This document shows positions 1-64,000 of a stretch of DNA of 64,000 bases, piece by piece. Every line of letters begins with the position of its first letter. Position 1 is the stretch's first letter. This stretch comes from Chroococcidiopsis sp. TS-821 (GTDB lineage Bacteria; Cyanobacteriota; Cyanobacteriia; Cyanobacteriales; Chroococcidiopsidaceae): NCBI RefSeq assembly GCF_002939305.1, contig NZ_MVDI01000007.1:186001-250000 (forward strand). Direction: 5' to 3'. The notes beneath the pieces are model-generated. The model ran no database searches, had not been told where the DNA came from, and saw nothing but the letters and a program-made list of their open reading frames with translations. The position numbers were made by a program, and so were the translations under genes.

Positions 1-516
1 CCTGAGGAAATTCAGGCAGTAATCGCGCACGAATTAGGTCATCTGAAGTGCGACCATGGAGTGTATCTCACATTAGTCAACTTGGTTGTTTTAGCCGCAG
101 GACAGTTGCCTAATTTAGGTGGCTTTGTCGCCCAAGCGCTGCAAGCACAGCTTTTAGAGTGGGTGCGATGTGCAGAGTTTACGTGCGATCGGGCTGCCCT
201 CCTTGCGACTCAAGATCCCAAAATCGTGATGTCGCTGTTGATGAAGCTTTCAGGAGGTTCGCCAACTCTTGCATCGCAACTCAACTTAGATGCCTTTCTC
301 GCGCAAGCCCGTGCCTATGACGATATTAGCAACACCGAGTTAGGGGAAGTCCTTAAATCAGCGCGGATATCACAACTCACTCATCCGCTACCTGTACTAC
401 GCGCTAGAGAAATTGACCGCTGGGCATCGAGTCGAGATTATCAAAACTTGTTAGAAAGTCACGCTATGGATTATAATCATAAAGCTGCTCACAAGGGCGG
501 GTGGCGAAACTGGTAG
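1..516 (+). CDS. M48-family metalloprotease, 3' part (5' end outside window)
   Basis: The reading frame is open from the first base. It starts with a zinc-binding HELGH motif (fragment residues 10-14), and the third-ligand region AEFTCDRAA follows near residue 58, as in M48 (HtpX/YggG-like) peptidases. These are zinc endopeptidases, usually membrane-associated and involved in protein quality control. The N-terminal part lies upstream of the window, so length and membrane topology cannot be judged. A GTG at 61 is internal, because it lies after HELGH. The last seven or so codons and the TAG stop (514-516) lie inside the tRNA-Leu gene on the same strand. Family assignment is secure; the substrate is unknown. 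Confidence 0.9.
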   Translation, partial: PEEIQAVIAHELGHLKCDHGVYLTLVNLVVLAAGQLPNLGGFVAQALQAQLLEWVRCAEFTCDRAALLATQDPKIVMSLLMKLSGGSPTLASQLNLDAFLAQARAYDDISNTELGEVLKSARISQLTHPLPVLRAREIDRWASSRDYQNLLESHAMDYNHKAAHKGGWRNW

Positions 517-578
517 ACGCACCACACTCAAAATGTGGCGACCTTGCGGTCATAGGAGTTCGATTCTCCTCCTGCCCA
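495..578 (+). tRNA. trnL-CAA: tRNA-Leu (anticodon CAA)
   Basis: An 84-nt class II tRNA. Acceptor arm GGGCGGG (495-501) pairs with CCTGCCC (571-577), with one G-U. The anticodon stem CCACA/TGTGG (522-526/534-538) encloses loop CTCAAAA with anticodon CAA at 529-531. A long variable arm follows, and the T arm contains GTTCGATTC. No CCA is encoded: discriminator A578 is followed by TT. It reads UUG leucine codons. No intron is present, unlike the tRNA-Leu(UAA) of many cyanobacteria. Its first 22 nt overlap the end of the upstream protease gene. Confidence 0.97.
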
Positions 579-594
579 TTCAATTTGTTAGGGT

Positions 595-634
595 CGAGCG
601 ATGTTTAACGCTGGCAGTGTATTAGTATCGCTCG
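595..634 (+). other. Hairpin between tRNA-Leu and terminator
   Basis: CGAGCGAT (595-602) and ATCGCTCG (627-634) are perfect inverted repeats around a 24-nt loop. The hairpin lies 17 nt after the tRNA and before a strong intrinsic terminator. It may be a structured tRNA 3' trailer or part of a small RNA; the sequence does not decide which. Confidence 0.45.
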
Positions 635-660
635 TCAATGCGCGCTCGGAAATTAGCTTA

Positions 661-696
661 AAGCAGTGTTTTTAATGTGACGCACTGCTTTTTTTT
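661..696 (+). terminator. Intrinsic terminator after tRNA-Leu
   Basis: Stem AAGCAGTG (661-668) / CACTGCTT (683-690) with a 14-nt loop is followed directly by a T run to 696. It is well placed to end the protease/tRNA-Leu transcript. Confidence 0.8.
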
Positions 697-1259
697 GCGA
701 GCGCCTGTTAATTACCTCAATTTCAAGTTCAAGATGGACGTAGCGTCAGCGCAACGATCAATCTATGCGATCGCCAAACGGAGATAGACGGTGTAAATTA
801 CCCAGCTTTGACCTTCGTCAAGAAATTCAGTCAATTTCTTCAACCGCATGCACATATAAAGCAACTATGACTACCGTATATTTTCTGATATTACAATAAT
901 TTTTTAGTGTAAATTGCTCGCAATATATCAGTAAAATTGCGCTTGGATTGTCAGGAGCTCTGGCGCTAACTTCTTTTAATGTTTGTTATAGCAGGGAGCA
1001 TAAGTAAAACTAAGAGTAGCCTAGTTTATAAAAACACATTATTAAAAAAAGCTTAAAAATATTTTTCGTAGAGGAAAGAACTTTTACCTTGTGAAAAAAA
1101 CTTAATCGTTCTTTCGATTCACTTGTTGTAGAGAAGGAAATCGCCTGCGATCGCTGCGCGCAAAATCCCAAGAATAATTGTTTTAGCTCAGCAAGCGATC
1201 GTATTGCCTAACTAGAAACTAAAGACCGATCAATTGTCTAAGCCACTAGCCGAAGACCA
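697..1259. other. Intergenic region, 560 nt, no gene seen
   Basis: AT-rich sequence between the tRNA-Leu terminator and the M23 peptidase gene. It holds one HIP1 octamer near 766 and another cluster near 1148. I found no open frame with coding character and no recognisable RNA. It presumably contains the promoter of the peptidase gene, but no clear -35/-10 pair stands out. Confidence 0.4.
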
Positions 1260-1283
1260 ATGTCTATGTTGAGGAGTGAATAT

Positions 1284-1949
1284 ATGAAGCAAGCATCTGC
1301 ATCTAGTTATCAACCCAAAAATCGTATTCGTTGGAGAAAAAGTCTTCTTCTAGCTGTGCTAGGGCTCGTAAGTGCATCAAGCATAATTTGGCAACATTAC
1401 ACGACTCAAGTTGTAGCTGCTGAAGAAACTCAGGTTGCAGCTAGTAATTCTTGGCAGAATGCTTCATTTCCTGTAGAAAATTTTCAAGCTTACACTTCCC
1501 CATTTGGGTATCGTCGCTCGCCGACTGGAGGATCGGGATGGGAATTTCATCGAGGACTAGACTTTGCGGCACCGCAAGGAAGCTACATTCGTAATTGGTG
1601 GTCAGGGAAGGTTATTAAAGTTTCAGACCGCACTGCTTGTGGAACGCATATTGTTGTGCAATCGGGTGACTGGGAGCATATCTATTGTCACATGCAAGGT
1701 CACGTTGAAACGCAAGGTGGCAATCGCTACTTAATTGACCGCGAAGGTGGAATTCAAATTTGGGAAGGTCAATATATTCATAGTGGTGCGCGAATTGGTC
1801 GAGTAGGAATGACAGGACGCACTACAGGTCCGCATCTCCATTGGGGACTCAAGTACGCAAACAACTATGTAGATCCGGCTCTTGTTCTCAGAGCAATGTA
1901 CGCTCAGCAATCGGGTAGAACGCTACAATCTTCTGCAAGGATTCAATAA
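1284..1949 (+). CDS. M23-family (LytM/lysostaphin-type) peptidase, exported
   Basis: A predicted 221-residue zinc endopeptidase that cuts peptidoglycan cross-links, or a related scaffold protein. A basic N terminus and a hydrophobic segment (about residues 20-36) suggest a signal peptide or membrane anchor, placing it in the periplasm. Zinc ligands are visible: H89 and D93 in HRGLD, and HxH at 184-186 in GPHLHWG. I chose ATG 1284 because GAGGAG at 1271-1276 is 7 nt upstream; an in-frame ATG at 1260 lacks a ribosome site. The protein is essentially only the catalytic domain, with no LysM or coiled coil. It stands alone and converges on ftsH. Confidence 0.88.
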   Translation: MKQASASSYQPKNRIRWRKSLLLAVLGLVSASSIIWQHYTTQVVAAEETQVAASNSWQNASFPVENFQAYTSPFGYRRSPTGGSGWEFHRGLDFAAPQGSYIRNWWSGKVIKVSDRTACGTHIVVQSGDWEHIYCHMQGHVETQGGNRYLIDREGGIQIWEGQYIHSGARIGRVGMTGRTTGPHLHWGLKYANNYVDPALVLRAMYAQQSGRTLQSSARIQ

Positions 1950-2064
1950 GAATATTGGGAAGTTTGCATTATGTAGCGTTAATTTTTCCTGTGCTTTCTC
2001 TGCGGTCTATTTGTAGAAACTTTAAAGCGAAACGATGTAACTCGACTGCTCAACGTCAGCATCT

Positions 2065-2112
2065 CAATAAAAAGCCGATAATTGCTACTTGCGTTGTGGT
2101 AAATTATCGGCT
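2065..2112 (-). terminator. Intrinsic terminator of ftsH
   Basis: AGCCGATAATT (2073-2083) pairs perfectly with AATTATCGGCT (2102-2112), 11 bp with an 18-nt loop. Read on the minus strand the hairpin is followed by TTTTTATTG. It lies 30 nt past the ftsH stop and may also limit read-through from the M23 gene. Confidence 0.8.
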
Positions 2113-2142
2113 CTGCAGTTTAGAGTACTGCTACCACTATAA

Positions 2143-4032
2143 CTAACTAGTAACCAACGCATCTCGCTCGTGAGATTGCTTGTATTCTGCTACAATCTTG
2201 CGAAATTCATCGCCGTCAATTGTTTCTCTTTCAATCAATAAATCGACTAAACGATCCATCAAAACGCGGTTCTCTTGAAGAAGTTTTAATGCTTGCTCGT
2301 GACAGTGAGAAATAATTTGTCGAACTTGAGCATCCACGCGTGCTGTAATCTCTTCAGAATATTCCGATCGCGTCATGAGATCGCGCCCCAAAAACACTTC
2401 GTTATTTTGGTTATCGAGGGAAAGCAAACCTAAGTCAGACATTCCGAAACGAGTTACCATCTGGCGCGCTAAGTTTGTGAGTTGTTGCAAATCTTGACCC
2501 GCACCAGTCGTGACTTCTTCTTTACCAAAGACAATTTCTTCGGCTGCTCTACCGCCAAGTGTCGCTGTAATTCTTGCTAAGAGTTGCGCGCGCGAGATTA
2601 ACCCTTGATCTTCACTTGGAGTAAACCACGTTAGTCCGCGTGCTTGTCCGCGTGGAATTAGCGTGACTTTCTGTACTGGGTCGTGGTCTTTGAGTAGTGT
2701 TGCTAACAAGGCGTGACCTACTTCATGGTAAGCAATGAGTCGTTTGCTCTTGCTGTCTACAAGTGGCGTTCCTTCCATTCCGGCGACAACGCGGTCGATC
2801 GCATCATCAATTTCCAACAACGTGATTGCCTCTTTGCGTCGGCGTGCGGTCAAGATCGCCGCTTCGTTGAGCAAGTTGGCTAAATCTGCGCCGGTAAATC
2901 CTGGTGTTCGCCGTGCTACTGCATCCAGAGATACGTTAGAATCAAGTTTTTTGTTGCGGGCATGAACTTGCAGAATTTCTCGCCGTCCTTTGAGATCGGG
3001 AGCATCGACAATCACTTGCCGGTCAAATCGACCAGGACGCAGAAGTGCTGCATCCAGAACGTCCGGGCGGTTGGTTGCGGCAATAATAATGATGCCTGTG
3101 TTGCCTTCAAAGCCGTCCATCTCGGTGAGTAACTGGTTGAGCGTTTGTTCGCGCTCGTCGTTTCCGCCACCAATTCCAGTACCGCGTTGTCTTCCTACGG
3201 CGTCGATTTCGTCGATGAAGATCAAGCACGGTGCGTTGTCTTTCGCTTTTTTGAATAAGTCGCGCACGCGCGAAGCACCAACACCGACAAACATTTCGAC
3301 AAATTCGCTACCAGAAATACTGAAGAATGGCACTCCGGCTTCACCGGCGATCGCTTTGGCTAACAGAGTTTTTCCGGTTCCTGGCGGTCCTACTAGTAAG
3401 ACTCCTTTGGGAATTCTGGCTCCAATTGCTGTGAAGCGTTCGGGTTGCTTGAGGAAGGTGACAACTTCTTGGAGTTCTTCTTTCGCTTCTTCGATTCCAG
3501 CGACATCAACGAATGTTATCCCTGTTTTCGCTTCCATCTGAAATCGAGCGCGGGATTTCCCAAAGTTCATCGCTTGATTCGACGCGTTGCTCGAACGTCG
3601 GAGGAACAACAACATCAATGCCATCAGTGGTAATATCCACAGCAAGTTTGCCAAAATTCCAATTGCCACTCGACCATCCGCAGAGGAGACGACTTCAAAT
3701 TCAACTCGGTTGGCTCGCAGTCTTTCAATGAGTTCGGGATTTTGATCGAGAAGCGGTACTTCTTGCGGTGGTGCATCGGCTTGTTGTCCTTCGAGTTGAA
3801 CTCGCGCCACTCTTTGCGTTGGGTCAATTTCAACGCGTTCGACTTGACCGGCATCAATTCTTTCGATTAATTCTCCATATGTTAGAGCATTCGGCTCTCT
3901 TCGTTGCGCTAGTGCCGGGCTTGCCACAAACGTAGACTGTAAGATAATCCAACCTGCGGCGATCGCCCCAGTGAAAGCCAAACCGCTTGCTGGTTTTTGG
4001 CGCATCAATGCTTTTTTCTGCAAACCTCTCAT
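2143..4032 (-). CDS. ftsH: ATP-dependent zinc metalloprotease FtsH
   Basis: A membrane-bound AAA+ protease (629 aa, normal length) that degrades damaged membrane proteins; in cyanobacteria FtsH complexes turn over photosystem II D1, among others. Order: N-terminal hydrophobic segment (about 17-42), periplasmic domain, second membrane segment (about 123-144), AAA+ domain with Walker A GPPGTGKT (215-222), Walker B IFIDEID (271-277) and the SRH region, then the M41 protease domain with HEVGH (436-440) and a distal Asp ligand in GAGQD. The start may instead be the Met at residue 10; neither start has a clear ribosome site. Which of the usual four cyanobacterial paralogues this is cannot be decided by eye. 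Confidence 0.97.
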
Positions 4033-4427
4033 ATATTGACTGCCCTTTGTCTACTGCCTTAACCCAAGCACTTGCATCTGAGCGTTCTGCCTGAGCATGA
4101 ATAAAAACTTACAATTTATCTTGCCAAGATCTAGTTTAGCCTTCCCACCACTACCTCTAGTATTACTGATAACTCAAGTTCTATCGCAGACAAAACTTCG
4201 AGTTTGACACAATCTCAGCATATTTATTATAATTTAAGTCATACTCATTACGACTACGTTTTTCTATCTACTATAACTAACTATTTAGTCGCTACGAGAA
4301 GTACATAAGTTGCATATATTTAGAGTACTTTGTAGAGTACTTTGCTCCACAACAAGACTGGATGACCGTAATTCAGATTTGTTGAGAATAATTAATGTTT
4401 AATTAGATGCCCTTAAGGAGCAACTCA
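4033..4427. other. Intergenic region between divergent ftsH and FMN reductase genes
   Basis: About 390 nt of AT-rich DNA that must hold two divergent promoters. There are no open frames of note and no structured RNA that I can recognise. A duplicated phrase, tagagtactttg, occurs near 4321-4345. Nothing else is supported. Confidence 0.4.
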
Positions 4428-4973
4428 ATGGTTAAAATTGTTGGAATTGGTGGGAGTTTAAGACCAGACTCTTATAGCCAAAGTGCTTTAAAACTAGTAG
4501 CAAAGCGCGTAGCAGCTTTGGGAGCCGAAGTAGAAATCCTCGACCTCAGGCAAATGAAACTACCATTTTGCAACGGTGAAGATAGCTACCCTGATTATCC
4601 TGATGTTGTCAAACTGCAAAACACAGTTAAGCAAGCGGACGGTCTAATTTTGGCAACTCCAGAATATCACGGAAGTGTGAGCGGTGTCTTAAAAAACGCG
4701 CTCGATTTAATGAGTTTTGAGCAGCTAGATGGCAAAGTTGTCGGACTCATCAGTGTATTAGGCGGTCAATCGAATAGTAATGCGCTAAACGATTTACGCG
4801 TAATTATGCGTTGGGTACACGCATGGGTAATTCCCGAACAAGTTGCAATCGGACAGGCGTGGAAAGCTTTCAGTTCCGATGGCAAAATTTTAGACGAAAA
4901 ACTTGCCCAACGTTTCGATCAGTTTGCTCAAAGTTTGGTAGAAAATACACGGAAGCTGCAAGGCGTCGCCTAG
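4428..4973 (+). CDS. NADPH-dependent FMN reductase family protein
   Basis: A 181-aa flavodoxin-like protein. The N-terminal GIGGSLRPDSYSQ is the phosphate-binding loop of the NADPH-dependent FMN reductase family, and TPEYHGSVSGVLKNALD is the second conserved segment. Members reduce FMN, quinones, azo dyes or chromate with NAD(P)H. ATG 4428 is chosen because AAGGAG (4415-4420) lies 7 nt upstream; an in-frame ATG at 4407 would put the ribosome site inside the gene. The gene is monocistronic, with ftsH divergent upstream. The true electron acceptor cannot be read from the sequence. Confidence 0.88.
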   Translation: MVKIVGIGGSLRPDSYSQSALKLVAKRVAALGAEVEILDLRQMKLPFCNGEDSYPDYPDVVKLQNTVKQADGLILATPEYHGSVSGVLKNALDLMSFEQLDGKVVGLISVLGGQSNSNALNDLRVIMRWVHAWVIPEQVAIGQAWKAFSSDGKILDEKLAQRFDQFAQSLVENTRKLQGVA

Positions 4974-5507
4974 CATCATGGTTCGTAATTCGTAATTAAT
5001 ATTAAGTAATTAATATTAAATTTAGGAACTTGAGAATTGAATGACGTATTGCTGAATTATAATGTACGAATTGTTCAGCAACTTTATCCCCGATCGCCCC
5101 AAAATCTACAACTTCTGGGAGAATCAAATGGTTTAGTTTAAGGTTTTCGATCTTGGGGTTTTTAGGAAGTTGGAAAGCCTTGCACCAAAGCCTATCAGGA
5201 AGATATGGAAAAACCTTGGTTCGTACTAATGAACTTGAGTCTCAATACCTAAATTAATTCATTACGAATTACGAATAATTCATATGAATATATTGCTAAG
5301 TAGGTTTTTTCCCGCGAAGCAAAAGTTTACTAATCTTTTATCTTATCACAAAAAATAGATGATTCGCACTCGTATATTTAAGGCTTTTACAAAGGAAATC
5401 TCAGGTTTTCTCAAACATTTTCCGTAAAATCACCCTTGCTTGTTGATATTAAGTGCAATAGCGTACTGAATAGTGTAGAAACCTGTAACTTTTTGCAGTA
5501 AGAGGAT
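4974..5507. other. Intergenic region with a 15-bp inverted repeat pair
   Basis: About 530 nt without a credible gene. TTCGTAATTCGTAAT at 4982-4996 is repeated exactly in inverted orientation at 5261-5275, bounding a 294-bp segment. The segment has no open frame that looks coding. The rest is AT-rich and includes the likely promoter of the downstream Crp/Fnr-type regulator. Confidence 0.5.
4982..5275. repeat. 15-bp inverted repeats bounding a 294-bp segment
   Basis: TTCGTAATTCGTAAT (4982-4996) and ATTACGAATTACGAA (5261-5275) are exact inverted repeats, each made of two TTCGTAAT units. The interior is noncoding. It may be a miniature mobile element or a chance pairing of two dispersed octamer repeats. 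I see no target-site duplication. Confidence 0.55.
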
Positions 5508-6089
5508 ATGGCAATACCCAACGCAGGTTCAGCGTTTTTTTTGCCTGTACAGAAGTGCAGGTTTCGTCGCAGAAAACTCATTCCGCTGCAAACAGATATT
5601 TTGTGGAGAATTGAATGCGGTGCCGTACGTACATCTACTTGGACAGAAGAGGGAACTTCGATTGTCCTGGGTTACTGGGGATCTGGTGAAATCGTAGGCA
5701 AAGCCATATCGCGAATTCAACCTCTTCAAATCGAATGTTTAACTGATGTAGAGTGTAGTAGCGTGCCGTCCAATTTATGGCAAGGCATATTGAATGATGT
5801 TGTAGAGCAGATGCAACAAACGGATGAGTTAATCTGTATCATTCGCAGAGAATCAGTTGTGTTAAGGCTGTGGGAGTTTCTGCTTTGGCTAGACAAAAAA
5901 TTTGGTTGTGATGTCGAGCAGGGGCGGCTATTAGATTTACCGATTACTCATCAAGATATAGCCGATACGATTGGCTCGACACGGGTGACAGTAACGCGAA
6001 TGCTGCAACAATTAGCACTAGAAGGGAAAATACTACGCCAAGGGTGGAGCATTATTATCACTGAGCCTCATTGCATGAGAGCCTTGTGA
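5508..6089 (+). CDS. Crp/Fnr-family transcriptional regulator
   Basis: A 193-aa DNA-binding regulator. The C-terminal half contains a winged helix-turn-helix typical of the family (LPITHQDIADTIGSTRVTVT, about residues 143-162, then RMLQQL), close to the recognition helix of NtcA/Crp proteins. The N-terminal sensor region (about 1-100) is short and divergent, and I cannot see a full cyclic-nucleotide phosphate cassette or an Fnr cysteine set, so the effector is unknown. RBS AGAGGA precedes the ATG. A terminator follows directly. It converges on the chelatase gene. Confidence 0.85.
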   Translation: MAIPNAGSAFFLPVQKCRFRRRKLIPLQTDILWRIECGAVRTSTWTEEGTSIVLGYWGSGEIVGKAISRIQPLQIECLTDVECSSVPSNLWQGILNDVVEQMQQTDELICIIRRESVVLRLWEFLLWLDKKFGCDVEQGRLLDLPITHQDIADTIGSTRVTVTRMLQQLALEGKILRQGWSIIITEPHCMRAL

Positions 6090-6119
6090 GGGCAAGGCAA
6101 TGCCTTACCCGTATTTTTT
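6090..6119 (+). terminator. Intrinsic terminator of the Crp/Fnr gene
   Basis: GGG-c-AAGGC / GCCTT-a-CCC (6090-6098 / 6102-6110) with a 3-nt loop, then gta and six T residues. It begins at the first base after the TGA stop and runs into the stop codon of the convergent chelatase gene. Confidence 0.75.
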
Positions 6120-7251
6120 AGTGATGATGTTCGTGGTGGTGATGATGGTGATGCGCTTGCGCTACAGCTAGTTGGGGATTGACGGCGATCGCTTGTTCTG
6201 AAAGTAAAGCCGCGATATGAGGGTTAGCCCACTCGGCTGCCATTTTTAGAAAGTCTGGATGGTCATTAACGCAGGGCATTTGTACGTAAGTAATATCTTT
6301 ACGCTGGCGCTGTAGTGCATGAATAATATGATCGACGTCGAGTAAAGTTTCATGATTTTCGGTGGCAAAGCCAATTGGCATAAATATAATTGCTTTAGCA
6401 CCAAGTTCGATCAAGTTTTTTGCCGCTTGTGTGGCGTTGGGCTGTGTCCATTCAATTAGCGGCGTATCGTGGTTCAGCCAGCCAACAGAAATCAGTGGAT
6501 AGCGGTCGATTAATTGTTCTCTTACCTGTTCGTATAGTGCTTCACTTTCTGTAATTCCAGAGGTGAATCCTTTGGCTTTATGCGGACAACCATGATTCAT
6601 TAACACGATACCTATTTGGGAAGGTAGGTAAGCTGCAGCTAAATCAGTTGTAATTTTTTCCTCAACAAGACGCGCCATTAAATTGATATAGGCAGGTTCG
6701 TTATAGAAAGAAGGAATATAGCGTTGTCCTTTTACCCAATGCTCGTCACCATCTGCAAGCTTTGCTAAAGCTTTATTAACTTGCTCAACCGCGATCCCAC
6801 TTGTGAAGATCGAATCGACGACGAGTAGCGGGTAAATGAGAATTTTGTCAAAGCCTTGAGCTTTGATTTCTGCTAAGACTTGTTCAGGGAGAAAGGGCGC
6901 ACAGAAATTAAATGCTTTAAAGACTTGAACGCGAGTACCCCACCGTTGTTGCAAGTGCTGTTCAATACCGGCGCGCTGCTGCTCAAAAATCGCATTGTGG
7001 GGTGAAATGAAGCGATCGTGTTGATGACCCCATTCATGTCGGTCAAATAGCGCTAGTATTTTGGCTAAAGGTGGATAAATCCACGTTGGTACTGGAGCAA
7101 ATTTAGCTGTTAGCAGATTTAACGCTTGTTCGTTATAGTTAGCAAAATCTTCGTAATTTTCGACTTCGCCGTAGCCCATCAGCAAGACGGCAACTCGGTC
7201 GTTGCTAGAATGAGCAGATGCTTGTTGCTGTTTTTCGGGGATGGCAACCAA
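6118..7251 (-). CDS. Ferrochelatase-like (HemH superfamily) protein with poly-His tail
   Basis: A 377-aa protein. The N-terminal AVLLMGYGEVENYEDF and the later MPIGFATENHETLLD match the first strand and the catalytic His/Glu region of class II chelatases (HemH: MAYGT and GFxxxHxE). It is not obviously the housekeeping cyanobacterial HemH, because it lacks the usual C-terminal chlorophyll-binding helix. The extreme C terminus is AHHHHHHHEHHH, ten histidines in eleven residues, as seen in nickel, cobalt or zinc handling proteins. It lies 190 nt downstream of mgtE on the same strand. The metal and tetrapyrrole substrate are not known; a cobalt, nickel or iron chelatase, or a metal chaperone, are all possible. 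Confidence 0.75.
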   Translation of the reverse strand: MVAIPEKQQQASAHSSNDRVAVLLMGYGEVENYEDFANYNEQALNLLTAKFAPVPTWIYPPLAKILALFDRHEWGHQHDRFISPHNAIFEQQRAGIEQHLQQRWGTRVQVFKAFNFCAPFLPEQVLAEIKAQGFDKILIYPLLVVDSIFTSGIAVEQVNKALAKLADGDEHWVKGQRYIPSFYNEPAYINLMARLVEEKITTDLAAAYLPSQIGIVLMNHGCPHKAKGFTSGITESEALYEQVREQLIDRYPLISVGWLNHDTPLIEWTQPNATQAAKNLIELGAKAIIFMPIGFATENHETLLDVDHIIHALQRQRKDITYVQMPCVNDHPDFLKMAAEWANPHIAALLSEQAIAVNPQLAVAQAHHHHHHHEHHH

Positions 7252-7441
7252 TTTACATTCCTCAAATAGATGAGCTTGTTGGTTTTGTAGGTACTTGGAG
7301 CGCCCAACGATGCCGTGTATAGCCCGCGAAGTACCGACACCATTCTTAGGTTAGCATCCCCATAGGGGGCATAGCTGCCTTTGGCTGAAAGTTGGTTAGC
7401 TTCTGTTGGCAGGGAGGTAGGGGAAAAGAGAGAATGACAAA
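7252..7441 (-). other. Structured spacer between mgtE and the chelatase gene
   Basis: 190 nt with several competing short hairpins on the minus strand: GGCAGCTATGCC (a near-palindrome) overlaps CCCCCTATGGGG at about 7361-7378. It could be a leader, an attenuator or the mgtE terminator. I could not match it to a known riboswitch. Confidence 0.35.
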
Positions 7442-8836
7442 CTACAATCCCAAAATAATTCTTGCCGTCCACAAGTAAATTAAAACCCCCAACACGTCAA
7501 CCGCAGTTGTAATGAACGGTGCTGACATCAAAGCCGGATCGAGTTTGAGCGAACGAAACAAAAACGGTAATGCTGAACCTGCGAAAGAAGCCAAAATCGC
7601 GATCGCAAATAAACTGACTCCAACCGCGATCGCCACGGAAAGATCGCCCTGGAGAAAGTAAGCCCATACAGTCACGACAATAGCTAACATGACTCCTAAG
7701 ATGACTCCTGCAATTGTTTCTCGGGATATGACTCCTAGGAACTTCCCTGTTTGGACTTCATTAGTACTTAACCCCCGAATGACTACAGTAGAAGACTGTG
7801 CTCCTACATTACCGCCGGTATCAATCAATAAAGGAATAAATGCTGCTAATGCAACAACTTGCTCGAGAACTTCTTCTTGATTTTGAATAACAACTGCCGT
7901 TGCTGTATTTGTAATCAATAGAACAAATAACCAAACAACACGTTTGCGCGCAACAGTAAACAAGTTAGTTTGGAAATAGTTACCACCACCGGCTTGCACG
8001 CCACCCAGCGTATAAATATCTTCGGTTGTTTCTTGCTCTAAAATATCAATAACATCATCAACTGTCACGATTCCAACGAGCCGTTGCTCAGCATCGACAA
8101 CCGGTACTGCTAAGAAGTCATAATCTTTAATAACGCGGGCAACTTCTTCTTGATCCGTTTCAGTGTATACGTGTACAACATCGCGTGTCATAATCTCGCC
8201 AATAGTCTGGTTAGGCTGAGCTGTCACGAGATCCCTAAGAGATAGAATTCCTACTAATCTCCTTGCCGCATCTGTAACGTATAGGTAGTAGATTGTTTCA
8301 GTAATATTGGCAACGCTACGAATTCGCTCTAGTGCTTGCGCAACCGTCATTCCTTCTTTAAGCGAAATATACTCTGGGGTCATAATGCGCCCAGCAGTAT
8401 TAGGTTTATAGCCTAAAAGTAAAGAGGTGGCTTGTCGTTCTTCCGGACTTAACTGGGTGAGGAGGCGACGGACAATTTTTGCTGGTAATTCATCAAACAA
8501 ACGCGCGCGATCGTCCGGCGACATTTTGTCAACAATGTCCAAGACATCTTGGTGTTTGAATTCCTCAATTAATTTTTGTTGAACAACGGGATCGAGATAT
8601 TCGTAAACTTCAATCGCTTCATCTTTAGATAGCAAACGAAATGCGATCGCCTGCATTGCTTCTGGTAAACCTTCAATTGCTTCGGCAATATCTACGGGTT
8701 GTACGGGTACGAGTAAAGCTTTCGCACCTTGAAAGTTTTGTTGTTCAAGCAATGCTTGCAATTGCATCTGTACGAGCTGGCGCAGTTCGTCTCGCGATAC
8801 AGTTTGAGAGCGATTAGCATTGTAGTCTTCAGTCAA
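7442..8836 (-). CDS. mgtE: Magnesium transporter MgtE
   Basis: A 464-aa Mg2+ channel/transporter. Order: an N-terminal superhelical MgtE domain (about 20-135), two CBS domains (about 137-265; DDVIDILEQE closes the second), a connecting helix, and a C-terminal five-helix membrane domain (about 290-464) with the conserved PLLIDTGGNVGAQSS motif that lines the pore. The N and CBS domains act as an intracellular Mg2+ gate. The start is TTG at 8836, supported by AGGAGG six bases upstream (plus-strand 8843-8848). The upstream 250 nt do not show an M-box leader. The chelatase-like gene follows on the same strand. Confidence 0.96.
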   Translation of the reverse strand: MTEDYNANRSQTVSRDELRQLVQMQLQALLEQQNFQGAKALLVPVQPVDIAEAIEGLPEAMQAIAFRLLSKDEAIEVYEYLDPVVQQKLIEEFKHQDVLDIVDKMSPDDRARLFDELPAKIVRRLLTQLSPEERQATSLLLGYKPNTAGRIMTPEYISLKEGMTVAQALERIRSVANITETIYYLYVTDAARRLVGILSLRDLVTAQPNQTIGEIMTRDVVHVYTETDQEEVARVIKDYDFLAVPVVDAEQRLVGIVTVDDVIDILEQETTEDIYTLGGVQAGGGNYFQTNLFTVARKRVVWLFVLLITNTATAVVIQNQEEVLEQVVALAAFIPLLIDTGGNVGAQSSTVVIRGLSTNEVQTGKFLGVISRETIAGVILGVMLAIVVTVWAYFLQGDLSVAIAVGVSLFAIAILASFAGSALPFLFRSLKLDPALMSAPFITTAVDVLGVLIYLWTARIILGL

Positions 8837-9093
8837 GGTGAACCTCCTAAGTAGTACTATTAGCTTTAAGGTTTATATGTGAATCAGCAGAAAAGCAGGG
8901 GTACAAGGGTGCAGGGGAGAGTAGAGAATTATAAAATCCAGCTTGTACAAGAGCAAAGCTTTTTGTGCTTGCAAAATTAGAGAACCCAAGTTCAAAGCAA
9001 AAAACAAGATAAAGATTGCTAGAATTCTTAGTTTTATTTTCTTAACCTTGGCATAACACTGTATTCCTTAATGCATCTTATCAACTTCCTTTC

Positions 9094-9450
9094 CTAATCA
9101 GTCAAGAATGGGGTTTCGAGAAGACCAAATTGCACCAGTAATAGAATAATAACTGTATAAACCGTAGAGGAAATCAAGCCAATTAGTAAATCTTTTTTGA
9201 AATTTCGTTTTGACTGACTGAGAACATCTGTAGCCCCAAATTGCATTAGCAAAAAACCAGCAACGTTAGAAAGCCAGTAGCCTGCTATTGAAAAAGGTAA
9301 AAATAAATCTGTACGAAATAAACTAAAAACATAGCCAATAAAGTAGGCAATAGGTAGATTAAAAAACAAATCATTCCACCACGATAGCGGTGACAGCATA
9401 TATCCCAAAATGAAGACCAAGCTGCCTCTAAGCTTATTTAACATTAACAA
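9094..9450 (-). CDS. Small hydrophobic membrane protein, unknown function
   Basis: 118 aa with about three to four hydrophobic segments (roughly 8-20, 30-45, 52-72 and 90-112) and a short basic loop SKRNFKKD before the last one. I do not recognise the family. It is located between mgtE and a sensor kinase on the same strand, with 40 nt to the kinase stop, so it may be the last gene of that unit. Confidence 0.6.
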   Translation of the reverse strand: MLMLNKLRGSLVFILGYMLSPLSWWNDLFFNLPIAYFIGYVFSLFRTDLFLPFSIAGYWLSNVAGFLLMQFGATDVLSQSKRNFKKDLLIGLISSTVYTVIILLLVQFGLLETPFLTD

Positions 9451-9489
9451 CGACCTTCTTGTGACAAGAAAACAATAAGTTTAGTAGGG

Positions 9490-10761
9490 TTAAAGCGGTA
9501 ATTTGATTGTAAAAGTAGACCCCTGAGTGTAGGTACTGCTAACACTAATTTGCCCGCCATGTGCTTCGACAAGTTGCTGAGCGATCGCAAGTCCTAAGCC
9601 AAATCCACCGTTTTTCCGAGCGCGTTCGGTATCTACGCGATAAAACCGTTCAAACACGTGCGGTAAATCTTCTGCAGGAATACCGATGCCACTATCTTCG
9701 ACTTCAATAACTGCCCAACGCGATTGGGTAGTAAGACGTAACTGAATTTTGCCGCCAGATGGAGTATACTTGAAGGCATTATCGAGCAAGTTCATAACGG
9801 CTTGCTGAATCAAACTGGCATCGCCAACGACTTTAACTGGATACGATGGAAAGTCGGTTGTAAAATTAAGTGTATCTGCTTTGTGTTCAATTTGACGACG
9901 TGCTAACGCTTGTAACAGTTGAGTTAAATCGATTTCCTGCAAGGCTTCAGGCGCTATTGTTCCCTGCTGTCGAGCGAGTAATAACAAATTACTGACTAGG
10001 TTGCTCATTGATTTGGCAACTTCAACAATTTTCTCTAGACGCAGCCGTTGCCCAGCAGGATCTGCTGAAAGTAACCCGACTTGTGCATTGCTTAAAATCG
10101 CGGCTAAGGGCGTACGTAATTCATGCGAAGCATCAGCCGTGAAGCGCTGTAGTTGGAAGTAAGCCTGACGAATTGGCTGCATCGCCAATCCTCCCAAAAA
10201 CCAACCTGCCAGTGCAATGATAAAGATTGTGATTGGGACTGCTAGAGCTAAAAACAATCGTAGTTGACTCAGTGAATTTTGGGCTGCGGCTAAAGAGGTT
10301 GCAATTTGGAGATAGCCAATGACTGTCCCATTTTTCTCAACGGCTAAAGTCACTTGACGCAGCCAGGGCTGAAATCGCGTTTGCGCTGCTAAGTCATCAG
10401 TGTCTTTGAGCGTGTGAAAACCGACCTCTGATGTGAGTTGTGGTGGTGGGGGAGCGCCAAAAAAACGAACAATTTGCTTTTGCGAGTTATACCACCGAGC
10501 GTAGACTAACTCGGTATCCACAGGTAAAGGACTATTGCCTAGCCAAGGGACGTTGTCTAGATCTATACGCTGCTGTCCTTGTTCGTAACGATAATCAATA
10601 TTAGCCGCGATCGCGCGCGTTTTTTTGTAAAGTAGGCGATCGACAACTTCAAGTTCGTCTTCGACTTCTTGATAATACACAACCGCAGCAAAAATGACGA
10701 GAATACTGCCCATTGAGAGCGTAAACCAACGCGCTAAATTTCGACGACTGCGATTGAACAT
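9490..10761 (-). CDS. Sensor histidine kinase (RppB/NrsS-like)
   Basis: A 423-aa membrane kinase. Two transmembrane segments (about 12-28 and 169-193) enclose a periplasmic sensor region. The H box [14 protein letters not shown] (His near 216) follows, then the N box [11 protein letters not shown], the G1 box VEDSGIGIP, the F region FERFYRV and the G2 box [10 protein letters not shown]. No clear HAMP domain is visible. Architecture and gene context resemble cyanobacterial RppB/NrsS, which senses metal or redox state, but the stimulus here is inferred only. Its likely response regulator lies 1.3 kb upstream on the same strand, beyond an antisense MFS gene. Confidence 0.9.
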
Positions 10762-10879
10762 TAACTAGATTTTCGCGAATTCTTGACAAAAACTTGCAGT
10801 TATTATTAGATAACCTCAACAGTTAGCTAAGAGGTTGTATTTTTCCTATGATATACTTTCTGACTCAGAGTTTCGGGCA

Positions 10880-12031
10880 ATGAGAACCACCTCAAATGCC
10901 CTCAAATTTGTCATTCTATTAGGTATTGTGAGTTTATGTGCTGATGCGACTTATGAGGGTGGACGGAGCATTGCAGGCGCATATCTTAATGTATTAGGTG
11001 CGAGTGGAGCAATTGTCGGATTAGTCGCAGGCGCAGGCGAGTTAATAGGTTATGCACTGCGGCTGGTCACCGGGTATCTCAGCGATCGCACGCAGCAGTA
11101 TTGGGGAATCACCACTCTAGGATATGCGATTAATACCCTCGCAATTCCACTATTAGCCCTGACAGGGCGCTGGGAAACAGCTGCAGCACTTTTAATTGCC
11201 GAACGCGCAGGGAGAGCGGTACGATCTCCGCCACGCGATGTCTTATTATCACACGCTGCAACGCAAGTCGGTGGAGGCTTTGGCTTTGGCTTGCACGAAG
11301 CTTTGGATCAAATCGGAGCCGTCGCCGGACCACTTGCTGTTGCTGGAGTTCTTGCTTGGCAACAAAGTTATCAACAAAGTTTTGCAATTCTACTCGTTCC
11401 AGCTTTGATGGGATTAGGCGTGCTACTTGTAACGCAACGACGCTACCCAAATCCACGTGAATTTGAAGCAAAAACGATCGAACTAACGGGTGTAGGTTTA
11501 CCCCGTCGTTTCTGGATTTACTTAGCTGGTGTGATGCTCATCGCTTTTGGTTTTGCTGACTTTCCGCTGATTGCATTCCATTGGCAAAATACAGGATTGA
11601 TACAAACGACAACTATCCCGTTGTTTTATGCTGTTGCTATGGGAATGGATGCGATCGCCGCGTTAGTTTTGGGGAGATTGTTTGACCGCTATGGTGTTGT
11701 GGTCTTCGTTTTCGCCGTCGTGTTGTCTGCACTTTTTGCACCTTTAACTTTTTTGGGTAATCCTCCGTTAGCACTGTTAGGTATGGCACTATGGGGGATC
11801 GGTATGGGCGCGCAAGAATCGATTATGAAGGCGATCGTTGCCGCAATGGTTCCTACAATGCAACGAGGTTCTGCGTTTGGCATCTTTTACCTGTGCTATG
11901 GTTTGGCGTGGTTTCTTGGTAGTGCGTTAATGGGACTACTCTACGATCGCTCGGTTATCTTAGTGGTAGGTTTTGCCGTTGCCTTTCAATTTGCTGCTGT
12001 TCCCGCAATTACATCAGTGATTCGGCGATAA
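10880..12031 (+). CDS. MFS transporter
   Basis: A 383-aa twelve-helix major facilitator. The N terminus NALKFVILLGIVSLCADATYEGGRSI and the loop GYLSDRTQQYWG fit the MFS motif between helices 2 and 3. A second domain starts near residue 205 after the loop NPREFEAKTIEL. I chose ATG 10880 because the hydrophobic first helix starts right after it; a TTG at 10835 would add 15 polar residues. It is divergent from the kinase gene (118 nt between starts) and converges on the response regulator gene with only 9 nt between stops. This suggests an efflux function linked to the two-component system; the substrate is unknown. Confidence 0.85.
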   Translation: MRTTSNALKFVILLGIVSLCADATYEGGRSIAGAYLNVLGASGAIVGLVAGAGELIGYALRLVTGYLSDRTQQYWGITTLGYAINTLAIPLLALTGRWETAAALLIAERAGRAVRSPPRDVLLSHAATQVGGGFGFGLHEALDQIGAVAGPLAVAGVLAWQQSYQQSFAILLVPALMGLGVLLVTQRRYPNPREFEAKTIELTGVGLPRRFWIYLAGVMLIAFGFADFPLIAFHWQNTGLIQTTTIPLFYAVAMGMDAIAALVLGRLFDRYGVVVFVFAVVLSALFAPLTFLGNPPLALLGMALWGIGMGAQESIMKAIVAAMVPTMQRGSAFGIFYLCYGLAWFLGSALMGLLYDRSVILVVGFAVAFQFAAVPAITSVIRR

Positions 12032-12040
12032 ATTTGGTAA

Positions 12041-12733
12041 TTACTCTTTGGTAAGGTCTTCTTCTGGTGGATTCAAGCGATATCCCATACCATAAATTGT
12101 TTCGATCCAATCGGCGGCATTAATCGTTTGTAACCGTTGGCGAAGGCGGCGCACTAAGGTTGTTACCGCGTTGCTTTCGGGTTCTGTACCCCATTCCCAT
12201 AACGCTTCTTCGATTTGATCGCGGGTAAGTACCTGACGCGGATGACGAAAGAAGTATTCTAGTAGCTGAAATTCTCGTGTAGATAGTTGCACAACTGTAT
12301 TATTCCGTTCGACGGCGAGACTATTGAGGTGCAATTGCAAATCTGCCATACGCAGTGTATCTCCCTGCCATAGTGGCGATCGCCTGCCTAAAGCCCGCAC
12401 TCGCGCTAAAAGTTCTACAATGTCTGTCGGCTTGACTAAGTAGTCATCTGCACCCGCATCCAAACCTGTGACTTTATCGGCTGTCGTATCTTTGGCTGTG
12501 AGCATCAATACAGGAGCCGTTTTACCCGCCTGACGAAACTGTTGACATAAACTTAAACCGCTAACGCGTGGTAGTAACCAATCTAAAATGAGTAAATCGT
12601 ATTCTTTTTGCGACAACAGCCACTGTGCAGTTTCACCATCCTCAACACCATCAACAATATGTCCAGCTTGCGACAAAGCAGCATATAGTGGTTCTAATTG
12701 CGCGGGGTCATCTTCTACAAGTAAGATTCTCAT
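12041..12733 (-). CDS. OmpR-type response regulator (RppA/NrsR-like)
   Basis: A 230-aa regulator. The receiver domain has LLVEDDPAQ near the N terminus, phospho-acceptor Asp in LLILDWLLPR, the Thr switch in MLTAKD and the Lys in DYLVKP. A winged-helix effector domain follows (STREFQLLEYFFRHP, RRLRQRL, GMGYRL). ATG 12733 is chosen because the receiver fold begins there; an 18-residue upstream extension is non-homologous. It ends in PPEEDLTKE, similar in style to RppA/NrsR proteins. Its cognate kinase is probably the gene at 9490-10761, on the same strand but separated by the antisense MFS gene. Confidence 0.9.
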   Translation of the reverse strand: MRILLVEDDPAQLEPLYAALSQAGHIVDGVEDGETAQWLLSQKEYDLLILDWLLPRVSGLSLCQQFRQAGKTAPVLMLTAKDTTADKVTGLDAGADDYLVKPTDIVELLARVRALGRRSPLWQGDTLRMADLQLHLNSLAVERNNTVVQLSTREFQLLEYFFRHPRQVLTRDQIEEALWEWGTEPESNAVTTLVRRLRQRLQTINAADWIETIYGMGYRLNPPEEDLTKE

Positions 12734-12823
12734 ACAGCGCGATCGCCTACGAATGATGCTCATAGTAGAAAAGCTACACTCCAGCACGCGTCTGCCATCG
12801 GCAAGATCCCTCCAGTCCTTCTT

Positions 12824-13225
12824 ATGCGCCGCCGTCTGATTTCACTTCGCTCCTTAAGACCATTGTATTCGCTGGGGCTAGAGTTTTGGCTAGCTCTACC
12901 GCTACTGGGAGGTGCTTTTTGGTTTGCCACGAGTGCGCTAACAGATCGCGTACTAAGTCGTCCTTATGGTACAACGACTCAACTCGAAGCTGATACTCAA
13001 CTTGAAGTTCATCTTTCAGTCACGGTAGTGATGATTTATGCGGAAATCAACCAGCAGCAAGGTTTTACTAAAGTTGAAGTCTTGACGAAAAATTCTGTAC
13101 TAAAAAAATTAGATTTCATTTTTCCTGTTACTGACTTTCATCAAATCGAGACGACAATCGCATCTGAACTTGGACTGTCACGCGAAAATGTGCGCAGATT
13201 AGTGCGCTATCAAGTCAAAACTTAG
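12824..13225 (+). CDS. Membrane-anchored hypothetical protein
   Basis: 133 aa: a basic N terminus, one hydrophobic helix (about 19-41) and a polar, probably extracytoplasmic domain with alternating beta-like segments (VHLSVTVVMIYAEI, KVEVLTKN) ending in ELGLSRENVRRLVRYQVK. I do not recognise the family. It is divergent from the response regulator gene with about 90 nt between starts, so shared regulation is plausible. A purine-rich ribosome site is not obvious. Confidence 0.55.
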   Translation: MRRRLISLRSLRPLYSLGLEFWLALPLLGGAFWFATSALTDRVLSRPYGTTTQLEADTQLEVHLSVTVVMIYAEINQQQGFTKVEVLTKNSVLKKLDFIFPVTDFHQIETTIASELGLSRENVRRLVRYQVKT

Positions 13226-13326
13226 ACAAGGATTTAGAGCTTTTACGACTAAGTGAAGATGATTGACTGCAACTGAACAAGGTAAAAAATCATCAGTTCA
13301 CACTTCATCCAGATTTTTCTAAAAAG

Positions 13327-14721
13327 ATGACAGCTAGCAACATGAGCCATGAATTAATGCGAGAGGCAAGAGAATTATTAGATAAATCACTTCTGTATTA
13401 TCAAGGGCGTCCAGTTGGTACAGTTGCGGCAAACGATCCTGATATGGAAGCACTCAATTATGACCAGTGCTTTGTACGCGATTTCGTTGTTTCCGCGATC
13501 GCTTTCTTAACTGAAGGACAATTTGAGATTGTGCGTGATTTCTTACTTGTAACGCTACACCTCCAAAGTCATGAAAAGCAAATGGATGGCTTTAGCCCAG
13601 GACCTGGATTGATGCCTGCAAGTTTTAAAGTAGAACACATTGATGGTGAAGAACGCTTAGTTGCTGATTTTGGCGAACACGCGATCGCCCGCGTTCCCCC
13701 AGTTGATTGCTGTTTGTGGTGGATTTTGATATTACGCGCCTACGCTAAAGCAACCGGAGATTGGGCGCTAGCGCATCAAGCTGATTTTCAAGAAGGAATC
13801 AAACTTATTCTCGACTTGTGTTTGGTACATCGGTTTGCGATGTATCCGACGATGCTAGTTCCCGATGGCGCTTTTATGATTGACCGTCGCATGGGTGTTT
13901 ACGGTCATCCTTTAGAAATTCAAGTTTTATTTTATGCGGCGTTACGTGCGGCAAAAGAGTTACTTCTACCTGATAACAATGGTGACGAGTATCTTGAGGC
14001 TGTAAAACATCGTCTAGGTACGTTAGGTTATCACGTACGCGAATATTACTGGCTAAATCTGCAACGATTAAATGAAATTTATCGTTTTTCTGGTGATGAA
14101 TTTGGTCAAGAAGTTGCCAATAAATTTAATATTTATGCTGATTCAATTCCACCTTGGTTAACCGAATGGTTACCAGAAAATGGCGGTTATTTAGCAGGTA
14201 ATTTAGGACCTGGCTGGATGGATTTTCGCTTTTTTGCTTTGGGAAACTTGATGGCAATTTTAATTTCATTAGCCAGCGAAGAAGAAGCGCAACAAATCAT
14301 GAATTTGATTGAAGCCTGTTGGCACGATTTAGTCGGATATATGCCGATGAAAATCTGTTTTCCTGCGGTTGAAGGTGCTGACTGGCGAATTATTACTGGA
14401 TGCGATCCCAAAAATAGACCTTGGTCGTATCACAATGGCGGAAACTGGCCGATTTTACTCTGGATGTTAACCGCGGCAGCAATAAAAACAAATCGCCAAG
14501 AAATTGCCCAAAAAGCGATCGCAGTCGCAGAGGAACGTTTAGGTAAAGATTGCTGGCCTGAATACTACGATGGTAAAAATGGACGGTTAATTGGTAAAGA
14601 ATCACGAAGATATCAAACCTGGAGTATTGCTGGATATTTAGCCGCAAAAGATCTTCTGGCTAATCCAGCAAATCTCAATCTCATCAGTTTTGACGAAAAT
14701 CCTGAATTTATACCGAGTTAA
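13327..14721 (+). CDS. invA: Neutral/alkaline invertase, GH100 family
   Basis: A 464-aa cytosolic beta-fructofuranosidase that hydrolyses sucrose to glucose and fructose. Conserved blocks of GH100 enzymes are visible: [23 protein letters not shown] near the N terminus (about 27-50), [41 protein letters not shown] (with the catalytic acid Asp) and [14 protein letters not shown] (with the second catalytic Glu, about 425). Length equals known cyanobacterial InvA. ATG 13327 or the Met at residue 6 are both possible starts. It is monocistronic and convergent with the J-protein gene. Confidence 0.95.
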
Positions 14722-14776
14722 ACAAATAATGTTATTAATATTATTAAGCTTGTAGAGCAGTAGAATTTCACAAAAA

Positions 14777-16293
<1,517 letters not shown>

Positions 16294-16376
16294 GGTTAGG
16301 GCTAGTTTGGACAGCACTGAAGGAAGCGTACGCGTACAAAGGTTGTCTCCAAAAAACGCATTTACAAAACAATAGT

Positions 16377-16426
16377 TCTGAGCTTCTCCTAGCCCATACT
16401 TCGATCCCTATAGGGTAAAGCTCAGA
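16377..16426. other. Nine-bp inverted repeat after tocopherol cyclase gene
   Basis: TCTGAGCTT (16377-16385) and AAGCTCAGA (16418-16426) are exact inverted repeats just upstream of the bidirectional terminator. Possibly an additional 3'-end structure; no other role is visible. Confidence 0.35.
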
Positions 16427-16434
16427 GTTGTTCA

Positions 16435-16467
16435 AAAAAAAGAAAGTCCGCATCGTAGCGGACTTTT
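16435..16467. terminator. Bidirectional intrinsic terminator
   Basis: AAAGTCCGC (16443-16451) pairs with GCGGACTTT (16458-16466) around a 6-nt loop. On the plus strand TTTT follows; on the minus strand the stem is followed by TTTCTTTTTTTT. It can therefore end both the tocopherol cyclase transcript and the convergent Pro/Thr-rich protein transcript. Confidence 0.88.
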
Positions 16468-16506
16468 CATCTAAAAGGGGAAGGAGATGTTGGAGGGTCT
16501 TAAAAA

Positions 16507-17244
16507 TTACTGCGGCTGACCACAAGCTTGTTGGGCTTGGATTCTTTCTCGAGTCGCTCCTCCGCTAGGGCTTGCCATAGGAATAGGTTCGCACGCTACA
16601 GTATCAGAGCTACTTGGACTGGTAGTCGTTGCGTCTGGAGTTGGGTTCGTAGAACTATCGGGCGTTGTTGTCGAGTCTTCGGTTTCAGGAGTCGCAGGTG
16701 TTGTCCCAGCATCCGGTGTTGTAGGCTCAGAACCTGGCGTTGTCATGCCGTCTGGTGTTGTTGTGGCATCTGGTGTAGAAGGCGTGACCGATCCGTCCGG
16801 AGTCGCAGGTGTTGTCCCAGCATCCGGTGTTGTAGGCTCAGAACCTGGCGTTGTCATGCCGTCTGGCGATGTTGTGGCATCTGGTGTAGAAGGCGTGACC
16901 GATCCGTCCGGAGTCGCAGGTGTTGTCCCAGCATCCGGTGTTGTTGCATCAGGAGCAGGAAGCGTAGAATCATTAGACTCAGGAGTTGTTCCGGTATCAG
17001 GAGCTGTTGGAGTGCCCGGTGTAGGAGAGGTTATGGAACCATCAGGACTTGGAGTCGTGGTGCCAGGATTAGGGCTTGTACCAGTGCCAGGAGGAGTTGT
17101 GGAGGCATCCGGTGCAGGAATTGTGGTCGGTGTTTCTTCCAATTGAGCCTGCAACATCAGTTCTTTTGGTCTTGCTTCTACAGTGACACTGCTTGCTATC
17201 AAAAAAGCAAGAACAGAACTACTTGTCAAAAGTTGCTTGAGCAT
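16507..17244 (-). CDS. Secreted Pro/Thr-rich tandem-repeat protein
   Basis: 245 aa. A signal peptide is visible (KQLLTSSSVLAFLIASSVTVEARP). The rest is a low-complexity region rich in Thr, Pro, Asp and Ser, built from units such as TTPDAGTTPATPDGSVTPST. The central part is a 37-residue tandem repeat encoded by 111-bp DNA repeats. The C terminus has two Cys (VACEP, QQACGQPQ). ATG 17244 has GGGAG nine bases upstream; the longer frame to 17325 adds a non-signal extension. The protein is likely exported and disordered or mucin-like; function is unknown. Repeat number may vary between strains. Confidence 0.7.
   Translation of the reverse strand: MLKQLLTSSSVLAFLIASSVTVEARPKELMLQAQLEETPTTIPAPDASTTPPGTGTSPNPGTTTPSPDGSITSPTPGTPTAPDTGTTPESNDSTLPAPDATTPDAGTTPATPDGSVTPSTPDATTSPDGMTTPGSEPTTPDAGTTPATPDGSVTPSTPDATTTPDGMTTPGSEPTTPDAGTTPATPETEDSTTTPDSSTNPTPDATTTSPSSSDTVACEPIPMASPSGGATRERIQAQQACGQPQ
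16688..16950. repeat. 111-bp tandem DNA repeat (2 full + 1 partial copy)
   Basis: Copies begin at 16688, 16799 and 16910, each with GGAGTCGCAGGTGTTGTCCC. The first two are nearly identical over 111 bp; one difference is GGTGTTGTT against GGCGATGTT. The third copy diverges after about 40 bp. The period is a multiple of three, so it encodes in-frame 37-residue protein repeats. Confidence 0.92.
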
Positions 17245-17598
17245 TTCGGTTGTCTCCCTAGTATTTGCCTGCCTTGCCAGAAATTGGGAATGACGGCTTA
17301 GCACGGCACCTCTAAGTTGGATCAATTCCTAGTACCTTAATGCAATTTCCGAATTATGCATACCGAAGGTTTTTGGCAAACTATCAAGTAGCAAAAAATA
17401 CTAGTAGTAAGTTAAACATTGAGTAGCTTTCGCTGTTGAATACAACTGTGAAGTTAATTTACTTACTAAATTTTTGTATTAAAAAATGCATTTTTCTCAA
17501 AAAAGTCTTAAGAAAAGATTAGAAAAACAAATGACTTATACCTGCTATCGATAAAAATTTTCTTAGTAGTTGGTTAGGACTATAATGGTTAAAAAAAT

Positions 17599-17943
17599 GG
17601 GGCTGTAGCTCAGCAGGATAGAGCGAGCGCCTCCTGATATATCGGGCATCATAAGGGAAACCTTATGTATGAATGCGGTCAAAGTCGGTGAATCCTAAAG
17701 AGCTAGCTGTAGTTGTTGGCATCTATGGAAACACCGAGCCAAGCCCAATGTGTTAGATTCGCGGCTTTAGCTTTGAGATTGCTCTCAATCTAAAATGATG
17801 CGAATCAAACAAGGGAAGGTGTAGAGACTAGACGATCGCCACCTACGAGCTTTTCAGCTTATGGTGAAGGTATAGTCCAGAGAGTGAGGAAACTCACACA
17901 AATCTGAAGCGCTAGGTCGCCGGTTCGAATCTGGCCAGTCCCG
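17599..17943 (+). tRNA. trnR-CCU: tRNA-Arg (CCU) interrupted by a group I intron
   Basis: The 5' exon (17599-17635, 37 nt) runs from the acceptor strand GGGGCTG through D arm GCTC/GAGC to the anticodon loop CTCCT. The 3' exon (17907-17943, 37 nt) gives AAGCGCT, T arm GCCGGTTCGAATCTGGC and acceptor CAGTCCC plus discriminator G. Joining them restores a 74-nt tRNA with anticodon stem AGCGC/GCGCT and loop CTCCTAA, anticodon CCU. No CCA is encoded. It reads the rare arginine codon AGG. Confidence 0.93.
17636..17906 (+). ncRNA. Group I intron in the tRNA-Arg anticodon loop
   Basis: 271 nt with no room for a homing endonuclease. The exon ends in U and the intron ends in G, as group I splicing requires. 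P1 can form between the exon CCU and GGG at about 17645-17647, giving the U-G wobble at the splice site. P2 is CATAAGG-GAAA-CCTTATG. Core elements GAGACTAGACG (R-like) and AAGGTATAGTCC (S-like) are present, and a GTGAG-GAAA-CTCAC hairpin (P9) lies just before the 3' splice site. It resembles the small self-splicing introns known in bacterial tRNA anticodon loops. Confidence 0.9.
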
Positions 17944-17991
17944 TTGCCTGCTAATCTAAATAATCGTGCTGTTGAGTAAATATATAGCTCT

Positions 17992-18585
17992 TTGAGAAAG
18001 CAACGTTATTCGTCCTGGAACAGACGTAAATCTAGAAGTAGGTTCTTTCCATATCTCATGCTGGTGCTACCGCTGATTCTTTTGTGGGGCTACAAAGAAA
18101 TCAAAAGCCAATTAGAGCCACCGCAAGCCATATTAGTGCTTGGTGGTTCTACGAAACGCGAAAAATTTGCTGCGCAATTCGCACGGAAGCATCCTGATAT
18201 TCCCATTTGGATTTCTGGAGGAACTCCAAAAGATTATGCAGAAGGAGTCTTTACTGATGCAGGCATCGATCTCGATCGCTTGCATCTAGATTATCGTGCA
18301 GTAGATACAGTGACAAACTTCACAACATTGGTCGATGAGTTTCAAGCTCAAGGAATTAACAAAATTTATCTAATTACTTCTGACTACCACATGCGCCGCG
18401 CTAGGGTTATCGGCAGTATTGTCTTAGGAAGCCGAGGAGTTGAGTTTGAACCAGTACCTGTACCATCAGGCCAATCTCCTGAACCAGTTGAAAAGGTTCT
18501 AAGAGATGGCGCGAGAGCTTTGCTTTGGTTAACAACTGGGCGGACTGGTGCGTCACTTCCGAGTTTGGGAAGAAGGGAGTCGTGA
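17992..18585 (+). CDS. YdcF-family (DUF218) protein
   Basis: 197 aa. A basic N terminus and one hydrophobic segment (about 19-35) are followed by a DUF218 domain: AILVLGGSTKRE, IWISGGTP, DTVTNFTTLVDE, KIYLITSDYHMRRAR and the C-terminal VPVPSG. DUF218 proteins are membrane-anchored and linked to envelope polysaccharide or vancomycin-type phenotypes, but no reaction is settled. The start is a TTG at 17992 without a strong ribosome site; an ATG at 18058 inside the hydrophobic segment is less likely. Confidence 0.82.
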   Translation: MRKQRYSSWNRRKSRSRFFPYLMLVLPLILLWGYKEIKSQLEPPQAILVLGGSTKREKFAAQFARKHPDIPIWISGGTPKDYAEGVFTDAGIDLDRLHLDYRAVDTVTNFTTLVDEFQAQGINKIYLITSDYHMRRARVIGSIVLGSRGVEFEPVPVPSGQSPEPVEKVLRDGARALLWLTTGRTGASLPSLGRRES

Positions 18586-18684
18586 GTAGTTACTTTTGAG
18601 TGTTGAGTTTTGAATAGATAGAAATACAGTATTCTTCCTCTGCTCCTAAAGCCCCTCTGCGTCCTCTGCTTCCTCTGACTTTTA

Positions 18685-18978
18685 CTAAGCAGGTAATTCC
18701 TGGATGAGAACAAAGGGTTGGACAATTAAGCTATTGAATCGCTTTGTGCGATCGCCGTTCCAGTCTGATATCTGAGTGACTGAGGGTTTGTGAATCAGTT
18801 CGTCGTCAATCCAGCTTTGTACTGATGCTACATTGTCACTCGCCAGTGCGACTCCTACATCGACTAAATCGAGTTGTTCTGCGACAAAAATCACTGCATC
18901 GCGCTGGACGTGAGGAATTAACCAATTCCACTCAGCTTCGTCTAAACATTCTGCTAATTCTGCTCTTAAATCTTGCAT
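18685..18978 (-). CDS. DUF2288 domain protein
   Basis: 97 aa covering the whole DUF2288 family: LRAELAECLDEAEWNWLIPHVQRDAVIFV, then DLVDVGVALASD, WIDDELIHKPS and the C-terminal RFNSLIVQPFVLIQE. The family is small and cytosolic, widespread in cyanobacteria and gammaproteobacteria; function is unknown. It converges on the DUF218 gene. Confidence 0.85.
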   Translation of the reverse strand: MQDLRAELAECLDEAEWNWLIPHVQRDAVIFVAEQLDLVDVGVALASDNVASVQSWIDDELIHKPSVTQISDWNGDRTKRFNSLIVQPFVLIQELPA

Positions 18979-19016
18979 TATTTAAAAGTTATGTGCGTTT
19001 GTGCTTATATTTTAAC

Positions 19017-19043
19017 GTTGGTAACTGGTAATTGGTCATTGCC
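19017..19043. repeat. Dispersed GGTAAT/ATTACC-type repeat
   Basis: GTTGGTAACTGGTAATTGGTC: degenerate heptamer units of the same type as those at 42.6-47.2 kb. It lies upstream of the DUF2288 gene. Confidence 0.6.
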
Positions 19044-19094
19044 TCATGTTAGGTGATAACAAATTTTTTATTACCTCTTACCCTCTTTACCTAT

Positions 19095-20132
19095 TTATAC
19101 TTCAGCTTTCATTTCATCAATCTCGAATAAAGTCACAATAACTCCTGCCAACGGAATAGCAATAAAAATTCCTAAAATTCCCGCAACTCTTGCTCCTACT
19201 AATAAAGCAAAAAAAACAACAACAGGATTAAGATTAAGTGAATCTTGCATCACGCGTGGCGCAATCAAGTTATCTTGAATTTGCTGCAAAATAATGCAAG
19301 CAGCTAATACTTTTAGCGCTAGCCACACACTTTGTGATAAAACAATAAGGGTAATAATGCTGACTCCTAAAGTAGCTCCAATACCTGGGATAGCGTCAAA
19401 AACCCCAACAATAATTGCTAACACTAAAGAGAAAGGTACGCCTAACATAATAAAAACTAAAAAGCTAGATATTGTTAAGAATACCATTAAGAGAAATTGA
19501 CCTCTAAAAAAACCCAAGAACTTACGCTTAATTACTTTTGTCAAACGCGATCGCTGTTGTATTGGTACAAACTTTAAGAGCAATTGCCAAAGTCGTTCGC
19601 CATCAAGTAGCATAAATAAGGCGACAACTGCAATGAGTATCAGCGTGACAAGATTCGCTAGAAAAATCTGTAAGGTAGCTAAACTAGAAAAGATTAATCC
19701 TAAAGCTTGATTGCGAATTTGTTCCTCAATTCCTTCTAAATTTACTTGTAAGTTACGTTCGCGTAAAAAAGCCTCAGCTTGATTTACTAGGGGTGCTAAA
19801 GAATTTAAAAAAGCCGTAACACTATCAACTAATTGTTGACCTTGATAGAGTACAGCCAAGCCTACAGTAATTGTCAGAGCAGCAATGACGACTAGACTGA
19901 ATAAGAAAACAACAACAACAGCTAAACCATGTGGTAAAAAATGTCGCAGCCATTGAACTGGATAGCTCAGTAAAAAAGCCAAGATGGCTGCTGACGTAAA
20001 AATGACAATAACAGTTTGAAAATAGTCTAAAACTAGAATTGAAGCCCAACCACAAGCAAACAGTAACAAAAAGCGAACGAGAACAGAATTGTTGAGTCTT
20101 TCCCAAAAATGTTTTGCCGGTGGTTCGCTCAT
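19095..20132 (-). CDS. AI-2E family transporter (PF01594-type permease)
   Basis: 345-aa membrane protein with about seven to eight helices. It has the family's features: paired N-terminal helices, a long amphipathic periplasmic/coiled segment (about 100-150), and the C-terminal block DAIPGIGATLGV ... QQIQDNLIAPRVMQDSLNLNPV, followed by GILGIFIAIPLAG. The family includes TqsA (autoinducer-2 export) and Na+/H+ antiporters, so the substrate cannot be assigned. It is the last gene of the lipid cluster, 35 nt downstream of plsC. Confidence 0.9.
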   Translation of the reverse strand: MSEPPAKHFWERLNNSVLVRFLLLFACGWASILVLDYFQTVIVIFTSAAILAFLLSYPVQWLRHFLPHGLAVVVVFLFSLVVIAALTITVGLAVLYQGQQLVDSVTAFLNSLAPLVNQAEAFLRERNLQVNLEGIEEQIRNQALGLIFSSLATLQIFLANLVTLILIAVVALFMLLDGERLWQLLLKFVPIQQRSRLTKVIKRKFLGFFRGQFLLMVFLTISSFLVFIMLGVPFSLVLAIIVGVFDAIPGIGATLGVSIITLIVLSQSVWLALKVLAACIILQQIQDNLIAPRVMQDSLNLNPVVVFFALLVGARVAGILGIFIAIPLAGVIVTLFEIDEMKAEV

Positions 20133-20167
20133 GAATAAAGGTCAGGAGATACTAGAAATCATCAATG

Positions 20168-20806
20168 CTAGCGCCCCAAATCGTGTAGAGAAGCGATCGC
20201 ATTTGCACATTGTTGCGTAACTGCGAGTAGTTCTGTTTTGTCTGTTGAACTTGGTGGAGGTATAACTTGACCAATTCGGACTGTAACAGGTACCGAACGC
20301 GGTATTACCGAGCCTTTTTGCATGATTTTATGAGTTCCCCACAAACTCACTGGTAGAAGCGGTGCTTTTGTTTTAGCTGCTATCAAAGCTGCGCCCAGTT
20401 TAGGATCGGTAATTTTGCCATCGGGTGTGCGAGTTCCCTGCAAAAAAACACCCGCAGCCCATCCCTCTTCTAGATACTTTACAGCTGCGCGAATCGCACT
20501 ACGATCCGCCGAACCACGCTTGACTGGATAAGCACCATACAACTCAATTGCACGATTAAAAATAGGAATGCGAAATAATTCTTCTTTTGCCATATAAGCA
20601 ACTGGTCTACGCACGCAACAAGAAAGAATCGGCGGGTCAAAATCACTTGCGTGGTTGCTAACTACGACTAATGGTCCTTTCTGCGGGACGTTCTCTGCGC
20701 CATAAACACGTCCTCGAAAGTAAACGCGCAGCATAGGATTAACCACTGACCACTTGAAGGCGTAGTAGAGGAGTAGACTGACGAAAGGTTCGCGGCTTCG
20801 AGCCAT
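20168..20806 (-). CDS. plsC: 1-acyl-sn-glycerol-3-phosphate acyltransferase
   Basis: 212 aa. The acyltransferase motif NHASDFDPP (HX4D; about 51-59) and FLQGTRTPDG (about 120-129) identify a PlsC-family enzyme, which acylates lysophosphatidic acid to phosphatidic acid at the membrane. The length is typical. It is the fourth gene of plsX-fabH-fabD-plsC, 66 nt after fabD, consistent with a direct role in phospholipid synthesis. A second, more distant acyltransferase lies at 29.5 kb. Confidence 0.92.
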   Translation of the reverse strand: MARSREPFVSLLLYYAFKWSVVNPMLRVYFRGRVYGAENVPQKGPLVVVSNHASDFDPPILSCCVRRPVAYMAKEELFRIPIFNRAIELYGAYPVKRGSADRSAIRAAVKYLEEGWAAGVFLQGTRTPDGKITDPKLGAALIAAKTKAPLLPVSLWGTHKIMQKGSVIPRSVPVTVRIGQVIPPPSSTDKTELLAVTQQCANAIASLHDLGR

Positions 20807-20871
20807 AATGAGGGGTCAGGGAGCGGGAATCGAGGTTCAGAAGGGTAGGCTCATTACGAGCTACTGAGCAG

Positions 20872-21750
20872 CTAACTAGAAAGGTCTGCTGCACTACTAA
20901 TATTCTTTAAGATTAAGTCAGAGTGGGTGCGTTTGATCAAACCAGTCAAAACATTACCAGGACCAATTTCTATAACTTGCTCAATTCCTGCTTGGCGGAA
21001 GCATTCACAAGTTTCGCGCCATCTAACAGCGCCAGTAATCTGACGTCGCAGGCGTTCTTTAATAACTTCACTATCTACAGAGGGAGTGGGTTCGACGTTT
21101 GATATTACAGGAACTTGCGCGGGTTTAAAGACAACTTTTCGCAGAATTTCCTCAAATTCAGATGCCGCCGCCGCCATTAAAGGAGAGTGAAACGCGCCTG
21201 AGACATTTAAGGGAACCGCACGCTTTGCTTTCACTTGCGACAGAACTGCGTTCACAGCTTCAGGAGTTCCTGAAATAACCACCTGCGCGGCACTATTGTC
21301 GTTTGCCAGGACAACGTCGGGAGTTTGTTGAATTTGCTGTTCAAGTTCGTCGCGATCGAAGCCGATTAAAGCTGCCATCATTCCACCAGCCGCATTGTCC
21401 ATTAATTCGGCTCGCCGTTTTACTAAAGTTAAGCCTGCTGCCCAATCGTAAACGCCTGCCGCGTAGAGAGCAATATATTCTCCTAAACTGTGCCCAGCAA
21501 CAAGATCGGGGTGTTGACCTTGTTGATGCATCAAATCTACGAGTAGGCTTTCCACAACGTAAAGACAGGGCTGCGTGTAAAGCGTACGCGAGATATTCTC
21601 TTCACTTTGACAAACTTCGGTCACTGACCAGCCTAAGATCTCTTCAGCTTGGGCAAATTTGGCTTTGGTTGCGTCGAGCTCTATTAAATCGATTCCCATA
21701 CCAATTTTTTGGGAACCTTGTCCTGGAAATATCCATGCAGTCTTAGTCAT
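20872..21750 (-). CDS. fabD: Malonyl-CoA:ACP transacylase
   Basis: 292 aa, full length. FPGQGSQKIGMG at the N terminus and the nucleophile motif GHSLGEYIAL (Ser near 92) are diagnostic. GAFHSPLM provides the catalytic His. FabD loads malonyl groups onto acyl carrier protein for fatty acid synthesis. It lies 30 nt downstream of fabH in the same operon. Confidence 0.97.
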   Translation of the reverse strand: MTKTAWIFPGQGSQKIGMGIDLIELDATKAKFAQAEEILGWSVTEVCQSEENISRTLYTQPCLYVVESLLVDLMHQQGQHPDLVAGHSLGEYIALYAAGVYDWAAGLTLVKRRAELMDNAAGGMMAALIGFDRDELEQQIQQTPDVVLANDNSAAQVVISGTPEAVNAVLSQVKAKRAVPLNVSGAFHSPLMAAAASEFEEILRKVVFKPAQVPVISNVEPTPSVDSEVIKERLRRQITGAVRWRETCECFRQAGIEQVIEIGPGNVLTGLIKRTHSDLILKNISSAADLSS

Positions 21751-21780
21751 GTTTTTAGCAATTAGCGATTGACAAGTGGC

Positions 21781-22776
21781 TTATCTACCCCATGAAAAAA
21801 TGGCTGCACCCCAAGTTAAGCCCGCACCAAAACCGGAAGCTGCGATAATATCACCGTCTTTGATTTTCTTAGCACGTATAGCTTCATCGAGTGCTATGGG
21901 AATCGAAGCGGCTGAAGTATTGCCATAGCGAGCAAGATTGCTGATAACTTTATGCTGAGGTATGTGCATGCGCTCGGCTACAGCATCGAGAATACGTTGA
22001 TTTGCTTGATGTAGTAGCAACCAATCAATTTGGTCTGCCTTGAGGTTAGCCCGAAACAGTGCTTTATCAATGACCTCAGGAACGCGCTGTACGGCAAAGC
22101 GATACACTTCTTTACCGTTCATGGTGATGGGCTGGTAATTGCCTTGAGCAACACTAATATCGTTGACGAGGGGTTGTGACTGAGGTTGATAAGTAAGGTT
22201 GAGACATTGATTTTGCGTGCCGTCACTTTTAAGTTCAAAACCGAGTAAGCGATCGCGGTTACTCGTTTGCATCACAACTGCACCCGCACCGTCGCCAAAT
22301 AGAACGCACGTTCGTCGATCTTTCCAATCAACCCAGCGGGAAAGAATATCTGCTCCGATTAAGAGAACATTTTGGTAAACACCCGTGCGGATGTACTGTG
22401 CGGCAGTAACTAAGCCAAAAACAAAGCCTGAACATGCTGCCGTCATGTCGAAAGCGACGGCTTGCGTTGCTCCCAAAGCCGCTTGAATTTGACACGCACT
22501 ACCAAACAAATCGTCAGGGGTTGAGGTTGCCAGAATAATCAAATCGATGTCTGTTGGTGCAATTTTTGCCATGGCGATCGCCTGCCAAGCTGCTTGAGTG
22601 GCGATCGCTTGCAAAGAATCATTTGCTGATGCTAACCGTCGCGAACGAATGCCCGTCCGTGTTGCAATCCATTCATCTGAAGTTTCCACTAACTGAGTGA
22701 GTACTTCGTTGCTAAGGGAGTTAGTCGGTACTGCTGAACCACTCCCTGTAATTGCTACCCCAAAGTTTTGCAACAT
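21781..22776 (-). CDS. fabH: Beta-ketoacyl-ACP synthase III
   Basis: 331 aa. The catalytic triad is visible: Cys in [10 protein letters not shown], His in [10 protein letters not shown] and Asn in [10 protein letters not shown]. FabH condenses acetyl-CoA with malonyl-ACP to start fatty acid synthesis. I chose ATG 22776 ([13 protein letters not shown]) because it matches the family N terminus. An upstream ATG at 22866 has GAGGAG two bases away and would add 30 residues unlike other FabH proteins; it may be a translated leader or a true extension. Located between plsX and fabD. Confidence 0.95.
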
Positions 22777-22883
22777 TCTTCTCCATAGTTCAGATGTGGT
22801 TTTTGAGGATTTAGGAACTCGCGATCGGTGGTTAGTTGCTAGAGGAGCAATGCTTGTTATCTTCATGTCTCCTCTAGGGCAAT

Positions 22884-23930
22884 TTATCCCCTGATCCCCG
22901 ATTCCTGATCCCTGACCTCTAGATTTGCACCTCGATTTTTCGACTGAATTCGCTCAAGAACTTGATTATCAATTGCTTCTTTAGCTAAGCGAATTGCATT
23001 GAAGATTGATGGTGCTTGAGAACTACCATGACTAATAATGCATATTCCTGCAACACCCAGGAGCAATCCTCCACCGTGTTCGGCGTGGTCGATCCGCTGC
23101 TTGATCCGTTTCAAGTTTGACTTGAGTAAGGCGGTGCCGATTTGTCCGTGTAGCCCTTGCGGTAGTTCTTCGCGCAGGATTTGAATCGCTACCTCTCCCA
23201 CAGCTTCAGCAAACTTCAACAGAACATTACCGGCAAAGCCGTCACATACAATCACGTCAAAGCGACCAGAAAGAACGTCTCGCCCCTCAGCGTTGCCAAT
23301 GAACGAGATTTGCTTATTTTCTTTTAGCAGTTGGTGAGTTCTGATCGCTAAGTCATTGCCTTTAGATTCTTCCTCACCGATGTTGAGTAGCCCTACTTTT
23401 GGTTCTGCAATACCCAAGACGTACTGGCTGTAAACCGTTCCCATTAGCGCGAACTGCTCTAAAAATTTCGGACGACAATCGACATTTGCCCCGACATCTA
23501 GAATCAGCACCGGCTTACTTGCGATCATTGTCGGCAAAACTGCTCCAATCGCTGGGCGGTCAATGCCGCGTAGGCGTCCCAAGCGGAGCAACGCAGCTGC
23601 CATTGCGGCTCCTGAGTGACCCGCAGAAACTACCGCATCAGCTTGTTTTTGCTTCACCAAGTCCATCGCCACATTAATCGAAGCCTTGGGCTTGCGTTTG
23701 ATAGCACTGAGCGGCTCCTCATGCATTTCTACCGTTCCTTCTGCCGGAACGATGGAAATTTGATCCAAACGATTGTGATGTGGAATAGATTTAATTTGCT
23801 GGGGATCTCCCACCAATAAAACTTCTACACCTAATTCTTCCCGTGCTCGCAGTGCGCCAGCAACAATTTCGATAGGGGCATAATCCCCCCCCATAGCATC
23901 AATTGCGATCCGTGCGCGAGTCGCTCCCAT
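22884..23930 (-). CDS. plsX: Phosphate acyltransferase PlsX
   Basis: 348 aa. [20 protein letters not shown] at the N terminus and the downstream segments [32 protein letters not shown] and [16 protein letters not shown] are characteristic. PlsX converts acyl-ACP to acyl-phosphate, the donor for glycerol-3-phosphate acylation by PlsY. It is the first gene of the plsX-fabH-fabD-plsC cluster. The 310 nt upstream presumably hold the operon promoter. Confidence 0.97.
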
Positions 23931-24240
23931 TGCTCAAAGTTCTAGAAACCTACCAAATTCTATCAGATTAAGCGTTATAGATTGGAGATTAAATATCAGA
24001 CAGATAATTAATATTGGCGTTAGCTGCCTACTGCGTGCAAGTTCAAGCATTTTAGTGTTAGAGAAAAGTCAGAGGTAATCGGTAGTTGTTGCGCAATTTT
24101 CTTTTCGATGACCAGTTACCAGTTACCAGTCTTTAAATTATGTTGATTTTTACGCCCTCAATAGAGTTAGAATCGTCTCCTGAAATTGAAATTCATTTTT
24201 TGAGTTTGATATTTTTAAGCATCGGTGAGGCAAGTCAAGA
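23931..24240. other. Intergenic region between divergent plsX and PBP4 genes
   Basis: 310 nt without a gene. It contains a TTACCAGT-type repeat at 24107-24130 and must hold two divergent promoters; no clear promoter or FapR-type operator was identified. Confidence 0.4.
24107..24130. repeat. Dispersed TTACCAGT-type repeat
   Basis: GACCAGTTACCAGTTACCAG: three consecutive TTACCAG-like heptamers, the same family as the repeats in the dev locus. Confidence 0.65.
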
Positions 24241-25551
24241 ATGCTGCAACTATTTGGTTCAGGACTCATTTCATTGTGGTTAGAAATGGCGGGGGTGCAA
24301 CCTAAACCTGTCGATGCTTTGGAGTTTTTGACATTAAATAGCCGTCCTGGGTTAGTCCTGGCACCTGATTCTCAACCTTTTGCTGCTGACACAGTACAAG
24401 AATATTTAAAGCAGTTGGAAGCAGCAGGCTTATTGAGAAGCAATCAGGGAATTTGGTTGCAGTCTGGACCTGTATTGCTGGCAAATAATCAAGGAACTGA
24501 GCCTTTACCTGCGGCTTCGATTACCAAAGTAGCAACGTCGCTTGCGGCTTTAAAAACATGGGGACCTAATCATCAATTTGAAACGCTCGTTGGCGCAACT
24601 GGACCAATTAACAATGGAGTTTTACAAGGAGACTTGGTGATTCAAGGCGGAGGCGATCCATTTTTTGTGTGGGAAGAAGCGATCGCCCTTGGAAATAGTC
24701 TCAACCGCATGGGGATCAAGCGGATCGCTGGCAACTTAGTGATTAGTGGCAATTTCGCCATGAATTATAAAACAAACCCATTACAAGCAGGTCAACTGTT
24801 ACAACAAGCGCTCAACGCCACAACATGGTCGCGCGAAGCCACTGCACAATACTTAACAATGCCCCAAGGAACGCCGCGCCCGCAAGTCGCGATCGCCGGT
24901 ACCGTCCAAGTTACACCGTTACCCAACCCCAAACAAATCTTGCTCGTGCGTCATCGTTCGTTACCCTTGTCAGAAATTCTCAAGGAAATGAACATTTACA
25001 GCAACAACGAAATGTCAGAAATGCTAGCCCAAAATCTCGGAGGCGCGCGCGTTGTTCAGTCTATAGCAGCAAATGCTGCGCGAGTTCCGCCGCAAGAAAT
25101 TCAATTGATCAATGGTTCCGGTTTAGGAGTCGAAAACCGCATCTCGCCAAGAGCCGCGTGCGCGATGTTAATGGCAATTCAGCGCGAGTTAATGCCTGCG
25201 CAACTGAGTGTTGCTGATTTATTTCCCGTGTCAGGACGCGATCGCCGAGGCACAATGGAAGCACGACGCATTCCTCAAGCAACGGTGATTAAAACGGGGA
25301 CGCTACGCGATGTTAGTGCTTTAGCCGGAGTTTTACCGACACGCGATCGCGGGTTAGTTTGGTTTGCCATTATCAATCGCGGTACCAATATTGAAGGTTT
25401 ACGTGTTCGGCAAGATCAACTCTTACAGCGCTTATTAAAACAATGGCAAGTCACCGCCACAGTTCCTGCGGCGATCGCTCCCAAATCATCAAATAGCACC
25501 CCCATTTCACTTGGTGCAGCTAGCCGTAATGAGATCTTATACGGAGGCTAA
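24241..25551 (+). CDS. dacB: D-alanyl-D-alanine carboxypeptidase, PBP4 type (S13 family)
   Basis: 436 aa. The penicillin-binding motifs are in order: SITK (SxxK, catalytic Ser near 93), SNN (YSNNEMSE, about 258) and KTG (VIKTGTL, about 351). S13 enzymes trim or cut peptidoglycan peptides in the periplasm. The N-terminal 30 residues are only weakly hydrophobic, so export relies on a short signal. The protein is about 40 residues shorter than E. coli PBP4, with a reduced insertion between SxxK and SxN. It converges on the lptC-like gene with 24 nt between stops. Confidence 0.92.
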   Translation: MLQLFGSGLISLWLEMAGVQPKPVDALEFLTLNSRPGLVLAPDSQPFAADTVQEYLKQLEAAGLLRSNQGIWLQSGPVLLANNQGTEPLPAASITKVATSLAALKTWGPNHQFETLVGATGPINNGVLQGDLVIQGGGDPFFVWEEAIALGNSLNRMGIKRIAGNLVISGNFAMNYKTNPLQAGQLLQQALNATTWSREATAQYLTMPQGTPRPQVAIAGTVQVTPLPNPKQILLVRHRSLPLSEILKEMNIYSNNEMSEMLAQNLGGARVVQSIAANAARVPPQEIQLINGSGLGVENRISPRAACAMLMAIQRELMPAQLSVADLFPVSGRDRRGTMEARRIPQATVIKTGTLRDVSALAGVLPTRDRGLVWFAIINRGTNIEGLRVRQDQLLQRLLKQWQVTATVPAAIAPKSSNSTPISLGAASRNEILYGG

Positions 25552-25575
25552 TCAGGATTTGCTAATGCCGAACTC

Positions 25576-26733
25576 TTAAGGAATGATCTCTGTTACAACT
25601 CTATTACCACCACTACTACTGACAACTAGACTTTCATCTTGAAGTTTCCCGACAGCTTTATCACCCGTAAAACTGACTGGCGGTTGCGTTTGACGATAAA
25701 CAACATTACCTTGGGCTTCAACTAACTGCGTCGGAATCGTCCATGTCAGCCTTTGTGAGTTGATTGTTTGACCTTTTTGTCCAGCTCCCACAACGTCACC
25801 GTCAAGATAAGCAATTTGCTTTCGTAAATCCATCCGCCCTCGTCTCGCCGTCATCGTCATTTTTTCTTGATGATGCACGACGCGTACTGGCTGATCTGTC
25901 GTGACAATTTCTGTATTTAAATCCCAGACGGCAAAGTTACTGGCAACTTGTACAGGTGGAGTGACGAGTGCAAGTTGCACATTTTCTTTCAACGTGGCAA
26001 TTTTGGTTTTTAAGTTGAATTCACCTGAATTCGCCGTCGATCTTGCGGTGATTTTTTTGTCTTGATAGCGATCGATTGCGATCGCGCGATCGGCAATAAA
26101 TCGTTCTTCTGAAATTAACCACGTCAATTGTTCCGCGCGCAGTTGCGTAGCAGGTTCAGTTGTATTAGCAACAACGTTCCCTTGCAACTCAACGCGCTGT
26201 TTGCGGCTGAAAACTCTTGCTTCTTGCGCTACAGCTTGCACTTGTTTATGGCTACCAGTTAATTGGTTGCGGACGATCAACAAATCTTCTTGGGGACGCC
26301 ATTCTAACTCATTACCGCGCAGTACCAAGCCACTTTTGGGATCTGTCGCTACAATTTGTCCTTTCAGGAATAGCTGTTTTCCGTCTTGATGAACTTCGCC
26401 TTCTTGGGCTTGAATGCGATATACAGGTTTACCATCTTGGAATAATTCTCCTGTCGGATTTTTGACTTGTGCGACTTGCTGGTCTTGACTGTAGGTTGCT
26501 TGCGTCGCTTTGACTTTCCAAACCGTTTGTCCTTGTTCGTCTGCTTGTTCTAAATCGACGTTGTTAAAAGTCAACTCAGTGTCAACTTTTTGGACAGTTG
26601 TTGTGTCTTCAGACAGTTTTTGTGCAGTTTGGTTTTGATTTTGGCAGCCTGTTGCGATCGCTACCAGCACAATTGCCAATAGAGATGCTGTGACGTTACG
26701 GCGAATAGAGAATAAAAGATAGAAACGATTCAT
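25576..26733 (-). CDS. lptC: LPS export periplasmic protein, LptC-like lipoprotein
   Basis: 385 aa. The N terminus has a lipobox (IATGC, Cys near 30). Repeated beta-rich segments follow, each with the pattern AEQLTWLISEERFIADRAIAI, AQEARVFSRKQRVELQGNV and KAVGKLQDESL, typical of the LptC/OstA jelly-roll. Cyanobacterial LptC proteins are about twice as long as E. coli LptC, as here. It would carry lipopolysaccharide from the LptBFG complex toward the outer membrane. It is 24 nt downstream of the NYN gene on the same strand. Confidence 0.85.
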   Translation of the reverse strand: MNRFYLLFSIRRNVTASLLAIVLVAIATGCQNQNQTAQKLSEDTTTVQKVDTELTFNNVDLEQADEQGQTVWKVKATQATYSQDQQVAQVKNPTGELFQDGKPVYRIQAQEGEVHQDGKQLFLKGQIVATDPKSGLVLRGNELEWRPQEDLLIVRNQLTGSHKQVQAVAQEARVFSRKQRVELQGNVVANTTEPATQLRAEQLTWLISEERFIADRAIAIDRYQDKKITARSTANSGEFNLKTKIATLKENVQLALVTPPVQVASNFAVWDLNTEIVTTDQPVRVVHHQEKMTMTARRGRMDLRKQIAYLDGDVVGAGQKGQTINSQRLTWTIPTQLVEAQGNVVYRQTQPPVSFTGDKAVGKLQDESLVVSSSGGNRVVTEIIP

Positions 26734-26757
26734 ATTTCTATCTTCGCTCGCGATTCT

Positions 26758-27411
26758 TCACTCTTGTGAAGTTGGCATAATATTTGGTATACCATCAGGT
26801 GTAATGATTCCTTCTTGTGGTGGTTGCTCAATAATCTCCATTGTCGGAATTGGGCGATAGAGATAATCTTGTCTTGGTGTCTTTTGGATATCGTCTTTAA
26901 TTGACTCTAAATCAATGTAGCGATCCGAGACATTAATCAAACTATCACTTGTCATCGTGCGCAAACTGACGACTTCTACCCGCGAACCGCGATAGCTAAC
27001 CGCATTTGCTGCATAAGCAAGATCGCCATCGCCACTCACCAATACTGCTGTATCGTACGAGTCAACGAGTGCCATCATATCAACGGCGATTTCAACGTCC
27101 AAGTTCGCTTTCTTTGAACCATCGGGTAATTGTACTAAATCTTTGGCAATGACTCTGTAGCCATTACGCCGCATCCATAATAAAAAGCCTTGTTGCTTTT
27201 CATTCGTGCGGTCTACACCAGTATAGAAAAACGAACGCAGCAGCCGAGAACCCGCTGTTAACCTGCACAATAGTTTTGTGTAGTCAATCTCGATTCCCAG
27301 TTGTAGTGCCGCATAAAACAAATTGGAGCCATCGATGAAAATCGCGACTCTACCTCGATTTTCTAGCACCTGTTCAGGCGTGAAAATCGAATCCGATTCA
27401 AAATTCAACAT
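26758..27411 (-). CDS. NYN domain protein (LabA/DUF88-like)
   Basis: 217 aa. VAIFIDGSNLFYAALQLG (Asp near 27), DVEIAVDMMALVDSYDTAVLVSGDGDLAYA and VEVVSLRTMTSDSL carry the conserved Asp residues of the NYN PIN-like ribonuclease fold. The family includes LabA, which affects clock output in Synechococcus, and DUF88 RNases. The C-terminal 40 residues are proline-rich and variable. It lies between metG and the lptC-like gene; a link to either is not evident. Confidence 0.88.
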   Translation of the reverse strand: MLNFESDSIFTPEQVLENRGRVAIFIDGSNLFYAALQLGIEIDYTKLLCRLTAGSRLLRSFFYTGVDRTNEKQQGFLLWMRRNGYRVIAKDLVQLPDGSKKANLDVEIAVDMMALVDSYDTAVLVSGDGDLAYAANAVSYRGSRVEVVSLRTMTSDSLINVSDRYIDLESIKDDIQKTPRQDYLYRPIPTMEIIEQPPQEGIITPDGIPNIMPTSQE

Positions 27412-27573
27412 AATTTATTATGCCTCGATGTTATTAAGATTTTTTATAAAAGAAATGATTGTTTTAGATAAAGTATGTTACACCAGATTGTTATATTTGA
27501 CGCGACAACTTATGTTAAGACTTGATTAACTTAGCCATTCGTAAGCTGTCAGTAGGGTTTTATCAGCCGATGA

Positions 27574-29172
27574 CTAGATTGCTTGGAGCAATTCGAGTCT
27601 TTGGAACACAGGTTTCGGAGTGCCTAATTGTTGGTTTACGCTTAATAGCCCCCATTGTGCGTGAATATTAAACGGTGTCGCAGCAAGCTGTGACTTTTCA
27701 TTAAAATTGATGGAAAAACCAAGTTGTTGATAAATTTTGCTGGACACGTTTGGAATAATTGGCGATAGCAAGTAGGCTGCTAATCGAATCGATTCGAGTA
27801 CAGTATAGAGCACTTGTTCTACTTGTTGCTGCTGTCCTTGTTTGTAAAGCGTCCAAGGGGCTTGCTCGTCGATAAACTTATTACCTGCTCTAACCAATGA
27901 CAAAATAGCATCACACGCTTGGTTAAAGGCTAGGGCTTCGTAGTTGTATGCAACTTTTTCACCTAAAGTTGAGCCAATCGCCTTTAATGGGTGGCTTGAG
28001 GGAATATCGTCGCTTGAGCAATTAGGAACATTTCCGTTACAGTATTTCTTCACCATGTTTAAGGTACGGTTTAACAAGTTGCCCAAGTCGTTGGCTAAAT
28101 CCGCGTTGAGCACGTTGATAAAGCGCGTTTCGTTAAAATCTCCGTCTTTGCCAAACTCAATTTCTTTAAAAAAGTAATATCGTACCGCATCCGCACCATA
28201 TCGTTCAACTAAAGCAAAGGGATCGAGCGTGTTACCCAAACTTTTGCCCATTTTTTGACCGTCTTTTGTTAAAAAACCATGCCCAAATACTTTATGAGAA
28301 ATTGGTAGTCCAGCAGACATGAGCATCGCCGGCCAGTAAACAGCGTGGAAGCGTAAGATATCTTTACCGATTAGATGTAAATTGATTGGCAACCACTGAC
28401 GGAGGACATTTTCTAAGTTTGGTTCGTCGTCAGGATTGAGTAGCGCAGTAAGATATCCTACTAACGCATCAAACCAAACATAAATTGTTTGCTTGGGGTC
28501 AACTGGTATAGGAAAGCCCCAATCTAGGTTGACGCGTGAAATGGAAAAGTCTTGCAGTCCTTGGCTAACAAAGCTGAGAACCTCATTACGGCGACTTTCT
28601 GGTTGAATAAAATTTGGGTTTTTTTGATATAGTTCTTCTAGTTGCGACTGATAGCGCGACAGGCGAAAAAAGTAATTTTCTTCATCGCGCCACTCGGCTT
28701 GCTTGTTAGTATGAATTGGACAGCGATGTCCATCTAAGAGTTCGCGTTCTTCTTTGAATTCTTCACATGCAACGCAATACCAGCCTTGTTGTCTACTTTT
28801 GTAGATATCGCCTCGCTCCCAAACGCGTTGAAAAAAATCTTTAACGATCGCTTCGTGTTTAACGCTTGTTGTGCGGATAAAACTATCGTACTGGATATCA
28901 AGTTTTTCCCACAGTGCAACAAATCCTGCGGCAATTTCATCGCAGTAAGCTTGCGGCGATCGCCCTTTACTTTCGGCGGTGCGCTGAATCTTTTGACCGT
29001 GTTCGTCGGTTCCTGTCACGAACATGACAGATTTACCTTGTAACCGCGCAAATCTTGCTAGTATATCCGCAGCGATTGTTGTGTAAGCACTACCAATGTG
29101 TGGTAGGTCATTTACATAATAAAGTGGTGTTGTCAGTGCAAATTTTTCTGTTGTTTTACTCGCAGATATCAT
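27574..29172 (-). CDS. metG: Methionyl-tRNA synthetase
   Basis: 532 aa. The class I signatures are PHIGSAYTTIAAD (HIGH-like, about 20-32) and GQKMGKSLGN (KMSKS-like, about 305). A zinc knuckle region has CVACEEF and RCPIH. The anticodon-binding helical domain follows. The C-terminal tRNA-binding EMAP-like domain found in some bacteria is absent, as is normal for cyanobacterial MetG of this length. The enzyme charges tRNA-Met and initiator tRNA. Confidence 0.97.
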   Translation of the reverse strand: MISASKTTEKFALTTPLYYVNDLPHIGSAYTTIAADILARFARLQGKSVMFVTGTDEHGQKIQRTAESKGRSPQAYCDEIAAGFVALWEKLDIQYDSFIRTTSVKHEAIVKDFFQRVWERGDIYKSRQQGWYCVACEEFKEERELLDGHRCPIHTNKQAEWRDEENYFFRLSRYQSQLEELYQKNPNFIQPESRRNEVLSFVSQGLQDFSISRVNLDWGFPIPVDPKQTIYVWFDALVGYLTALLNPDDEPNLENVLRQWLPINLHLIGKDILRFHAVYWPAMLMSAGLPISHKVFGHGFLTKDGQKMGKSLGNTLDPFALVERYGADAVRYYFFKEIEFGKDGDFNETRFINVLNADLANDLGNLLNRTLNMVKKYCNGNVPNCSSDDIPSSHPLKAIGSTLGEKVAYNYEALAFNQACDAILSLVRAGNKFIDEQAPWTLYKQGQQQQVEQVLYTVLESIRLAAYLLSPIIPNVSSKIYQQLGFSINFNEKSQLAATPFNIHAQWGLLSVNQQLGTPKPVFQRLELLQAI

Positions 29173-29525
29173 GCAAAGTTTATAAATTATCTTAAATTTT
29201 CTTTATCATACCGCAGAGACTCTGGGTATGTATTTTTGTTACCGAATTCTAAATAGCTAAAACTATCTTCTCGCGCTTGACGAATGTAGTAACCAATAAG
29301 ATAAAGCAGTTAGAAACAGTGACGAAGTATCTCGATGAATTTTGCCTAAAACCTCAGCAATTAGCTGATTATACCAAGTATATGGTTCTTTTTCTGAGCC
29401 TACTCGCGCATCATACCAGATTTGCTCAGACGCTAACTAAGACAGGCATATCTACTCTAGTTCTTACTTCTGGTACTCGCCGCAAAAAATAAACAAATGT
29501 AACATTTTAGTGAAGTAAAGCTAAT
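29173..29525. other. Intergenic region between divergent metG and acyltransferase genes
   Basis: About 350 nt. A 71-codon frame starting with TTG at 29277 is open on the plus strand, but it has no ribosome site and no recognisable features. I treat the stretch as promoter DNA. Confidence 0.35.
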
Positions 29526-30317
29526 TTGCTTACAGATATCCTAAACGCACAATTGAGATGGCAAAGCATGAGTGCAAATAACGCCTTGCAAGTTTCTCAA
29601 GGGTTTCTCGCTTCGGTAGGAACTCAAATGTTTCGCTACTACGAGGATCGCATTCCTCGCAATGGTCCTGTGCTCGTGGTGAGCAATCATCGCAGCTTTA
29701 TGGACGCGCCGATTCTCATGGCAGCTTTGGATCGACCAATTCGCTTTGCCTGCCATCACTATATGGCTCAAGTACCAATTATGCGGGAAATTGTCACAGG
29801 TCTTCTTGGATGCTTTCCGCTAGAGGCAAGGGAAAAGAGACAGCAAGGTTTTTTTCAGCAAGCTTTGCATTTGCTGAGTAGTTCCCAAGTCGTGGGTGTG
29901 TTTCCAGAAGGGACGAAACCGATGGTGACGTTTACGCAGCCGGATCACTTAGGTAACTTTCAGCGGGGGTTTGCACATTTGGCTTTGCGTGCTACGACAC
30001 CTGGTATATTGTCAAAGCCTGTTACAGATTTAACGATTCTGCCGATGGCGATCGCGTCTTTGGAAGAAGTCAACACTTCCGCAGTGCCTTTAAAGCTACT
30101 CAGCTTATTCGATCCTTCGGAACCTTTGTTCGATCAGTCGGGTTGGCATCCGTTAGTGATTTATCGTCGCGTTGCGGTTTTAGTCGGACGTCCCTATTGG
30201 ATTTCACGCCAGCAGCAAATGGAGTATCAAGGCAAACAGGCAAAAAAAGCCGTGAATGAATTAACACATTACTGTCAGACGGAGATTGCGCAATTATTAC
30301 GCCAAGGATTCTACTAG
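29526..30317 (+). CDS. Lysophospholipid acyltransferase family protein (LPLAT)
   Basis: 263 aa. VSNHRSFMDAPIL carries the HX4D motif and FPEGTKPMV the second acyltransferase motif; no transmembrane helix is obvious. The start is uncertain: TTG 29526 keeps the sequence DILNAQLRWQS, while ATG 29568 is the first ATG. It is followed 86 nt later by an alpha/beta hydrolase gene on the same strand. In plants these two domain types are fused in phytyl ester synthases (PES1/2), which esterify phytol and diacylglycerol. The substrate here may therefore be a neutral lipid or phytol rather than lysophosphatidate, which is inference. Confidence 0.85.
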   Translation: MLTDILNAQLRWQSMSANNALQVSQGFLASVGTQMFRYYEDRIPRNGPVLVVSNHRSFMDAPILMAALDRPIRFACHHYMAQVPIMREIVTGLLGCFPLEAREKRQQGFFQQALHLLSSSQVVGVFPEGTKPMVTFTQPDHLGNFQRGFAHLALRATTPGILSKPVTDLTILPMAIASLEEVNTSAVPLKLLSLFDPSEPLFDQSGWHPLVIYRRVAVLVGRPYWISRQQQMEYQGKQAKKAVNELTHYCQTEIAQLLRQGFY

Positions 30318-30403
30318 GAGTCCTTTTAAGTTTTCAATATAAAAGTTCATAAATAAATATTAAACATTTTTTCCTTGATCCCTATTTATTTACAGCAGAT
30401 TCA

Positions 30404-31222
30404 ATGTCAGAAATTGAGAGCAAACCTGTTTTCTTGACACCGAACAAAGTTCAGTCGCAGTATCCCTTGTTTGTATTTTTACCAGGAATGGATGGAACTG
30501 GGCGATTGCTGCGATCGCAAACTGAGGGCTTAGAAGTTGCGTTTGATGTTCGTTGTTTGTCAATTCCGTTAGATGATTTGACAAGCTGGGCAGATCTCAG
30601 CCAACAAGTCGTCGATTTAATTGAAATAGAAATTGCTAAAAATCCACAACGTAAAGTTTATTTGTGTGGTGAATCGTTTGGCGGTTGTCTCGCGATCAAA
30701 GTCGCGCTGCACTCACCACAACTTTTTGACAGAATTATTTTAGTAAATCCTGCGTCTTCTTTTCATCGCCGTTCGTGGTATAGTTGGGCATCGCAGTTGA
30801 TTCACATCGTTCCGCGCTGGGTTTATCCGTTTGGGGCGTTAGGGCTACTTGCCTTCATTGCTTCCCTAGATAGAATTGCGCCAACTGAACGTAAAGATCT
30901 CCTTCACGTGATGCGATCGGTTCCACCAGAAACTGTTTTGTGGCGGTTGTCTTTAGTTAGAGAATTTGATGTCAGTGATGCGCAGCTACGCCAATTAACT
31001 CAACCAATTTTGGTTGTAGCAAGTAGACGCGATCGCCTTTTACCATCGGTTGCTGAAGCAAGACACCTAGCTAGAGTTTTCGATAACGTCAAAACGGTAT
31101 TTTTACCTTATAGCGGACACGCTTGCCTCATAGAAAAGGACATTAATCTTTACGAGATTATGCAGAAAGAAGATTTTCTCGATGATTCGACTAAAGTAGT
31201 ACCGTATGTAGTCGATCGTTAA
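30404..31222 (+). CDS. Alpha/beta hydrolase (phytyl ester synthase-like esterase domain)
   Basis: 272 aa. FVFLPGMDGTGRL forms the oxyanion region and LCGESFGGCLA the nucleophile elbow (Ser near 95). The acid Asp is in VASRRDRLLPS and the catalytic His in YSGHACLIEKD. The sequence resembles the N-terminal esterase domain of plant PES/DGAT-like proteins more than ordinary lipases. It lies 86 nt downstream of the LPLAT gene. Together they may move acyl chains between galactolipids and free phytol or diacylglycerol. Confidence 0.85.
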   Translation: MSEIESKPVFLTPNKVQSQYPLFVFLPGMDGTGRLLRSQTEGLEVAFDVRCLSIPLDDLTSWADLSQQVVDLIEIEIAKNPQRKVYLCGESFGGCLAIKVALHSPQLFDRIILVNPASSFHRRSWYSWASQLIHIVPRWVYPFGALGLLAFIASLDRIAPTERKDLLHVMRSVPPETVLWRLSLVREFDVSDAQLRQLTQPILVVASRRDRLLPSVAEARHLARVFDNVKTVFLPYSGHACLIEKDINLYEIMQKEDFLDDSTKVVPYVVDR

Positions 31223-31309
31223 TTACTTGCATACAGTTCGCGTCGATTAACGCTTACTAAAACAGACTGGTAATATTTTTTGATGACTAAGCATCGATTA
31301 CTATCAATA

Positions 31310-32782
31310 TCAATCAGGTTGCAAGCTGGCAAAATCCGCACGAGCATTTGCAATACTATCTTCTGCTTTTACTTCAAACGTGACATTACAAGCTTTGGGC
31401 TGTTCTAACACTTGCAAGCAAAGTTCAGCAATTGAATCGCGACTGACTTTACCTTTGATATTATCGCCTTGAGCGAAAACTAGCGGTTGAATTCCAGATT
31501 CCTCAGTTAAAGCACACGGTCGAATGATTGTATAAGGAATACCACTGTGTCTTAGTGATTCTTCACCGCGCCACTTCCACGTTAAAATTCCACCTAGTTG
31601 ATCGTTTAATCTGACTGCGGGCGGTTCTTCTTCTAAGTTGATTCCTGGACGTCCAGGACGCGTGACTCCTGCCGAACTGACTAAGATAAACTGTGGCAAC
31701 TTAGCACCACCATAAGCTTTAATCGACTCGACTTGTAACGCAAAACCTCCTGGTGTAAATCTAGGGTTGAGTTCGCCATCGTATTCAAACTTACTCAACA
31801 TCAGTTGCAACGAGGCGATTCTACTAGCATCAATCGCCGGCGCATCTTTTAAAGTTTTGGCACGAAACACCGCAGTTAAATCCGCAAAAGGAATATAGAT
31901 ATCCATCCAAGTGTTGCTGACCGTGTCAAACGAATACGAGTAAGCTGTACCGTCCCACTTAGTATCGGTGCGGATGAAGCACTTGTAGCGTTTTCCGTCG
32001 CCTCTCACGCGCAGTTTAATTCCTTGATAACCTGATAAATTTAACTGTGGTTCCAAGTTTTTGGTTCTCACAGAAGCAAAGCCGCCTGAATTTGCAGTAG
32101 AGACGTTACCAGTAAATAAGGCGGTATCTTCCACAAATCGAATTTCACTTTGACTGACACCACCCATCACAACATCGTCTACTGCACCCCAAATGCGTTT
32201 TAACTCTTCGGATGGATGCGTAAAATCAAAAATGAGTTTTTCATCAGCAGGAACTGTCGCAAAGTGTTTTGCTGCTACTTCAACTAAGTTTTTGACACCT
32301 ATATACTCTACTGATTCTGGAGTATCGCCAACGATTTCGGGCTGATAGAATTTAATACCTTGATTGTACTTGGCACGGTCTGGGGTATCTCCGCCCACAG
32401 GTTGCACGCGCACCGCAGTGCAGCAAATCACTGCTGTGACATCTGCCATCATTTCTAGAGTTAGTGTTTCTGGCTTTGTGATGTCACCGACATACAGTTC
32501 AACGTTGTCACCGAGGATTTCTTTGGCTTTTTCAGCATCGCGAACAAGCGATCGCACTTTGTAACCGCGATTCATTAGCCGTTTTACCACGCGCCTACCA
32601 ACACCACCCGTCGCTCCAGCAACTAACACAACTCCCACTCGCTTTTCTCCCGTTGGTACGATCGCAGAATCTTGAGATCCTGGAATCAAGCGCTGTAACC
32701 ACCCGATAAAAGGAATCACCTCAAAAAAGGTTAGGGTTTGGACAAACCTACCCAAATCCCATTGAGAACGATTTTCACTCAT
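31310..32782 (-). CDS. NAD(P)-binding SDR with embedded CIA30 domain
   Basis: 490 aa. The N-terminal VLVAGATGGVGRRVVKRLMNRG is an atypical-SDR (NmrA-like) nucleotide-binding motif. The Rossmann fold is interrupted at about residue 155 by a CIA30 domain (IFDFTHPSEELKRIWGAVDDVVMGGVSQSE ... GGFALQVESIKAYGG, to about 355). The SDR fold then resumes (FILVSSAGVTRP, SGIPYTIIRPCAL). The CIA30 domain is named after a mitochondrial complex I assembly factor. Such fusions are known in cyanobacteria and plastids. The role may be in assembly of thylakoid complexes, but no substrate is known. It is divergent from marR, 101 nt apart. Confidence 0.87.
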   Translation of the reverse strand: MSENRSQWDLGRFVQTLTFFEVIPFIGWLQRLIPGSQDSAIVPTGEKRVGVVLVAGATGGVGRRVVKRLMNRGYKVRSLVRDAEKAKEILGDNVELYVGDITKPETLTLEMMADVTAVICCTAVRVQPVGGDTPDRAKYNQGIKFYQPEIVGDTPESVEYIGVKNLVEVAAKHFATVPADEKLIFDFTHPSEELKRIWGAVDDVVMGGVSQSEIRFVEDTALFTGNVSTANSGGFASVRTKNLEPQLNLSGYQGIKLRVRGDGKRYKCFIRTDTKWDGTAYSYSFDTVSNTWMDIYIPFADLTAVFRAKTLKDAPAIDASRIASLQLMLSKFEYDGELNPRFTPGGFALQVESIKAYGGAKLPQFILVSSAGVTRPGRPGINLEEEPPAVRLNDQLGGILTWKWRGEESLRHSGIPYTIIRPCALTEESGIQPLVFAQGDNIKGKVSRDSIAELCLQVLEQPKACNVTFEVKAEDSIANARADFASLQPD

Positions 32783-32848
32783 AAGTCGCGTCCTCTCTGC
32801 TGTTTTTAGTTTAACTGTTTGTGGAGGGGTGAGTTACTAGCAACCCAC

Positions 32849-32883
32849 TTGACATACTATATAAGTGCATATACACTAAAATT
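32849..32883 (+). promoter_or_regulatory. Promoter and operator of the marR gene
   Basis: TTGACA (32849-32854), 17 bp spacing and TACACT (32872-32877) form a plausible sigma70-type promoter. The -10 box is embedded in AGTGCATATACACT (32864-32877), an inverted repeat of AGTG/CACT that recurs before the next gene. Transcription would start at about the ATG (32884), so the mRNA may be leaderless. Binding by the MarR protein is inference. Confidence 0.55.
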
Positions 32884-33327
32884 ATGCAAGACCAACTAAT
32901 CAAAACCGTCGTTAGTGACTGTACCTGCTTCAATCTGCGTAAAGCGTCGCGCGTAATTACCCAACTGTTCGATCGAGTGTTGCAACCGAGTGGAATTTTG
33001 GCGAATCAGTTTACACTACTAGCCGCCCTCAGTGTTGCAAAAAGCGTATCAATTACGCGCTTAGCGCAAGAGTTGGTGATGGATAGAACAACGCTAACGC
33101 GCAACCTCAAACCGTTAGAACGCGAGGGTTTAATTTGTATTGAGCCAGGACAAGATCAGCGAGTACGGGTTGTCAGTTTAACCCAGAAAGGTCAAGCAGC
33201 CTTAGCCAAAGCACTACCATTATGGCAACAAGCACAAGCTAAGGTTATTGAGGAGCTAGGTCAAGACCGTTGGCAGACGTTATCATCCCATTTGTCTGAC
33301 ACAGTATCTTTACTTCGCGAAAGCTAA
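32884..33327 (+). CDS. MarR-family transcriptional regulator
   Basis: 147 aa. The winged helix-turn-helix spans about 55-105 (SITRLAQELVMDRTTLTRNLKPLEREGLI), with the wing DQRVRVVSLTQKGQ that includes the conserved Asp-Arg. N- and C-terminal helices form the dimer interface. MarR proteins usually repress themselves and a neighbour, releasing DNA on binding a phenolic ligand or on oxidation; Cys15 and Cys17 (DCTCFNL) near the N terminus could be redox-active. There is no ribosome site before the ATG. The downstream membrane gene carries a matching operator. Confidence 0.92.
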   Translation: MQDQLIKTVVSDCTCFNLRKASRVITQLFDRVLQPSGILANQFTLLAALSVAKSVSITRLAQELVMDRTTLTRNLKPLEREGLICIEPGQDQRVRVVSLTQKGQAALAKALPLWQQAQAKVIEELGQDRWQTLSSHLSDTVSLLRES

Positions 33328-33344
33328 TTTTTTTTGAGTTTTAC

Positions 33345-33358
33345 GTGTATATACACTT
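33345..33358. promoter_or_regulatory. Second MarR-type operator
   Basis: GTGTATATACAC (33345-33356) is a perfect palindrome. With the flanking T it matches AGTGCATATACACT upstream of marR at 12 of 14 positions. It sits 18 nt after the marR stop and 22 nt before the membrane gene, which suggests joint control by the MarR protein. Confidence 0.55.
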
Positions 33359-33377
33359 AAATGCCAAGGAGTTTAAA

Positions 33378-33977
33378 ATGGCGACGAGTCAACATTCGAT
33401 TACCCAGCGTTGGTTTTTTCTCGTACTCTCTCTTTGGGGGATTGCGGTTTTAATTGCAGGTTACTGCGGTTTTTTCACCAAGATTGACTTAATTTGGATT
33501 GCGTTACTTGTCGTGACGGGAATGACAATTCCGGTTGCGGTGTATTACTCGAACGCAGATTTTCATGCTTACGTGCGATCGCTCGACTTGAAGTATTTAA
33601 CTTTATTTCATCTATGGCGGATTCCGGCTGGGTTGTGGTTTCTGTACTGCGGTCAAAATTTGCTTCCAGAAAGGTTTGTTGCCAATGCTGGTTATGGGGA
33701 TATAACAGTAGGATTATTAGTACCTGTGGTTCTCTTACTAAGGTTTCGCGGTAAGTACGCGATGTTTCACCTTTTTAGCATCTTAGACTTTGCGATCGCC
33801 GTAGGCACAGGTTTAACCTTTAATTTATTGCAAGTTCCTCTGATGGAGAATATCGCGACATTTCCAACAGTGATGATTCCACTGTTTGGTGTTTGTGTCA
33901 CCGGCGCACTCAGTATTATGACATTAGATCGACTCTTAAAAGGTAGCGCTTACACTGAAGCGATAGGCAACAACTAA
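33378..33977 (+). CDS. Membrane protein, probable MarR target, unknown function
   Basis: 199 aa with about six hydrophobic helices (for example WFFLVLSLWGIAVLIAGY, LIWIALLVVTGMTIPVAVYY, ITVGLLVPVVLLLRF, ATFPTVMIPLFGVCVTGA). I do not recognise the family. ATG 33378 is chosen because AAGGAG (33366-33371) is 6 nt upstream; the in-frame GTG at 33345 lies within the operator. It lies 50 nt downstream of marR, so it is likely co-regulated and possibly involved in export or membrane stress. Confidence 0.75.
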   Translation: MATSQHSITQRWFFLVLSLWGIAVLIAGYCGFFTKIDLIWIALLVVTGMTIPVAVYYSNADFHAYVRSLDLKYLTLFHLWRIPAGLWFLYCGQNLLPERFVANAGYGDITVGLLVPVVLLLRFRGKYAMFHLFSILDFAIAVGTGLTFNLLQVPLMENIATFPTVMIPLFGVCVTGALSIMTLDRLLKGSAYTEAIGNN

Positions 33978-33986
33978 CAAATCCTA

Positions 33987-34002
33987 AATTACCCATTACC
34001 AA
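33987..34002. repeat. Short ATTACCC repeat unit
   Basis: AAATTACCCATTACCAAC after the membrane gene: two units of the dispersed TTACC family. Confidence 0.45.
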
Positions 34003-34107
34003 CCTGCACAAACAGCATTATTCAGTCGCCCTGTAACTTGCTATTCATAACTAGGGCGTTTTTGCCTGTTAAGATGTAACTGATTCACATATATACAATC
34101 GTCAATC

Positions 34108-34986
34108 GTGACTGTTAAGCCAGATTGGTTGCGAGTCAAAGCGCCTCAATGGGAGCGTGTTGGCAGCGTTAAAGAAATTCTCCGAGATTTAGCACTCAAT
34201 ACGGTGTGCGAAGAAGCATCTTGCCCAAATATTGGCGAGTGTTTCAACGCAGGTACGGCAACATTTTTAATTATGGGACCTGCGTGTACTCGTGCGTGCC
34301 CGTATTGCGATATAGATTTTGAGAAAAAACCTAAACCCCTCGATCCGACCGAACCAAAACGCCTTGCAGAAGCGGTACGCCGGATGCAACTCAATCATGT
34401 TGTGATTACCTCGGTAAATCGCGATGATTTACCTGATGGTGGCGCGTCGCAGTTTGTAGAGTGTATTACTGCAATTCGCGAAGTATCGCCACAGACAACG
34501 ATTGAGGTACTGATTCCTGATTTGTGTGGCAACTGGGATGCGTTAGAAATTATTCTACAAGCGCAACCAGAAGTATTGAATCACAATACAGAAACGATAC
34601 CTCGGCTGTATCGTCGGGTACGTCCGCAGGGAAATTACGATCGCACTTTAGAATTACTGCGCCGTTCTCGTAATCTTGCCCCTTGGGTTTACACTAAATC
34701 AGGATTAATGGTCGGGTTAGGAGAAACTGACGAGGAAATTCGCGCGGTGATGGCAGATCTGCGTGCGGTCGATTGCGATATTCTCACGCTAGGACAATAC
34801 TTACAACCAAGTCAGAAACATCTGAACGTCGCTCAGTTTGTTACGCCAGAACAGTTTGATGCTTGGAAACAGTTTGGAGAAAAGTTAGGTTTTTTGCAAG
34901 TTGTCTCTTCTCCCTTAACCCGCAGCTCTTATCATGCTGAACAAGTCAGAGAATTAATGCAACGTTATCCACGCAGTCGATTGTAG
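34108..34986 (+). CDS. lipA: Lipoyl synthase
   Basis: 292 aa radical-SAM enzyme that inserts two sulfurs into protein-bound octanoate. Both iron-sulfur motifs are present: the auxiliary cluster [12 protein letters not shown] (about 34-45) and the radical-SAM cluster CTRACPYC (about 60-67, CX3CX2C). The C-terminal RSSYHAEQ supplies the conserved Ser ligand. The start is GTG at 34108. gpsA begins on the next base after the lipA stop, so the two are probably co-transcribed. Confidence 0.97.
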
Positions 34987-35955
34987 GTGATTACGAGTGA
35001 ATTTGATTCCCCTACAAACAACGGGGAAAAGCAACCAAAATTATTAGCAGTTTTGGGCGCTGGTGCTTGGGGTTCAACTTTGGCAAACCTGGCATCGGCA
35101 ACAGGGCATAATGTCCGTTTATGGTCGCGTCATCTTGACCGTAGTTTAGCAGAAACTGTCGAAGGTGCAGATATTATTGTTTCGGCAATTTCGATGAAAG
35201 GCGTGCGATCGGTTGTCGAACAAATTCAATCTTTATCGTTTACACCAGAAACTATTTTTTTAACAGCGACTAAAGGATTAGAACCAACGACGACGTTAAC
35301 TCCCGCGCAGATTTGGCAAGCTGCATTTCCCAATCATCCCATTGTTGTACTTTGCGGTCCCAATCTATCAAAAGAAATTCAACAGGGTTTACCTGCTGCA
35401 ACTGTTGTTGCAAGTACAAATATTACCGCAGCAGAAACCGTGCAAGCGGTATTTTCTTCCAATCGATTTCGCGTTTATACAAATTCCGATCCGATTGGAG
35501 TCGAACTCGGCGGGACAATCAAGAACGTAATTGCGATCGCTGCGGGTGTCTGTGACGGTTTACACTTGGGAACGAATGCTAAAGCCGCACTAGTAACGCG
35601 AGGACTTACCGAGATTATTCGCATTGGTGTGGCTTGGGGTGCAAAAATTGAGACTTTTTACGGTTTATCAGGATTAGGCGATTTACTTGCAACGTGTAAT
35701 AGCCCTTTAAGTCGTAACTATCAAGTAGGTTATCAACTCGCGCAAGGTAAAACTTTAGCAGAAATTCTCGAACATTTAGAGGGAACAGCTGAGGGAGTGA
35801 ATACGACGCAAGTTTTAATTGCTAAGGCAAATCAACAGCGCATTTCTGTACCAATTACAACTCAAGTTTATAGATTATTACAAGCAGAAATTACACCGCG
35901 ACAAGCGTTAGAAGAATTGATGTTGCGCGATATCAAGCCAGAGTATAACTTTTAA
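34987..35955 (+). CDS. gpsA: Glycerol-3-phosphate dehydrogenase [NAD(P)+]
   Basis: 322 aa. AVLGAGAWGSTLANLA is the nucleotide-binding motif; GVELGGTIKNVIAIAAGVCDGL includes the catalytic Lys, and GLSGLGDLLATC is conserved. It makes glycerol-3-phosphate for membrane lipids. Start GTG at 34987 directly abuts the lipA stop (0 nt). The N-terminal domain is shortened between SRHLDRSL and ADIIVSAISMKGV, as is usual in cyanobacterial GpsA. Confidence 0.96.
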   Translation: MITSEFDSPTNNGEKQPKLLAVLGAGAWGSTLANLASATGHNVRLWSRHLDRSLAETVEGADIIVSAISMKGVRSVVEQIQSLSFTPETIFLTATKGLEPTTTLTPAQIWQAAFPNHPIVVLCGPNLSKEIQQGLPAATVVASTNITAAETVQAVFSSNRFRVYTNSDPIGVELGGTIKNVIAIAAGVCDGLHLGTNAKAALVTRGLTEIIRIGVAWGAKIETFYGLSGLGDLLATCNSPLSRNYQVGYQLAQGKTLAEILEHLEGTAEGVNTTQVLIAKANQQRISVPITTQVYRLLQAEITPRQALEELMLRDIKPEYNF

Positions 35956-36141
35956 GAATTGCTTGGTAACTAAAATAACACCTCACTTTATCGCGCCATT
36001 GACGATGACTGCACTTTTTGCAAAACTAACTCAAAGCTGTAGCGCTGTAGAATGTGCTCAAGATCAGCACTCATTCGTCAAATGCGAATCTAATACTAAC
36101 CTCTCGAATAATTGCTCCAAGAGCTAATTTAAATTATTTTT

Positions 36142-36476
36142 TTACCTAGCTGTTCTTGTAAATACTTCAGTATACTGATTATTGAGGATGATACTTACAA
36201 GTTGCTCAGTGGTAATCTGAACTGGGTTATTGTAGTTGCTATTCCAGCACGACACTCCGCCACCGAAAGCTATGCAACGATTAACATTATAACCCCGTCT
36301 CTTAGTTCGAGATTATCAAGGTTAGTATCCAGCATATTCTTGATAGTATTACAGAATTGAAATGTCTTTATAGTTTCTGGAGTGAAAATTTGAGCATTTG
36401 CTTTAAGAGCAAAATTGATAATAGAAAGCGCAGTTATAGATAAAGCTGCTGCCAATTTTATGGATAAAGAATTCAT
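36142..36476 (-). pseudogene. Frameshifted gene for a small secreted Cys-containing protein
   Basis: The first frame encodes MNSLSIKLAAALSITALSII...ANAQ, a clear signal peptide, then IKTFQFCNTIKN and stops at 36270 after 68 residues. The sequence resumes in another frame as GYNVNRCIAFGGGVSCWN followed by VQITTEQLVSIIL and a stop at 36142. The join lies in GACGGGGTTAT (near 36301), where removing two G or adding one base restores one protein of about 111 residues with four Cys. Either a real frameshift, a sequencing error or a phase-variable tract. The family is not named to my knowledge. Confidence 0.7.
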
Positions 36477-37179
36477 GTTTTATATCTTTGTGTATTGGTA
36501 GATATTCTGTTTGCGTAACCATTAATAGAAAGAATAAAAAAAGTAGTCTAAAGAAGTACTACTATTTTGCGCCTATCAGAATGCTGTTTTCGCAAAAGCT
36601 GATCTCCAAATTCTGCTTGCAAAATACGGCTCAAGCTCTGTTCGGGGACTGGGCAATGAGTTTACTTTATTAATTTCAGTATTAGAATCTGGAAAGTCCT
36701 TACTTGGCGATGCTTGTTGAAAAGGAGATTGACTTCAACCTCAAATATGACCTTGAGTTTCATCGGTTCTAAGTCTTGGAATACTGTAAGCAGTATCCTT
36801 GCCATCAAAACTGTAATATTCTATAAGACTGCCGATAGAGGGCAATTTGAGGCTTGGTAGCGGTACTTGAAATACTCCTCCACATCCCCGCAATGCGGTC
36901 AAATACCAAGAACGTTACCAGAATAAGGCTACCAATTCTCGTCTTGTCCAAACTTGACTTGCTTGCAGAAGAACAGTGCTTGCACTCGCTCTGGAAGACT
37001 TGAAATTAGCCTTACTTCCAAAGACATACGAGCTCAATACCGACCTGTTCGTAATGTACTAACCATAACATTTGCAGCGCTGAAGATTATTTGTTAAGTT
37101 ACCGTCAGCAGTTTGCCCTTGACAAAGCATAGTCATAATGAGTACGCTTTACTTGTTACGATTTGTAAAGGGATAAGCG
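36477..37179. other. 700-nt region without an intact gene
   Basis: No credible complete gene. On the minus strand, about 36905-36735 is free of stops and reads GVFQVPLPSLKLPS and EYYSFDGKDTAYSIPRLRT in one frame, and another frame carries MSLEVRLISSLPERVQALFF at about 37020. This pattern looks like decayed coding DNA, but I cannot name the ancestor. The last 100 nt must hold the promoter of the peroxiredoxin gene; TTGACA occurs at about 37120. Confidence 0.4.
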
Positions 37180-37914
37180 ATGTTACCAAACCGAGAAGGA
37201 CAAAAAGTTCCTAACTGCACCTTTCGTACTCGTCAAAACGATGAGTGGGTCGATATCACAACCGATGATTTGTTTAATGGTAAAACTGTTGTTGTCTTTG
37301 CCTTGCCAGGTGCATTTACTCCCACCTGCTCGTCGACTCATCTTCCTGGATACAATCAGATGGCAAAAGCTTTTTACGAAAACGGTGTAGATGAGATCGT
37401 ATGTATTTCAGTTAATGATGCTTTTGTAATGAACGAATGGGCAAAGTATCAAGAAGCAGAAAATATCAAAATGATTCCTGATGGTAATGGGCTGTTTACC
37501 GAAGGAATGGGAATGTTGGTCGATAAAACAGAATTAGGATTTGGTAAGCGTTCTTGGCGCTATTCGATGTTAGTCAAAGATGGCGTGATTGAAAAGATGT
37601 TTATCGAACCTGAAGAACCTGGCGATCCTTTTAAGGTATCCGATGCGGAAACAATGCTTAACTATATTAATCCAAAAGCTGCTAAACCTAAATTAGTCTC
37701 CTTGTTTGCTAAAGTTGGTTGTCCTTTCTGCGCTCGTGCGAAATCAATGCTCAAAGAACGTGGCTTAGACTACGAAGAGATTGTTCTTGGTAAAGACGTT
37801 ACCACTCGTTCTTTGCAAGCTATTGCAGGTGCAACCACGGTACCGCAAGTGTTCATCGATGGCAAACTGATCGGTGGTTCAGAAGCATTAGAAGCTTACT
37901 TTGCGGCTTTGTAA
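37180..37914 (+). CDS. Peroxiredoxin-glutaredoxin fusion (Prx5-Grx hybrid)
   Basis: 244 aa. Residues 1-165 form a Prx5-type peroxiredoxin with the peroxidatic motif [19 protein letters not shown] (Cys near 50). Residues 172-244 form a glutaredoxin with the active site CPFC ([13 protein letters not shown]), TVPQVFID and GGSEALEAY. Such hybrids reduce hydroperoxides with glutathione without an external glutaredoxin. The gene is monocistronic. It ends before an inverted repeat shared with the convergent phosphatase gene. Confidence 0.95.
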
Positions 37915-37940
37915 AGTTTTTAGGAAAAGCCTATATTTTA

Positions 37941-37985
37941 TAAATTCGTAGTTCGCATTTTGACATAAGACGGATTACGAATTTA
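37941..37985. terminator. Inverted repeat between convergent genes
   Basis: TAAATTCGTA (37941-37950) and TACGAATTTA (37976-37985) are exact inverted repeats around a 25-nt loop; TTTTT follows on the plus strand. It overlaps the stop codon of the phosphatase gene and may end the peroxiredoxin transcript. Its core ATTCGTA recalls the TTCGTAAT repeats near 5 kb. Confidence 0.45.
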
Positions 37986-38426
37986 TTTTTGATAATATGC
38001 AATGACTTTATCAATAAATTGCTGCCAAGTGTCATTTGGTTGCCAAATCTGTTGTAAGTCTTTTTTTGCTTCTTCTACGCTTGTTTGTTTGTGGATGATG
38101 CGATACAAGTACATGAATGCAGAAACTCGCATATTCATCGCACAGTGGACAAATACTTTCTTATCTGCATTTGCTTGCATCACATTAAAGAAGCGTTCAA
38201 TGTCTTCGAGGGTAGGCTTTTCCCAGATTACAGGAATGTGTATATAGTTCATTCCTAGATCTTCTACTATTTTTTGCTCGTTGGCGATCGCATTTGTGGA
38301 AGTTGGTAACGCCAGGTTGACAACCACTTCATAACCATCGGCTTTGATATCTGCAAATTGTTGTGCAGTGGGTTGTCCGGCGGTTGCGATTGAATCGGAT
38401 AATTGAAGAAAGTTGTAGATTTCCAT
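37983..38426 (-). CDS. Dual-specificity/protein tyrosine phosphatase-like protein
   Basis: 147 aa. FLQLSDSIATAGQPTAQQFADI resembles the start of the cyanobacterial and proteobacterial DSP/BLH-type phosphatases. The P-loop signature is HCAMNMRVSAF (HCX5R, Cys near 94), and IWQPNDTW is in the C-terminal helix. It would remove phosphate from protein or small-molecule substrates; family relatives include sulfide-linked BLH proteins. The substrate is unknown. Confidence 0.82.
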   Translation of the reverse strand: MEIYNFLQLSDSIATAGQPTAQQFADIKADGYEVVVNLALPTSTNAIANEQKIVEDLGMNYIHIPVIWEKPTLEDIERFFNVMQANADKKVFVHCAMNMRVSAFMYLYRIIHKQTSVEEAKKDLQQIWQPNDTWQQFIDKVIAYYQK

Positions 38427-38523
38427 TTGTTGCCAGATCGAGTAATATTGTTTCGCTTAAAAGTTGATGCATATAGGATCAAGAGCAGAGGAAGCAGGGA
38501 AGAAATTATTAGTGGTTCTTTAA

Positions 38524-38552
38524 TCACCAATTACCAATGACCATTTACCAGT
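38524..38552. repeat. Dispersed TTACCAAT-type repeat
   Basis: TCACCAATTACCAATGACC then ATTTACCAG: four degenerate heptamers downstream of the nitroreductase gene and upstream of the phosphatase gene. Confidence 0.6.
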
Positions 38553-38566
38553 TTTGAAGTTAAGAG

Positions 38567-39406
38567 TTAACGTAGCTCAAAACCAAGATTTTTTAATGCT
38601 TCGCGCAGGCGATCGCGCCCTGATAAAGATTGTGGTGTCGCAATGCGCTTGACAGAATGTTCCGCCCAATCACCAGCGACGTTCATTTGCTGTTCGCGAT
38701 AGAAATTCTGCATAATTTCGTTGTATTGTGCGATCGCGGCATCTTGAACCGTTAAATCATAACGTTCGCGGTGTAGTATGGCAGATTGCGGTAATCGCGG
38801 TTTAATCGCAGTGGGTGGTGAGTCGGGATAGCCTACACACAACCCAAATACAGCAAATACACGTGGAGGTAATTTAAGGATTGCGGCGACTTTTTCAGGG
38901 TGATTGCGCATCGCCCCGATGTATACGGTTCCCAAGCCGAGAGATTCTGCTGCTATTGTGGCATTTTGCGCGGCTAGTGCAGCGTCTATTGTTGCTGTGA
39001 CGAACATTTCTAAATAGTCTAAACCCGCAGAGGACATTCCGCGACTTTCCGCAATGTGCGCCAAACGTGCTAGGTCAGCTAGCCAAACTAAAAATAACGG
39101 ACACTGCTGGATATGTTTTTGGTTTCCTGCTAACGCCGCTAATTGGGCTTTACGCTGTACATCTTCGATTGCAACTACACTCCAAGTTTGCAGATTTGAC
39201 GAAGTTGCCGCAGATTGCGCAGATGCTATGATTAGCTCTAAAGTTCCTGATGGTAGAGGATCGGGACGATAAGCACGAATTGAACGATGTGATAGTAATG
39301 TCGTTAAGCACTCATGCCATTCACTATCAAAATCAAGGCTTTGACCGTAGCGCGATCGCAGTAACTCAATTCGGTTAATTGTCACTTTTACTTCCTTATT
39401 CGGCAA
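38567..39406 (-). CDS. Nitroreductase family protein (NfsA-like)
   Basis: 279 aa. LLSHRSIRAYRPDPLP is the FMN-binding start of the nitroreductase fold; AATSSNLQTWSVVAIED and NATIAAESLGLGTVYIGAMRNHPEKV are the other FMN and dimer segments; VFGLCVGYP closes the core. The C-terminal extension (about 210-279) is as in NfsA/FRP-type NADPH reductases. It would reduce nitroaromatics, quinones or FMN. Start ATG at 39406. Confidence 0.9.
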   Translation of the reverse strand: MPNKEVKVTINRIELLRSRYGQSLDFDSEWHECLTTLLSHRSIRAYRPDPLPSGTLELIIASAQSAATSSNLQTWSVVAIEDVQRKAQLAALAGNQKHIQQCPLFLVWLADLARLAHIAESRGMSSAGLDYLEMFVTATIDAALAAQNATIAAESLGLGTVYIGAMRNHPEKVAAILKLPPRVFAVFGLCVGYPDSPPTAIKPRLPQSAILHRERYDLTVQDAAIAQYNEIMQNFYREQQMNVAGDWAEHSVKRIATPQSLSGRDRLREALKNLGFELR

Positions 39407-39905
39407 TTATGTCACAATATAGACGCTAGTCGGATTCTGTAAACTGCGATCGCTGTCTAAATTAACGCTTTAAGTATAAACACTAATACCAATTTATCCA
39501 AAATTCATCTTTGTAGATGGATCGATGGAAGCACCGCTACTATACTCTTTGTGCCACACTGAGTTTAATTTGCCCCAATTAGAGTCCGAGTTTTTGGAGA
39601 TGATTGATTCTGGTTTGTAAAGTTTTTCAGTTTATCAATGAGTCGCTCTAAGCGTTTAACTTAAAAGCTATTTTATGATAGTAAATTTAAAGATTGCATT
39701 TCAAGGATGACTCCCATAGTCATTACAAAGCTACAAATATAAAGATGTCATCATAGTTTGGCATCTTAACTATATGAAAATTATAAATTTACTCAGCAAT
39801 TTTAGCAGCTGCATCTCGGTAAAACATTGCCCACAACTAAATTTATTGTAAATTGCGTAGTTTCATCGTTTTACAGCTATATTTTGCATGAAGAAAATTG
39901 AAGTA
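39407..39905. other. Intergenic region, 500 nt, no clear gene
   Basis: AT-rich stretch between the nitroreductase gene and the NERD gene. A 31-codon frame at 39525-39620 (MEAPLLYSLCHTEFNLPQ) is open but has no ribosome site; it could be the tail of a lost gene. I see no repeats or RNA. Confidence 0.35.
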
Positions 39906-39917
39906 TGAAGTACTTCA
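39906..39917. promoter_or_regulatory. Perfect palindrome upstream of the NERD gene
   Basis: TGAAGTACTTCA, a 12-bp perfect palindrome, lies 18 nt before the ATG and 2 nt before AAGGAG (39920-39925). It is close enough to act as an operator or to shield the ribosome site in the mRNA. Confidence 0.5.
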
Positions 39918-39935
39918 ATAAGGAGTCAGACAATT

Positions 39936-41183
39936 ATGAGTTTTGAGCGTCGTTGGTTACGACAAACCGAATATACCTTAGTAACGCTCTCAGCAATAGG
40001 AACAATAGTAACAGCTATAACACAACAAGCCATTTACGCAACAGTCCCATTAACAGTAGCTCTTTCTCTTAATATTACTAATAATAAACGATTACAGCAA
40101 CAACTTCAAAATGCGAGTGCTGAGGTTCATCAAGTAAAACAAGTATTAAACCAAACAGAGAAGAAAGACAATGATGAAGTAAATAATGTTACCAAACAGC
40201 TACAGCAGCAGTTTGAAGAATTCGCTATTAATGAACGCAATAATTTAGCTTCATTAACACTTCAGATAACAGATATCTATCGTACTGTCGATGAACTGAA
40301 TCAAAATAAAAGTCAAGATTTGTGTCGCATCTACAAGGATATACAAGCACTTCAGGAAAAGAATCAACAGCAAGCCCAAGCTGTTGAAAAACTTCAGTTA
40401 CGCTATCAAACGATAGGTTATTTAAGTTCAGAAATCAGAAAATTAAAACAACAAAAACTTCAAGAAGAGCATCGTCTAAGTCAGAGTTTGCAAGAATTAC
40501 AAGACCAAATCAAATCTTTAACTACAAGTGACGAAATAAACACAGATTTTCAGGTAGAAAAATCTCCTCTAAATTATTCTATTGACAGTTTAGAACAAGC
40601 CAATAACCGCAAACTATACATCCTAAATAATTTTGAAGAATTGGTTTTAAATGAATTACAAAATAACTTTCCCCACCAAGCGCTTTTGACACAATTTGAC
40701 ATTGGCAGAGGCAATGAATCTAGTAAAGTTATAGATTTTGCTGTCATTATGCCTAGTTGTATTGTTATTATCGAAGCAAAAGGCTATACGGGTAAAATAA
40801 TAGCACAAAAAGAACCTCGCAACACTGCATGGATTTGTCAAAAAGACAATCAAAATATTAGAATTAATGCTTGTTGGGGTGTAAATCCATATAGGCAATT
40901 GAAAGTTTATATTGATAGTTTTTTACAAGTTTTAAGAAATGCAAATTTAACTTCTCTCAATCATCTACCTATTTACGGAGTAGTTGTATTTCCTCAAGGT
41001 ACCCAAATTGCTCCAGAGATAAGAAAGGGTGTTGGTAGTTATCATAGAGTGACTACGTTAAATAAGCTATCAGAAACTATCGAGACTTTGAATGCAAATG
41101 CTAGTTCTAAAAATCGTAGCAGGATATCGTATCAACTTGTTTTAGAAGTTCTTCATGGTACACGCGAGCGTAGTGCAGCTTAA
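39936..41183 (+). CDS. Membrane-anchored coiled-coil protein with NERD-type nuclease domain
   Basis: 415 aa. Two hydrophobic segments (about 13-30 and 32-48) anchor the N terminus. A long Gln-rich coiled coil spans about 50-200. The C-terminal domain (about 225-400) carries the PD-(D/E)XK core of a NERD nuclease: E235 (NNFEELVLNEL), D267 (KVIDFAV), and E280-x-K282 (VIIEAKGY), then ACWGVNPYRQL and YGVVVFPQGT. All expected catalytic residues are present. AAGGAG is 10 nt upstream of the ATG. NERD domains occur in DNA-processing and defence proteins. Function here is unknown; a membrane-tethered DNase is the simplest reading. Confidence 0.8.
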   Translation: MSFERRWLRQTEYTLVTLSAIGTIVTAITQQAIYATVPLTVALSLNITNNKRLQQQLQNASAEVHQVKQVLNQTEKKDNDEVNNVTKQLQQQFEEFAINERNNLASLTLQITDIYRTVDELNQNKSQDLCRIYKDIQALQEKNQQQAQAVEKLQLRYQTIGYLSSEIRKLKQQKLQEEHRLSQSLQELQDQIKSLTTSDEINTDFQVEKSPLNYSIDSLEQANNRKLYILNNFEELVLNELQNNFPHQALLTQFDIGRGNESSKVIDFAVIMPSCIVIIEAKGYTGKIIAQKEPRNTAWICQKDNQNIRINACWGVNPYRQLKVYIDSFLQVLRNANLTSLNHLPIYGVVVFPQGTQIAPEIRKGVGSYHRVTTLNKLSETIETLNANASSKNRSRISYQLVLEVLHGTRERSAA

Positions 41184-41211
41184 ACAGTAATTTAAATTTT
41201 ACTTTAACTCT

Positions 41212-41244
41212 AAGTTAAAGAGAATCCCTCTCTTTAACTTTTTT
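41212..41244 (+). terminator. Intrinsic terminator of the NERD gene
   Basis: AAGTTAAAGAG (41212-41222) pairs perfectly with CTCTTTAACTT (41230-41240) around a 7-nt loop and is followed by a T run to 41244. It separates the NERD gene from the Uma2 gene. Confidence 0.88.
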
Positions 41245-41413
41245 GTATAATAAGCAAAATAAATAGCTATAGATTAAATTGATTCGACTTTATCAAGTGT
41301 GAAACAGTACTACCTAACAAAATAAAGCTTGCATAAATAATAAAAGTGATACAGTGCAATTCCGACGTAGAAATAACAGAGTATATAAAGTTAATTAAAG
41401 AAGGAAGGTAAAA

Positions 41414-41983
41414 ATGATGCTATTGAATCTTAGGGCGATCGCACCGATTAAAGAAGAGCAGTATCTTAAAATTTGTGAAGATAATCCTGATTTAAAGCTT
41501 GAACTCGATCAGTATGGTACTTTAATTGTCATGCCACCAACAGGAGGAATTACAGGCAATCGTAATTCAGAAATTAACTATCAACTCCAAGCTTGGAATA
41601 AGCGAAAGAAACTAGGTAAAGTGTTTGATTCTTCTACAGAGTTCAAGTTACCTAATGGTGCTTTTCGTTCTCCTGATGCTGCTTGGATTAGCATAGAACG
41701 CTGGGATAATCTTACGAAAGAAGAACAAGAAAAGTTTCCTCCGCTTGCGCCTGATTTTATCATTGAATTACGCTCTAGTAGCGATCGCCTTAAATCTTTA
41801 CAAGAAAAGATGCAAGAGTACATTACCAATGGCGTTCGCTTAGGTTGGCTGATCGATCCGCAAAATCGACAAGTAGAAGTTTATCGTTCAGGAAATTCTG
41901 TTGAAATACTATCATCGCCTACCTCTTTATCCGGAGAAGATGTATTACCAGAATTTTTACTTGATTTAAATGAAATTTGGTGA
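41414..41983 (+). CDS. Uma2-family (DUF820) restriction endonuclease-like protein
   Basis: 189 aa. LVVMPPTGGITGNRNSEI-like N terminus (here LIVMPPTGGITGNRNS), FRSPDAAWISIERW, APDFIIELRSSSDRLKSLQEKMQEY and GVRLGWLIDPQNRQVEVY match the Uma2 family, whose PD-(D/E)XK core uses the Asp in SPDAAW and the Glu in IIELRS. The Lys usually expected after the Glu (ExK) is Arg-Ser here, which is common in the family. These proteins are highly multiplied in cyanobacteria and their role is unsettled. AAGGAAGG precedes the ATG. Confidence 0.9.
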   Translation: MMLLNLRAIAPIKEEQYLKICEDNPDLKLELDQYGTLIVMPPTGGITGNRNSEINYQLQAWNKRKKLGKVFDSSTEFKLPNGAFRSPDAAWISIERWDNLTKEEQEKFPPLAPDFIIELRSSSDRLKSLQEKMQEYITNGVRLGWLIDPQNRQVEVYRSGNSVEILSSPTSLSGEDVLPEFLLDLNEIW

Positions 41984-41995
41984 AGCTTACACTAG

Positions 41996-42676
41996 CTACT
42001 TATCTACTAAAGACCCATCTTCCATGTAAAGAATGCGATCGGCAATATCTAAAATGCGGTTATCGTGGGTAACAAGTAAAATTGTGGAACCTTGTTCTTT
42101 AACTAACGTTTGCATAATTTCGACAACATCGCGCCCAGATTTTTTATCAAGTGCGGCGGTAGGTTCATCGGCTAAAACAATTTTTGGATAACTAATTAAA
42201 GCCCTTGCGATCGCAACTCTTTGCTTTTGTCCTCCTGATAGCTTTTCTGGATAATAATCAACGCGATCGCCTAAACCCACAGCCTCTAACATAGCGATCG
42301 CTTTTGCATCTAAATCTTGATTGAACATGTCATCGTGCAATTCTAAAGACATCCGCACGTTTTGTTTTGCGGTGAGAAATGTCATTAAATTGTGTGCTTG
42401 AAAAATATAACCAATGTTGCGTCGAATCTCAATTAATTGCCGTTTGTGAGCGCCACACATTTCTTGATTGAGAATTTTTAAACTACCTTCTTGGGCAGAT
42501 CTTAGTCCACCCATGAGTGATAGTAAAGTTGTTTTACCAGAACCCGAGGGTCCTGTCATTATCACAATTTCGCCTGCTTGAATTTCTAAGTTGATGTTAG
42601 ATAAAACTTGCTTGCGTAGTGTTCCTTCACCAAAGTAATGGTTGAGGTTTTTGATGGAGATGACGGGGGGGTGCAT
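41996..42676 (-). CDS. devA: ABC transporter ATP-binding protein, DevA-like
   Basis: 226 aa ATPase. Walker A GPSGSGKTT, Q loop FQAHNLM, signature LSGGQKQRVAIARAL and Walker B IVLADEPTAALD are all present; the sequence is of the MacB/LolD/DevA type. With DevB and DevC it would power export across the envelope (glycolipid export in heterocyst formers). ATG 42676 is chosen because the conserved fold begins there; the longer frame is translated repeat DNA. It is separated from devC by 560 nt that hold an antisense S23 gene. Confidence 0.9.
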   Translation of the reverse strand: MHPPVISIKNLNHYFGEGTLRKQVLSNINLEIQAGEIVIMTGPSGSGKTTLLSLMGGLRSAQEGSLKILNQEMCGAHKRQLIEIRRNIGYIFQAHNLMTFLTAKQNVRMSLELHDDMFNQDLDAKAIAMLEAVGLGDRVDYYPEKLSGGQKQRVAIARALISYPKIVLADEPTAALDKKSGRDVVEIMQTLVKEQGSTILLVTHDNRILDIADRILYMEDGSLVDK

Positions 42677-42709
42677 GGTAATGGGTAATTGGTAATGGGT
42701 AATGGGAAT
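42676..42709. repeat. GGTAATGG heptamer-type repeat upstream of devA
   Basis: GGTAATGGGTAATTGGTAAT and two more units, immediately upstream of the devA start codon. Confidence 0.8.
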
Positions 42710-42738
42710 AATTAGTGTGAAGGTTGTGGGGCTTATGG

Positions 42739-43101
42739 ATGGGAAGACCTGATTTTGAGAGTTTGGATGTGTATAGGTTGGCTGAAAGTTTGGCAAATGA
42801 AGTTTGGCAAGTTGTTAAACATTGGGACATTTTTGCTAAAGATACTGTAGGGAAACAAATCGTCAGATCAGCAGATAGTATTTGTGCCAATATTGCTGAG
42901 GGACGTGGTCGTTACAACTTTAAAGACAATCAACGATTTATTAAAATTGCCAGAGGTTCACTCTACGAAACTATTAGTTGGTTGCGATTGGCATATGCTA
43001 GACAATTAATTAATAGCGAACAGTCACTTAAGCTAAAGCAAATCATTGATGAACTATCGCCGAAATTAAATGCGTATTTGAGGTCATTAGATAATAGGTA
43101 A
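42739..43101 (+). CDS. Four-helix-bundle protein (S23 / 23S rRNA IVS protein family)
   Basis: 120 aa. FESLDVYRLAESLANEVWQVV, GKQIVRSADSICANIAEGRGR, IKIARGSLYETISWLRLAY and ELSPKLNAYLRSL match the S23 family, a left-handed four-helix bundle that forms pentamers and was first found inside rRNA intervening sequences. Many cyanobacteria carry free-standing copies; partners are unknown. ATG 42739 matches the family start (RPDFESL). It lies antisense between devC and devA and is flanked on both sides by the heptamer repeats, suggesting insertion as a unit. Confidence 0.9.
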   Translation: MGRPDFESLDVYRLAESLANEVWQVVKHWDIFAKDTVGKQIVRSADSICANIAEGRGRYNFKDNQRFIKIARGSLYETISWLRLAYARQLINSEQSLKLKQIIDELSPKLNAYLRSLDNR

Positions 43102-43120
43102 TAGGTGATGGGTAATGGGA
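43093..43120. repeat. GGTAATAGG heptamer-type repeat
   Basis: ATAATAGGTAATAGGTGATG and a further unit, starting at the stop codon of the S23 gene. Confidence 0.75.
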
Positions 43121-43140
43121 AATTCTTAATCGGTTTTTTT

Positions 43141-43170
43141 CCAATAACCAACGATCAGTTACCAGTTACG
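43141..43170. repeat. CCAATAACC / CAGTTACC heptamer-type repeat
   Basis: CCAATAACCAACGATCAGTT followed by ACCAGTTACG, inverted relative to the repeat at 43093-43120. Confidence 0.7.
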
Positions 43171-43208
43171 CTTAAAATACATCAGCAGGATTAGCAGCTT
43201 GTTTTCTT

Positions 43209-43241
43209 CCAATTACCGATTACCAGTTACCAATTACCCCC
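43209..43241. repeat. CCAATTACC heptamer-type repeat at the devC 3' end
   Basis: CCAATTACCGATTACCAGTT and two more units; the array touches the devC stop codon. Confidence 0.8.
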
Positions 43242-44401
43242 TAAAACACGTCAGCAGGATCGGCGGATTGGAGTTTACGCATGGCGATCGCACCGGAAAC
43301 ACCGCACATAATAATTGTGAGTAGTAACACAAAGGCGGCGCGTTCTAGCTTCATTGCAATTGGTAGCAACGTCGCCATGTATGTGATTTGATAAAGTCCT
43401 ACCGATAAGAGGAAACCAGGAATAAAACCTAGAAAAGCTAAAAGTAAAGCTTCTTGCATTAATACAGTGAGTAAGTAGCGATCGCTGTATCCCATCGCTT
43501 TTAATGTCGCGTACTCTGGTAAGTGGTCGGAAACGTCGGAATACAGAATTTGGTAAACAATCACAATCCCAACAATAAACCCGACGACTACACCCATCCC
43601 AAAAATAAAGCCGATACCGCCACTTTCCCAGTAGTTAATTTCAATTTGCGCAAATTCTTCTGGTGTGAGTACGTTAACATCATCAGGTAATCCTGCTTGC
43701 AGTTGGGCTTGTACAGTTTGTGGATCGACTCCAGGTTGTAGCTGAATCAACCCGACATTGATTTGATTTGGTTGGCGTTGGGGAAATAGCTTTAAGAAAG
43801 TCGAATCACTGGTGATAATATTGCCATCTGCACCAAAAGACGCACCTAGCGTGAATAAGCCTATAGTTTGAACAGTTTGATCGTTCACTTGTGCGGTGAG
43901 GGTTCCTTGTTGCAGTAAATCTGCAATTGGTCCATACTCAGGACGCGATGCGCGATCGAAGAGAACGCGATCGAGTTGTTTTAACTGGTCTAGATAAGGG
44001 TTAACTTCGGGAAAATCAAACGCTGGATTTGCTGGATCGATACCCCAGACTAAAATACCTCGATTCATTAACGTTTCTGGGCTACGCCACTGCGCGGTAT
44101 CGACATACAAAGAACGCACTGACGCAACTCCGTCGTAGGATAAGGTTTGGAGTAATCGCTCTCTAGGAAAGTTTTTGACGTAAAATAACGTTTGAAACTG
44201 GGGATTGATTAAGACAAGATCTGCTTGTAGGTTTTGATGCGATTTTGTTGCAGAATCGAATAGTGAATCGAGTAATCCCAGCTGTACGAAGATCAGCATA
44301 TCTGCAAAGCCTATTCCAGCTAATGCTACTAGTAGGCGAGTTTTTTCTTTAAGGAGTTGTCGCCATGCTAAGGGTGTACGGCGCAGCCATTTGGGAAGCA
44401 T
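43241..44401 (-). CDS. devC: ABC transporter permease, DevC-like
   Basis: 386 aa. The N-terminal helix (LLVALAGIGFADMLIFVQLGLLDSLF) is followed by a large periplasmic domain (about 45-260) and three C-terminal helices (IGFIFGMGVVVGFIVGIVIVYQ; FLGFIPGFLLSVGLY; FVLLLTIIMCGVSGAIA), the FtsX/MacB-type layout. ATG 44401 (MLPKWLRRTPLAW) matches DevC N termini; the longer frame reads repeat DNA. It acts with DevB and DevA in tripartite export through TolC-type channels. The GNAT gene intervenes between it and devB. Confidence 0.9.
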   Translation of the reverse strand: MLPKWLRRTPLAWRQLLKEKTRLLVALAGIGFADMLIFVQLGLLDSLFDSATKSHQNLQADLVLINPQFQTLFYVKNFPRERLLQTLSYDGVASVRSLYVDTAQWRSPETLMNRGILVWGIDPANPAFDFPEVNPYLDQLKQLDRVLFDRASRPEYGPIADLLQQGTLTAQVNDQTVQTIGLFTLGASFGADGNIITSDSTFLKLFPQRQPNQINVGLIQLQPGVDPQTVQAQLQAGLPDDVNVLTPEEFAQIEINYWESGGIGFIFGMGVVVGFIVGIVIVYQILYSDVSDHLPEYATLKAMGYSDRYLLTVLMQEALLLAFLGFIPGFLLSVGLYQITYMATLLPIAMKLERAAFVLLLTIIMCGVSGAIAMRKLQSADPADVF

Positions 44402-44414
44402 AGTGATACCATTT

Positions 44415-44503
44415 GGGTGATGGGTAATGGGTAATAGGTGATAGGTAATGGGTAATAGATATTCTTTTACCAATTCCCAATTACCAATGACCCGTTACCT
44501 ATT
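44415..44503. repeat. Composite inverted heptamer repeat between devC and GNAT genes
   Basis: A left arm of GGTAAT-type units (GGGTAATGGGTAATAGGTGA onward), a centre AGATATTCTTT, and a right arm of ATTACC-type units (CCAATTACCAATGACCCGTT). The 25 nt at 44443-44467 recur exactly at 46374-46398. The arms are complementary and could fold on each other. Confidence 0.85.
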
Positions 44504-45113
44504 GTGGTTCTCTATTGAGTGTCCAGTATGGAATGTTTATTTCAGCGAATGTACCCGATCGCAGTACTTTAAACCCTTGTCTTTGGTAGAAGCGTGCGCC
44601 TCTTTCAGTGAAGGTTTCGAGATAGCAAGGGAGTTGTTCGCGATCTGCTTGTTTAAGAATTGGTTGTAGGAGTAGACTACCAACTCCTTGACTCTGATAC
44701 GCTGGTGCAACTCCTAGCATATTTAGATACCAATGTTTTTCTGGTAGGTCTTGTTGGTGGTATTCTTCAATCTTGGAGTAGAAGGCGATGAGTTGTCCGA
44801 ATCTGTCGAACCGTAGTTTGGGTGGAATTCTATACAATCCAGATAGAAGTAATCGTAAATGATTAAATGGGTATTTTCCTGGTGGTAGCCATACTGCAAT
44901 TCCTTTTATATCGTCTTGCGTTGTGTAGATGTGGTTGTAACGCAAGCTATAACGTAAGGTTGTCTTTGCAAGCCAGTTTATAAGATCGCGTTTTGCGGGT
45001 TCGTCTGCTAACGCAAAATAATTGGACATCGGATCGTTGTTAAATGCTTGTGCTAGAACTTCACTTGCTGCATCAATTTGCGATCGCTTTAACTTTACTA
45101 CTTGTATACTCAT
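44499..45113 (-). CDS. GNAT-family N-acetyltransferase
   Basis: 204 aa. The acetyl-CoA motif is LNMLGVAPAYQSQGVGSLLL (motif A, QxxGxG variant), followed by PCYLETFTERGARFYQRQGF (motif B). The N-terminal half has a conserved AFNNDPMSNYF and GIAVWLPPG, as in the family related to small-molecule or peptide acetylation. ATG 45113 has AGGAG seven bases upstream. It lies between devB and devC on the same strand; its role in the exporter, if any, is unknown. Confidence 0.88.
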   Translation of the reverse strand: MSIQVVKLKRSQIDAASEVLAQAFNNDPMSNYFALADEPAKRDLINWLAKTTLRYSLRYNHIYTTQDDIKGIAVWLPPGKYPFNHLRLLLSGLYRIPPKLRFDRFGQLIAFYSKIEEYHQQDLPEKHWYLNMLGVAPAYQSQGVGSLLLQPILKQADREQLPCYLETFTERGARFYQRQGFKVLRSGTFAEINIPYWTLNREPQ

Positions 45114-45138
45114 GATTTTTCTCCTGATATCGCACATT

Positions 45139-45152
45139 CGTTATAAATAACG
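45139..45152. promoter_or_regulatory. Perfect palindrome between devB and the GNAT gene
   Basis: CGTTATAAATAACG, a 14-bp perfect palindrome that starts right after the devB stop codon. It may be an operator for the upstream TetR protein or a short 3' hairpin. Confidence 0.4.
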
Positions 45153-46325
45153 CTAAAGATCAATTGCTGTTTGTACTTGTAAGTTGGTTAAACCTGCGAC
45201 TCGTTGACTATCTGTAGGATTTAAGCGAATTTTGACTTCAACAACGCGGCGGTCGAGGTTTTCGCCTGGTTGATTGCTGAAAACGTTTTGGCGATCGACT
45301 TGTAAACCTACGTGCGATACAACTCCTTGCAATTCGCCGTTAATTGCTTCGCCGGTTACGGTTGCGGTTTGTCCTCGCTTGACTTTATTGATGTCAGTTT
45401 GGTATATTTCTGCTATCACTAACATGGTATCTGTTTGCGCTAAATCGGCAATTCCCAAATCGCTAATTTTCTCGCCAACTCGCGAGTGAATTTTGAGAAT
45501 TTGTCCTGATTTTGGTGCTTTGATGTAGGCTTGGGCTAAATCAGTGCGGGCGCGGTTAACTGCTATAATTGCTTCTTCAACTTCACTTTGGGCGGCTTGG
45601 ATATCAACTGGGCGAACTTCCGAGATTTGATTTAAGGTAGCGCGGGCTTCTTGAAGTTGCGCTTGCAGTGATTCAATTGTTTTACTTTGCGTTTGTTGTG
45701 CTTCGTCAAGTTGCGCTTGCGCAGTCTCAGCAACTAGACGTTTGCTATCTAAACTTGATGCGGCAACTGCACCTTGTTGATACAACTGTTGAAAGCGATT
45801 ATACTCAGCATTAGCGTTACGTACTTCCGATCGCCTGCGCGCGATCGCCGCATTTTGGGAAGCAATTTCACCCGCAAGTTCAGCTTCGAGTCGCGTAATT
45901 GTTGCTTGCTGGGCTTGAATCTCACCTTGTTTTGCACCAGCTTTAACTTGCGCAAGTCGTGCTTGGGTAACTTTAACTTGTTGTTGCGCTTGTTGCAGTG
46001 CATCTTGCAGGCGATTTCTAGAATCTAAGATTGCTACAACTTGTCCCGCTTGCACTCTATCGCCTTCTTGCACGAGAATTTGAGAGATGCGATCGCCATC
46101 TAAGGCTAATGGTGCAGATAAGCGAATCACTTCACCTTCAGGTTCAATTCTTCCTAGCGCAGTGACTTTCTTAACAGTGGGAACTGTTGTTGTAGGTTGC
46201 GGTGTTTTTCTTTGTCCAAACTGCGAAATTCCGTAATATGCAATCCCTCCACTAATCAGCGTTGCGACAACAATTAAGCCGATTAACTTGCGATTGGCTC
46301 GTTTAAAGAATAGCCCCAGCGCCAT
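45153..46325 (-). CDS. devB: Membrane fusion protein, DevB-like (HlyD family)
   Basis: 390 aa. One N-terminal membrane segment (LIGLIVVATLISGGIAYYG) is followed by the lipoyl/barrel start KVTALGRIEPEGEVIRLSAP, a long alpha-helical hairpin (about 115-240, rich in Gln/Ala coiled coil), the second lipoyl half YIKAPKSGQILKIHSRVGE and the beta-barrel. It links the DevCA pump to an outer-membrane channel. ATG 46325 is chosen since upstream codons are repeat DNA. The TetR gene lies 90 nt upstream. Confidence 0.92.
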   Translation of the reverse strand: MALGLFFKRANRKLIGLIVVATLISGGIAYYGISQFGQRKTPQPTTTVPTVKKVTALGRIEPEGEVIRLSAPLALDGDRISQILVQEGDRVQAGQVVAILDSRNRLQDALQQAQQQVKVTQARLAQVKAGAKQGEIQAQQATITRLEAELAGEIASQNAAIARRRSEVRNANAEYNRFQQLYQQGAVAASSLDSKRLVAETAQAQLDEAQQTQSKTIESLQAQLQEARATLNQISEVRPVDIQAAQSEVEEAIIAVNRARTDLAQAYIKAPKSGQILKIHSRVGEKISDLGIADLAQTDTMLVIAEIYQTDINKVKRGQTATVTGEAINGELQGVVSHVGLQVDRQNVFSNQPGENLDRRVVEVKIRLNPTDSQRVAGLTNLQVQTAIDL

Positions 46326-46344
46326 TGATTTTTTCCTTTTTTGT

Positions 46345-46428
46345 TGGGTATTGGGGATTGGGTAATAGGTAATAGGTAATGGGTAATAGATATTCTTTGC
46401 GTCCCAATGACCAGTTACCAACTTTTAC
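46345..46428. repeat. Composite heptamer repeat between tetR and devB
   Basis: GGTATTGGGGATTGGGTAAT and further GGTAAT units, the centre AGATATTCTTT, then CCAATGACCAGTTACC. It shares 25 identical nt (46374-46398) with the element at 44443-44467. The right arm overlaps the last codons of the tetR gene. Confidence 0.85.
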
Positions 46429-46999
46429 GAGATGCTTCTTGCAAATAAAGCGTCAGCATCTTGTTCAACAATTGTGCTTGCTGATCGTACGCAACAACAT
46501 CGCCTTCAAATAACCGCACTACAATAACTCCTGTTGCTAAACACATGGCAAAGTTAACCACAGCCGGATCGTCAGTTCCTAACGCTTTGACAACAAACTC
46601 TCGATTTGACTTGTAGTTGCGCTTGAGGGTTTCGTTTGCCAAAATTTCCTCGCGATCTTGTTGTTGATAAAAATCACTCGTAATCAGAAATTGCTTGAAG
46701 AAATAATCTTCATTTTGGGCGGTGTAGTCAAAAATTGCTGTAATGCGCTCCTCCAAAGTATGAGTATTATTCAAGACAGCGTTCATACTTGCTGTATCTC
46801 GTTCATTTAATTCGTCATATAGCTGCCAAAACAAAGCTTGCTTACTAGGAAAGTAGTGATACAGCGTTCCGGTGGATACACCTATTTCTTTGGCAATTTG
46901 GCGCATGGTTACAGCACCATAGCCCTTGGTAGCAAATAAATCAAAGCATTTTGTCAGTAACTCTTTACGGTATTGGTCACGATCAACAATCTTAGGCAT
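46415..46999 (-). CDS. TetR-family transcriptional regulator
   Basis: 194 aa. The N-terminal helix-turn-helix is AVTMRQIAKEIGVSTGTLYHYF (about 30-51), preceded by the basic helix DQYRKELLTKCFDLFATKGYG. The C-terminal ligand domain is variable. It is the first gene of the unit that continues with devB, GNAT and devC, so it most likely controls this exporter. The last residues (EASRKSW) are encoded within the repeat array. Confidence 0.92.
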   Translation of the reverse strand: MPKIVDRDQYRKELLTKCFDLFATKGYGAVTMRQIAKEIGVSTGTLYHYFPSKQALFWQLYDELNERDTASMNAVLNNTHTLEERITAIFDYTAQNEDYFFKQFLITSDFYQQQDREEILANETLKRNYKSNREFVVKALGTDDPAVVNFAMCLATGVIVVRLFEGDVVAYDQQAQLLNKMLTLYLQEASRKSW

Positions 47000-47130
47000 A
47001 GAGTAATGAGCAAACCCCAGTCTTTTATCGGATCGGCATTGTATATTGACTTGTTGAAATATTTTATATCGAACGTTTGTTATAAGTCAAACCAAATAAG
47101 AACGGTTATTGTACGTGATTCCTTCAAGCA

Positions 47131-47170
47131 TTGACCCAATAATTACCAATTACCTATTCCCAATTACCAA
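47131..47170. repeat. CCAATAATTACC heptamer-type repeat upstream of tetR
   Basis: ACCCAATAATTACCAATTAC then CTATTCCCAATTACC. It lies between the nucleosidase-like gene and tetR. Confidence 0.75.
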
Positions 47171-47178
47171 AACTAACT

Positions 47179-48423
47179 CTACAACGCGTCGAGTAACGCT
47201 AAAACGACTCGTGCTTGATTTTCAGCAGCGATAGCAAAGAAAGTATTAAGTTGTGCTGCTGCTGATTCATCTCCACCAGCTAAATCTGAAACACTGCGAA
47301 CGGCAATAAAGGGTACATTATTAGAATACGCCACCATCGCCGAGGCTGTTGTTTCCATATCGAGGACCAAAACATCGGTATTTTCGTTGCGATCGCCGTT
47401 TTCGTCAAAATTCAGCGTATTGGCAACAAACCGCCGATACTGTTCATTATCAACAAACGTCGAACCTGACAATCCATTTTGACCGACGATCAACTGTGGT
47501 GCAGGAACAAGAGGAGTTGTGGTACATCTACCAGTGCGATCGACTTGCGGACAATCTAGCAACTCGACATCAAGTTCGCGCGCTGTTTTATACATCCGCT
47601 TATCAACGAGAAACCAGAATTTCAATTCTTGATTCTCTGGGTTTGCTGGTATCCCAGGAAAGGGAACTTGGCGCAGTTGCTGTAAATTATTTCTGTCTAA
47701 ATAGTATTGCGGAGTATTGTCAGAACTCACATTAGTGTCGCGGAGAAAGGCATTTTTAGCATCCGGTTGAAAGAGGGATTCTTGATTAGCTTGACCTGGT
47801 TGTGGTGCGTTTCCAAACAAAAAGTTGCACGTTGCGGCTTCTTCCATCGGATCTTGTAAGACGTGATTTAGCTGGAGTCCTGGGATGGCTGCGCATGGTA
47901 CCGTTTCAGAAGAGTTATTAAAATACATCTCTTGATGGAAACCCCAGCGTTGGGGAATAATGACTGAGCCAATTGGTGTTTCATTTGGCGTATCAGGATC
48001 GTCATCGTTTGCACCCACACCACCGACACCACCCGCAATTCCGCTAAAGATGATATTGCTAATTCTAAATTTATCGAGGGTGAGTTGCGTTACCATTGTC
48101 GCATTAACTAAGCTGATGTTTGTTAAGACGACAACGACGTCTTTACCGCGCAATCTTCCTTTGCTATAGCGATGACCGTTGATAACAACACAGCCTTCGT
48201 AGCGGTTTTCACCATCGTTGCGACGCATTTCACTAATAAAGCGATCGGCTTCGCCAGAAAAAGCAGAGATTAAAGCATATCTGGGTTTTCTATCAGTTCT
48301 GGCATTACATCTTCCTTGAATTGGCGTAGCATTTATTTTATGGGGTAGCGCCGCACTCAAAAGAAGCCCTACTAACAGACAAAACCAACGCAGGCGAAAA
48401 ACGAAGTTTGCGCAATTTTTCAC
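47179..48423 (-). CDS. Exported nucleoside phosphorylase/MTA nucleosidase-like protein
   Basis: 414 aa. A signal peptide (FVFRLRWFCLLVGLLLSAALPHKINA) precedes a purine/uridine phosphorylase-like fold: YALISAFSGEADRF, IIFSGIAGGVGG, GSVIIPQRWGFHQE and the C-terminal VLDMETTASAMVAYSNNVPFIAVRSVSDLAGG, which matches the MTA/SAH nucleosidase active-site segment (MEx5A..., SD). A large insertion (about 180-310) has Cys pairs and no obvious homology. It presumably acts on nucleosides in the periplasm; catalysis is unproven. Monocistronic. Confidence 0.82.
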   Translation of the reverse strand: MKNCANFVFRLRWFCLLVGLLLSAALPHKINATPIQGRCNARTDRKPRYALISAFSGEADRFISEMRRNDGENRYEGCVVINGHRYSKGRLRGKDVVVVLTNISLVNATMVTQLTLDKFRISNIIFSGIAGGVGGVGANDDDPDTPNETPIGSVIIPQRWGFHQEMYFNNSSETVPCAAIPGLQLNHVLQDPMEEAATCNFLFGNAPQPGQANQESLFQPDAKNAFLRDTNVSSDNTPQYYLDRNNLQQLRQVPFPGIPANPENQELKFWFLVDKRMYKTARELDVELLDCPQVDRTGRCTTTPLVPAPQLIVGQNGLSGSTFVDNEQYRRFVANTLNFDENGDRNENTDVLVLDMETTASAMVAYSNNVPFIAVRSVSDLAGGDESAAAQLNTFFAIAAENQARVVLALLDAL

Positions 48424-48582
48424 AATGTCTCGCTTTTTAGTTGTTTAATTAGCAAAACAGGTTATATCTTATTACTGAAAGTTACTTAAAATAGTATTTA
48501 TTGAACTTTTTATTATTAGATAATGAGAAAAGTAAATACGACCGCCTGTGGAGCAAATAGCGATCGCCTTCTCAACGTTTAA

Positions 48583-49704
48583 TTAAGACAACGGCTGACG
48601 CTCATTTTGTGGTGGTAAAGCACGTTCTTCTTTGGGTGGTAAAAACTCATCGGTAAAGATATCTGCAACGGTTGGTTGACTGCTTAACCCAAAACCTTCG
48701 ACGGTTTGTGTAATTGTCGTTTGTAACCGTTGGGGATCGACCGCACCTAAACCCAGCGCTTCTGCTTCGGGAGTAATAATCAAGTCCTCAAGTGCGACTT
48801 GTAGGCGTATTTTTTCAGCTTCGCGATCCATTAGCTTACTTTGATCGGCAGCAATCACTGCATCCAACGCTGCGTTAGGATCTCTTAGCATATCTTGCAT
48901 TCCTCTGAGATAGGCTCTTACAAAACCGCGAATCACGTCGGGATTCTGTCGGACAAAACTTTCTTTTGCTAAGATGGCGTTGCCGTAGAAATCTAGACCA
49001 AAGTCGTTGTAGTAAAAAACTGTGATATCGTCGCGGCTTTTTCCGCCTTTGAGTAATGATGGTAAAGCTGACGTTGAAAACGCACTAATAGCATCAACTT
49101 TACCTTGCAGGAGAAACGTTTCGCGGAGTCTTGGTTCCATCGTTGTCCACGTTACCGAGTTGGGATCGACGCCCGTTTCTTTGGCAAATAGCGGAAAGAG
49201 TTTACGTGGACCATCGCCTGCGGGTGCGCCGAGGGTTTTACCTGCTAAATCTTGTGGTGATGCGATCGCGTCATCCAAGGTAAGAACCGCAAACGGTGCT
49301 TTATTAATCGGTACAGCAACCGCAATGATTTTATCGTTAGGATTTTTATCGTTAAATTCTAGCGTGTTGTAAATATCGCTAAAAGCAATATCAAACGTTC
49401 CCGTACCTAGTTTACTAATTGTATCTACGTTGCCAAAGCCTCGTTCGTATGTAACATTCAGTCCTTCGGCGGCAAAATATCCATTATTAATCGCTAAAAT
49501 CAGCGGAGCATCTAAACTTTGAAATAAAAAAGCTAACTGGACACTGACATTTCTCAGGTTTGTGTTTGTATTTGTATTTGCCGCAGGGCTGACAGTAGAA
49601 TTCGTAGGATTATTTGCAGAAGTATTAGCCCCAGGAGAAGCACAACTAGCAAGCAATGCTAGAGATGCAGCAATCGAAATCAAGCTAGAAAGACGTTTAA
49701 TCAC
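48583..49704 (-). CDS. ABC transporter substrate-binding lipoprotein (NMT1/SsuA-like)
   Basis: 373 aa. The signal peptide ends in a lipobox (LLASC, Cys near 21), followed by an Asn/Thr-rich linker. The binding domain NVSVQLAFLFQSLDAPLILAINNGYFAAEGLNVTYERGFG is typical of the NMT1/THI5, SsuA and riboflavin-precursor binding group. The C-terminal part has VRQNPDVIRGFVRAYLRGMQDML. No permease or ATPase gene lies next to it, so its transporter must be elsewhere. The ligand (pyrimidine, sulfonate, nitrate or flavin) cannot be decided. Confidence 0.87.
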   Translation of the reverse strand: MIKRLSSLISIAASLALLASCASPGANTSANNPTNSTVSPAANTNTNTNLRNVSVQLAFLFQSLDAPLILAINNGYFAAEGLNVTYERGFGNVDTISKLGTGTFDIAFSDIYNTLEFNDKNPNDKIIAVAVPINKAPFAVLTLDDAIASPQDLAGKTLGAPAGDGPRKLFPLFAKETGVDPNSVTWTTMEPRLRETFLLQGKVDAISAFSTSALPSLLKGGKSRDDITVFYYNDFGLDFYGNAILAKESFVRQNPDVIRGFVRAYLRGMQDMLRDPNAALDAVIAADQSKLMDREAEKIRLQVALEDLIITPEAEALGLGAVDPQRLQTTITQTVEGFGLSSQPTVADIFTDEFLPPKEERALPPQNERQPLS

Positions 49705-49990
49705 CGTTAATCACAGTTGCTAGATACTTGCGATCGCATTAAAGATGAGCAAGCGCTAGTTTTCTGTATTACGATATACAGCAAGAAGGACAGGGGATAT
49801 TAGGTAGAAGGCAGAAGGTGCAGTGAGGAACTTATGGTGGAAAGCGAGGGATTGAAGCAGGGAACCCTTAATTATGTCCAAAAGTGCATCTTATTCCAGA
49901 TTTTCTACTTAGTGACTTTATACGCACAATACACTTTTTTATGAAGATTTTTAGCCTTTTGTCCTGTACCTTTTGCCTCAAAATTTGAAA

Positions 49991-51610
49991 TTAACTGTTA
50001 TTTTTCTTGTTGTTATCAACAATTGATTGCACCTGCGAGTCTTGCAGCCATATGGTTTGCTGTGGGAAAGGAATGGGTATTCCTTCTTTATCAAAAGCAA
50101 TTTTGAGGCGACGGCGATATTCACGCGCAACATCCCATTGTTTCAACGGTTGCGTTTTGATCCAGACGCGAATCACTAAACCGCGATCGCCAAAATTTTC
50201 TACTCCTAATACCTGTGGCGTTTCGATAATGTGTTCCATCCAGCGAATATCCTGCGTCATCTCCAAGCCAACTTGATTAATGAGTTTTAACGCTTGGTCA
50301 ACATCAGCGTGATACGCGACAGGAATATTTAAATCAGCGCGCGACCAACGACTTGAAAGATTTGCCACAATTCTGACTTCACTGTTAGGAATTGTAATCA
50401 AACGCCCTTCCGCGTCTCGTAGCTGCGTAATGCGTAAATTTAAGTTTTCGACTAAACCGCCAACGGTTCCTACTTCGATTACATCCCCAAGTGCATATTG
50501 GTCTTCTAAGATGATTAAGAAGCCGTTGATTGCGTCTTTAATCAGGTTTTGCGAAGCTAAAGAAACAACAACCCCAACCAAGCCTGCACCTGCAAGGATC
50601 GGCGCGACATTAATTCCTAACGCTGTTAAAGCGATAACGATACCAATGATGACTCCGCTTAACGTCGCGATACTTTTGGTAACGCCGGAAATTGTTGAAA
50701 CACGCAATTGCAGTCTTAAAGCGTCTTCTGAAGTCAGTAACGCATTACTTGCAAAAGCGGCGGTGAATTGGTCAATTAGAATATAACTCAAGCGAATGAC
50801 AACATAGGTTCCTAGCCCCACAATCACCAGCGTAAACGGAATTGTCAGCGCGGTAAAAATCCAAGCTTGGACAATTCGCGTAAAGGGAAACAAACCTAAA
50901 ATAACTAGCGTACCACCGCCCCAAACCAGACTTTGCGTGAGTTGAAAAAGTCGCTGGCGAACTTCTTCGATGTTACGGTGTCGCTGTCGTGTAAGTTGAG
51001 TAGTTACGGGATTCGTTGTTTGTGGAGTCGCGAACGTCACAGGTTGCTGTTTTAAGCGCCAGTACCAGCGGCGGATTCCCCAGCTTGTGACAACCATACC
51101 GAGAAAAACGCCAGCTGCGATCGCGCCTTGACGCTGTAAAGATTCAGGTTGTCGCTCTTGTTTTGCGCGTCTGAGGTTTTGTTCGAGCGATTGCGCTAAT
51201 GTTTGTGCCAAACTAAAAGGATCTTCTGCCTGTTGCACTTGCGCATCCAGGTCGGTTACTGTCAATAGCTGCTGACCGTTGACATAGATGACGGGTAGAT
51301 TGTTTTCTGTTCTAATCTCGACTTCAAGTGCGTCAGAATCGCTTTGAAAGTAATTTTGGCTAATGATTTGCAATCGTTGCTGAATATCGTCAACGCGCTG
51401 CTGTAAGCTAGCTCTCGGTGCCGCAATTTGAAACAAACGACGACCATCCAGCCGAATTGATGCTGTCTCGACCTGAGTTTCTGAAGTATCTGCCTGTTGC
51501 GTGAGATTGGGTAAAGATATGGGAAGTGATGGTATTTGAGCAGCAAAGGGAGAAACAATGCCAATATTAAGAAAAATTGACCCTGTAATTGCCCAAAATC
51601 GAGAATGCAT
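49991..51610 (-). CDS. Mechanosensitive ion channel, MscS family (large)
   Basis: 539 aa. A signal peptide or first helix is followed by a periplasmic N-terminal domain (about 30-170) with coiled-coil character, then five predicted helices. The pore-lining helix and beta domain are recognisable: ILAGAGLVGVVVSLASQNLIKDAINGF, EDQYALGDVIEVGTVGGLVENLNLR and TIPNSEVRIVANLS. It releases osmolytes under hypo-osmotic stress. ATG 51610 has GGAGGA six bases upstream; a TTG at 51628 is less likely. The gene is divergent from ahcY. Confidence 0.92.
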   Translation of the reverse strand: MHSRFWAITGSIFLNIGIVSPFAAQIPSLPISLPNLTQQADTSETQVETASIRLDGRRLFQIAAPRASLQQRVDDIQQRLQIISQNYFQSDSDALEVEIRTENNLPVIYVNGQQLLTVTDLDAQVQQAEDPFSLAQTLAQSLEQNLRRAKQERQPESLQRQGAIAAGVFLGMVVTSWGIRRWYWRLKQQPVTFATPQTTNPVTTQLTRQRHRNIEEVRQRLFQLTQSLVWGGGTLVILGLFPFTRIVQAWIFTALTIPFTLVIVGLGTYVVIRLSYILIDQFTAAFASNALLTSEDALRLQLRVSTISGVTKSIATLSGVIIGIVIALTALGINVAPILAGAGLVGVVVSLASQNLIKDAINGFLIILEDQYALGDVIEVGTVGGLVENLNLRITQLRDAEGRLITIPNSEVRIVANLSSRWSRADLNIPVAYHADVDQALKLINQVGLEMTQDIRWMEHIIETPQVLGVENFGDRGLVIRVWIKTQPLKQWDVAREYRRRLKIAFDKEGIPIPFPQQTIWLQDSQVQSIVDNNKKNNS

Positions 51611-51719
51611 CTCTATCCTCCAGCACAAAGTATTCTCTGTTACATAGGGTAACGGTTAATAATATGTAAAGAATACAGTTAAGCTAGGGGACACGTCCCA
51701 GTTCTAAACTAAAGGATAA

Positions 51720-53000
<1,281 letters not shown>

Positions 53001-53074
53001 TTTCATCGACTGCGAATAAAATGTTGCGGGGCGTTGTTTGCAGCGCCCCGTTTACTTAAACAGGAAATTCAATC

Positions 53075-53692
53075 GTGGCTCGACTTTCTGTAGAATTACA
53101 CCGCTATTTTTTTGACGAAGTACGCCCTCCCCAGGTGAATTTGTCACAAATACTGGCACTTGCAGGGGAACGTATATTTGGTTTTTTGTTTGTGGTATTA
53201 TCTTTACCCTCAGCGTTACCCGTACCTGCACCAGGATACTCGATTCCGTTTGGTATCTTGCTTTTTTTACTCGCTGTGCAGTTGATTATTGGCGCTAGAT
53301 CTCCCTGGCTACCACCACGACTCGCCAATCATCCGATCGCCTTAAATCAAATTCAAGGAATTTTAAAATCAGGAATTCCCTGGTTAAAACGTATCGAAGC
53401 GATCGCGCGTCCGCGTTTGAGTTACATCTGTACCAGTATCAGCGGACGCGTTGTGATTGGTTGTGCGATCGCCCTTATGGCAATTTCTATGATGATTCCC
53501 ATCCCTGGGACAAATACGCTTCCTGCGATCGGGATTTTTGTCACTGGTTTTGGTTTACTCGAAGACGACGGCGCTATTAGTTTACTTGGTCTAGTTTTGT
53601 GTCTTCTTGGTGCAACTCTGTCAATTTCAATTCTAGTTGCTCTGTATTTCGGAGGTACAAGCTTGATTGAGTGGATAAAGGCATATTTTTAA
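53075..53692 (+). CDS. ExoD-like exopolysaccharide synthesis membrane protein
   Basis: 205 aa. The ExoD family pattern is visible: an N-terminal LAGERIFGFLFVVLSLPSALPVPAPGYSIPFGI, the loop GARSPWLPPRLA, and ISMMIPIPGTNTLPAIGIFVTGFGLLEDDG. About four helices. The family was named from rhizobial exopolysaccharide and alkaline-sensitivity mutants; its biochemical role is not known. It lies 74 nt after ahcY and is followed by dedA on the same strand. Confidence 0.88.
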   Translation: MARLSVELHRYFFDEVRPPQVNLSQILALAGERIFGFLFVVLSLPSALPVPAPGYSIPFGILLFLLAVQLIIGARSPWLPPRLANHPIALNQIQGILKSGIPWLKRIEAIARPRLSYICTSISGRVVIGCAIALMAISMMIPIPGTNTLPAIGIFVTGFGLLEDDGAISLLGLVLCLLGATLSISILVALYFGGTSLIEWIKAYF

Positions 53693-53759
53693 ATAAAAGT
53701 CAAGTTATTGATTGCCAACTACCAATTCCCTGCGATATTCAACCGGAGACAACACCAGC

Positions 53760-54365
53760 ATGCTCGAATGGATTACCAACACAATGAGTTCCCTCGGATA
53801 TTTGGGAATTGGATTACTGATGTTTCTGGAAAATTTGTTTCCGCCGATTCCTTCAGAATTAATTATGCCATTAGCCGGTTTTACCGTAGCCAGAGGTCAA
53901 ATGCAGTTTATTCCTGCGATCGCCGCTGGAGTTTTAGGAACTGTCCTCGGCGCGCTGCCTTGGTACTATGCTGGTAAGATTCTTGGTACAGAGCGCTTAC
54001 AACAACTAGCAGACAAATACGGTAAGTGGATATCAATTTCTAGCAAAGATATTACTAAAGCAGATCGCTGGTTCGCTCGTCATGGTGGCAAAGCCGTTTT
54101 CATTTGCCGCTTAGTTCCTGGAGTGCGCACGCTGATTTCACTTCCTGCGGGGATCGGCGGAATGCATTTAGTTCCGTTTCTGCTCTATTCCACGCTGGGC
54201 ACGCTACTATGGGTGGGCTTACTGACTTATTTAGGGTACGTCTTAGGCGACAACTACGAACTGGTAGATGAATATCTTGCTCCTGTCTCTAAAATTGTAG
54301 TCGTTACTCTCGTCATCGCTTTCATTCTTTGGGTAGTCAGAAAAAATATGCGGCGCTATAGCTAA
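53760..54365 (+). CDS. DedA-family membrane protein
   Basis: 201 aa. The first helix is MFLENLFPPIPSELIMPLAGF, carrying the conserved Glu and Pro of the family; the signature FICRLVPGVRTLISLPAGIGGM follows, with several helices after it. DedA proteins are half-type flippases, needed for envelope integrity and undecaprenyl-phosphate or phospholipid recycling. ATG 53760 has GGAG eleven bases upstream and matches the family start; the frame from 53712 adds unrelated residues. Confidence 0.93.
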   Translation: MLEWITNTMSSLGYLGIGLLMFLENLFPPIPSELIMPLAGFTVARGQMQFIPAIAAGVLGTVLGALPWYYAGKILGTERLQQLADKYGKWISISSKDITKADRWFARHGGKAVFICRLVPGVRTLISLPAGIGGMHLVPFLLYSTLGTLLWVGLLTYLGYVLGDNYELVDEYLAPVSKIVVVTLVIAFILWVVRKNMRRYS

Positions 54366-54367
54366 GA

Positions 54368-54718
54368 CTAAATCAATGTTACCAAGTAACAATTGTTATT
54401 TACAAATCTGAGATCTGCGCCATCACTTCTTGTAGCAATATCAATTTTGATATTTTCCCAAATAATTTCCAAATTTACTCTAAAGTAATCATGTACGACA
54501 ATATTGCGAATTCCTCGAATATCAATCCAAGGAATCTCTGGGTAAATAATTTCAACTTCAGGTAGGAGATTACCAGTTGCTTCACCAATAATTGCTAAGT
54601 TAGATAAAACTGCTTTTACAGTTTGTCTGTCATTTTGGAAATCTGTAAAGGTCATGCTTTTGGTGAAGTCTTCAATTTCAAGACTCACGTCCAAAATATC
54701 TTAAAGTCTCTGACGCAC
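54368..54718 (-). pseudogene. hepT: hepT toxin remnant (nonsense and altered 3' end)
   Basis: Translated from GTG 54718 the frame reads VRQRL-stop-DILDVSLEIEDF; intact HepT proteins have RQRLxDIL, so the TAA (about 54701-54703) most likely replaced CAA. The rest is open: DRQTVKAVLSNLAIIGEATGN, then RGIRNIVVHDYF with the toxin motif RX4HXY (RNIVVHDY). The final 25 residues do not look like HepT. The module converges on dedA. It is most likely inactive. Confidence 0.78.
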
Positions 54719-54721
54719 TTT

Positions 54722-55003
54722 CTAGAAGGCACGTACTGCTTGCTCTAACACAGGTTCTTGCAGATAAGACTTGAGCGAATCTGTCGTTTTTAAATCCACA
54801 GAACAATCTAAACTCTTCTCTAGATACCGCTGTAGTCTCACAAATGTTAACAGCCCGAAATTCAACTAGCAAATCGATATCACTCTCTGCTGTTGCTTCA
54901 TTCCGAGCAACGGAACCGAACAGCAATAATGATTTTACATTGTGAAATCCTTCAGCTTTGTTTGACGGGCTAGTAAAATAGCTAGCACCTCATCTCTTTT
55001 CAT
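54722..55003 (-). pseudogene. mntA: mntA antitoxin remnant (two frameshifts)
   Basis: The gene starts MKRDEVLAILLARQTKLKDF, then a one-base loss near 54941 shifts to HNVKSLLLFGSVARNEATAE and SDIDLLVEFRAVN (nucleotidyltransferase GSX10DXD core). A second shift near 54847 leads to FVRLQRYLEKSLDCSVDLKT and ends EPVLEQAVRAF at 54722. All three segments together give one MntA-like protein of the normal ~95 residues. It lies three bases before the hepT GTG, as expected for the operon. Confidence 0.82.
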
Positions 55004-55181
55004 TTTGCTCAAAGCTTACTTAAATTGTCACCACTGTCCTTGTTGCTCTAGACGCAAGTCCAATTTTGGCATAAACTCACCAAAGTAAATCTCAAATCTG
55101 AGAAAAATGCGATCGCAGCGAAACTGTAACCAATACTGGTAACGTCAGATCAAGAATAAAACTTCGTTTGGACGCTACAGC

Positions 55182-56903
55182 TTGAAACGCTTTCATTACT
55201 GGCAACTTTTACCGTACATCAAACCGCAGTGGAAGACGATTGCGCAGGCTTTTGTTTGCACATTGATATTTACTATTTTTTGGCCCATCCTTGCGTGGTT
55301 AGCAGGTCGCATTGCAGCGTATATTGGTCAGGGAGATATCTTGGCGATCGCGCAAATTGCGGCGATCAGTGCTGTCGTGTTTCTCAGTCAAAAAATCGCG
55401 CAGTTCGGTCAAGATTCCCTCATGGCAAAAGCTGCTTTATTCATTGCGTTCGATCTGCGTCAGCGAGTTTATGCACATCTACAGCGATTAAACTTAAGCT
55501 TTTTTGAAACGGCTAAAACAGGGGATCTATCGTATCGTCTTACCGAAGATATTGACCGCATTGGTGAAGTTATCAACAAAGTCTTTCACGACTTTATTCC
55601 TTGCGTGTTGCAGTTGATTGTTGTCTTGGGATACATGATATATCTCAACTGGCAACTAACGCTATCAACTTTGATTATTGCGCCATTAATGGCAATTTTG
55701 ATCGGCTGGTTTGGCGAACGGTTGCAGCAAGTTTCGCGCCGCAGTCAAAATCAAATATCTGATTTATCAGCATTACTCATCGAGGTTTTCAGCGGTATCC
55801 GTTTAGTGCAAGCTTTCGCTGCTGAAGATTATGCCTTAAATCGCTTTCGTCAAGATGCTGAACGCAATCGTAAAGCGAAATACGCTGCAGAGAGATTAAA
55901 GGCAATTCAGTTTCCAGTGATTGGTTTTCTCGAAGCTATTAGTGCTTTAATACTATTATTTTTAGGTGGTTGGCAAATTTCTGCGGGAAACTTAACTCCT
56001 AGCGAATTTGTGAGTTACGTTGCCGGTTTAGCATTATTAATTGACCCAATTTCGCATATCACGACTAATTACAACGAATTTAAGCAGGGACAAGCATCGG
56101 TAGATCGAATTTTTGAATTGTTGGCAATCAAACCCACTGTTTTAGAAAAGCCCAATGCGATCGCGCTTCCTCCCGTTACAGGTAAAGTTGAATATCGCCG
56201 CGTTTCTTTTGGATACAAACCTGAACAACTCGTCATCAAAGACTTGAGTTTACTAGCGCATCCAGGTGAAAGAATTGCGTTTGTCGGTGCTTCAGGTGCA
56301 GGTAAAACGACGATTGTTAACTTGTTACCGCGCTTCTACGACCCGCTATCAGGTGATATTTTCATCGACGGTATCAATATTCGAGATGTCACCTTATGCA
56401 GCTTAAGACGGCAAATTGGGATCGTACCGCAAGAAACGATTCTCTTCTCAGGAACGATTGCCCAAAATATCGCCTTTGGTAAAACTGAATTTGATCTCGA
56501 TGACATTGTGACCGCAGCTAAAATTGCGAATGCACATCGATTCATCACGCAATTACCTTATGGTTATGACACTGTAGTCGGAGAACGCGGCGTTAATCTC
56601 TCAGGAGGACAACGTCAAAGACTCGCGATCGCGCGTGCAGTGTTACTCAATCCGCGCATTCTCATTCTTGATGAAGCAACAAGCGCCCTAGATTCTGAAT
56701 CAGAAGCATTAGTACAAGAAGCTCTAGAACGACTGATGCATAATCGTACAGTCTTTATCATTGCGCACCGTTTAGCGACTGTGCGACGCTGCGATCGCAT
56801 TTTAGTTATCGAACAAGGGCAAATTGTCGAATCAGGTACGCATGAAGAATTATTAGCCCTCTCGCGCCGCTACGCCCGATATTATTCCCAGCAATTTAAT
56901 TAG
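55182..56903 (+). CDS. ABC exporter, fused permease-ATPase (MsbA/MDR type)
   Basis: 573 aa half-transporter. Six helices occupy about 20-300, including FDLRQRVYAHLQRLNLSFFETAKTGDLSYRLTEDIDRIGEVIN (coupling region). The ATPase has Walker A GASGAGKTT, Q loop VPQETILFSGTIAQNIAFG, signature LSGGQRQRLAIARAV, Walker B ILILDEATSALD and switch His IIAHRL. It works as a dimer exporting lipids, drugs or peptides. The start is TTG at 55182 (no ATG nearby upstream). Stand-alone gene; substrate unknown. Confidence 0.92.
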   Translation: MKRFHYWQLLPYIKPQWKTIAQAFVCTLIFTIFWPILAWLAGRIAAYIGQGDILAIAQIAAISAVVFLSQKIAQFGQDSLMAKAALFIAFDLRQRVYAHLQRLNLSFFETAKTGDLSYRLTEDIDRIGEVINKVFHDFIPCVLQLIVVLGYMIYLNWQLTLSTLIIAPLMAILIGWFGERLQQVSRRSQNQISDLSALLIEVFSGIRLVQAFAAEDYALNRFRQDAERNRKAKYAAERLKAIQFPVIGFLEAISALILLFLGGWQISAGNLTPSEFVSYVAGLALLIDPISHITTNYNEFKQGQASVDRIFELLAIKPTVLEKPNAIALPPVTGKVEYRRVSFGYKPEQLVIKDLSLLAHPGERIAFVGASGAGKTTIVNLLPRFYDPLSGDIFIDGINIRDVTLCSLRRQIGIVPQETILFSGTIAQNIAFGKTEFDLDDIVTAAKIANAHRFITQLPYGYDTVVGERGVNLSGGQRQRLAIARAVLLNPRILILDEATSALDSESEALVQEALERLMHNRTVFIIAHRLATVRRCDRILVIEQGQIVESGTHEELLALSRRYARYYSQQFN

Positions 56904-57181
56904 TGGGCTTGCTGTTTAATGCTAATGTCGCGCAACTTGAGCAAACTTTGCAGAGCCAGGGATGTGTATTGAATAGATACTGTTACTACAAATAGACCGC
57001 AGAGGGAGCAGAGGAGAAATGGAATGAATGTTACCAAATAGTTTTGCTCAAAAATTATTCCCATCAGTTATATCGTTTGCTTGTCATCGAAAGTGTCGAT
57101 AATTACTTCCCCTGACACTGCTGGTTGATACCCTAGAGCATTGATTGGTTAAGTCAAGGCGGATTACGGCTGTTATAACCT

Positions 57182-58432
57182 ATGGATGTTATTGAGCGTA
57201 ACTCAGAGTTAACAGTGTTTGGACTACCCGCCGAGCAAGGTAGATGGTTACTGATTCCTCTGGGTATGAGTATTTTACTTTGTTTAGGGAGTGTTTACTC
57301 CTGGAGTATTTTTAGAAAACCTTTAGAAAGTGAATTGAATATTAGTGCAACTGAAAGTTTATTACCCTATACCGTTGCTCTTGTTTTCTATGCTGCATTC
57401 ATGCCAATCGCTGGCTTTTATATTCCTCGGATAGGAACTCGTATCATGACGGCGATCGGGGGAATCGTAGTCGGCGTAGGTTATATTCTTTCAAGTTTTA
57501 CCGCTGATATTGGGATGATAGTCCTCACCTATGGTGTCATTGCTGGAACAGGAGTTGGCATTGCTTATGGTGTACCAATGGCTGTGGTTGCTCGATGGTT
57601 CCCTGACAAAAAAGGATTAGCCGTGGGCTTGACGATTATCGGTTTTGGGCTTTCTCCCCTGATCGCTGCTCCTTTAGCAAATTACTTAATTGGAAGATAC
57701 TCTGTTAGACTAACTCTGCGGATTTTAGGCATCGCGTTTACAGCGATTATTCTAGGAATTGCGCTCGCGATGAAATTGCCTCCGCAAAACTGGTGTCCCC
57801 GTCGGATAGCTGCTGCTCCAGCATCTACTGTCATGCCGAGTTATCCTGCCCATTTACTCAGATCTCAGTCATTTTATGGGCTATGGGTTTGCTATGCGAT
57901 TGGCACTTTGATTGGATTAAGTGCCATTGGTATTTCCAGTCCAGTTGGTGAGGAGATAATTGATATCAATCCGAGGTTGGCAGCAAGTAGTGTTTCTCTA
58001 TTTGCGCTCTTTAATGGAGTCAGTCGTCCTTTGTTTGGCTGGTTAAGCGATCGCTTTAAACCTCATTATGTGGCGATTATGTCTTATACGCTCATCTTGA
58101 TTGCCTGCGTGTTGATGGTCAATGCTCAGAAAGGACAAATTGTCACGTATGTTGTTGCCTTTTGCCTATTTTGGTTTTGTTTGGGAGGATGGTTAGCAAT
58201 GGCTCCTGCTATCACCCTCCGGTTTTTTAACCCCGATCGGTATGCTCAAAATTACGGAATTGTGTTTACCGCCTATGGTACAGGTGCTTTGATTGGAACT
58301 TTGGTGACTGGAAGAATTCGAGATTGGTTTGGCACTTACGCCTATGCATTTTATCTAATGGCTCTACTTGCCATTATTGGCATTCTCGTTGCCAACTTCA
58401 TGCTCAAGCGCAGCGATCGCCTATATTCGTAA
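57182..58432 (+). CDS. MFS transporter, OFA (oxalate/formate antiporter-like) family
   Basis: 416 aa, twelve helices. RWLLIPLGMSILLCLGSVYSWSIFRKPLE is the conserved first helix of OFA carriers, and GTGVGIAYGVPMAVVARWFPDKKGLAVGLTIIGFGLSPL the fourth to fifth helices. The second half has GVSRPLFGWLSDRF and GTGALIGTLVTGRIRDWFG. Members move oxalate, formate, lactate or pyruvate. Substrate unknown; neighbours give no hint. Confidence 0.9.
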   Translation: MDVIERNSELTVFGLPAEQGRWLLIPLGMSILLCLGSVYSWSIFRKPLESELNISATESLLPYTVALVFYAAFMPIAGFYIPRIGTRIMTAIGGIVVGVGYILSSFTADIGMIVLTYGVIAGTGVGIAYGVPMAVVARWFPDKKGLAVGLTIIGFGLSPLIAAPLANYLIGRYSVRLTLRILGIAFTAIILGIALAMKLPPQNWCPRRIAAAPASTVMPSYPAHLLRSQSFYGLWVCYAIGTLIGLSAIGISSPVGEEIIDINPRLAASSVSLFALFNGVSRPLFGWLSDRFKPHYVAIMSYTLILIACVLMVNAQKGQIVTYVVAFCLFWFCLGGWLAMAPAITLRFFNPDRYAQNYGIVFTAYGTGALIGTLVTGRIRDWFGTYAYAFYLMALLAIIGILVANFMLKRSDRLYS

Positions 58433-58502
58433 TGACAGTACTGGATTGTCAGTAATATTTTCAAAAGGCGCGTTCCATATCTGGTGAACTTGTGGTTGTC
58501 TT

Positions 58503-58877
58503 TCAAAGCGTTTCCAAGTAACTTAACAAGTCTGCCATTTCTTTGGGACTAGGCTTGAACTGTGGCATCGGTGGAGTATCGCCACTAATGACTTGATGAA
58601 TCAACCCAAAACGAGATTTACGCTTAGAAATACCTTGTAAACTAGGACCCACGTTACCATCAGCTTGCCATCCGTGACAACCCGCGCAGTTCATTTGAAA
58701 AATCGCACTGCCGCGTACGGGATCTCCTGTTAATGACAAAACATTCTTAACATAAGGCTCAGAAACTCTTACCCTATGTACGCCCACAACAACTAATATT
58801 GCAACTAGCAAAATCGCCAAAGCGATAAATGCAAGCCGCTGGAGTAGAATTTCCGGTTTAGCGAACTGATTAGCCAA
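58503..58877 (-). CDS. cytM: Membrane-anchored cytochrome c, CytM
   Basis: 124 aa. One N-terminal helix (FIALAILLVAILVVVGVHRV) anchors a single c-type haem domain: CAGCH (haem attachment), downstream MPQFKPSP with the axial Met and the C-terminal DLLSYLETL helix. The order GDPVRGSAIFQMNCAGCHGWQADGNVGPSL fits CytM rather than the soluble c6. CytM accepts electrons at the cytochrome b6f/oxidase branch and suppresses photosynthesis in dark or mixotrophic conditions in Synechocystis. It is divergent from petG. Confidence 0.85.
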   Translation of the reverse strand: MANQFAKPEILLQRLAFIALAILLVAILVVVGVHRVRVSEPYVKNVLSLTGDPVRGSAIFQMNCAGCHGWQADGNVGPSLQGISKRKSRFGLIHQVISGDTPPMPQFKPSPKEMADLLSYLETL

Positions 58878-59033
58878 AAGCTGATTACTTAACTTGAGAC
58901 TTCACAAAAATATTTATCTCCTAACACTTAGCTTAAAAGTTCTTGATAGTGTTCGCAAGCAAAGTCAATGAAATCAGCATTTGTAATTAAGTTTTGTATA
59001 GAGACTTTACCAATTTCTGGTTCTCTCTTAGCA

Positions 59034-59057
59034 CTAATTCAGTGTATGCTGAATTAG
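59034..59057. promoter_or_regulatory. Nine-bp inverted repeat in the cytM-petG spacer
   Basis: CTAATTCAG (59034-59042) and CTGAATTAG (59049-59057) are exact inverted repeats around TGTATG, with no T run. It sits between the divergent cytM and petG starts and may bind a regulator or be a structured 5' end. Confidence 0.4.
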
Positions 59058-59169
59058 GAGTTATTGTTGTTGGCTGCTGTTGGGTCATCTAACCTAATGC
59101 AGCCTTAGTCACGAAGCACGATTGCGCGTAGCGCAGAGCTTATTATGCGATCGCAACAGGAGACATTGC

Positions 59170-59283
59170 ATGGTTGAACCACTACTCGATGGAATTGTTC
59201 TTGGCTTGATAGTGATTACTTTGGCTGGTTTATTTTTTGCCGCGTATCAGCAATATAAGCGTGGCAAGCAGTTGGGTTTATAA
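59170..59283 (+). CDS. petG: Cytochrome b6f complex subunit PetG
   Basis: 37 aa ([20 protein letters not shown] then [17 protein letters not shown]), nearly identical to PetG of other cyanobacteria: one transmembrane helix and a basic YKRG C terminus. PetG is an essential small subunit of the cytochrome b6f complex. It is too short for most ORF filters. The stop is at 59281-59283, and an intrinsic terminator follows. The order cytM-petG-rsmD-hisH is seen in several cyanobacteria. Confidence 0.96.
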
Positions 59284-59297
59284 GCTAGCTAGACTCT

Positions 59298-59327
59298 AGC
59301 CCTTCTAATTGTTTTGGAAGGGCTTTT
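59298..59327 (+). terminator. Intrinsic terminator of petG
   Basis: AGCCCTTC (59298-59305) pairs with GAAGGGCT (59317-59324) around an 11-nt loop, followed by TTTT. It lies within the last codons of the convergent rsmD gene. Confidence 0.85.
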
Positions 59328-59871
59328 CATGTTCTAGGTAGACTGCACGATAGAAAGTAACAGCCGCGTTACCGTAAACTTTTTCTCGACAGATTTCTAG
59401 TGAAGAAGGTTGTAACTTGGGCAGATCGGGATGATGTTCTACCGCAAGTTCGCCGCTTGGATGCAATAATTGGTACTGCGCGATCGCCTGCAACACTGGT
59501 AAATACAAATTACTCGCATACGGTGGATCGAAGTAGATGCGGTCAAACTGTTGTCCTGAAAGTGTTTTTAACCGCTGCACTACGTCGCCGCGCAAAACTT
59601 GAAACGTTTGTCCAGACTGTGCTACTTTTTGCCAATTTTCCTTAATAATCGCACAGGCACGGCTTGATTGTTCAATTCCCACAACCAAGGCTGCGCCACG
59701 GCATAACGCTTCTGCACCCATTGAACCGTTCCCAGCACACAGATCTAGCCAACGACTACCTGCGATCGCACCTTGCCAAATATTAAAGACGGCTTCGCGT
59801 ACCCTGCCCGTTGTTGGTCGCGTGTCTCTCCCTGGTAATGTTTTTATAAGACGATTGCCGTAAATGCGCAT
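59305..59871 (-). CDS. rsmD: 16S rRNA (guanine-966-N2)-methyltransferase
   Basis: 188 aa. MRIYGNRLIKTLPGRDTRPT and REAVFNIW are the RNA-binding start; WLDLCAGNGSMGAEAL is the SAM-binding motif I and DRIYFDPPYAS carries the catalytic DPPY of N2-methyltransferases. The C terminus (EHEKPFQNN) is encoded by the petG terminator stem-loop. hisH lies 57 nt upstream on the same strand. Confidence 0.94.
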   Translation of the reverse strand: MRIYGNRLIKTLPGRDTRPTTGRVREAVFNIWQGAIAGSRWLDLCAGNGSMGAEALCRGAALVVGIEQSSRACAIIKENWQKVAQSGQTFQVLRGDVVQRLKTLSGQQFDRIYFDPPYASNLYLPVLQAIAQYQLLHPSGELAVEHHPDLPKLQPSSLEICREKVYGNAAVTFYRAVYLEHEKPFQNN

Positions 59872-59927
59872 GAGAAAGAGAGCAGAGGGATAAAGGAGAG
59901 CTCAAAAGCTCTGAGGAGAAAATATAC

Positions 59928-60563
59928 TTACACGGGTACTGTGGTGCGGACTTGCTGCACAAAGTTGGATAAAATTCGCAATCCAGCAGTAGAGGATTTT
60001 TCAGGGTGGAATTGCATTGCCATGATATTGTCGCGGGCGATCGCTGCTGTCACCGTTTGACTACCATGCGTTACTGTTGCGGCTTGAATTGTAGAATCCT
60101 CAGGCTCAACATAATAGGAGTGAACAAAATAAACCCAAGGCTGTGATGGTAGATTTTGCCATAGGGGACAATCAGGTTGAGTAAGCTCTAGTTGATTCCA
60201 ACCCATATGCGGAATTGTAATTCCTGGCTCGCCTTTAAAGCGCCGTACTGTACCAGAAATAATTCCCAAACCAGGCTCTACACCTTCTTCACTGCATTCG
60301 AATAAGACTTGCAGTCCCAGACAAATACCAAGAAACGGTTTCCCACTGGCGATCGCATCTTTGATTGGTTCAACCAAGTCACGGGATCTCAAATGCTGTA
60401 CAGCAGGATCGAACGCACCGACGCCGGGTAACAATACTGCATCAGCTTTTGCTAATTCTATAGCTGAGTCAGTAATTTTCGGAGTCGCTCCCGCTTTCTC
60501 TAAACCTTTGCAGACCGAATGCAGATTACCCATGTCATAATCTATAACTGCGATCGCTGCCAT
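59928..60563 (-). CDS. hisH: Imidazole glycerol phosphate synthase glutaminase subunit
   Basis: 211 aa. IAVIDYDMGNLHSVCKGLEKAG, the nucleophile motif FLGICLGLQVLFE (Cys near 81) and QFHPEKSS (His, Glu) form the class I glutaminase triad. HisH supplies ammonia to HisF in histidine and purine-salvage-linked synthesis. hisF is not adjacent, as is usual in cyanobacteria. Confidence 0.97.
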   Translation of the reverse strand: MAAIAVIDYDMGNLHSVCKGLEKAGATPKITDSAIELAKADAVLLPGVGAFDPAVQHLRSRDLVEPIKDAIASGKPFLGICLGLQVLFECSEEGVEPGLGIISGTVRRFKGEPGITIPHMGWNQLELTQPDCPLWQNLPSQPWVYFVHSYYVEPEDSTIQAATVTHGSQTVTAAIARDNIMAMQFHPEKSSTAGLRILSNFVQQVRTTVPV

Positions 60564-60746
60564 TGAGCAGACCCTCCTCGATCGTTACCACTAAATTCTA
60601 TTGTAAGTGCAACTAAGTTATTCTCCATGAGACGCTAACATCATTTTCAGCAATCTCCCCTTCGTGTATTGTTGTGTCCTAAGAAAGCGGGAAGGCTACG
60701 CTTATGTAGTTCGTCTCAAAGAAACAAAATTAATTAAGATTGCTAT

Positions 60747-61274
60747 ATGCCTTCTCAAATCCTGCTAACTTCATTTACAACATGGCTACCGCATCAAAAA
60801 TCTAATTCATCCGACGATCTCATCGCGAAAATCGACGAGTTATATCTTACAAATAGCACTTTACAACTACCTCTACTAACCGTTTTAAGAAAACTACCTG
60901 TTGATACTCAACAAGCCAGCAAAATTGTCATCAGTAAAATTACTGAAATTCAACCTACTGCTATTATTTGTTGTGGTATGGCAGAAAGTCGAACGCAACT
61001 CACTGTAGAATCTCATGCTGCTTGTGGAGATGTTGTTTTGCGATCGCCACTCGATCTAGAACACCTAATTGCTGAGCTTTCTATAACCCAAATCAGCCAC
61101 GATGCCGGAAAGTTTGTTTGTGAAGGACTTTATTTCGCAGTTTTAGACTATATCACAACGCAGAAATTAAACAGCCATTGTCTTTTTGTTCACGTCCCTA
61201 TTTTGACAGAAGATAATATGCAAAAAGTTATAAAAGACTTCATATTAATTATTCAAAAAATGGCACTTTTATAA
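60747..61274 (+). CDS. Peptidase C15 (pyroglutamyl peptidase)-like protein
   Basis: 175 aa. The catalytic triad of C15 enzymes can be placed: E88 (QLTVES), C125 (DAGKFVCEGLYF) and H149 (HCLFVHVP). The typical N-terminal loop (FxPFxGxxxNPS) is replaced by TSFTTWLPHQKSNSSDD and the protein is about 30-40 residues shorter than canonical enzymes. It may therefore prefer another substrate. No neighbour suggests a role. Confidence 0.8.
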   Translation: MPSQILLTSFTTWLPHQKSNSSDDLIAKIDELYLTNSTLQLPLLTVLRKLPVDTQQASKIVISKITEIQPTAIICCGMAESRTQLTVESHAACGDVVLRSPLDLEHLIAELSITQISHDAGKFVCEGLYFAVLDYITTQKLNSHCLFVHVPILTEDNMQKVIKDFILIIQKMALL

Positions 61275-61364
61275 GTTATGTTGTGTCTTATTTTGAGTCG
61301 ATCGCAACTTAACAAAAGGGTAGATCGCATTCTTACCCTTATTTGCTAGTTTATAAATGCTGTT

Positions 61365-62735
61365 ATGCTACCATTGTTGCCCGTTTTCACGTTTGCTCAA
61401 GCTACACCCACACCTACGCCAACACCACAACAAGAAATCGTACAACCGCAACAAGTACGCCCCTTGCCTGGATCGTTAGATACTGTTCCGGTATTTAATA
61501 GCAATAGTCCCGAAGTCGTCCAAACCGAAGGAATTTTATTATCGACGTTTCCTCCGAGTGGAAAAAAAGCAGCAAACGCCCATCTTAACTTTCCGTTCCA
61601 AGGACGATTTGATATCTTCGCACATCACATTGCTAAAGCAACTTCTCCAGAAGACTTGCGCACGCTCTATCTTGGAGTTCTACTGCATAATCCAAGTACG
61701 CAACCCGTGACAGTCGATGTTTTACAAGCCGCAAGTTACTTAAGTCAACCTGACGCACCGTTTATCGAGTTACCACCCCAAACTGAAAATCCTTTAGGAA
61801 CGATCTTTGCAGGACCAGGCGATCGCGTGATGAATGAGATCCTACGTGGACGGCGACAATCAATATTTCCTGCGCAAATCACCATTCCACCGCAGCAAAG
61901 TCGAATGTTGCTTAATTTACCAATTCCTGTACAAACGTTAGAACCACCAATTAATGGACGTTCTACTTTAATGCGGCTACGGAGCAATGGAAGGGTTTAT
62001 GCAGCAAGTTTGGCGATGTTTGCTAAGTCTAATGCTGATGGTAGCGAGCGATCGCCAACTTTAGCCGAATGGCAACAGTTATTAGAAACGGGAAATTTAG
62101 CCGGACCTCGCGATCTCGCTCCAACACCTCCCGAAGCAGGTGGTAAAGTTATCTATGGTCGCGTTGCTGGAGTTGCGCAAGGTTCTCAATGGCAAGCTCA
62201 ACTTGTTGATAGTCCTAATGTGCGATATTTGAGTATTCCTCCACGAGGACAAGCGTTTTCTTATGGTTTAAGTACCTTAACTGCAGGAAGACAAGGGACA
62301 AATCAAGTACAAAGTGCGCCGTTGATGGTACGCTATCCAGATACTGCCTATCAAGCACACGGTAATTATGGCATTGAGTACAATTTGAGTTTACCTTTGT
62401 ATAACAATACTAATCAACAGCAAACAATCAGTATCTTGCTCCAAACACCAATTAAGGAAGATGAATTAACGCAAGGTGGATTGCGTTTCTTAACTCCACC
62501 TGCAGCTCAAACGTTTTTTCGCGGTACTGTGCGACTGCGTTACAGTGACGATCGCGGTTTACCCCAGACGCGGTATGTTCACTTGGTACAAAAAAGAGGA
62601 CAAGCCGGAGAACCACTTGTACTATTAAATATGCCACCAGGCGATCGCCGACTCGTACAATTTGATTTTCTCTATCCGCCAGACGCTACACCGCCACAGG
62701 TGCTTACTATTCAGAATGTAAAAGTAGAGAATTAA
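61365..62735 (+). CDS. DUF3370 domain protein, probably exported
   Basis: 456 aa. A short hydrophobic N terminus (LPLLPVFTFAQA) is followed by a Thr-Pro linker and a DUF3370 domain: PLPGSLDTVPVFNSNSPEVVQTEGILLS, GRFDIFAHHIAK, LYLGVLLHNPSTQPVTVDVLQAASYLSQPDAPF, MMVRYPDTAYQAHGNYGIEYN-like (here LMVRYPDTAY). The family is found nearly only in cyanobacteria and has no known function. The stop codon overlaps the stop of the next, convergent gene (TTAA at 62732-62735). Confidence 0.9.
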   Translation: MLPLLPVFTFAQATPTPTPTPQQEIVQPQQVRPLPGSLDTVPVFNSNSPEVVQTEGILLSTFPPSGKKAANAHLNFPFQGRFDIFAHHIAKATSPEDLRTLYLGVLLHNPSTQPVTVDVLQAASYLSQPDAPFIELPPQTENPLGTIFAGPGDRVMNEILRGRRQSIFPAQITIPPQQSRMLLNLPIPVQTLEPPINGRSTLMRLRSNGRVYAASLAMFAKSNADGSERSPTLAEWQQLLETGNLAGPRDLAPTPPEAGGKVIYGRVAGVAQGSQWQAQLVDSPNVRYLSIPPRGQAFSYGLSTLTAGRQGTNQVQSAPLMVRYPDTAYQAHGNYGIEYNLSLPLYNNTNQQQTISILLQTPIKEDELTQGGLRFLTPPAAQTFFRGTVRLRYSDDRGLPQTRYVHLVQKRGQAGEPLVLLNMPPGDRRLVQFDFLYPPDATPPQVLTIQNVKVEN

Positions 62736-64000
62736 GACTTTTGAAAGCCGAGCGATGCTTTCTTTTTCGTCTTTTTCGATTTTGATTTATTTACCTCAGC
62801 GACCGCTTCTTCAAACAAGTTATGCAAATGAACTGGAACGCTAGCAATTTCTGGTAGTTCTGGTACGAGTGGCTTGTCGAATTCCTCTAGCAGCGGTTCT
62901 AAATCGCGGTCAATTTGAAATGGACGCTGGAGTACGGTTTGCAAGATTTGTTCTAGTTGTGTAGGGTACTTCTGGGCTAAGCGTTGCCAAATAAATGTAT
63001 TAATTTTGGGATCTTCTAGATAGTTACGAATCAGTTTTTCTGCACCTTCAATATTTTGCCAATCTTCAGCTTCTAATAATGCTACGACGCGATGATAGGT
63101 AGGCAAAAACATCTGTCCCCAGCGGGGATGCGATAACGCTGTCACCTGTTCAGCTTTTTTAAGTTCAGCTGGTAAATCGACTTTTGGCATCACCATTTTA
63201 GCTGTCGTTTTGTTCTCAAATAATCGAGCAACCTTGCCATCGACACCTGCTTCTGCAGCAGCGGCTTCTAATTCCTCTCGATCAATTCCCGCTTCTTGTG
63301 CTACCTCGGCAAGCGTTTTAGATTCATCAATACCTGCTGCTGCTAGTCGTTGCTGCATTAAAACTTCTTGAAATTCAGCGATTTTTTTATTGAGTTGATA
63401 CCCTGGCATAGTGACTTCGTCACTACCAAAGAAATCGATAAACTGTTGGTGGTAACGTGCAACAGATTTCCACGCTTCGGCAAGTAATTCAGGTGCATCG
63501 CTGTAAAGATGGTTTTTGTAATTGTCCTTGAAATTACCAATGGCTACTGCTAGTTTAGGTTTACCTAACCGACCCAATGGCGTACAAGGTCCCGAAAACG
63601 TCCAATAAGCATCTGTAACTGGCGAAATTCGTGTTAATAAGATTTCACCTTCTTTGTAACGGCGTATTTCTTCTGCAAATTGAGCATTATCAGGTTTAAC
63701 GATATAGTGTTTGGCTGTCAGCCAGTTCATTAACTCAAATCCATCAGGCAAGATTTGCGTAATCGCGAACAAGCCCATAAAGCTGCGCTGCCAACTCTTT
63801 ACTAACTGGCGATCGCTTTGAGACAATTCCGGATGATGTTCAATAAATAAGTCTAATGGCGTTCGCTCGCCGACTTGCCCTTCACTCAAAAAGCTATCAA
63901 CAATAATATCCTGTTGTGCTTTATCTCCTTTATCCCGCCGCGCCTGCTTTGCAGCATAAGCTTCAAGCGCTGCTGCTAAATCTCCTTCAGCTTCTAACAC
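62732..64000 (-). CDS. Conserved cyanobacterial protein of unknown function (start at or beyond window edge)
   Basis: At least 422 aa; the frame is open to the last base of the window, where a GTG could be a start, but it may extend further. The protein is acidic and helical in the first two thirds (for example AEEIRRYKEGEILLTRISPVTDAYWTFSGPCTPLG), has an Ala-rich helical insertion (TLAEVAQEAGIDREELEAAAAEA), and ends with the basic tail KSKSKKTKKKASLGF. I do not recognise a catalytic motif. Confidence 0.7.
   Translation of the reverse strand: MLEAEGDLAAALEAYAAKQARRDKGDKAQQDIIVDSFLSEGQVGERTPLDLFIEHHPELSQSDRQLVKSWQRSFMGLFAITQILPDGFELMNWLTAKHYIVKPDNAQFAEEIRRYKEGEILLTRISPVTDAYWTFSGPCTPLGRLGKPKLAVAIGNFKDNYKNHLYSDAPELLAEAWKSVARYHQQFIDFFGSDEVTMPGYQLNKKIAEFQEVLMQQRLAAAGIDESKTLAEVAQEAGIDREELEAAAAEAGVDGKVARLFENKTTAKMVMPKVDLPAELKKAEQVTALSHPRWGQMFLPTYHRVVALLEAEDWQNIEGAEKLIRNYLEDPKINTFIWQRLAQKYPTQLEQILQTVLQRPFQIDRDLEPLLEEFDKPLVPELPEIASVPVHLHNLFEEAVAEVNKSKSKKTKKKASLGFQKS

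Follow-up and report, generated by a model that had tools for sequence, protein, structure and literature searches.

Inverted heptad arrays enclose S23 genes in a cyanobacterial dev exporter operon and at other bacterial loci

Genes and heptad repeats of the dev locus

The window analysed here comprises 64,000 nucleotides of Chroococcidiopsis sp. TS-821 and contains a dev exporter operon, in which homologues of devB, devC and devA occur together according to profile matches. On the reverse strand we located a tetR-type regulator (46415–46999; TetR_N, PF00440), the membrane fusion protein gene devB (45153–46325; TIGR02971, 355 bits; likely start ATG at 46325), a GNAT acetyltransferase (44499–45113; profiles Acetyltransf_7/1), the ABC exporter permease gene devC (43241–44401; TIGR01185, 504 bits; likely start ATG at 44401) and the ABC exporter ATPase gene devA (41996–42676; TIGR02982, 374 bits; likely start ATG at 42676 as judged from the open reading frames). 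Between devC and devA, on the forward strand and antisense to the dev genes, lies a gene for an S23 (23S_rRNA_IVP) protein of 120 aa (42739–43101, likely start ATG at 42739), which matches PF05635 with 105 bits compared to a cut-off of 33.8. The order tetR, devB, GNAT, devC, antisense S23, devA given in the preliminary description is thus confirmed by the profile matches. The S23 frame is also open from a TTG at 42724. No rRNA was found within the window.

The S23 gene is part of an element spanning 42677–43238 on the forward strand, which consists of a left heptad arm, the S23 gene, a nested heptad hairpin and a right heptad arm, and which is delimited by an inverted flank match of score 45 and by its presence, absence or relic in relatives. 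The left arm (42677–42711, forward strand), built of GGTAATN heptads, adjoins the start codon of devA; the right arm (43204–43238, reverse strand) is the inverted (GGTAATN)n array and adjoins the stop codon of devC. In 100 shuffles the flank match reached a maximum of 29, and the element folded better than 100 of 100 shuffled sequences (z = -3.18). The two flanks of the S23 ORF are complementary and could pair into a stem, which is the layout of a 23S rRNA intervening sequence (IVS), at a position outside any rRNA gene. The nested hairpin, free of S23 and belonging to repeat family D8, occupies about 43093–43170 in the interval between S23 and the right arm with an alignment score of only 14, and is followed by a short copy of the devC 3' end.

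Further tandem 7-nt units of the kind known as heptameric repeats were detected between GNAT and devC, where an S23-less hairpin (44420–44502, arms 44420–44459 and 44463–44502) reaches an inverted match score of 35, between devB and tetR (hairpin at about 46343–46422, alignment score only 15) and upstream of tetR (array at 47141–47168 on the reverse strand, from the repeat scan). Repeats had been described at every junction; most junctions of the dev locus do carry them, but the devB–GNAT junction is free of repeats here and in five relatives. The repeats are more frequent than expected by chance: genome-wide, GGTAATNGGTAATNGGTAAT occurs 82 times compared to 6 occurrences of a reversed-pattern control.

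Inverted flanks are a common property of S23 loci

We aligned the two flanks of S23 genes as inverted repeats and regarded a score of at least 30 as positive. This applied to 36 of 48 loci of the host family, 25 of 29 loci of the wider host phylum and 63 of 80 loci drawn from multiple phyla, leaving 33 of 157 loci with no match of 30 or more. Of the two archaeal loci in the comparison, one scored 29 and one gave no match. When flanks were compared with their own shuffles, 36 of 47 family, 27 of 29 phylum and 62 of 80 multi-phylum loci were positive. The family set of 48 loci takes in every place found, with split matches merged (e.g. L005 with L004) and L081 counted once together with L050; it includes several copies of one site, and its members are not independent events. 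L070, which is cut by a contig end, does not enter the family shuffle count but does enter the threshold count. The multi-phylum loci are not a random sample, having been taken as the best 80 among at least 591 confirmed matches to a single conserved peptide pattern; flanks down to a length of about 60 bp were accepted in their shuffle test and in the score and period counts. Among these 80 loci, 79 were scanned for rRNA and none was placed within it.

At the same threshold only 1 of 79 control genes was positive (Uma2 0/26, ParE 0/28, Y1_Tnp 1/25), and the match of the single Y1_Tnp locus was not of the heptad type. Controls were the 30 best-scoring places per family, with no random draw, after removal of loci at contig ends (5 Y1, 2 ParE, 4 Uma2). 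Dummy slots within S23 loci gave 1 positive in 328 (0/229 and 1/99). Flanks paired across loci reached 30 or more in 7 of 473 cases, and in another such comparison the median score was 19 with a 95th percentile of 32. Under a stricter rule demanding inverted heptad pairs we counted 14 among 47 S23 loci (42 kb) versus 2 in 800 kb of background. Chance or base composition as the source of the flank match is ruled out by the shuffles, the cross-locus pairs, the dummy slots and the three control families, and the anatomy of an S23 gene between inverted heptad arrays is well supported.

Composition and pairing of the arms

Among the 124 positive loci the arm period was 7 in 87, 8 in 24, 9 in 5 and 10 in 1, with no period in 7, and in 115 of the 124 the 5' arm contains more G than C. 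The repeat unit varies from element to element, while the two arms of one element have a common unit. Arms within an element were more like each other than like the arms at the same site in a relative in 31 of 35 pairs (32 of 36 computed, one pair being dropped as its flanks did not match), a comparison that is biased since the arms were chosen by mutual match. In one element, L095, odd variants are common to both arms. Arm mismatches of the G-U type numbered 64 on the S23 strand versus 99 on the other, next to 142 transversions, and these counts do not favour an RNA stem on the S23 strand. In two of nine sampled genomes, S23-less arrays of period 7 are common (30 per 100 kb in G003 and 29 in G013). 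Of two genomes lacking an S23 match, G014 has heptad arrays and G007 has none in its sample.

The S23 insertion at the dev site is old

The preliminary description had regarded both GNAT and S23 as interruptions of the operon. For GNAT this did not hold: 11 of 18 dev loci fetched from relatives carry GNAT between devB and devC, so it is not an insert, and an operator-like motif ahead of it is conserved in the six genomes compared. Most of the fetched related loci have GNAT as a regular member of the operon.

The situation is different for S23, where the order including the repeats is not shared by all relatives: in G001 and G002, which belong to the genus of the host, an unrelated gene takes its place in the dev locus. 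That S23 and its flanking repeats form one cassette is supported, and the arrangement extends far beyond the dev locus. The dev-site S23 genes of G000, G010, G003 and G009 form one clade (support 100/99), one relative carries the dev-site S23 in flipped orientation, and in G004 and G014 a relic at the dev site corresponds to the 5' end of a lost S23 gene. S23 was thus inserted at the devC–devA junction long ago; the single clade and the relics show that the insertion is not recent. The gene is under purifying selection, with a dN/dS of 0.06 between the copy in the window and the dev-site copy of G010 and values of 0.06–0.18 in 8 of 9 S23 pairs.

S23 elements at other sites

Among the loci listed, at least eight genomes carry S23 at a site next to hemE. 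The arms agree in all 7 genomes in which both arms were read, with units varying by genome, and G005, G008 and G012 have hemE almost abutting the gene that follows; this comparison covers 30 hemE loci without those sorting between G013 and G024. Eight hemE-site S23s share a starred branch of the tree with three S23s from other sites and are therefore not a clade of their own. The nesting of other-site copies among hemE-site copies, with weak forks, is weakly suggestive of movement or duplication, from which it would be expected.

One S23 element of G003 is entirely absent in G013, arms included, and at this one clean empty site no target duplication was obvious by eye. At another S23 site of G003, G013 and G009 have heptad hairpins too short to contain S23. 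The S23s of the dev and usp sites look vertically inherited in the tree, movement thus being rare at best, and no transposition was seen in the loci compared.

A different picture was obtained for G149, in which 12 amplified S23 copies, about 97–99% identical to L306 over the 5' part, are carried by a MITE of conventional type, whose terminal inverted repeats were found in most copies (left end in 12/12, right end in 10/12, both ends in 10 copies). S23-driven transposition was dismissed for this genome and the set is not used as support, since the MITE carries the copies. With the exception of the G149 set, the arm units vary between elements, unlike a MITE or insertion sequence, whose terminal sequence is the same in all copies and is accompanied by a target duplication; of the latter there was no obvious sign at the clean empty site.

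Relation to known systems

An IVS coding for S23p is found in the 23S rRNA of Leptospira, Coxiella and others, has complementary borders and is cut out by RNase III (PMC4990558). The Coxiella IVS is given there as 428 nt long, with a variable number of tandem heptamers just upstream of the S23 ORF, the first repeat being the RNase III site. The elements described here resemble it in that complementary flanks enclose a loop containing the S23 ORF and, as in Coxiella, heptamers lie upstream of the ORF (PMC4990558). They differ in being located between protein genes in either orientation instead of within an rRNA helix, and in that both arms are seen as heptad arrays. The strong purifying selection on S23 observed here also contrasts with the reductive evolution reported for Coxiella S23p (PMC4990558).

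REP and REPIN elements with their RAYT (Y1) transposases are short palindromes that, within one genome, may or may not be accompanied by a gene, and the hairpins studied here likewise occur with and without S23. Unlike RAYTs, S23 matches PF05635 and not Y1, and unlike REPINs, arm sequences are not common to different elements; 24 of 25 Y1 loci in these genomes were without an inverted flank match, the remaining one not being heptad. Cyanobacterial STRRs or heptameric SSRs share with the repeats described here a period of 7 in intergenic DNA, and the accessible portions of two reports present them as having no known cause (PMC4692102, PMC6344855). In contrast to their treatment in those portions, the heptads here are paired in inverted orientation about the genes of a single family.

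Interpretation and alternatives

We consider it fairly probable that S23 is the protein-coding core of a free-standing, IVS-like hairpin element akin to the IVS of 23S rRNA. Such an element, about 470–570 bp in length, would have a G-rich heptad array ahead of the S23 gene and a complementary heptad array behind it, and in a single-stranded region, whether RNA or DNA undergoing replication or transfer, its arms could pair and leave S23 in the loop. It may have entered the devC–devA junction once, prior to the split of these genera, with vertical descent of the dev-site element thereafter; the flip in one lineage would probably result from recombination between the inverted arms, and other lineages would have lost the element and retained a relic. 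The two arms of an element appear to be rewritten together, and paired arms could template each other's repair. The S23 protein might act on its own element's hairpin by reading the 7-nt register and not the sequence, helping the element to persist or insert. Binding of the arms by S23, self-movement of the element and the manner of it are what we infer. More tentatively, and with more doubt than belief, S23/IVP proteins may constitute a pan-bacterial class recognizing periodic hairpins by register and maintaining or writing them, of which the rRNA IVS would be one branch and many prokaryotic intergenic heptanucleotide repeats the arms or footprints.

The strongest competitor, though an unlikely one, is that S23 is an ordinary host gene, neither mobile nor selfish, and that the arms serve to regulate it, for example as an RNA hairpin or as autoregulatory binding sites of an S23 pentamer. 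Purifying selection, the single clades at the dev and usp sites and the maintenance of the arms as inverted pairs agree with this, whereas the scatter over many unrelated sites, the relative whose site is entirely empty, the relics and decayed copies, the inversion and the antisense placement inside operons look more like an element than like a conserved host gene. Somewhat less probable is a passive origin, with heptads growing by replication slippage, template switching homogenizing palindromes and S23 merely surviving there. The abundance of S23-less arrays in G003 and G013 fits this, as do the odd variants in both L095 arms, which templated correction would give, but it leaves unexplained why S23 and not Uma2, ParE or Y1_Tnp of the same genomes has inverted arrays, why inverted pairs are rare in the background and why the pattern extends across many phyla.

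It is improbable that S23 elements travel purely as passengers of conventional transposases acting in trans: G149 with its fixed MITE termini is a case in point, but in the family elements read, those of the dev and hemE sites among them, the outermost repeats are heptad arms of element-specific sequence, and no common terminal repeat was noticed in an unsystematic look through them. If S23 and GNAT had recently been inserted as cassettes into a previously intact dev operon in this strain, the lack of S23 at the dev site of some close relatives, including G001 and G002, would be explained, but this reading is rejected as highly improbable given the one old dev-site clade, the relics elsewhere and the presence of GNAT in most loci.

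The association of S23 and heptad repeats is strong, general and specific, and provides each with a partner: S23, a small gene of unexplained function, and the 7-base repeats, widespread in bacterial genomes yet without an explanation, for which S23 elements are a candidate source. Both questions become testable at the bench, and heptad hairpins, operon inserts and rRNA intervening sequences could be united in one picture.

The net charge of the S23 domain is close to zero and lends no support to nucleic-acid binding. A link to defence systems was rejected, as four S23 proteins compared with PADLOC gave one weak match only (E 0.011). PF05635 resembles Avd, the accessory protein of diversity-generating retroelements, according to PMC10053308, and S23 represents a related protein family, the L054 S23 matching Pfam bAvd with 5e-7, which is below the bAvd cut-off. 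No reverse transcriptase was present among the 8 proteins profiled around the locus. A profile built from S23 relatives finds 2RLD and 2GSC.

The dev locus of Chroococcidiopsis sp. TS-821

In the 5.23 Mb host genome (72 contigs) the dev locus reads, in minus-strand order, tetR (46415-46999), devB (45153-46325), a GNAT gene (44499-45113), devC (43241-44401) and devA (41996-42676). An S23 gene (23S_rRNA_IVP, PF05635) lies on the plus strand between devC and devA at 42739-43101. It is flanked by arrays of GGTAATN-type heptads at 42677-42711 and 43204-43238, which form an inverted pair; the two arms together with S23 are called the element here. The region can fold so that the arms pair and S23 occupies the loop (z -3.18, 0 of 100 shuffles equally good). 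A weaker second hairpin sits between S23 and the right arm. Hairpins without S23 were observed at the GNAT/devC junction and, weaker by score, at the devB/tetR junction. The preliminary description had placed repeats at every junction; between devB and GNAT neither heptads nor a hairpin were found in the window or in five relatives. Beside the element the 3' end of devC is doubled (43173-43191 and 43242-43260), a small duplication involving heptads.

An operator-like motif, about TTATAAC-AA-GT-CGATAT, precedes both tetR (47050-47110) and GNAT (45114-45152), and both copies are conserved in the six genomes compared. These are probably TetR sites, which would place GNAT-devC under separate control. 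Elsewhere in the window an Rfam group I intron match at 17625-17899 is barely over threshold (51.4 versus 50 bits), and the sole tRNA detected is tRNA-Leu(CAA) at 495-578.

The dev locus in relatives

Counting the window's own genome, 33 of 40 genomes have a DevC hit at E 1e-100, and dev regions of 18 relatives were compared. Eleven of the 18 have the GNAT gene, previously taken for an interruption of the operon, in the devB-devC interval, and a short contig accounts for one of the seven exceptions; GNAT is therefore a regular operon member in the related group. At the devC-devA junction an antisense S23, oriented as in the window, was found in relatives G010 and G009, and a sense-oriented S23 in G003. 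In G004 and G014 the 5' end of S23 persists as a relic, scoring 80-98 where 500 shuffles gave no more than 34-40. G001 and G002, which belong to the genus of the window genome, carry a gene of 217-231 aa at this junction, presumably similar to TMEM175/DUF1211 proteins; G005 has a gene of 228 aa that we take to resemble LysE-like exporters. In G006 and G013 the devC-devA gap is short. In relatives (L036, L038, L045) the devC-devA junction resembles a hot spot for insertions, its occupants being the S23 element, the unrelated gene of G001/G002 and another one in G005. For the S23 element itself the simplest reading is a single old insertion followed by vertical descent, several lineage losses and one inversion between the arms.

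Inverted repeats flank S23 genes in many phyla

The remaining S23 genes of the window genome are also flanked by inverted short repeats, with different units. To score flanks, we aligned the 300 bp preceding the S23 domain locally with the reverse complement of the 300 bp that follow and took the best match. Among family loci, 36 of 47 exceeded the best of 100 shuffles, with a median score of 44; flanks paired across loci had a median of 19. At p<0.01 the flanks matched in 27 of 29 loci of the wider phylum and in 62 of 80 loci from many phyla (floor 1/201; median 41), including Proteobacteria, Bacteroidota, Planctomycetes, Clostridia, Acidobacteria, Chloroflexi and Patescibacteria. Of two archaeal loci, one scored 29 and one nothing. 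A fixed score of 30 was reached by 36/48 family, 25/29 wider-phylum and 63/80 many-phyla loci, by 0/229 and 1/99 dummy slots of the S23 loci, by 7/473 cross-locus pairs, and by control genes of family genomes in 0/26 (Uma2), 0/28 (ParE) and 1/25 (Y1_Tnp) cases.

A period of 7 was found for the arms of 87 of the 124 positives; 24 have period 8, five 9 and one 10, and in seven it is unclear. G exceeds C in the 5' arm in 115, and the median element length is 470-480 bp. A stricter rule, by which a clean array of period 7 must have its inverted counterpart no more than 600 bp away, retained 14 of the 47 family loci (42 kb), compared to two pairs in 800 kb of background sampled across nine genomes. 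Single heptad arrays reach up to 30 per 100 kb of background (in G003). One locus of genome G022, L289, has unusually long arms (score 139) with mixed units.

Shared sites and evolution of the arms

A tree was built from 46 S23 proteins; its bootstrap is not fully settled. It groups the four copies of the dev site in a clade (100/99) and likewise the four of the usp site (100/99); the eight hemE-site copies share one branch (99/97), inside which three S23s from other sites nest with weak forks. Identity of the hemE and usp sites across genomes is borne out by flanks beyond the arms. In eight genomes the hemE-site element takes up the whole interval from hemE to the following gene; seven of these copies are two-armed, the contig of G004 stopping before the second arm. 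The two genes nearly touch in G005, G008 and G012, and G029 carries a heptad hairpin without S23. One G003 element is missing from G013, arms included, with the joined flanks 88% identical. Another G003 site has heptad hairpins too short for S23 in G013 and G009 and neither element nor hairpin in G012, so hairpins with S23 and hairpins without it are two forms that one site can take.

Units differ among copies at the hemE site (CTAGTGR, GGAGYGA, GGGGTTA) and at the dev site (GGTAATN, GGTAGTT), although the two arms of any one element match. Arms were more similar inside an element than to their counterparts in the relative in 31 of 35 same-site pairs, a count biased by the choice of arms by mutual match (36 pairs were computed; L002/L079 was left out as its flanks do not match). 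The S23 dN/dS is 0.06-0.18 in eight of nine pairs, among them L002/L079, which do not share a site, and 0.63 in the remaining pair. The protein stays conserved while arm units change between copies.

Relation to intervening sequences and mobile elements

The element shares paired arms with S23 in the loop with the S23-coding intervening sequences (IVS) of 23S rRNA. Since it was not found to lie within rRNA, we class it as a variant of the IVS kind rather than an IVS proper. The nearest precedent in the literature searched comes from the Coxiella IVS, in which tandem heptamers lie upstream of S23p and differ in number among strains, the first of them carrying the RNase III site (PMC4990558). 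In this mostly open-access literature no description of an S23 gene flanked by inverted heptad arrays was found. A simple self-moving element is disfavoured, as the net charge of S23 is near zero, no transposition was observed and the amplification in genome G149 is MITE-borne. Tandem heptad repeats were generally not found associated with mobile elements, according to one study (PMC4692102), and the legend of a figure on CRISPR adaptation associations in another names 23S rRNA IVP (PMC10910872).

S23 has solved relatives (2RLD, 2GSC) and is a pentamer according to PMC4990558. Most likely such a pentamer would act on the hairpin of its own element through the 7-nt register, and the paired arms would template repair of one another.

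The G149 MITE carries an S23 gene and heptad arms in 12 similar copies (L306, L309-L317, L319, L320). Alignment of the other 11 copies to L306 breaks at about one place within S23, and the copies printed show a further insert at this point.
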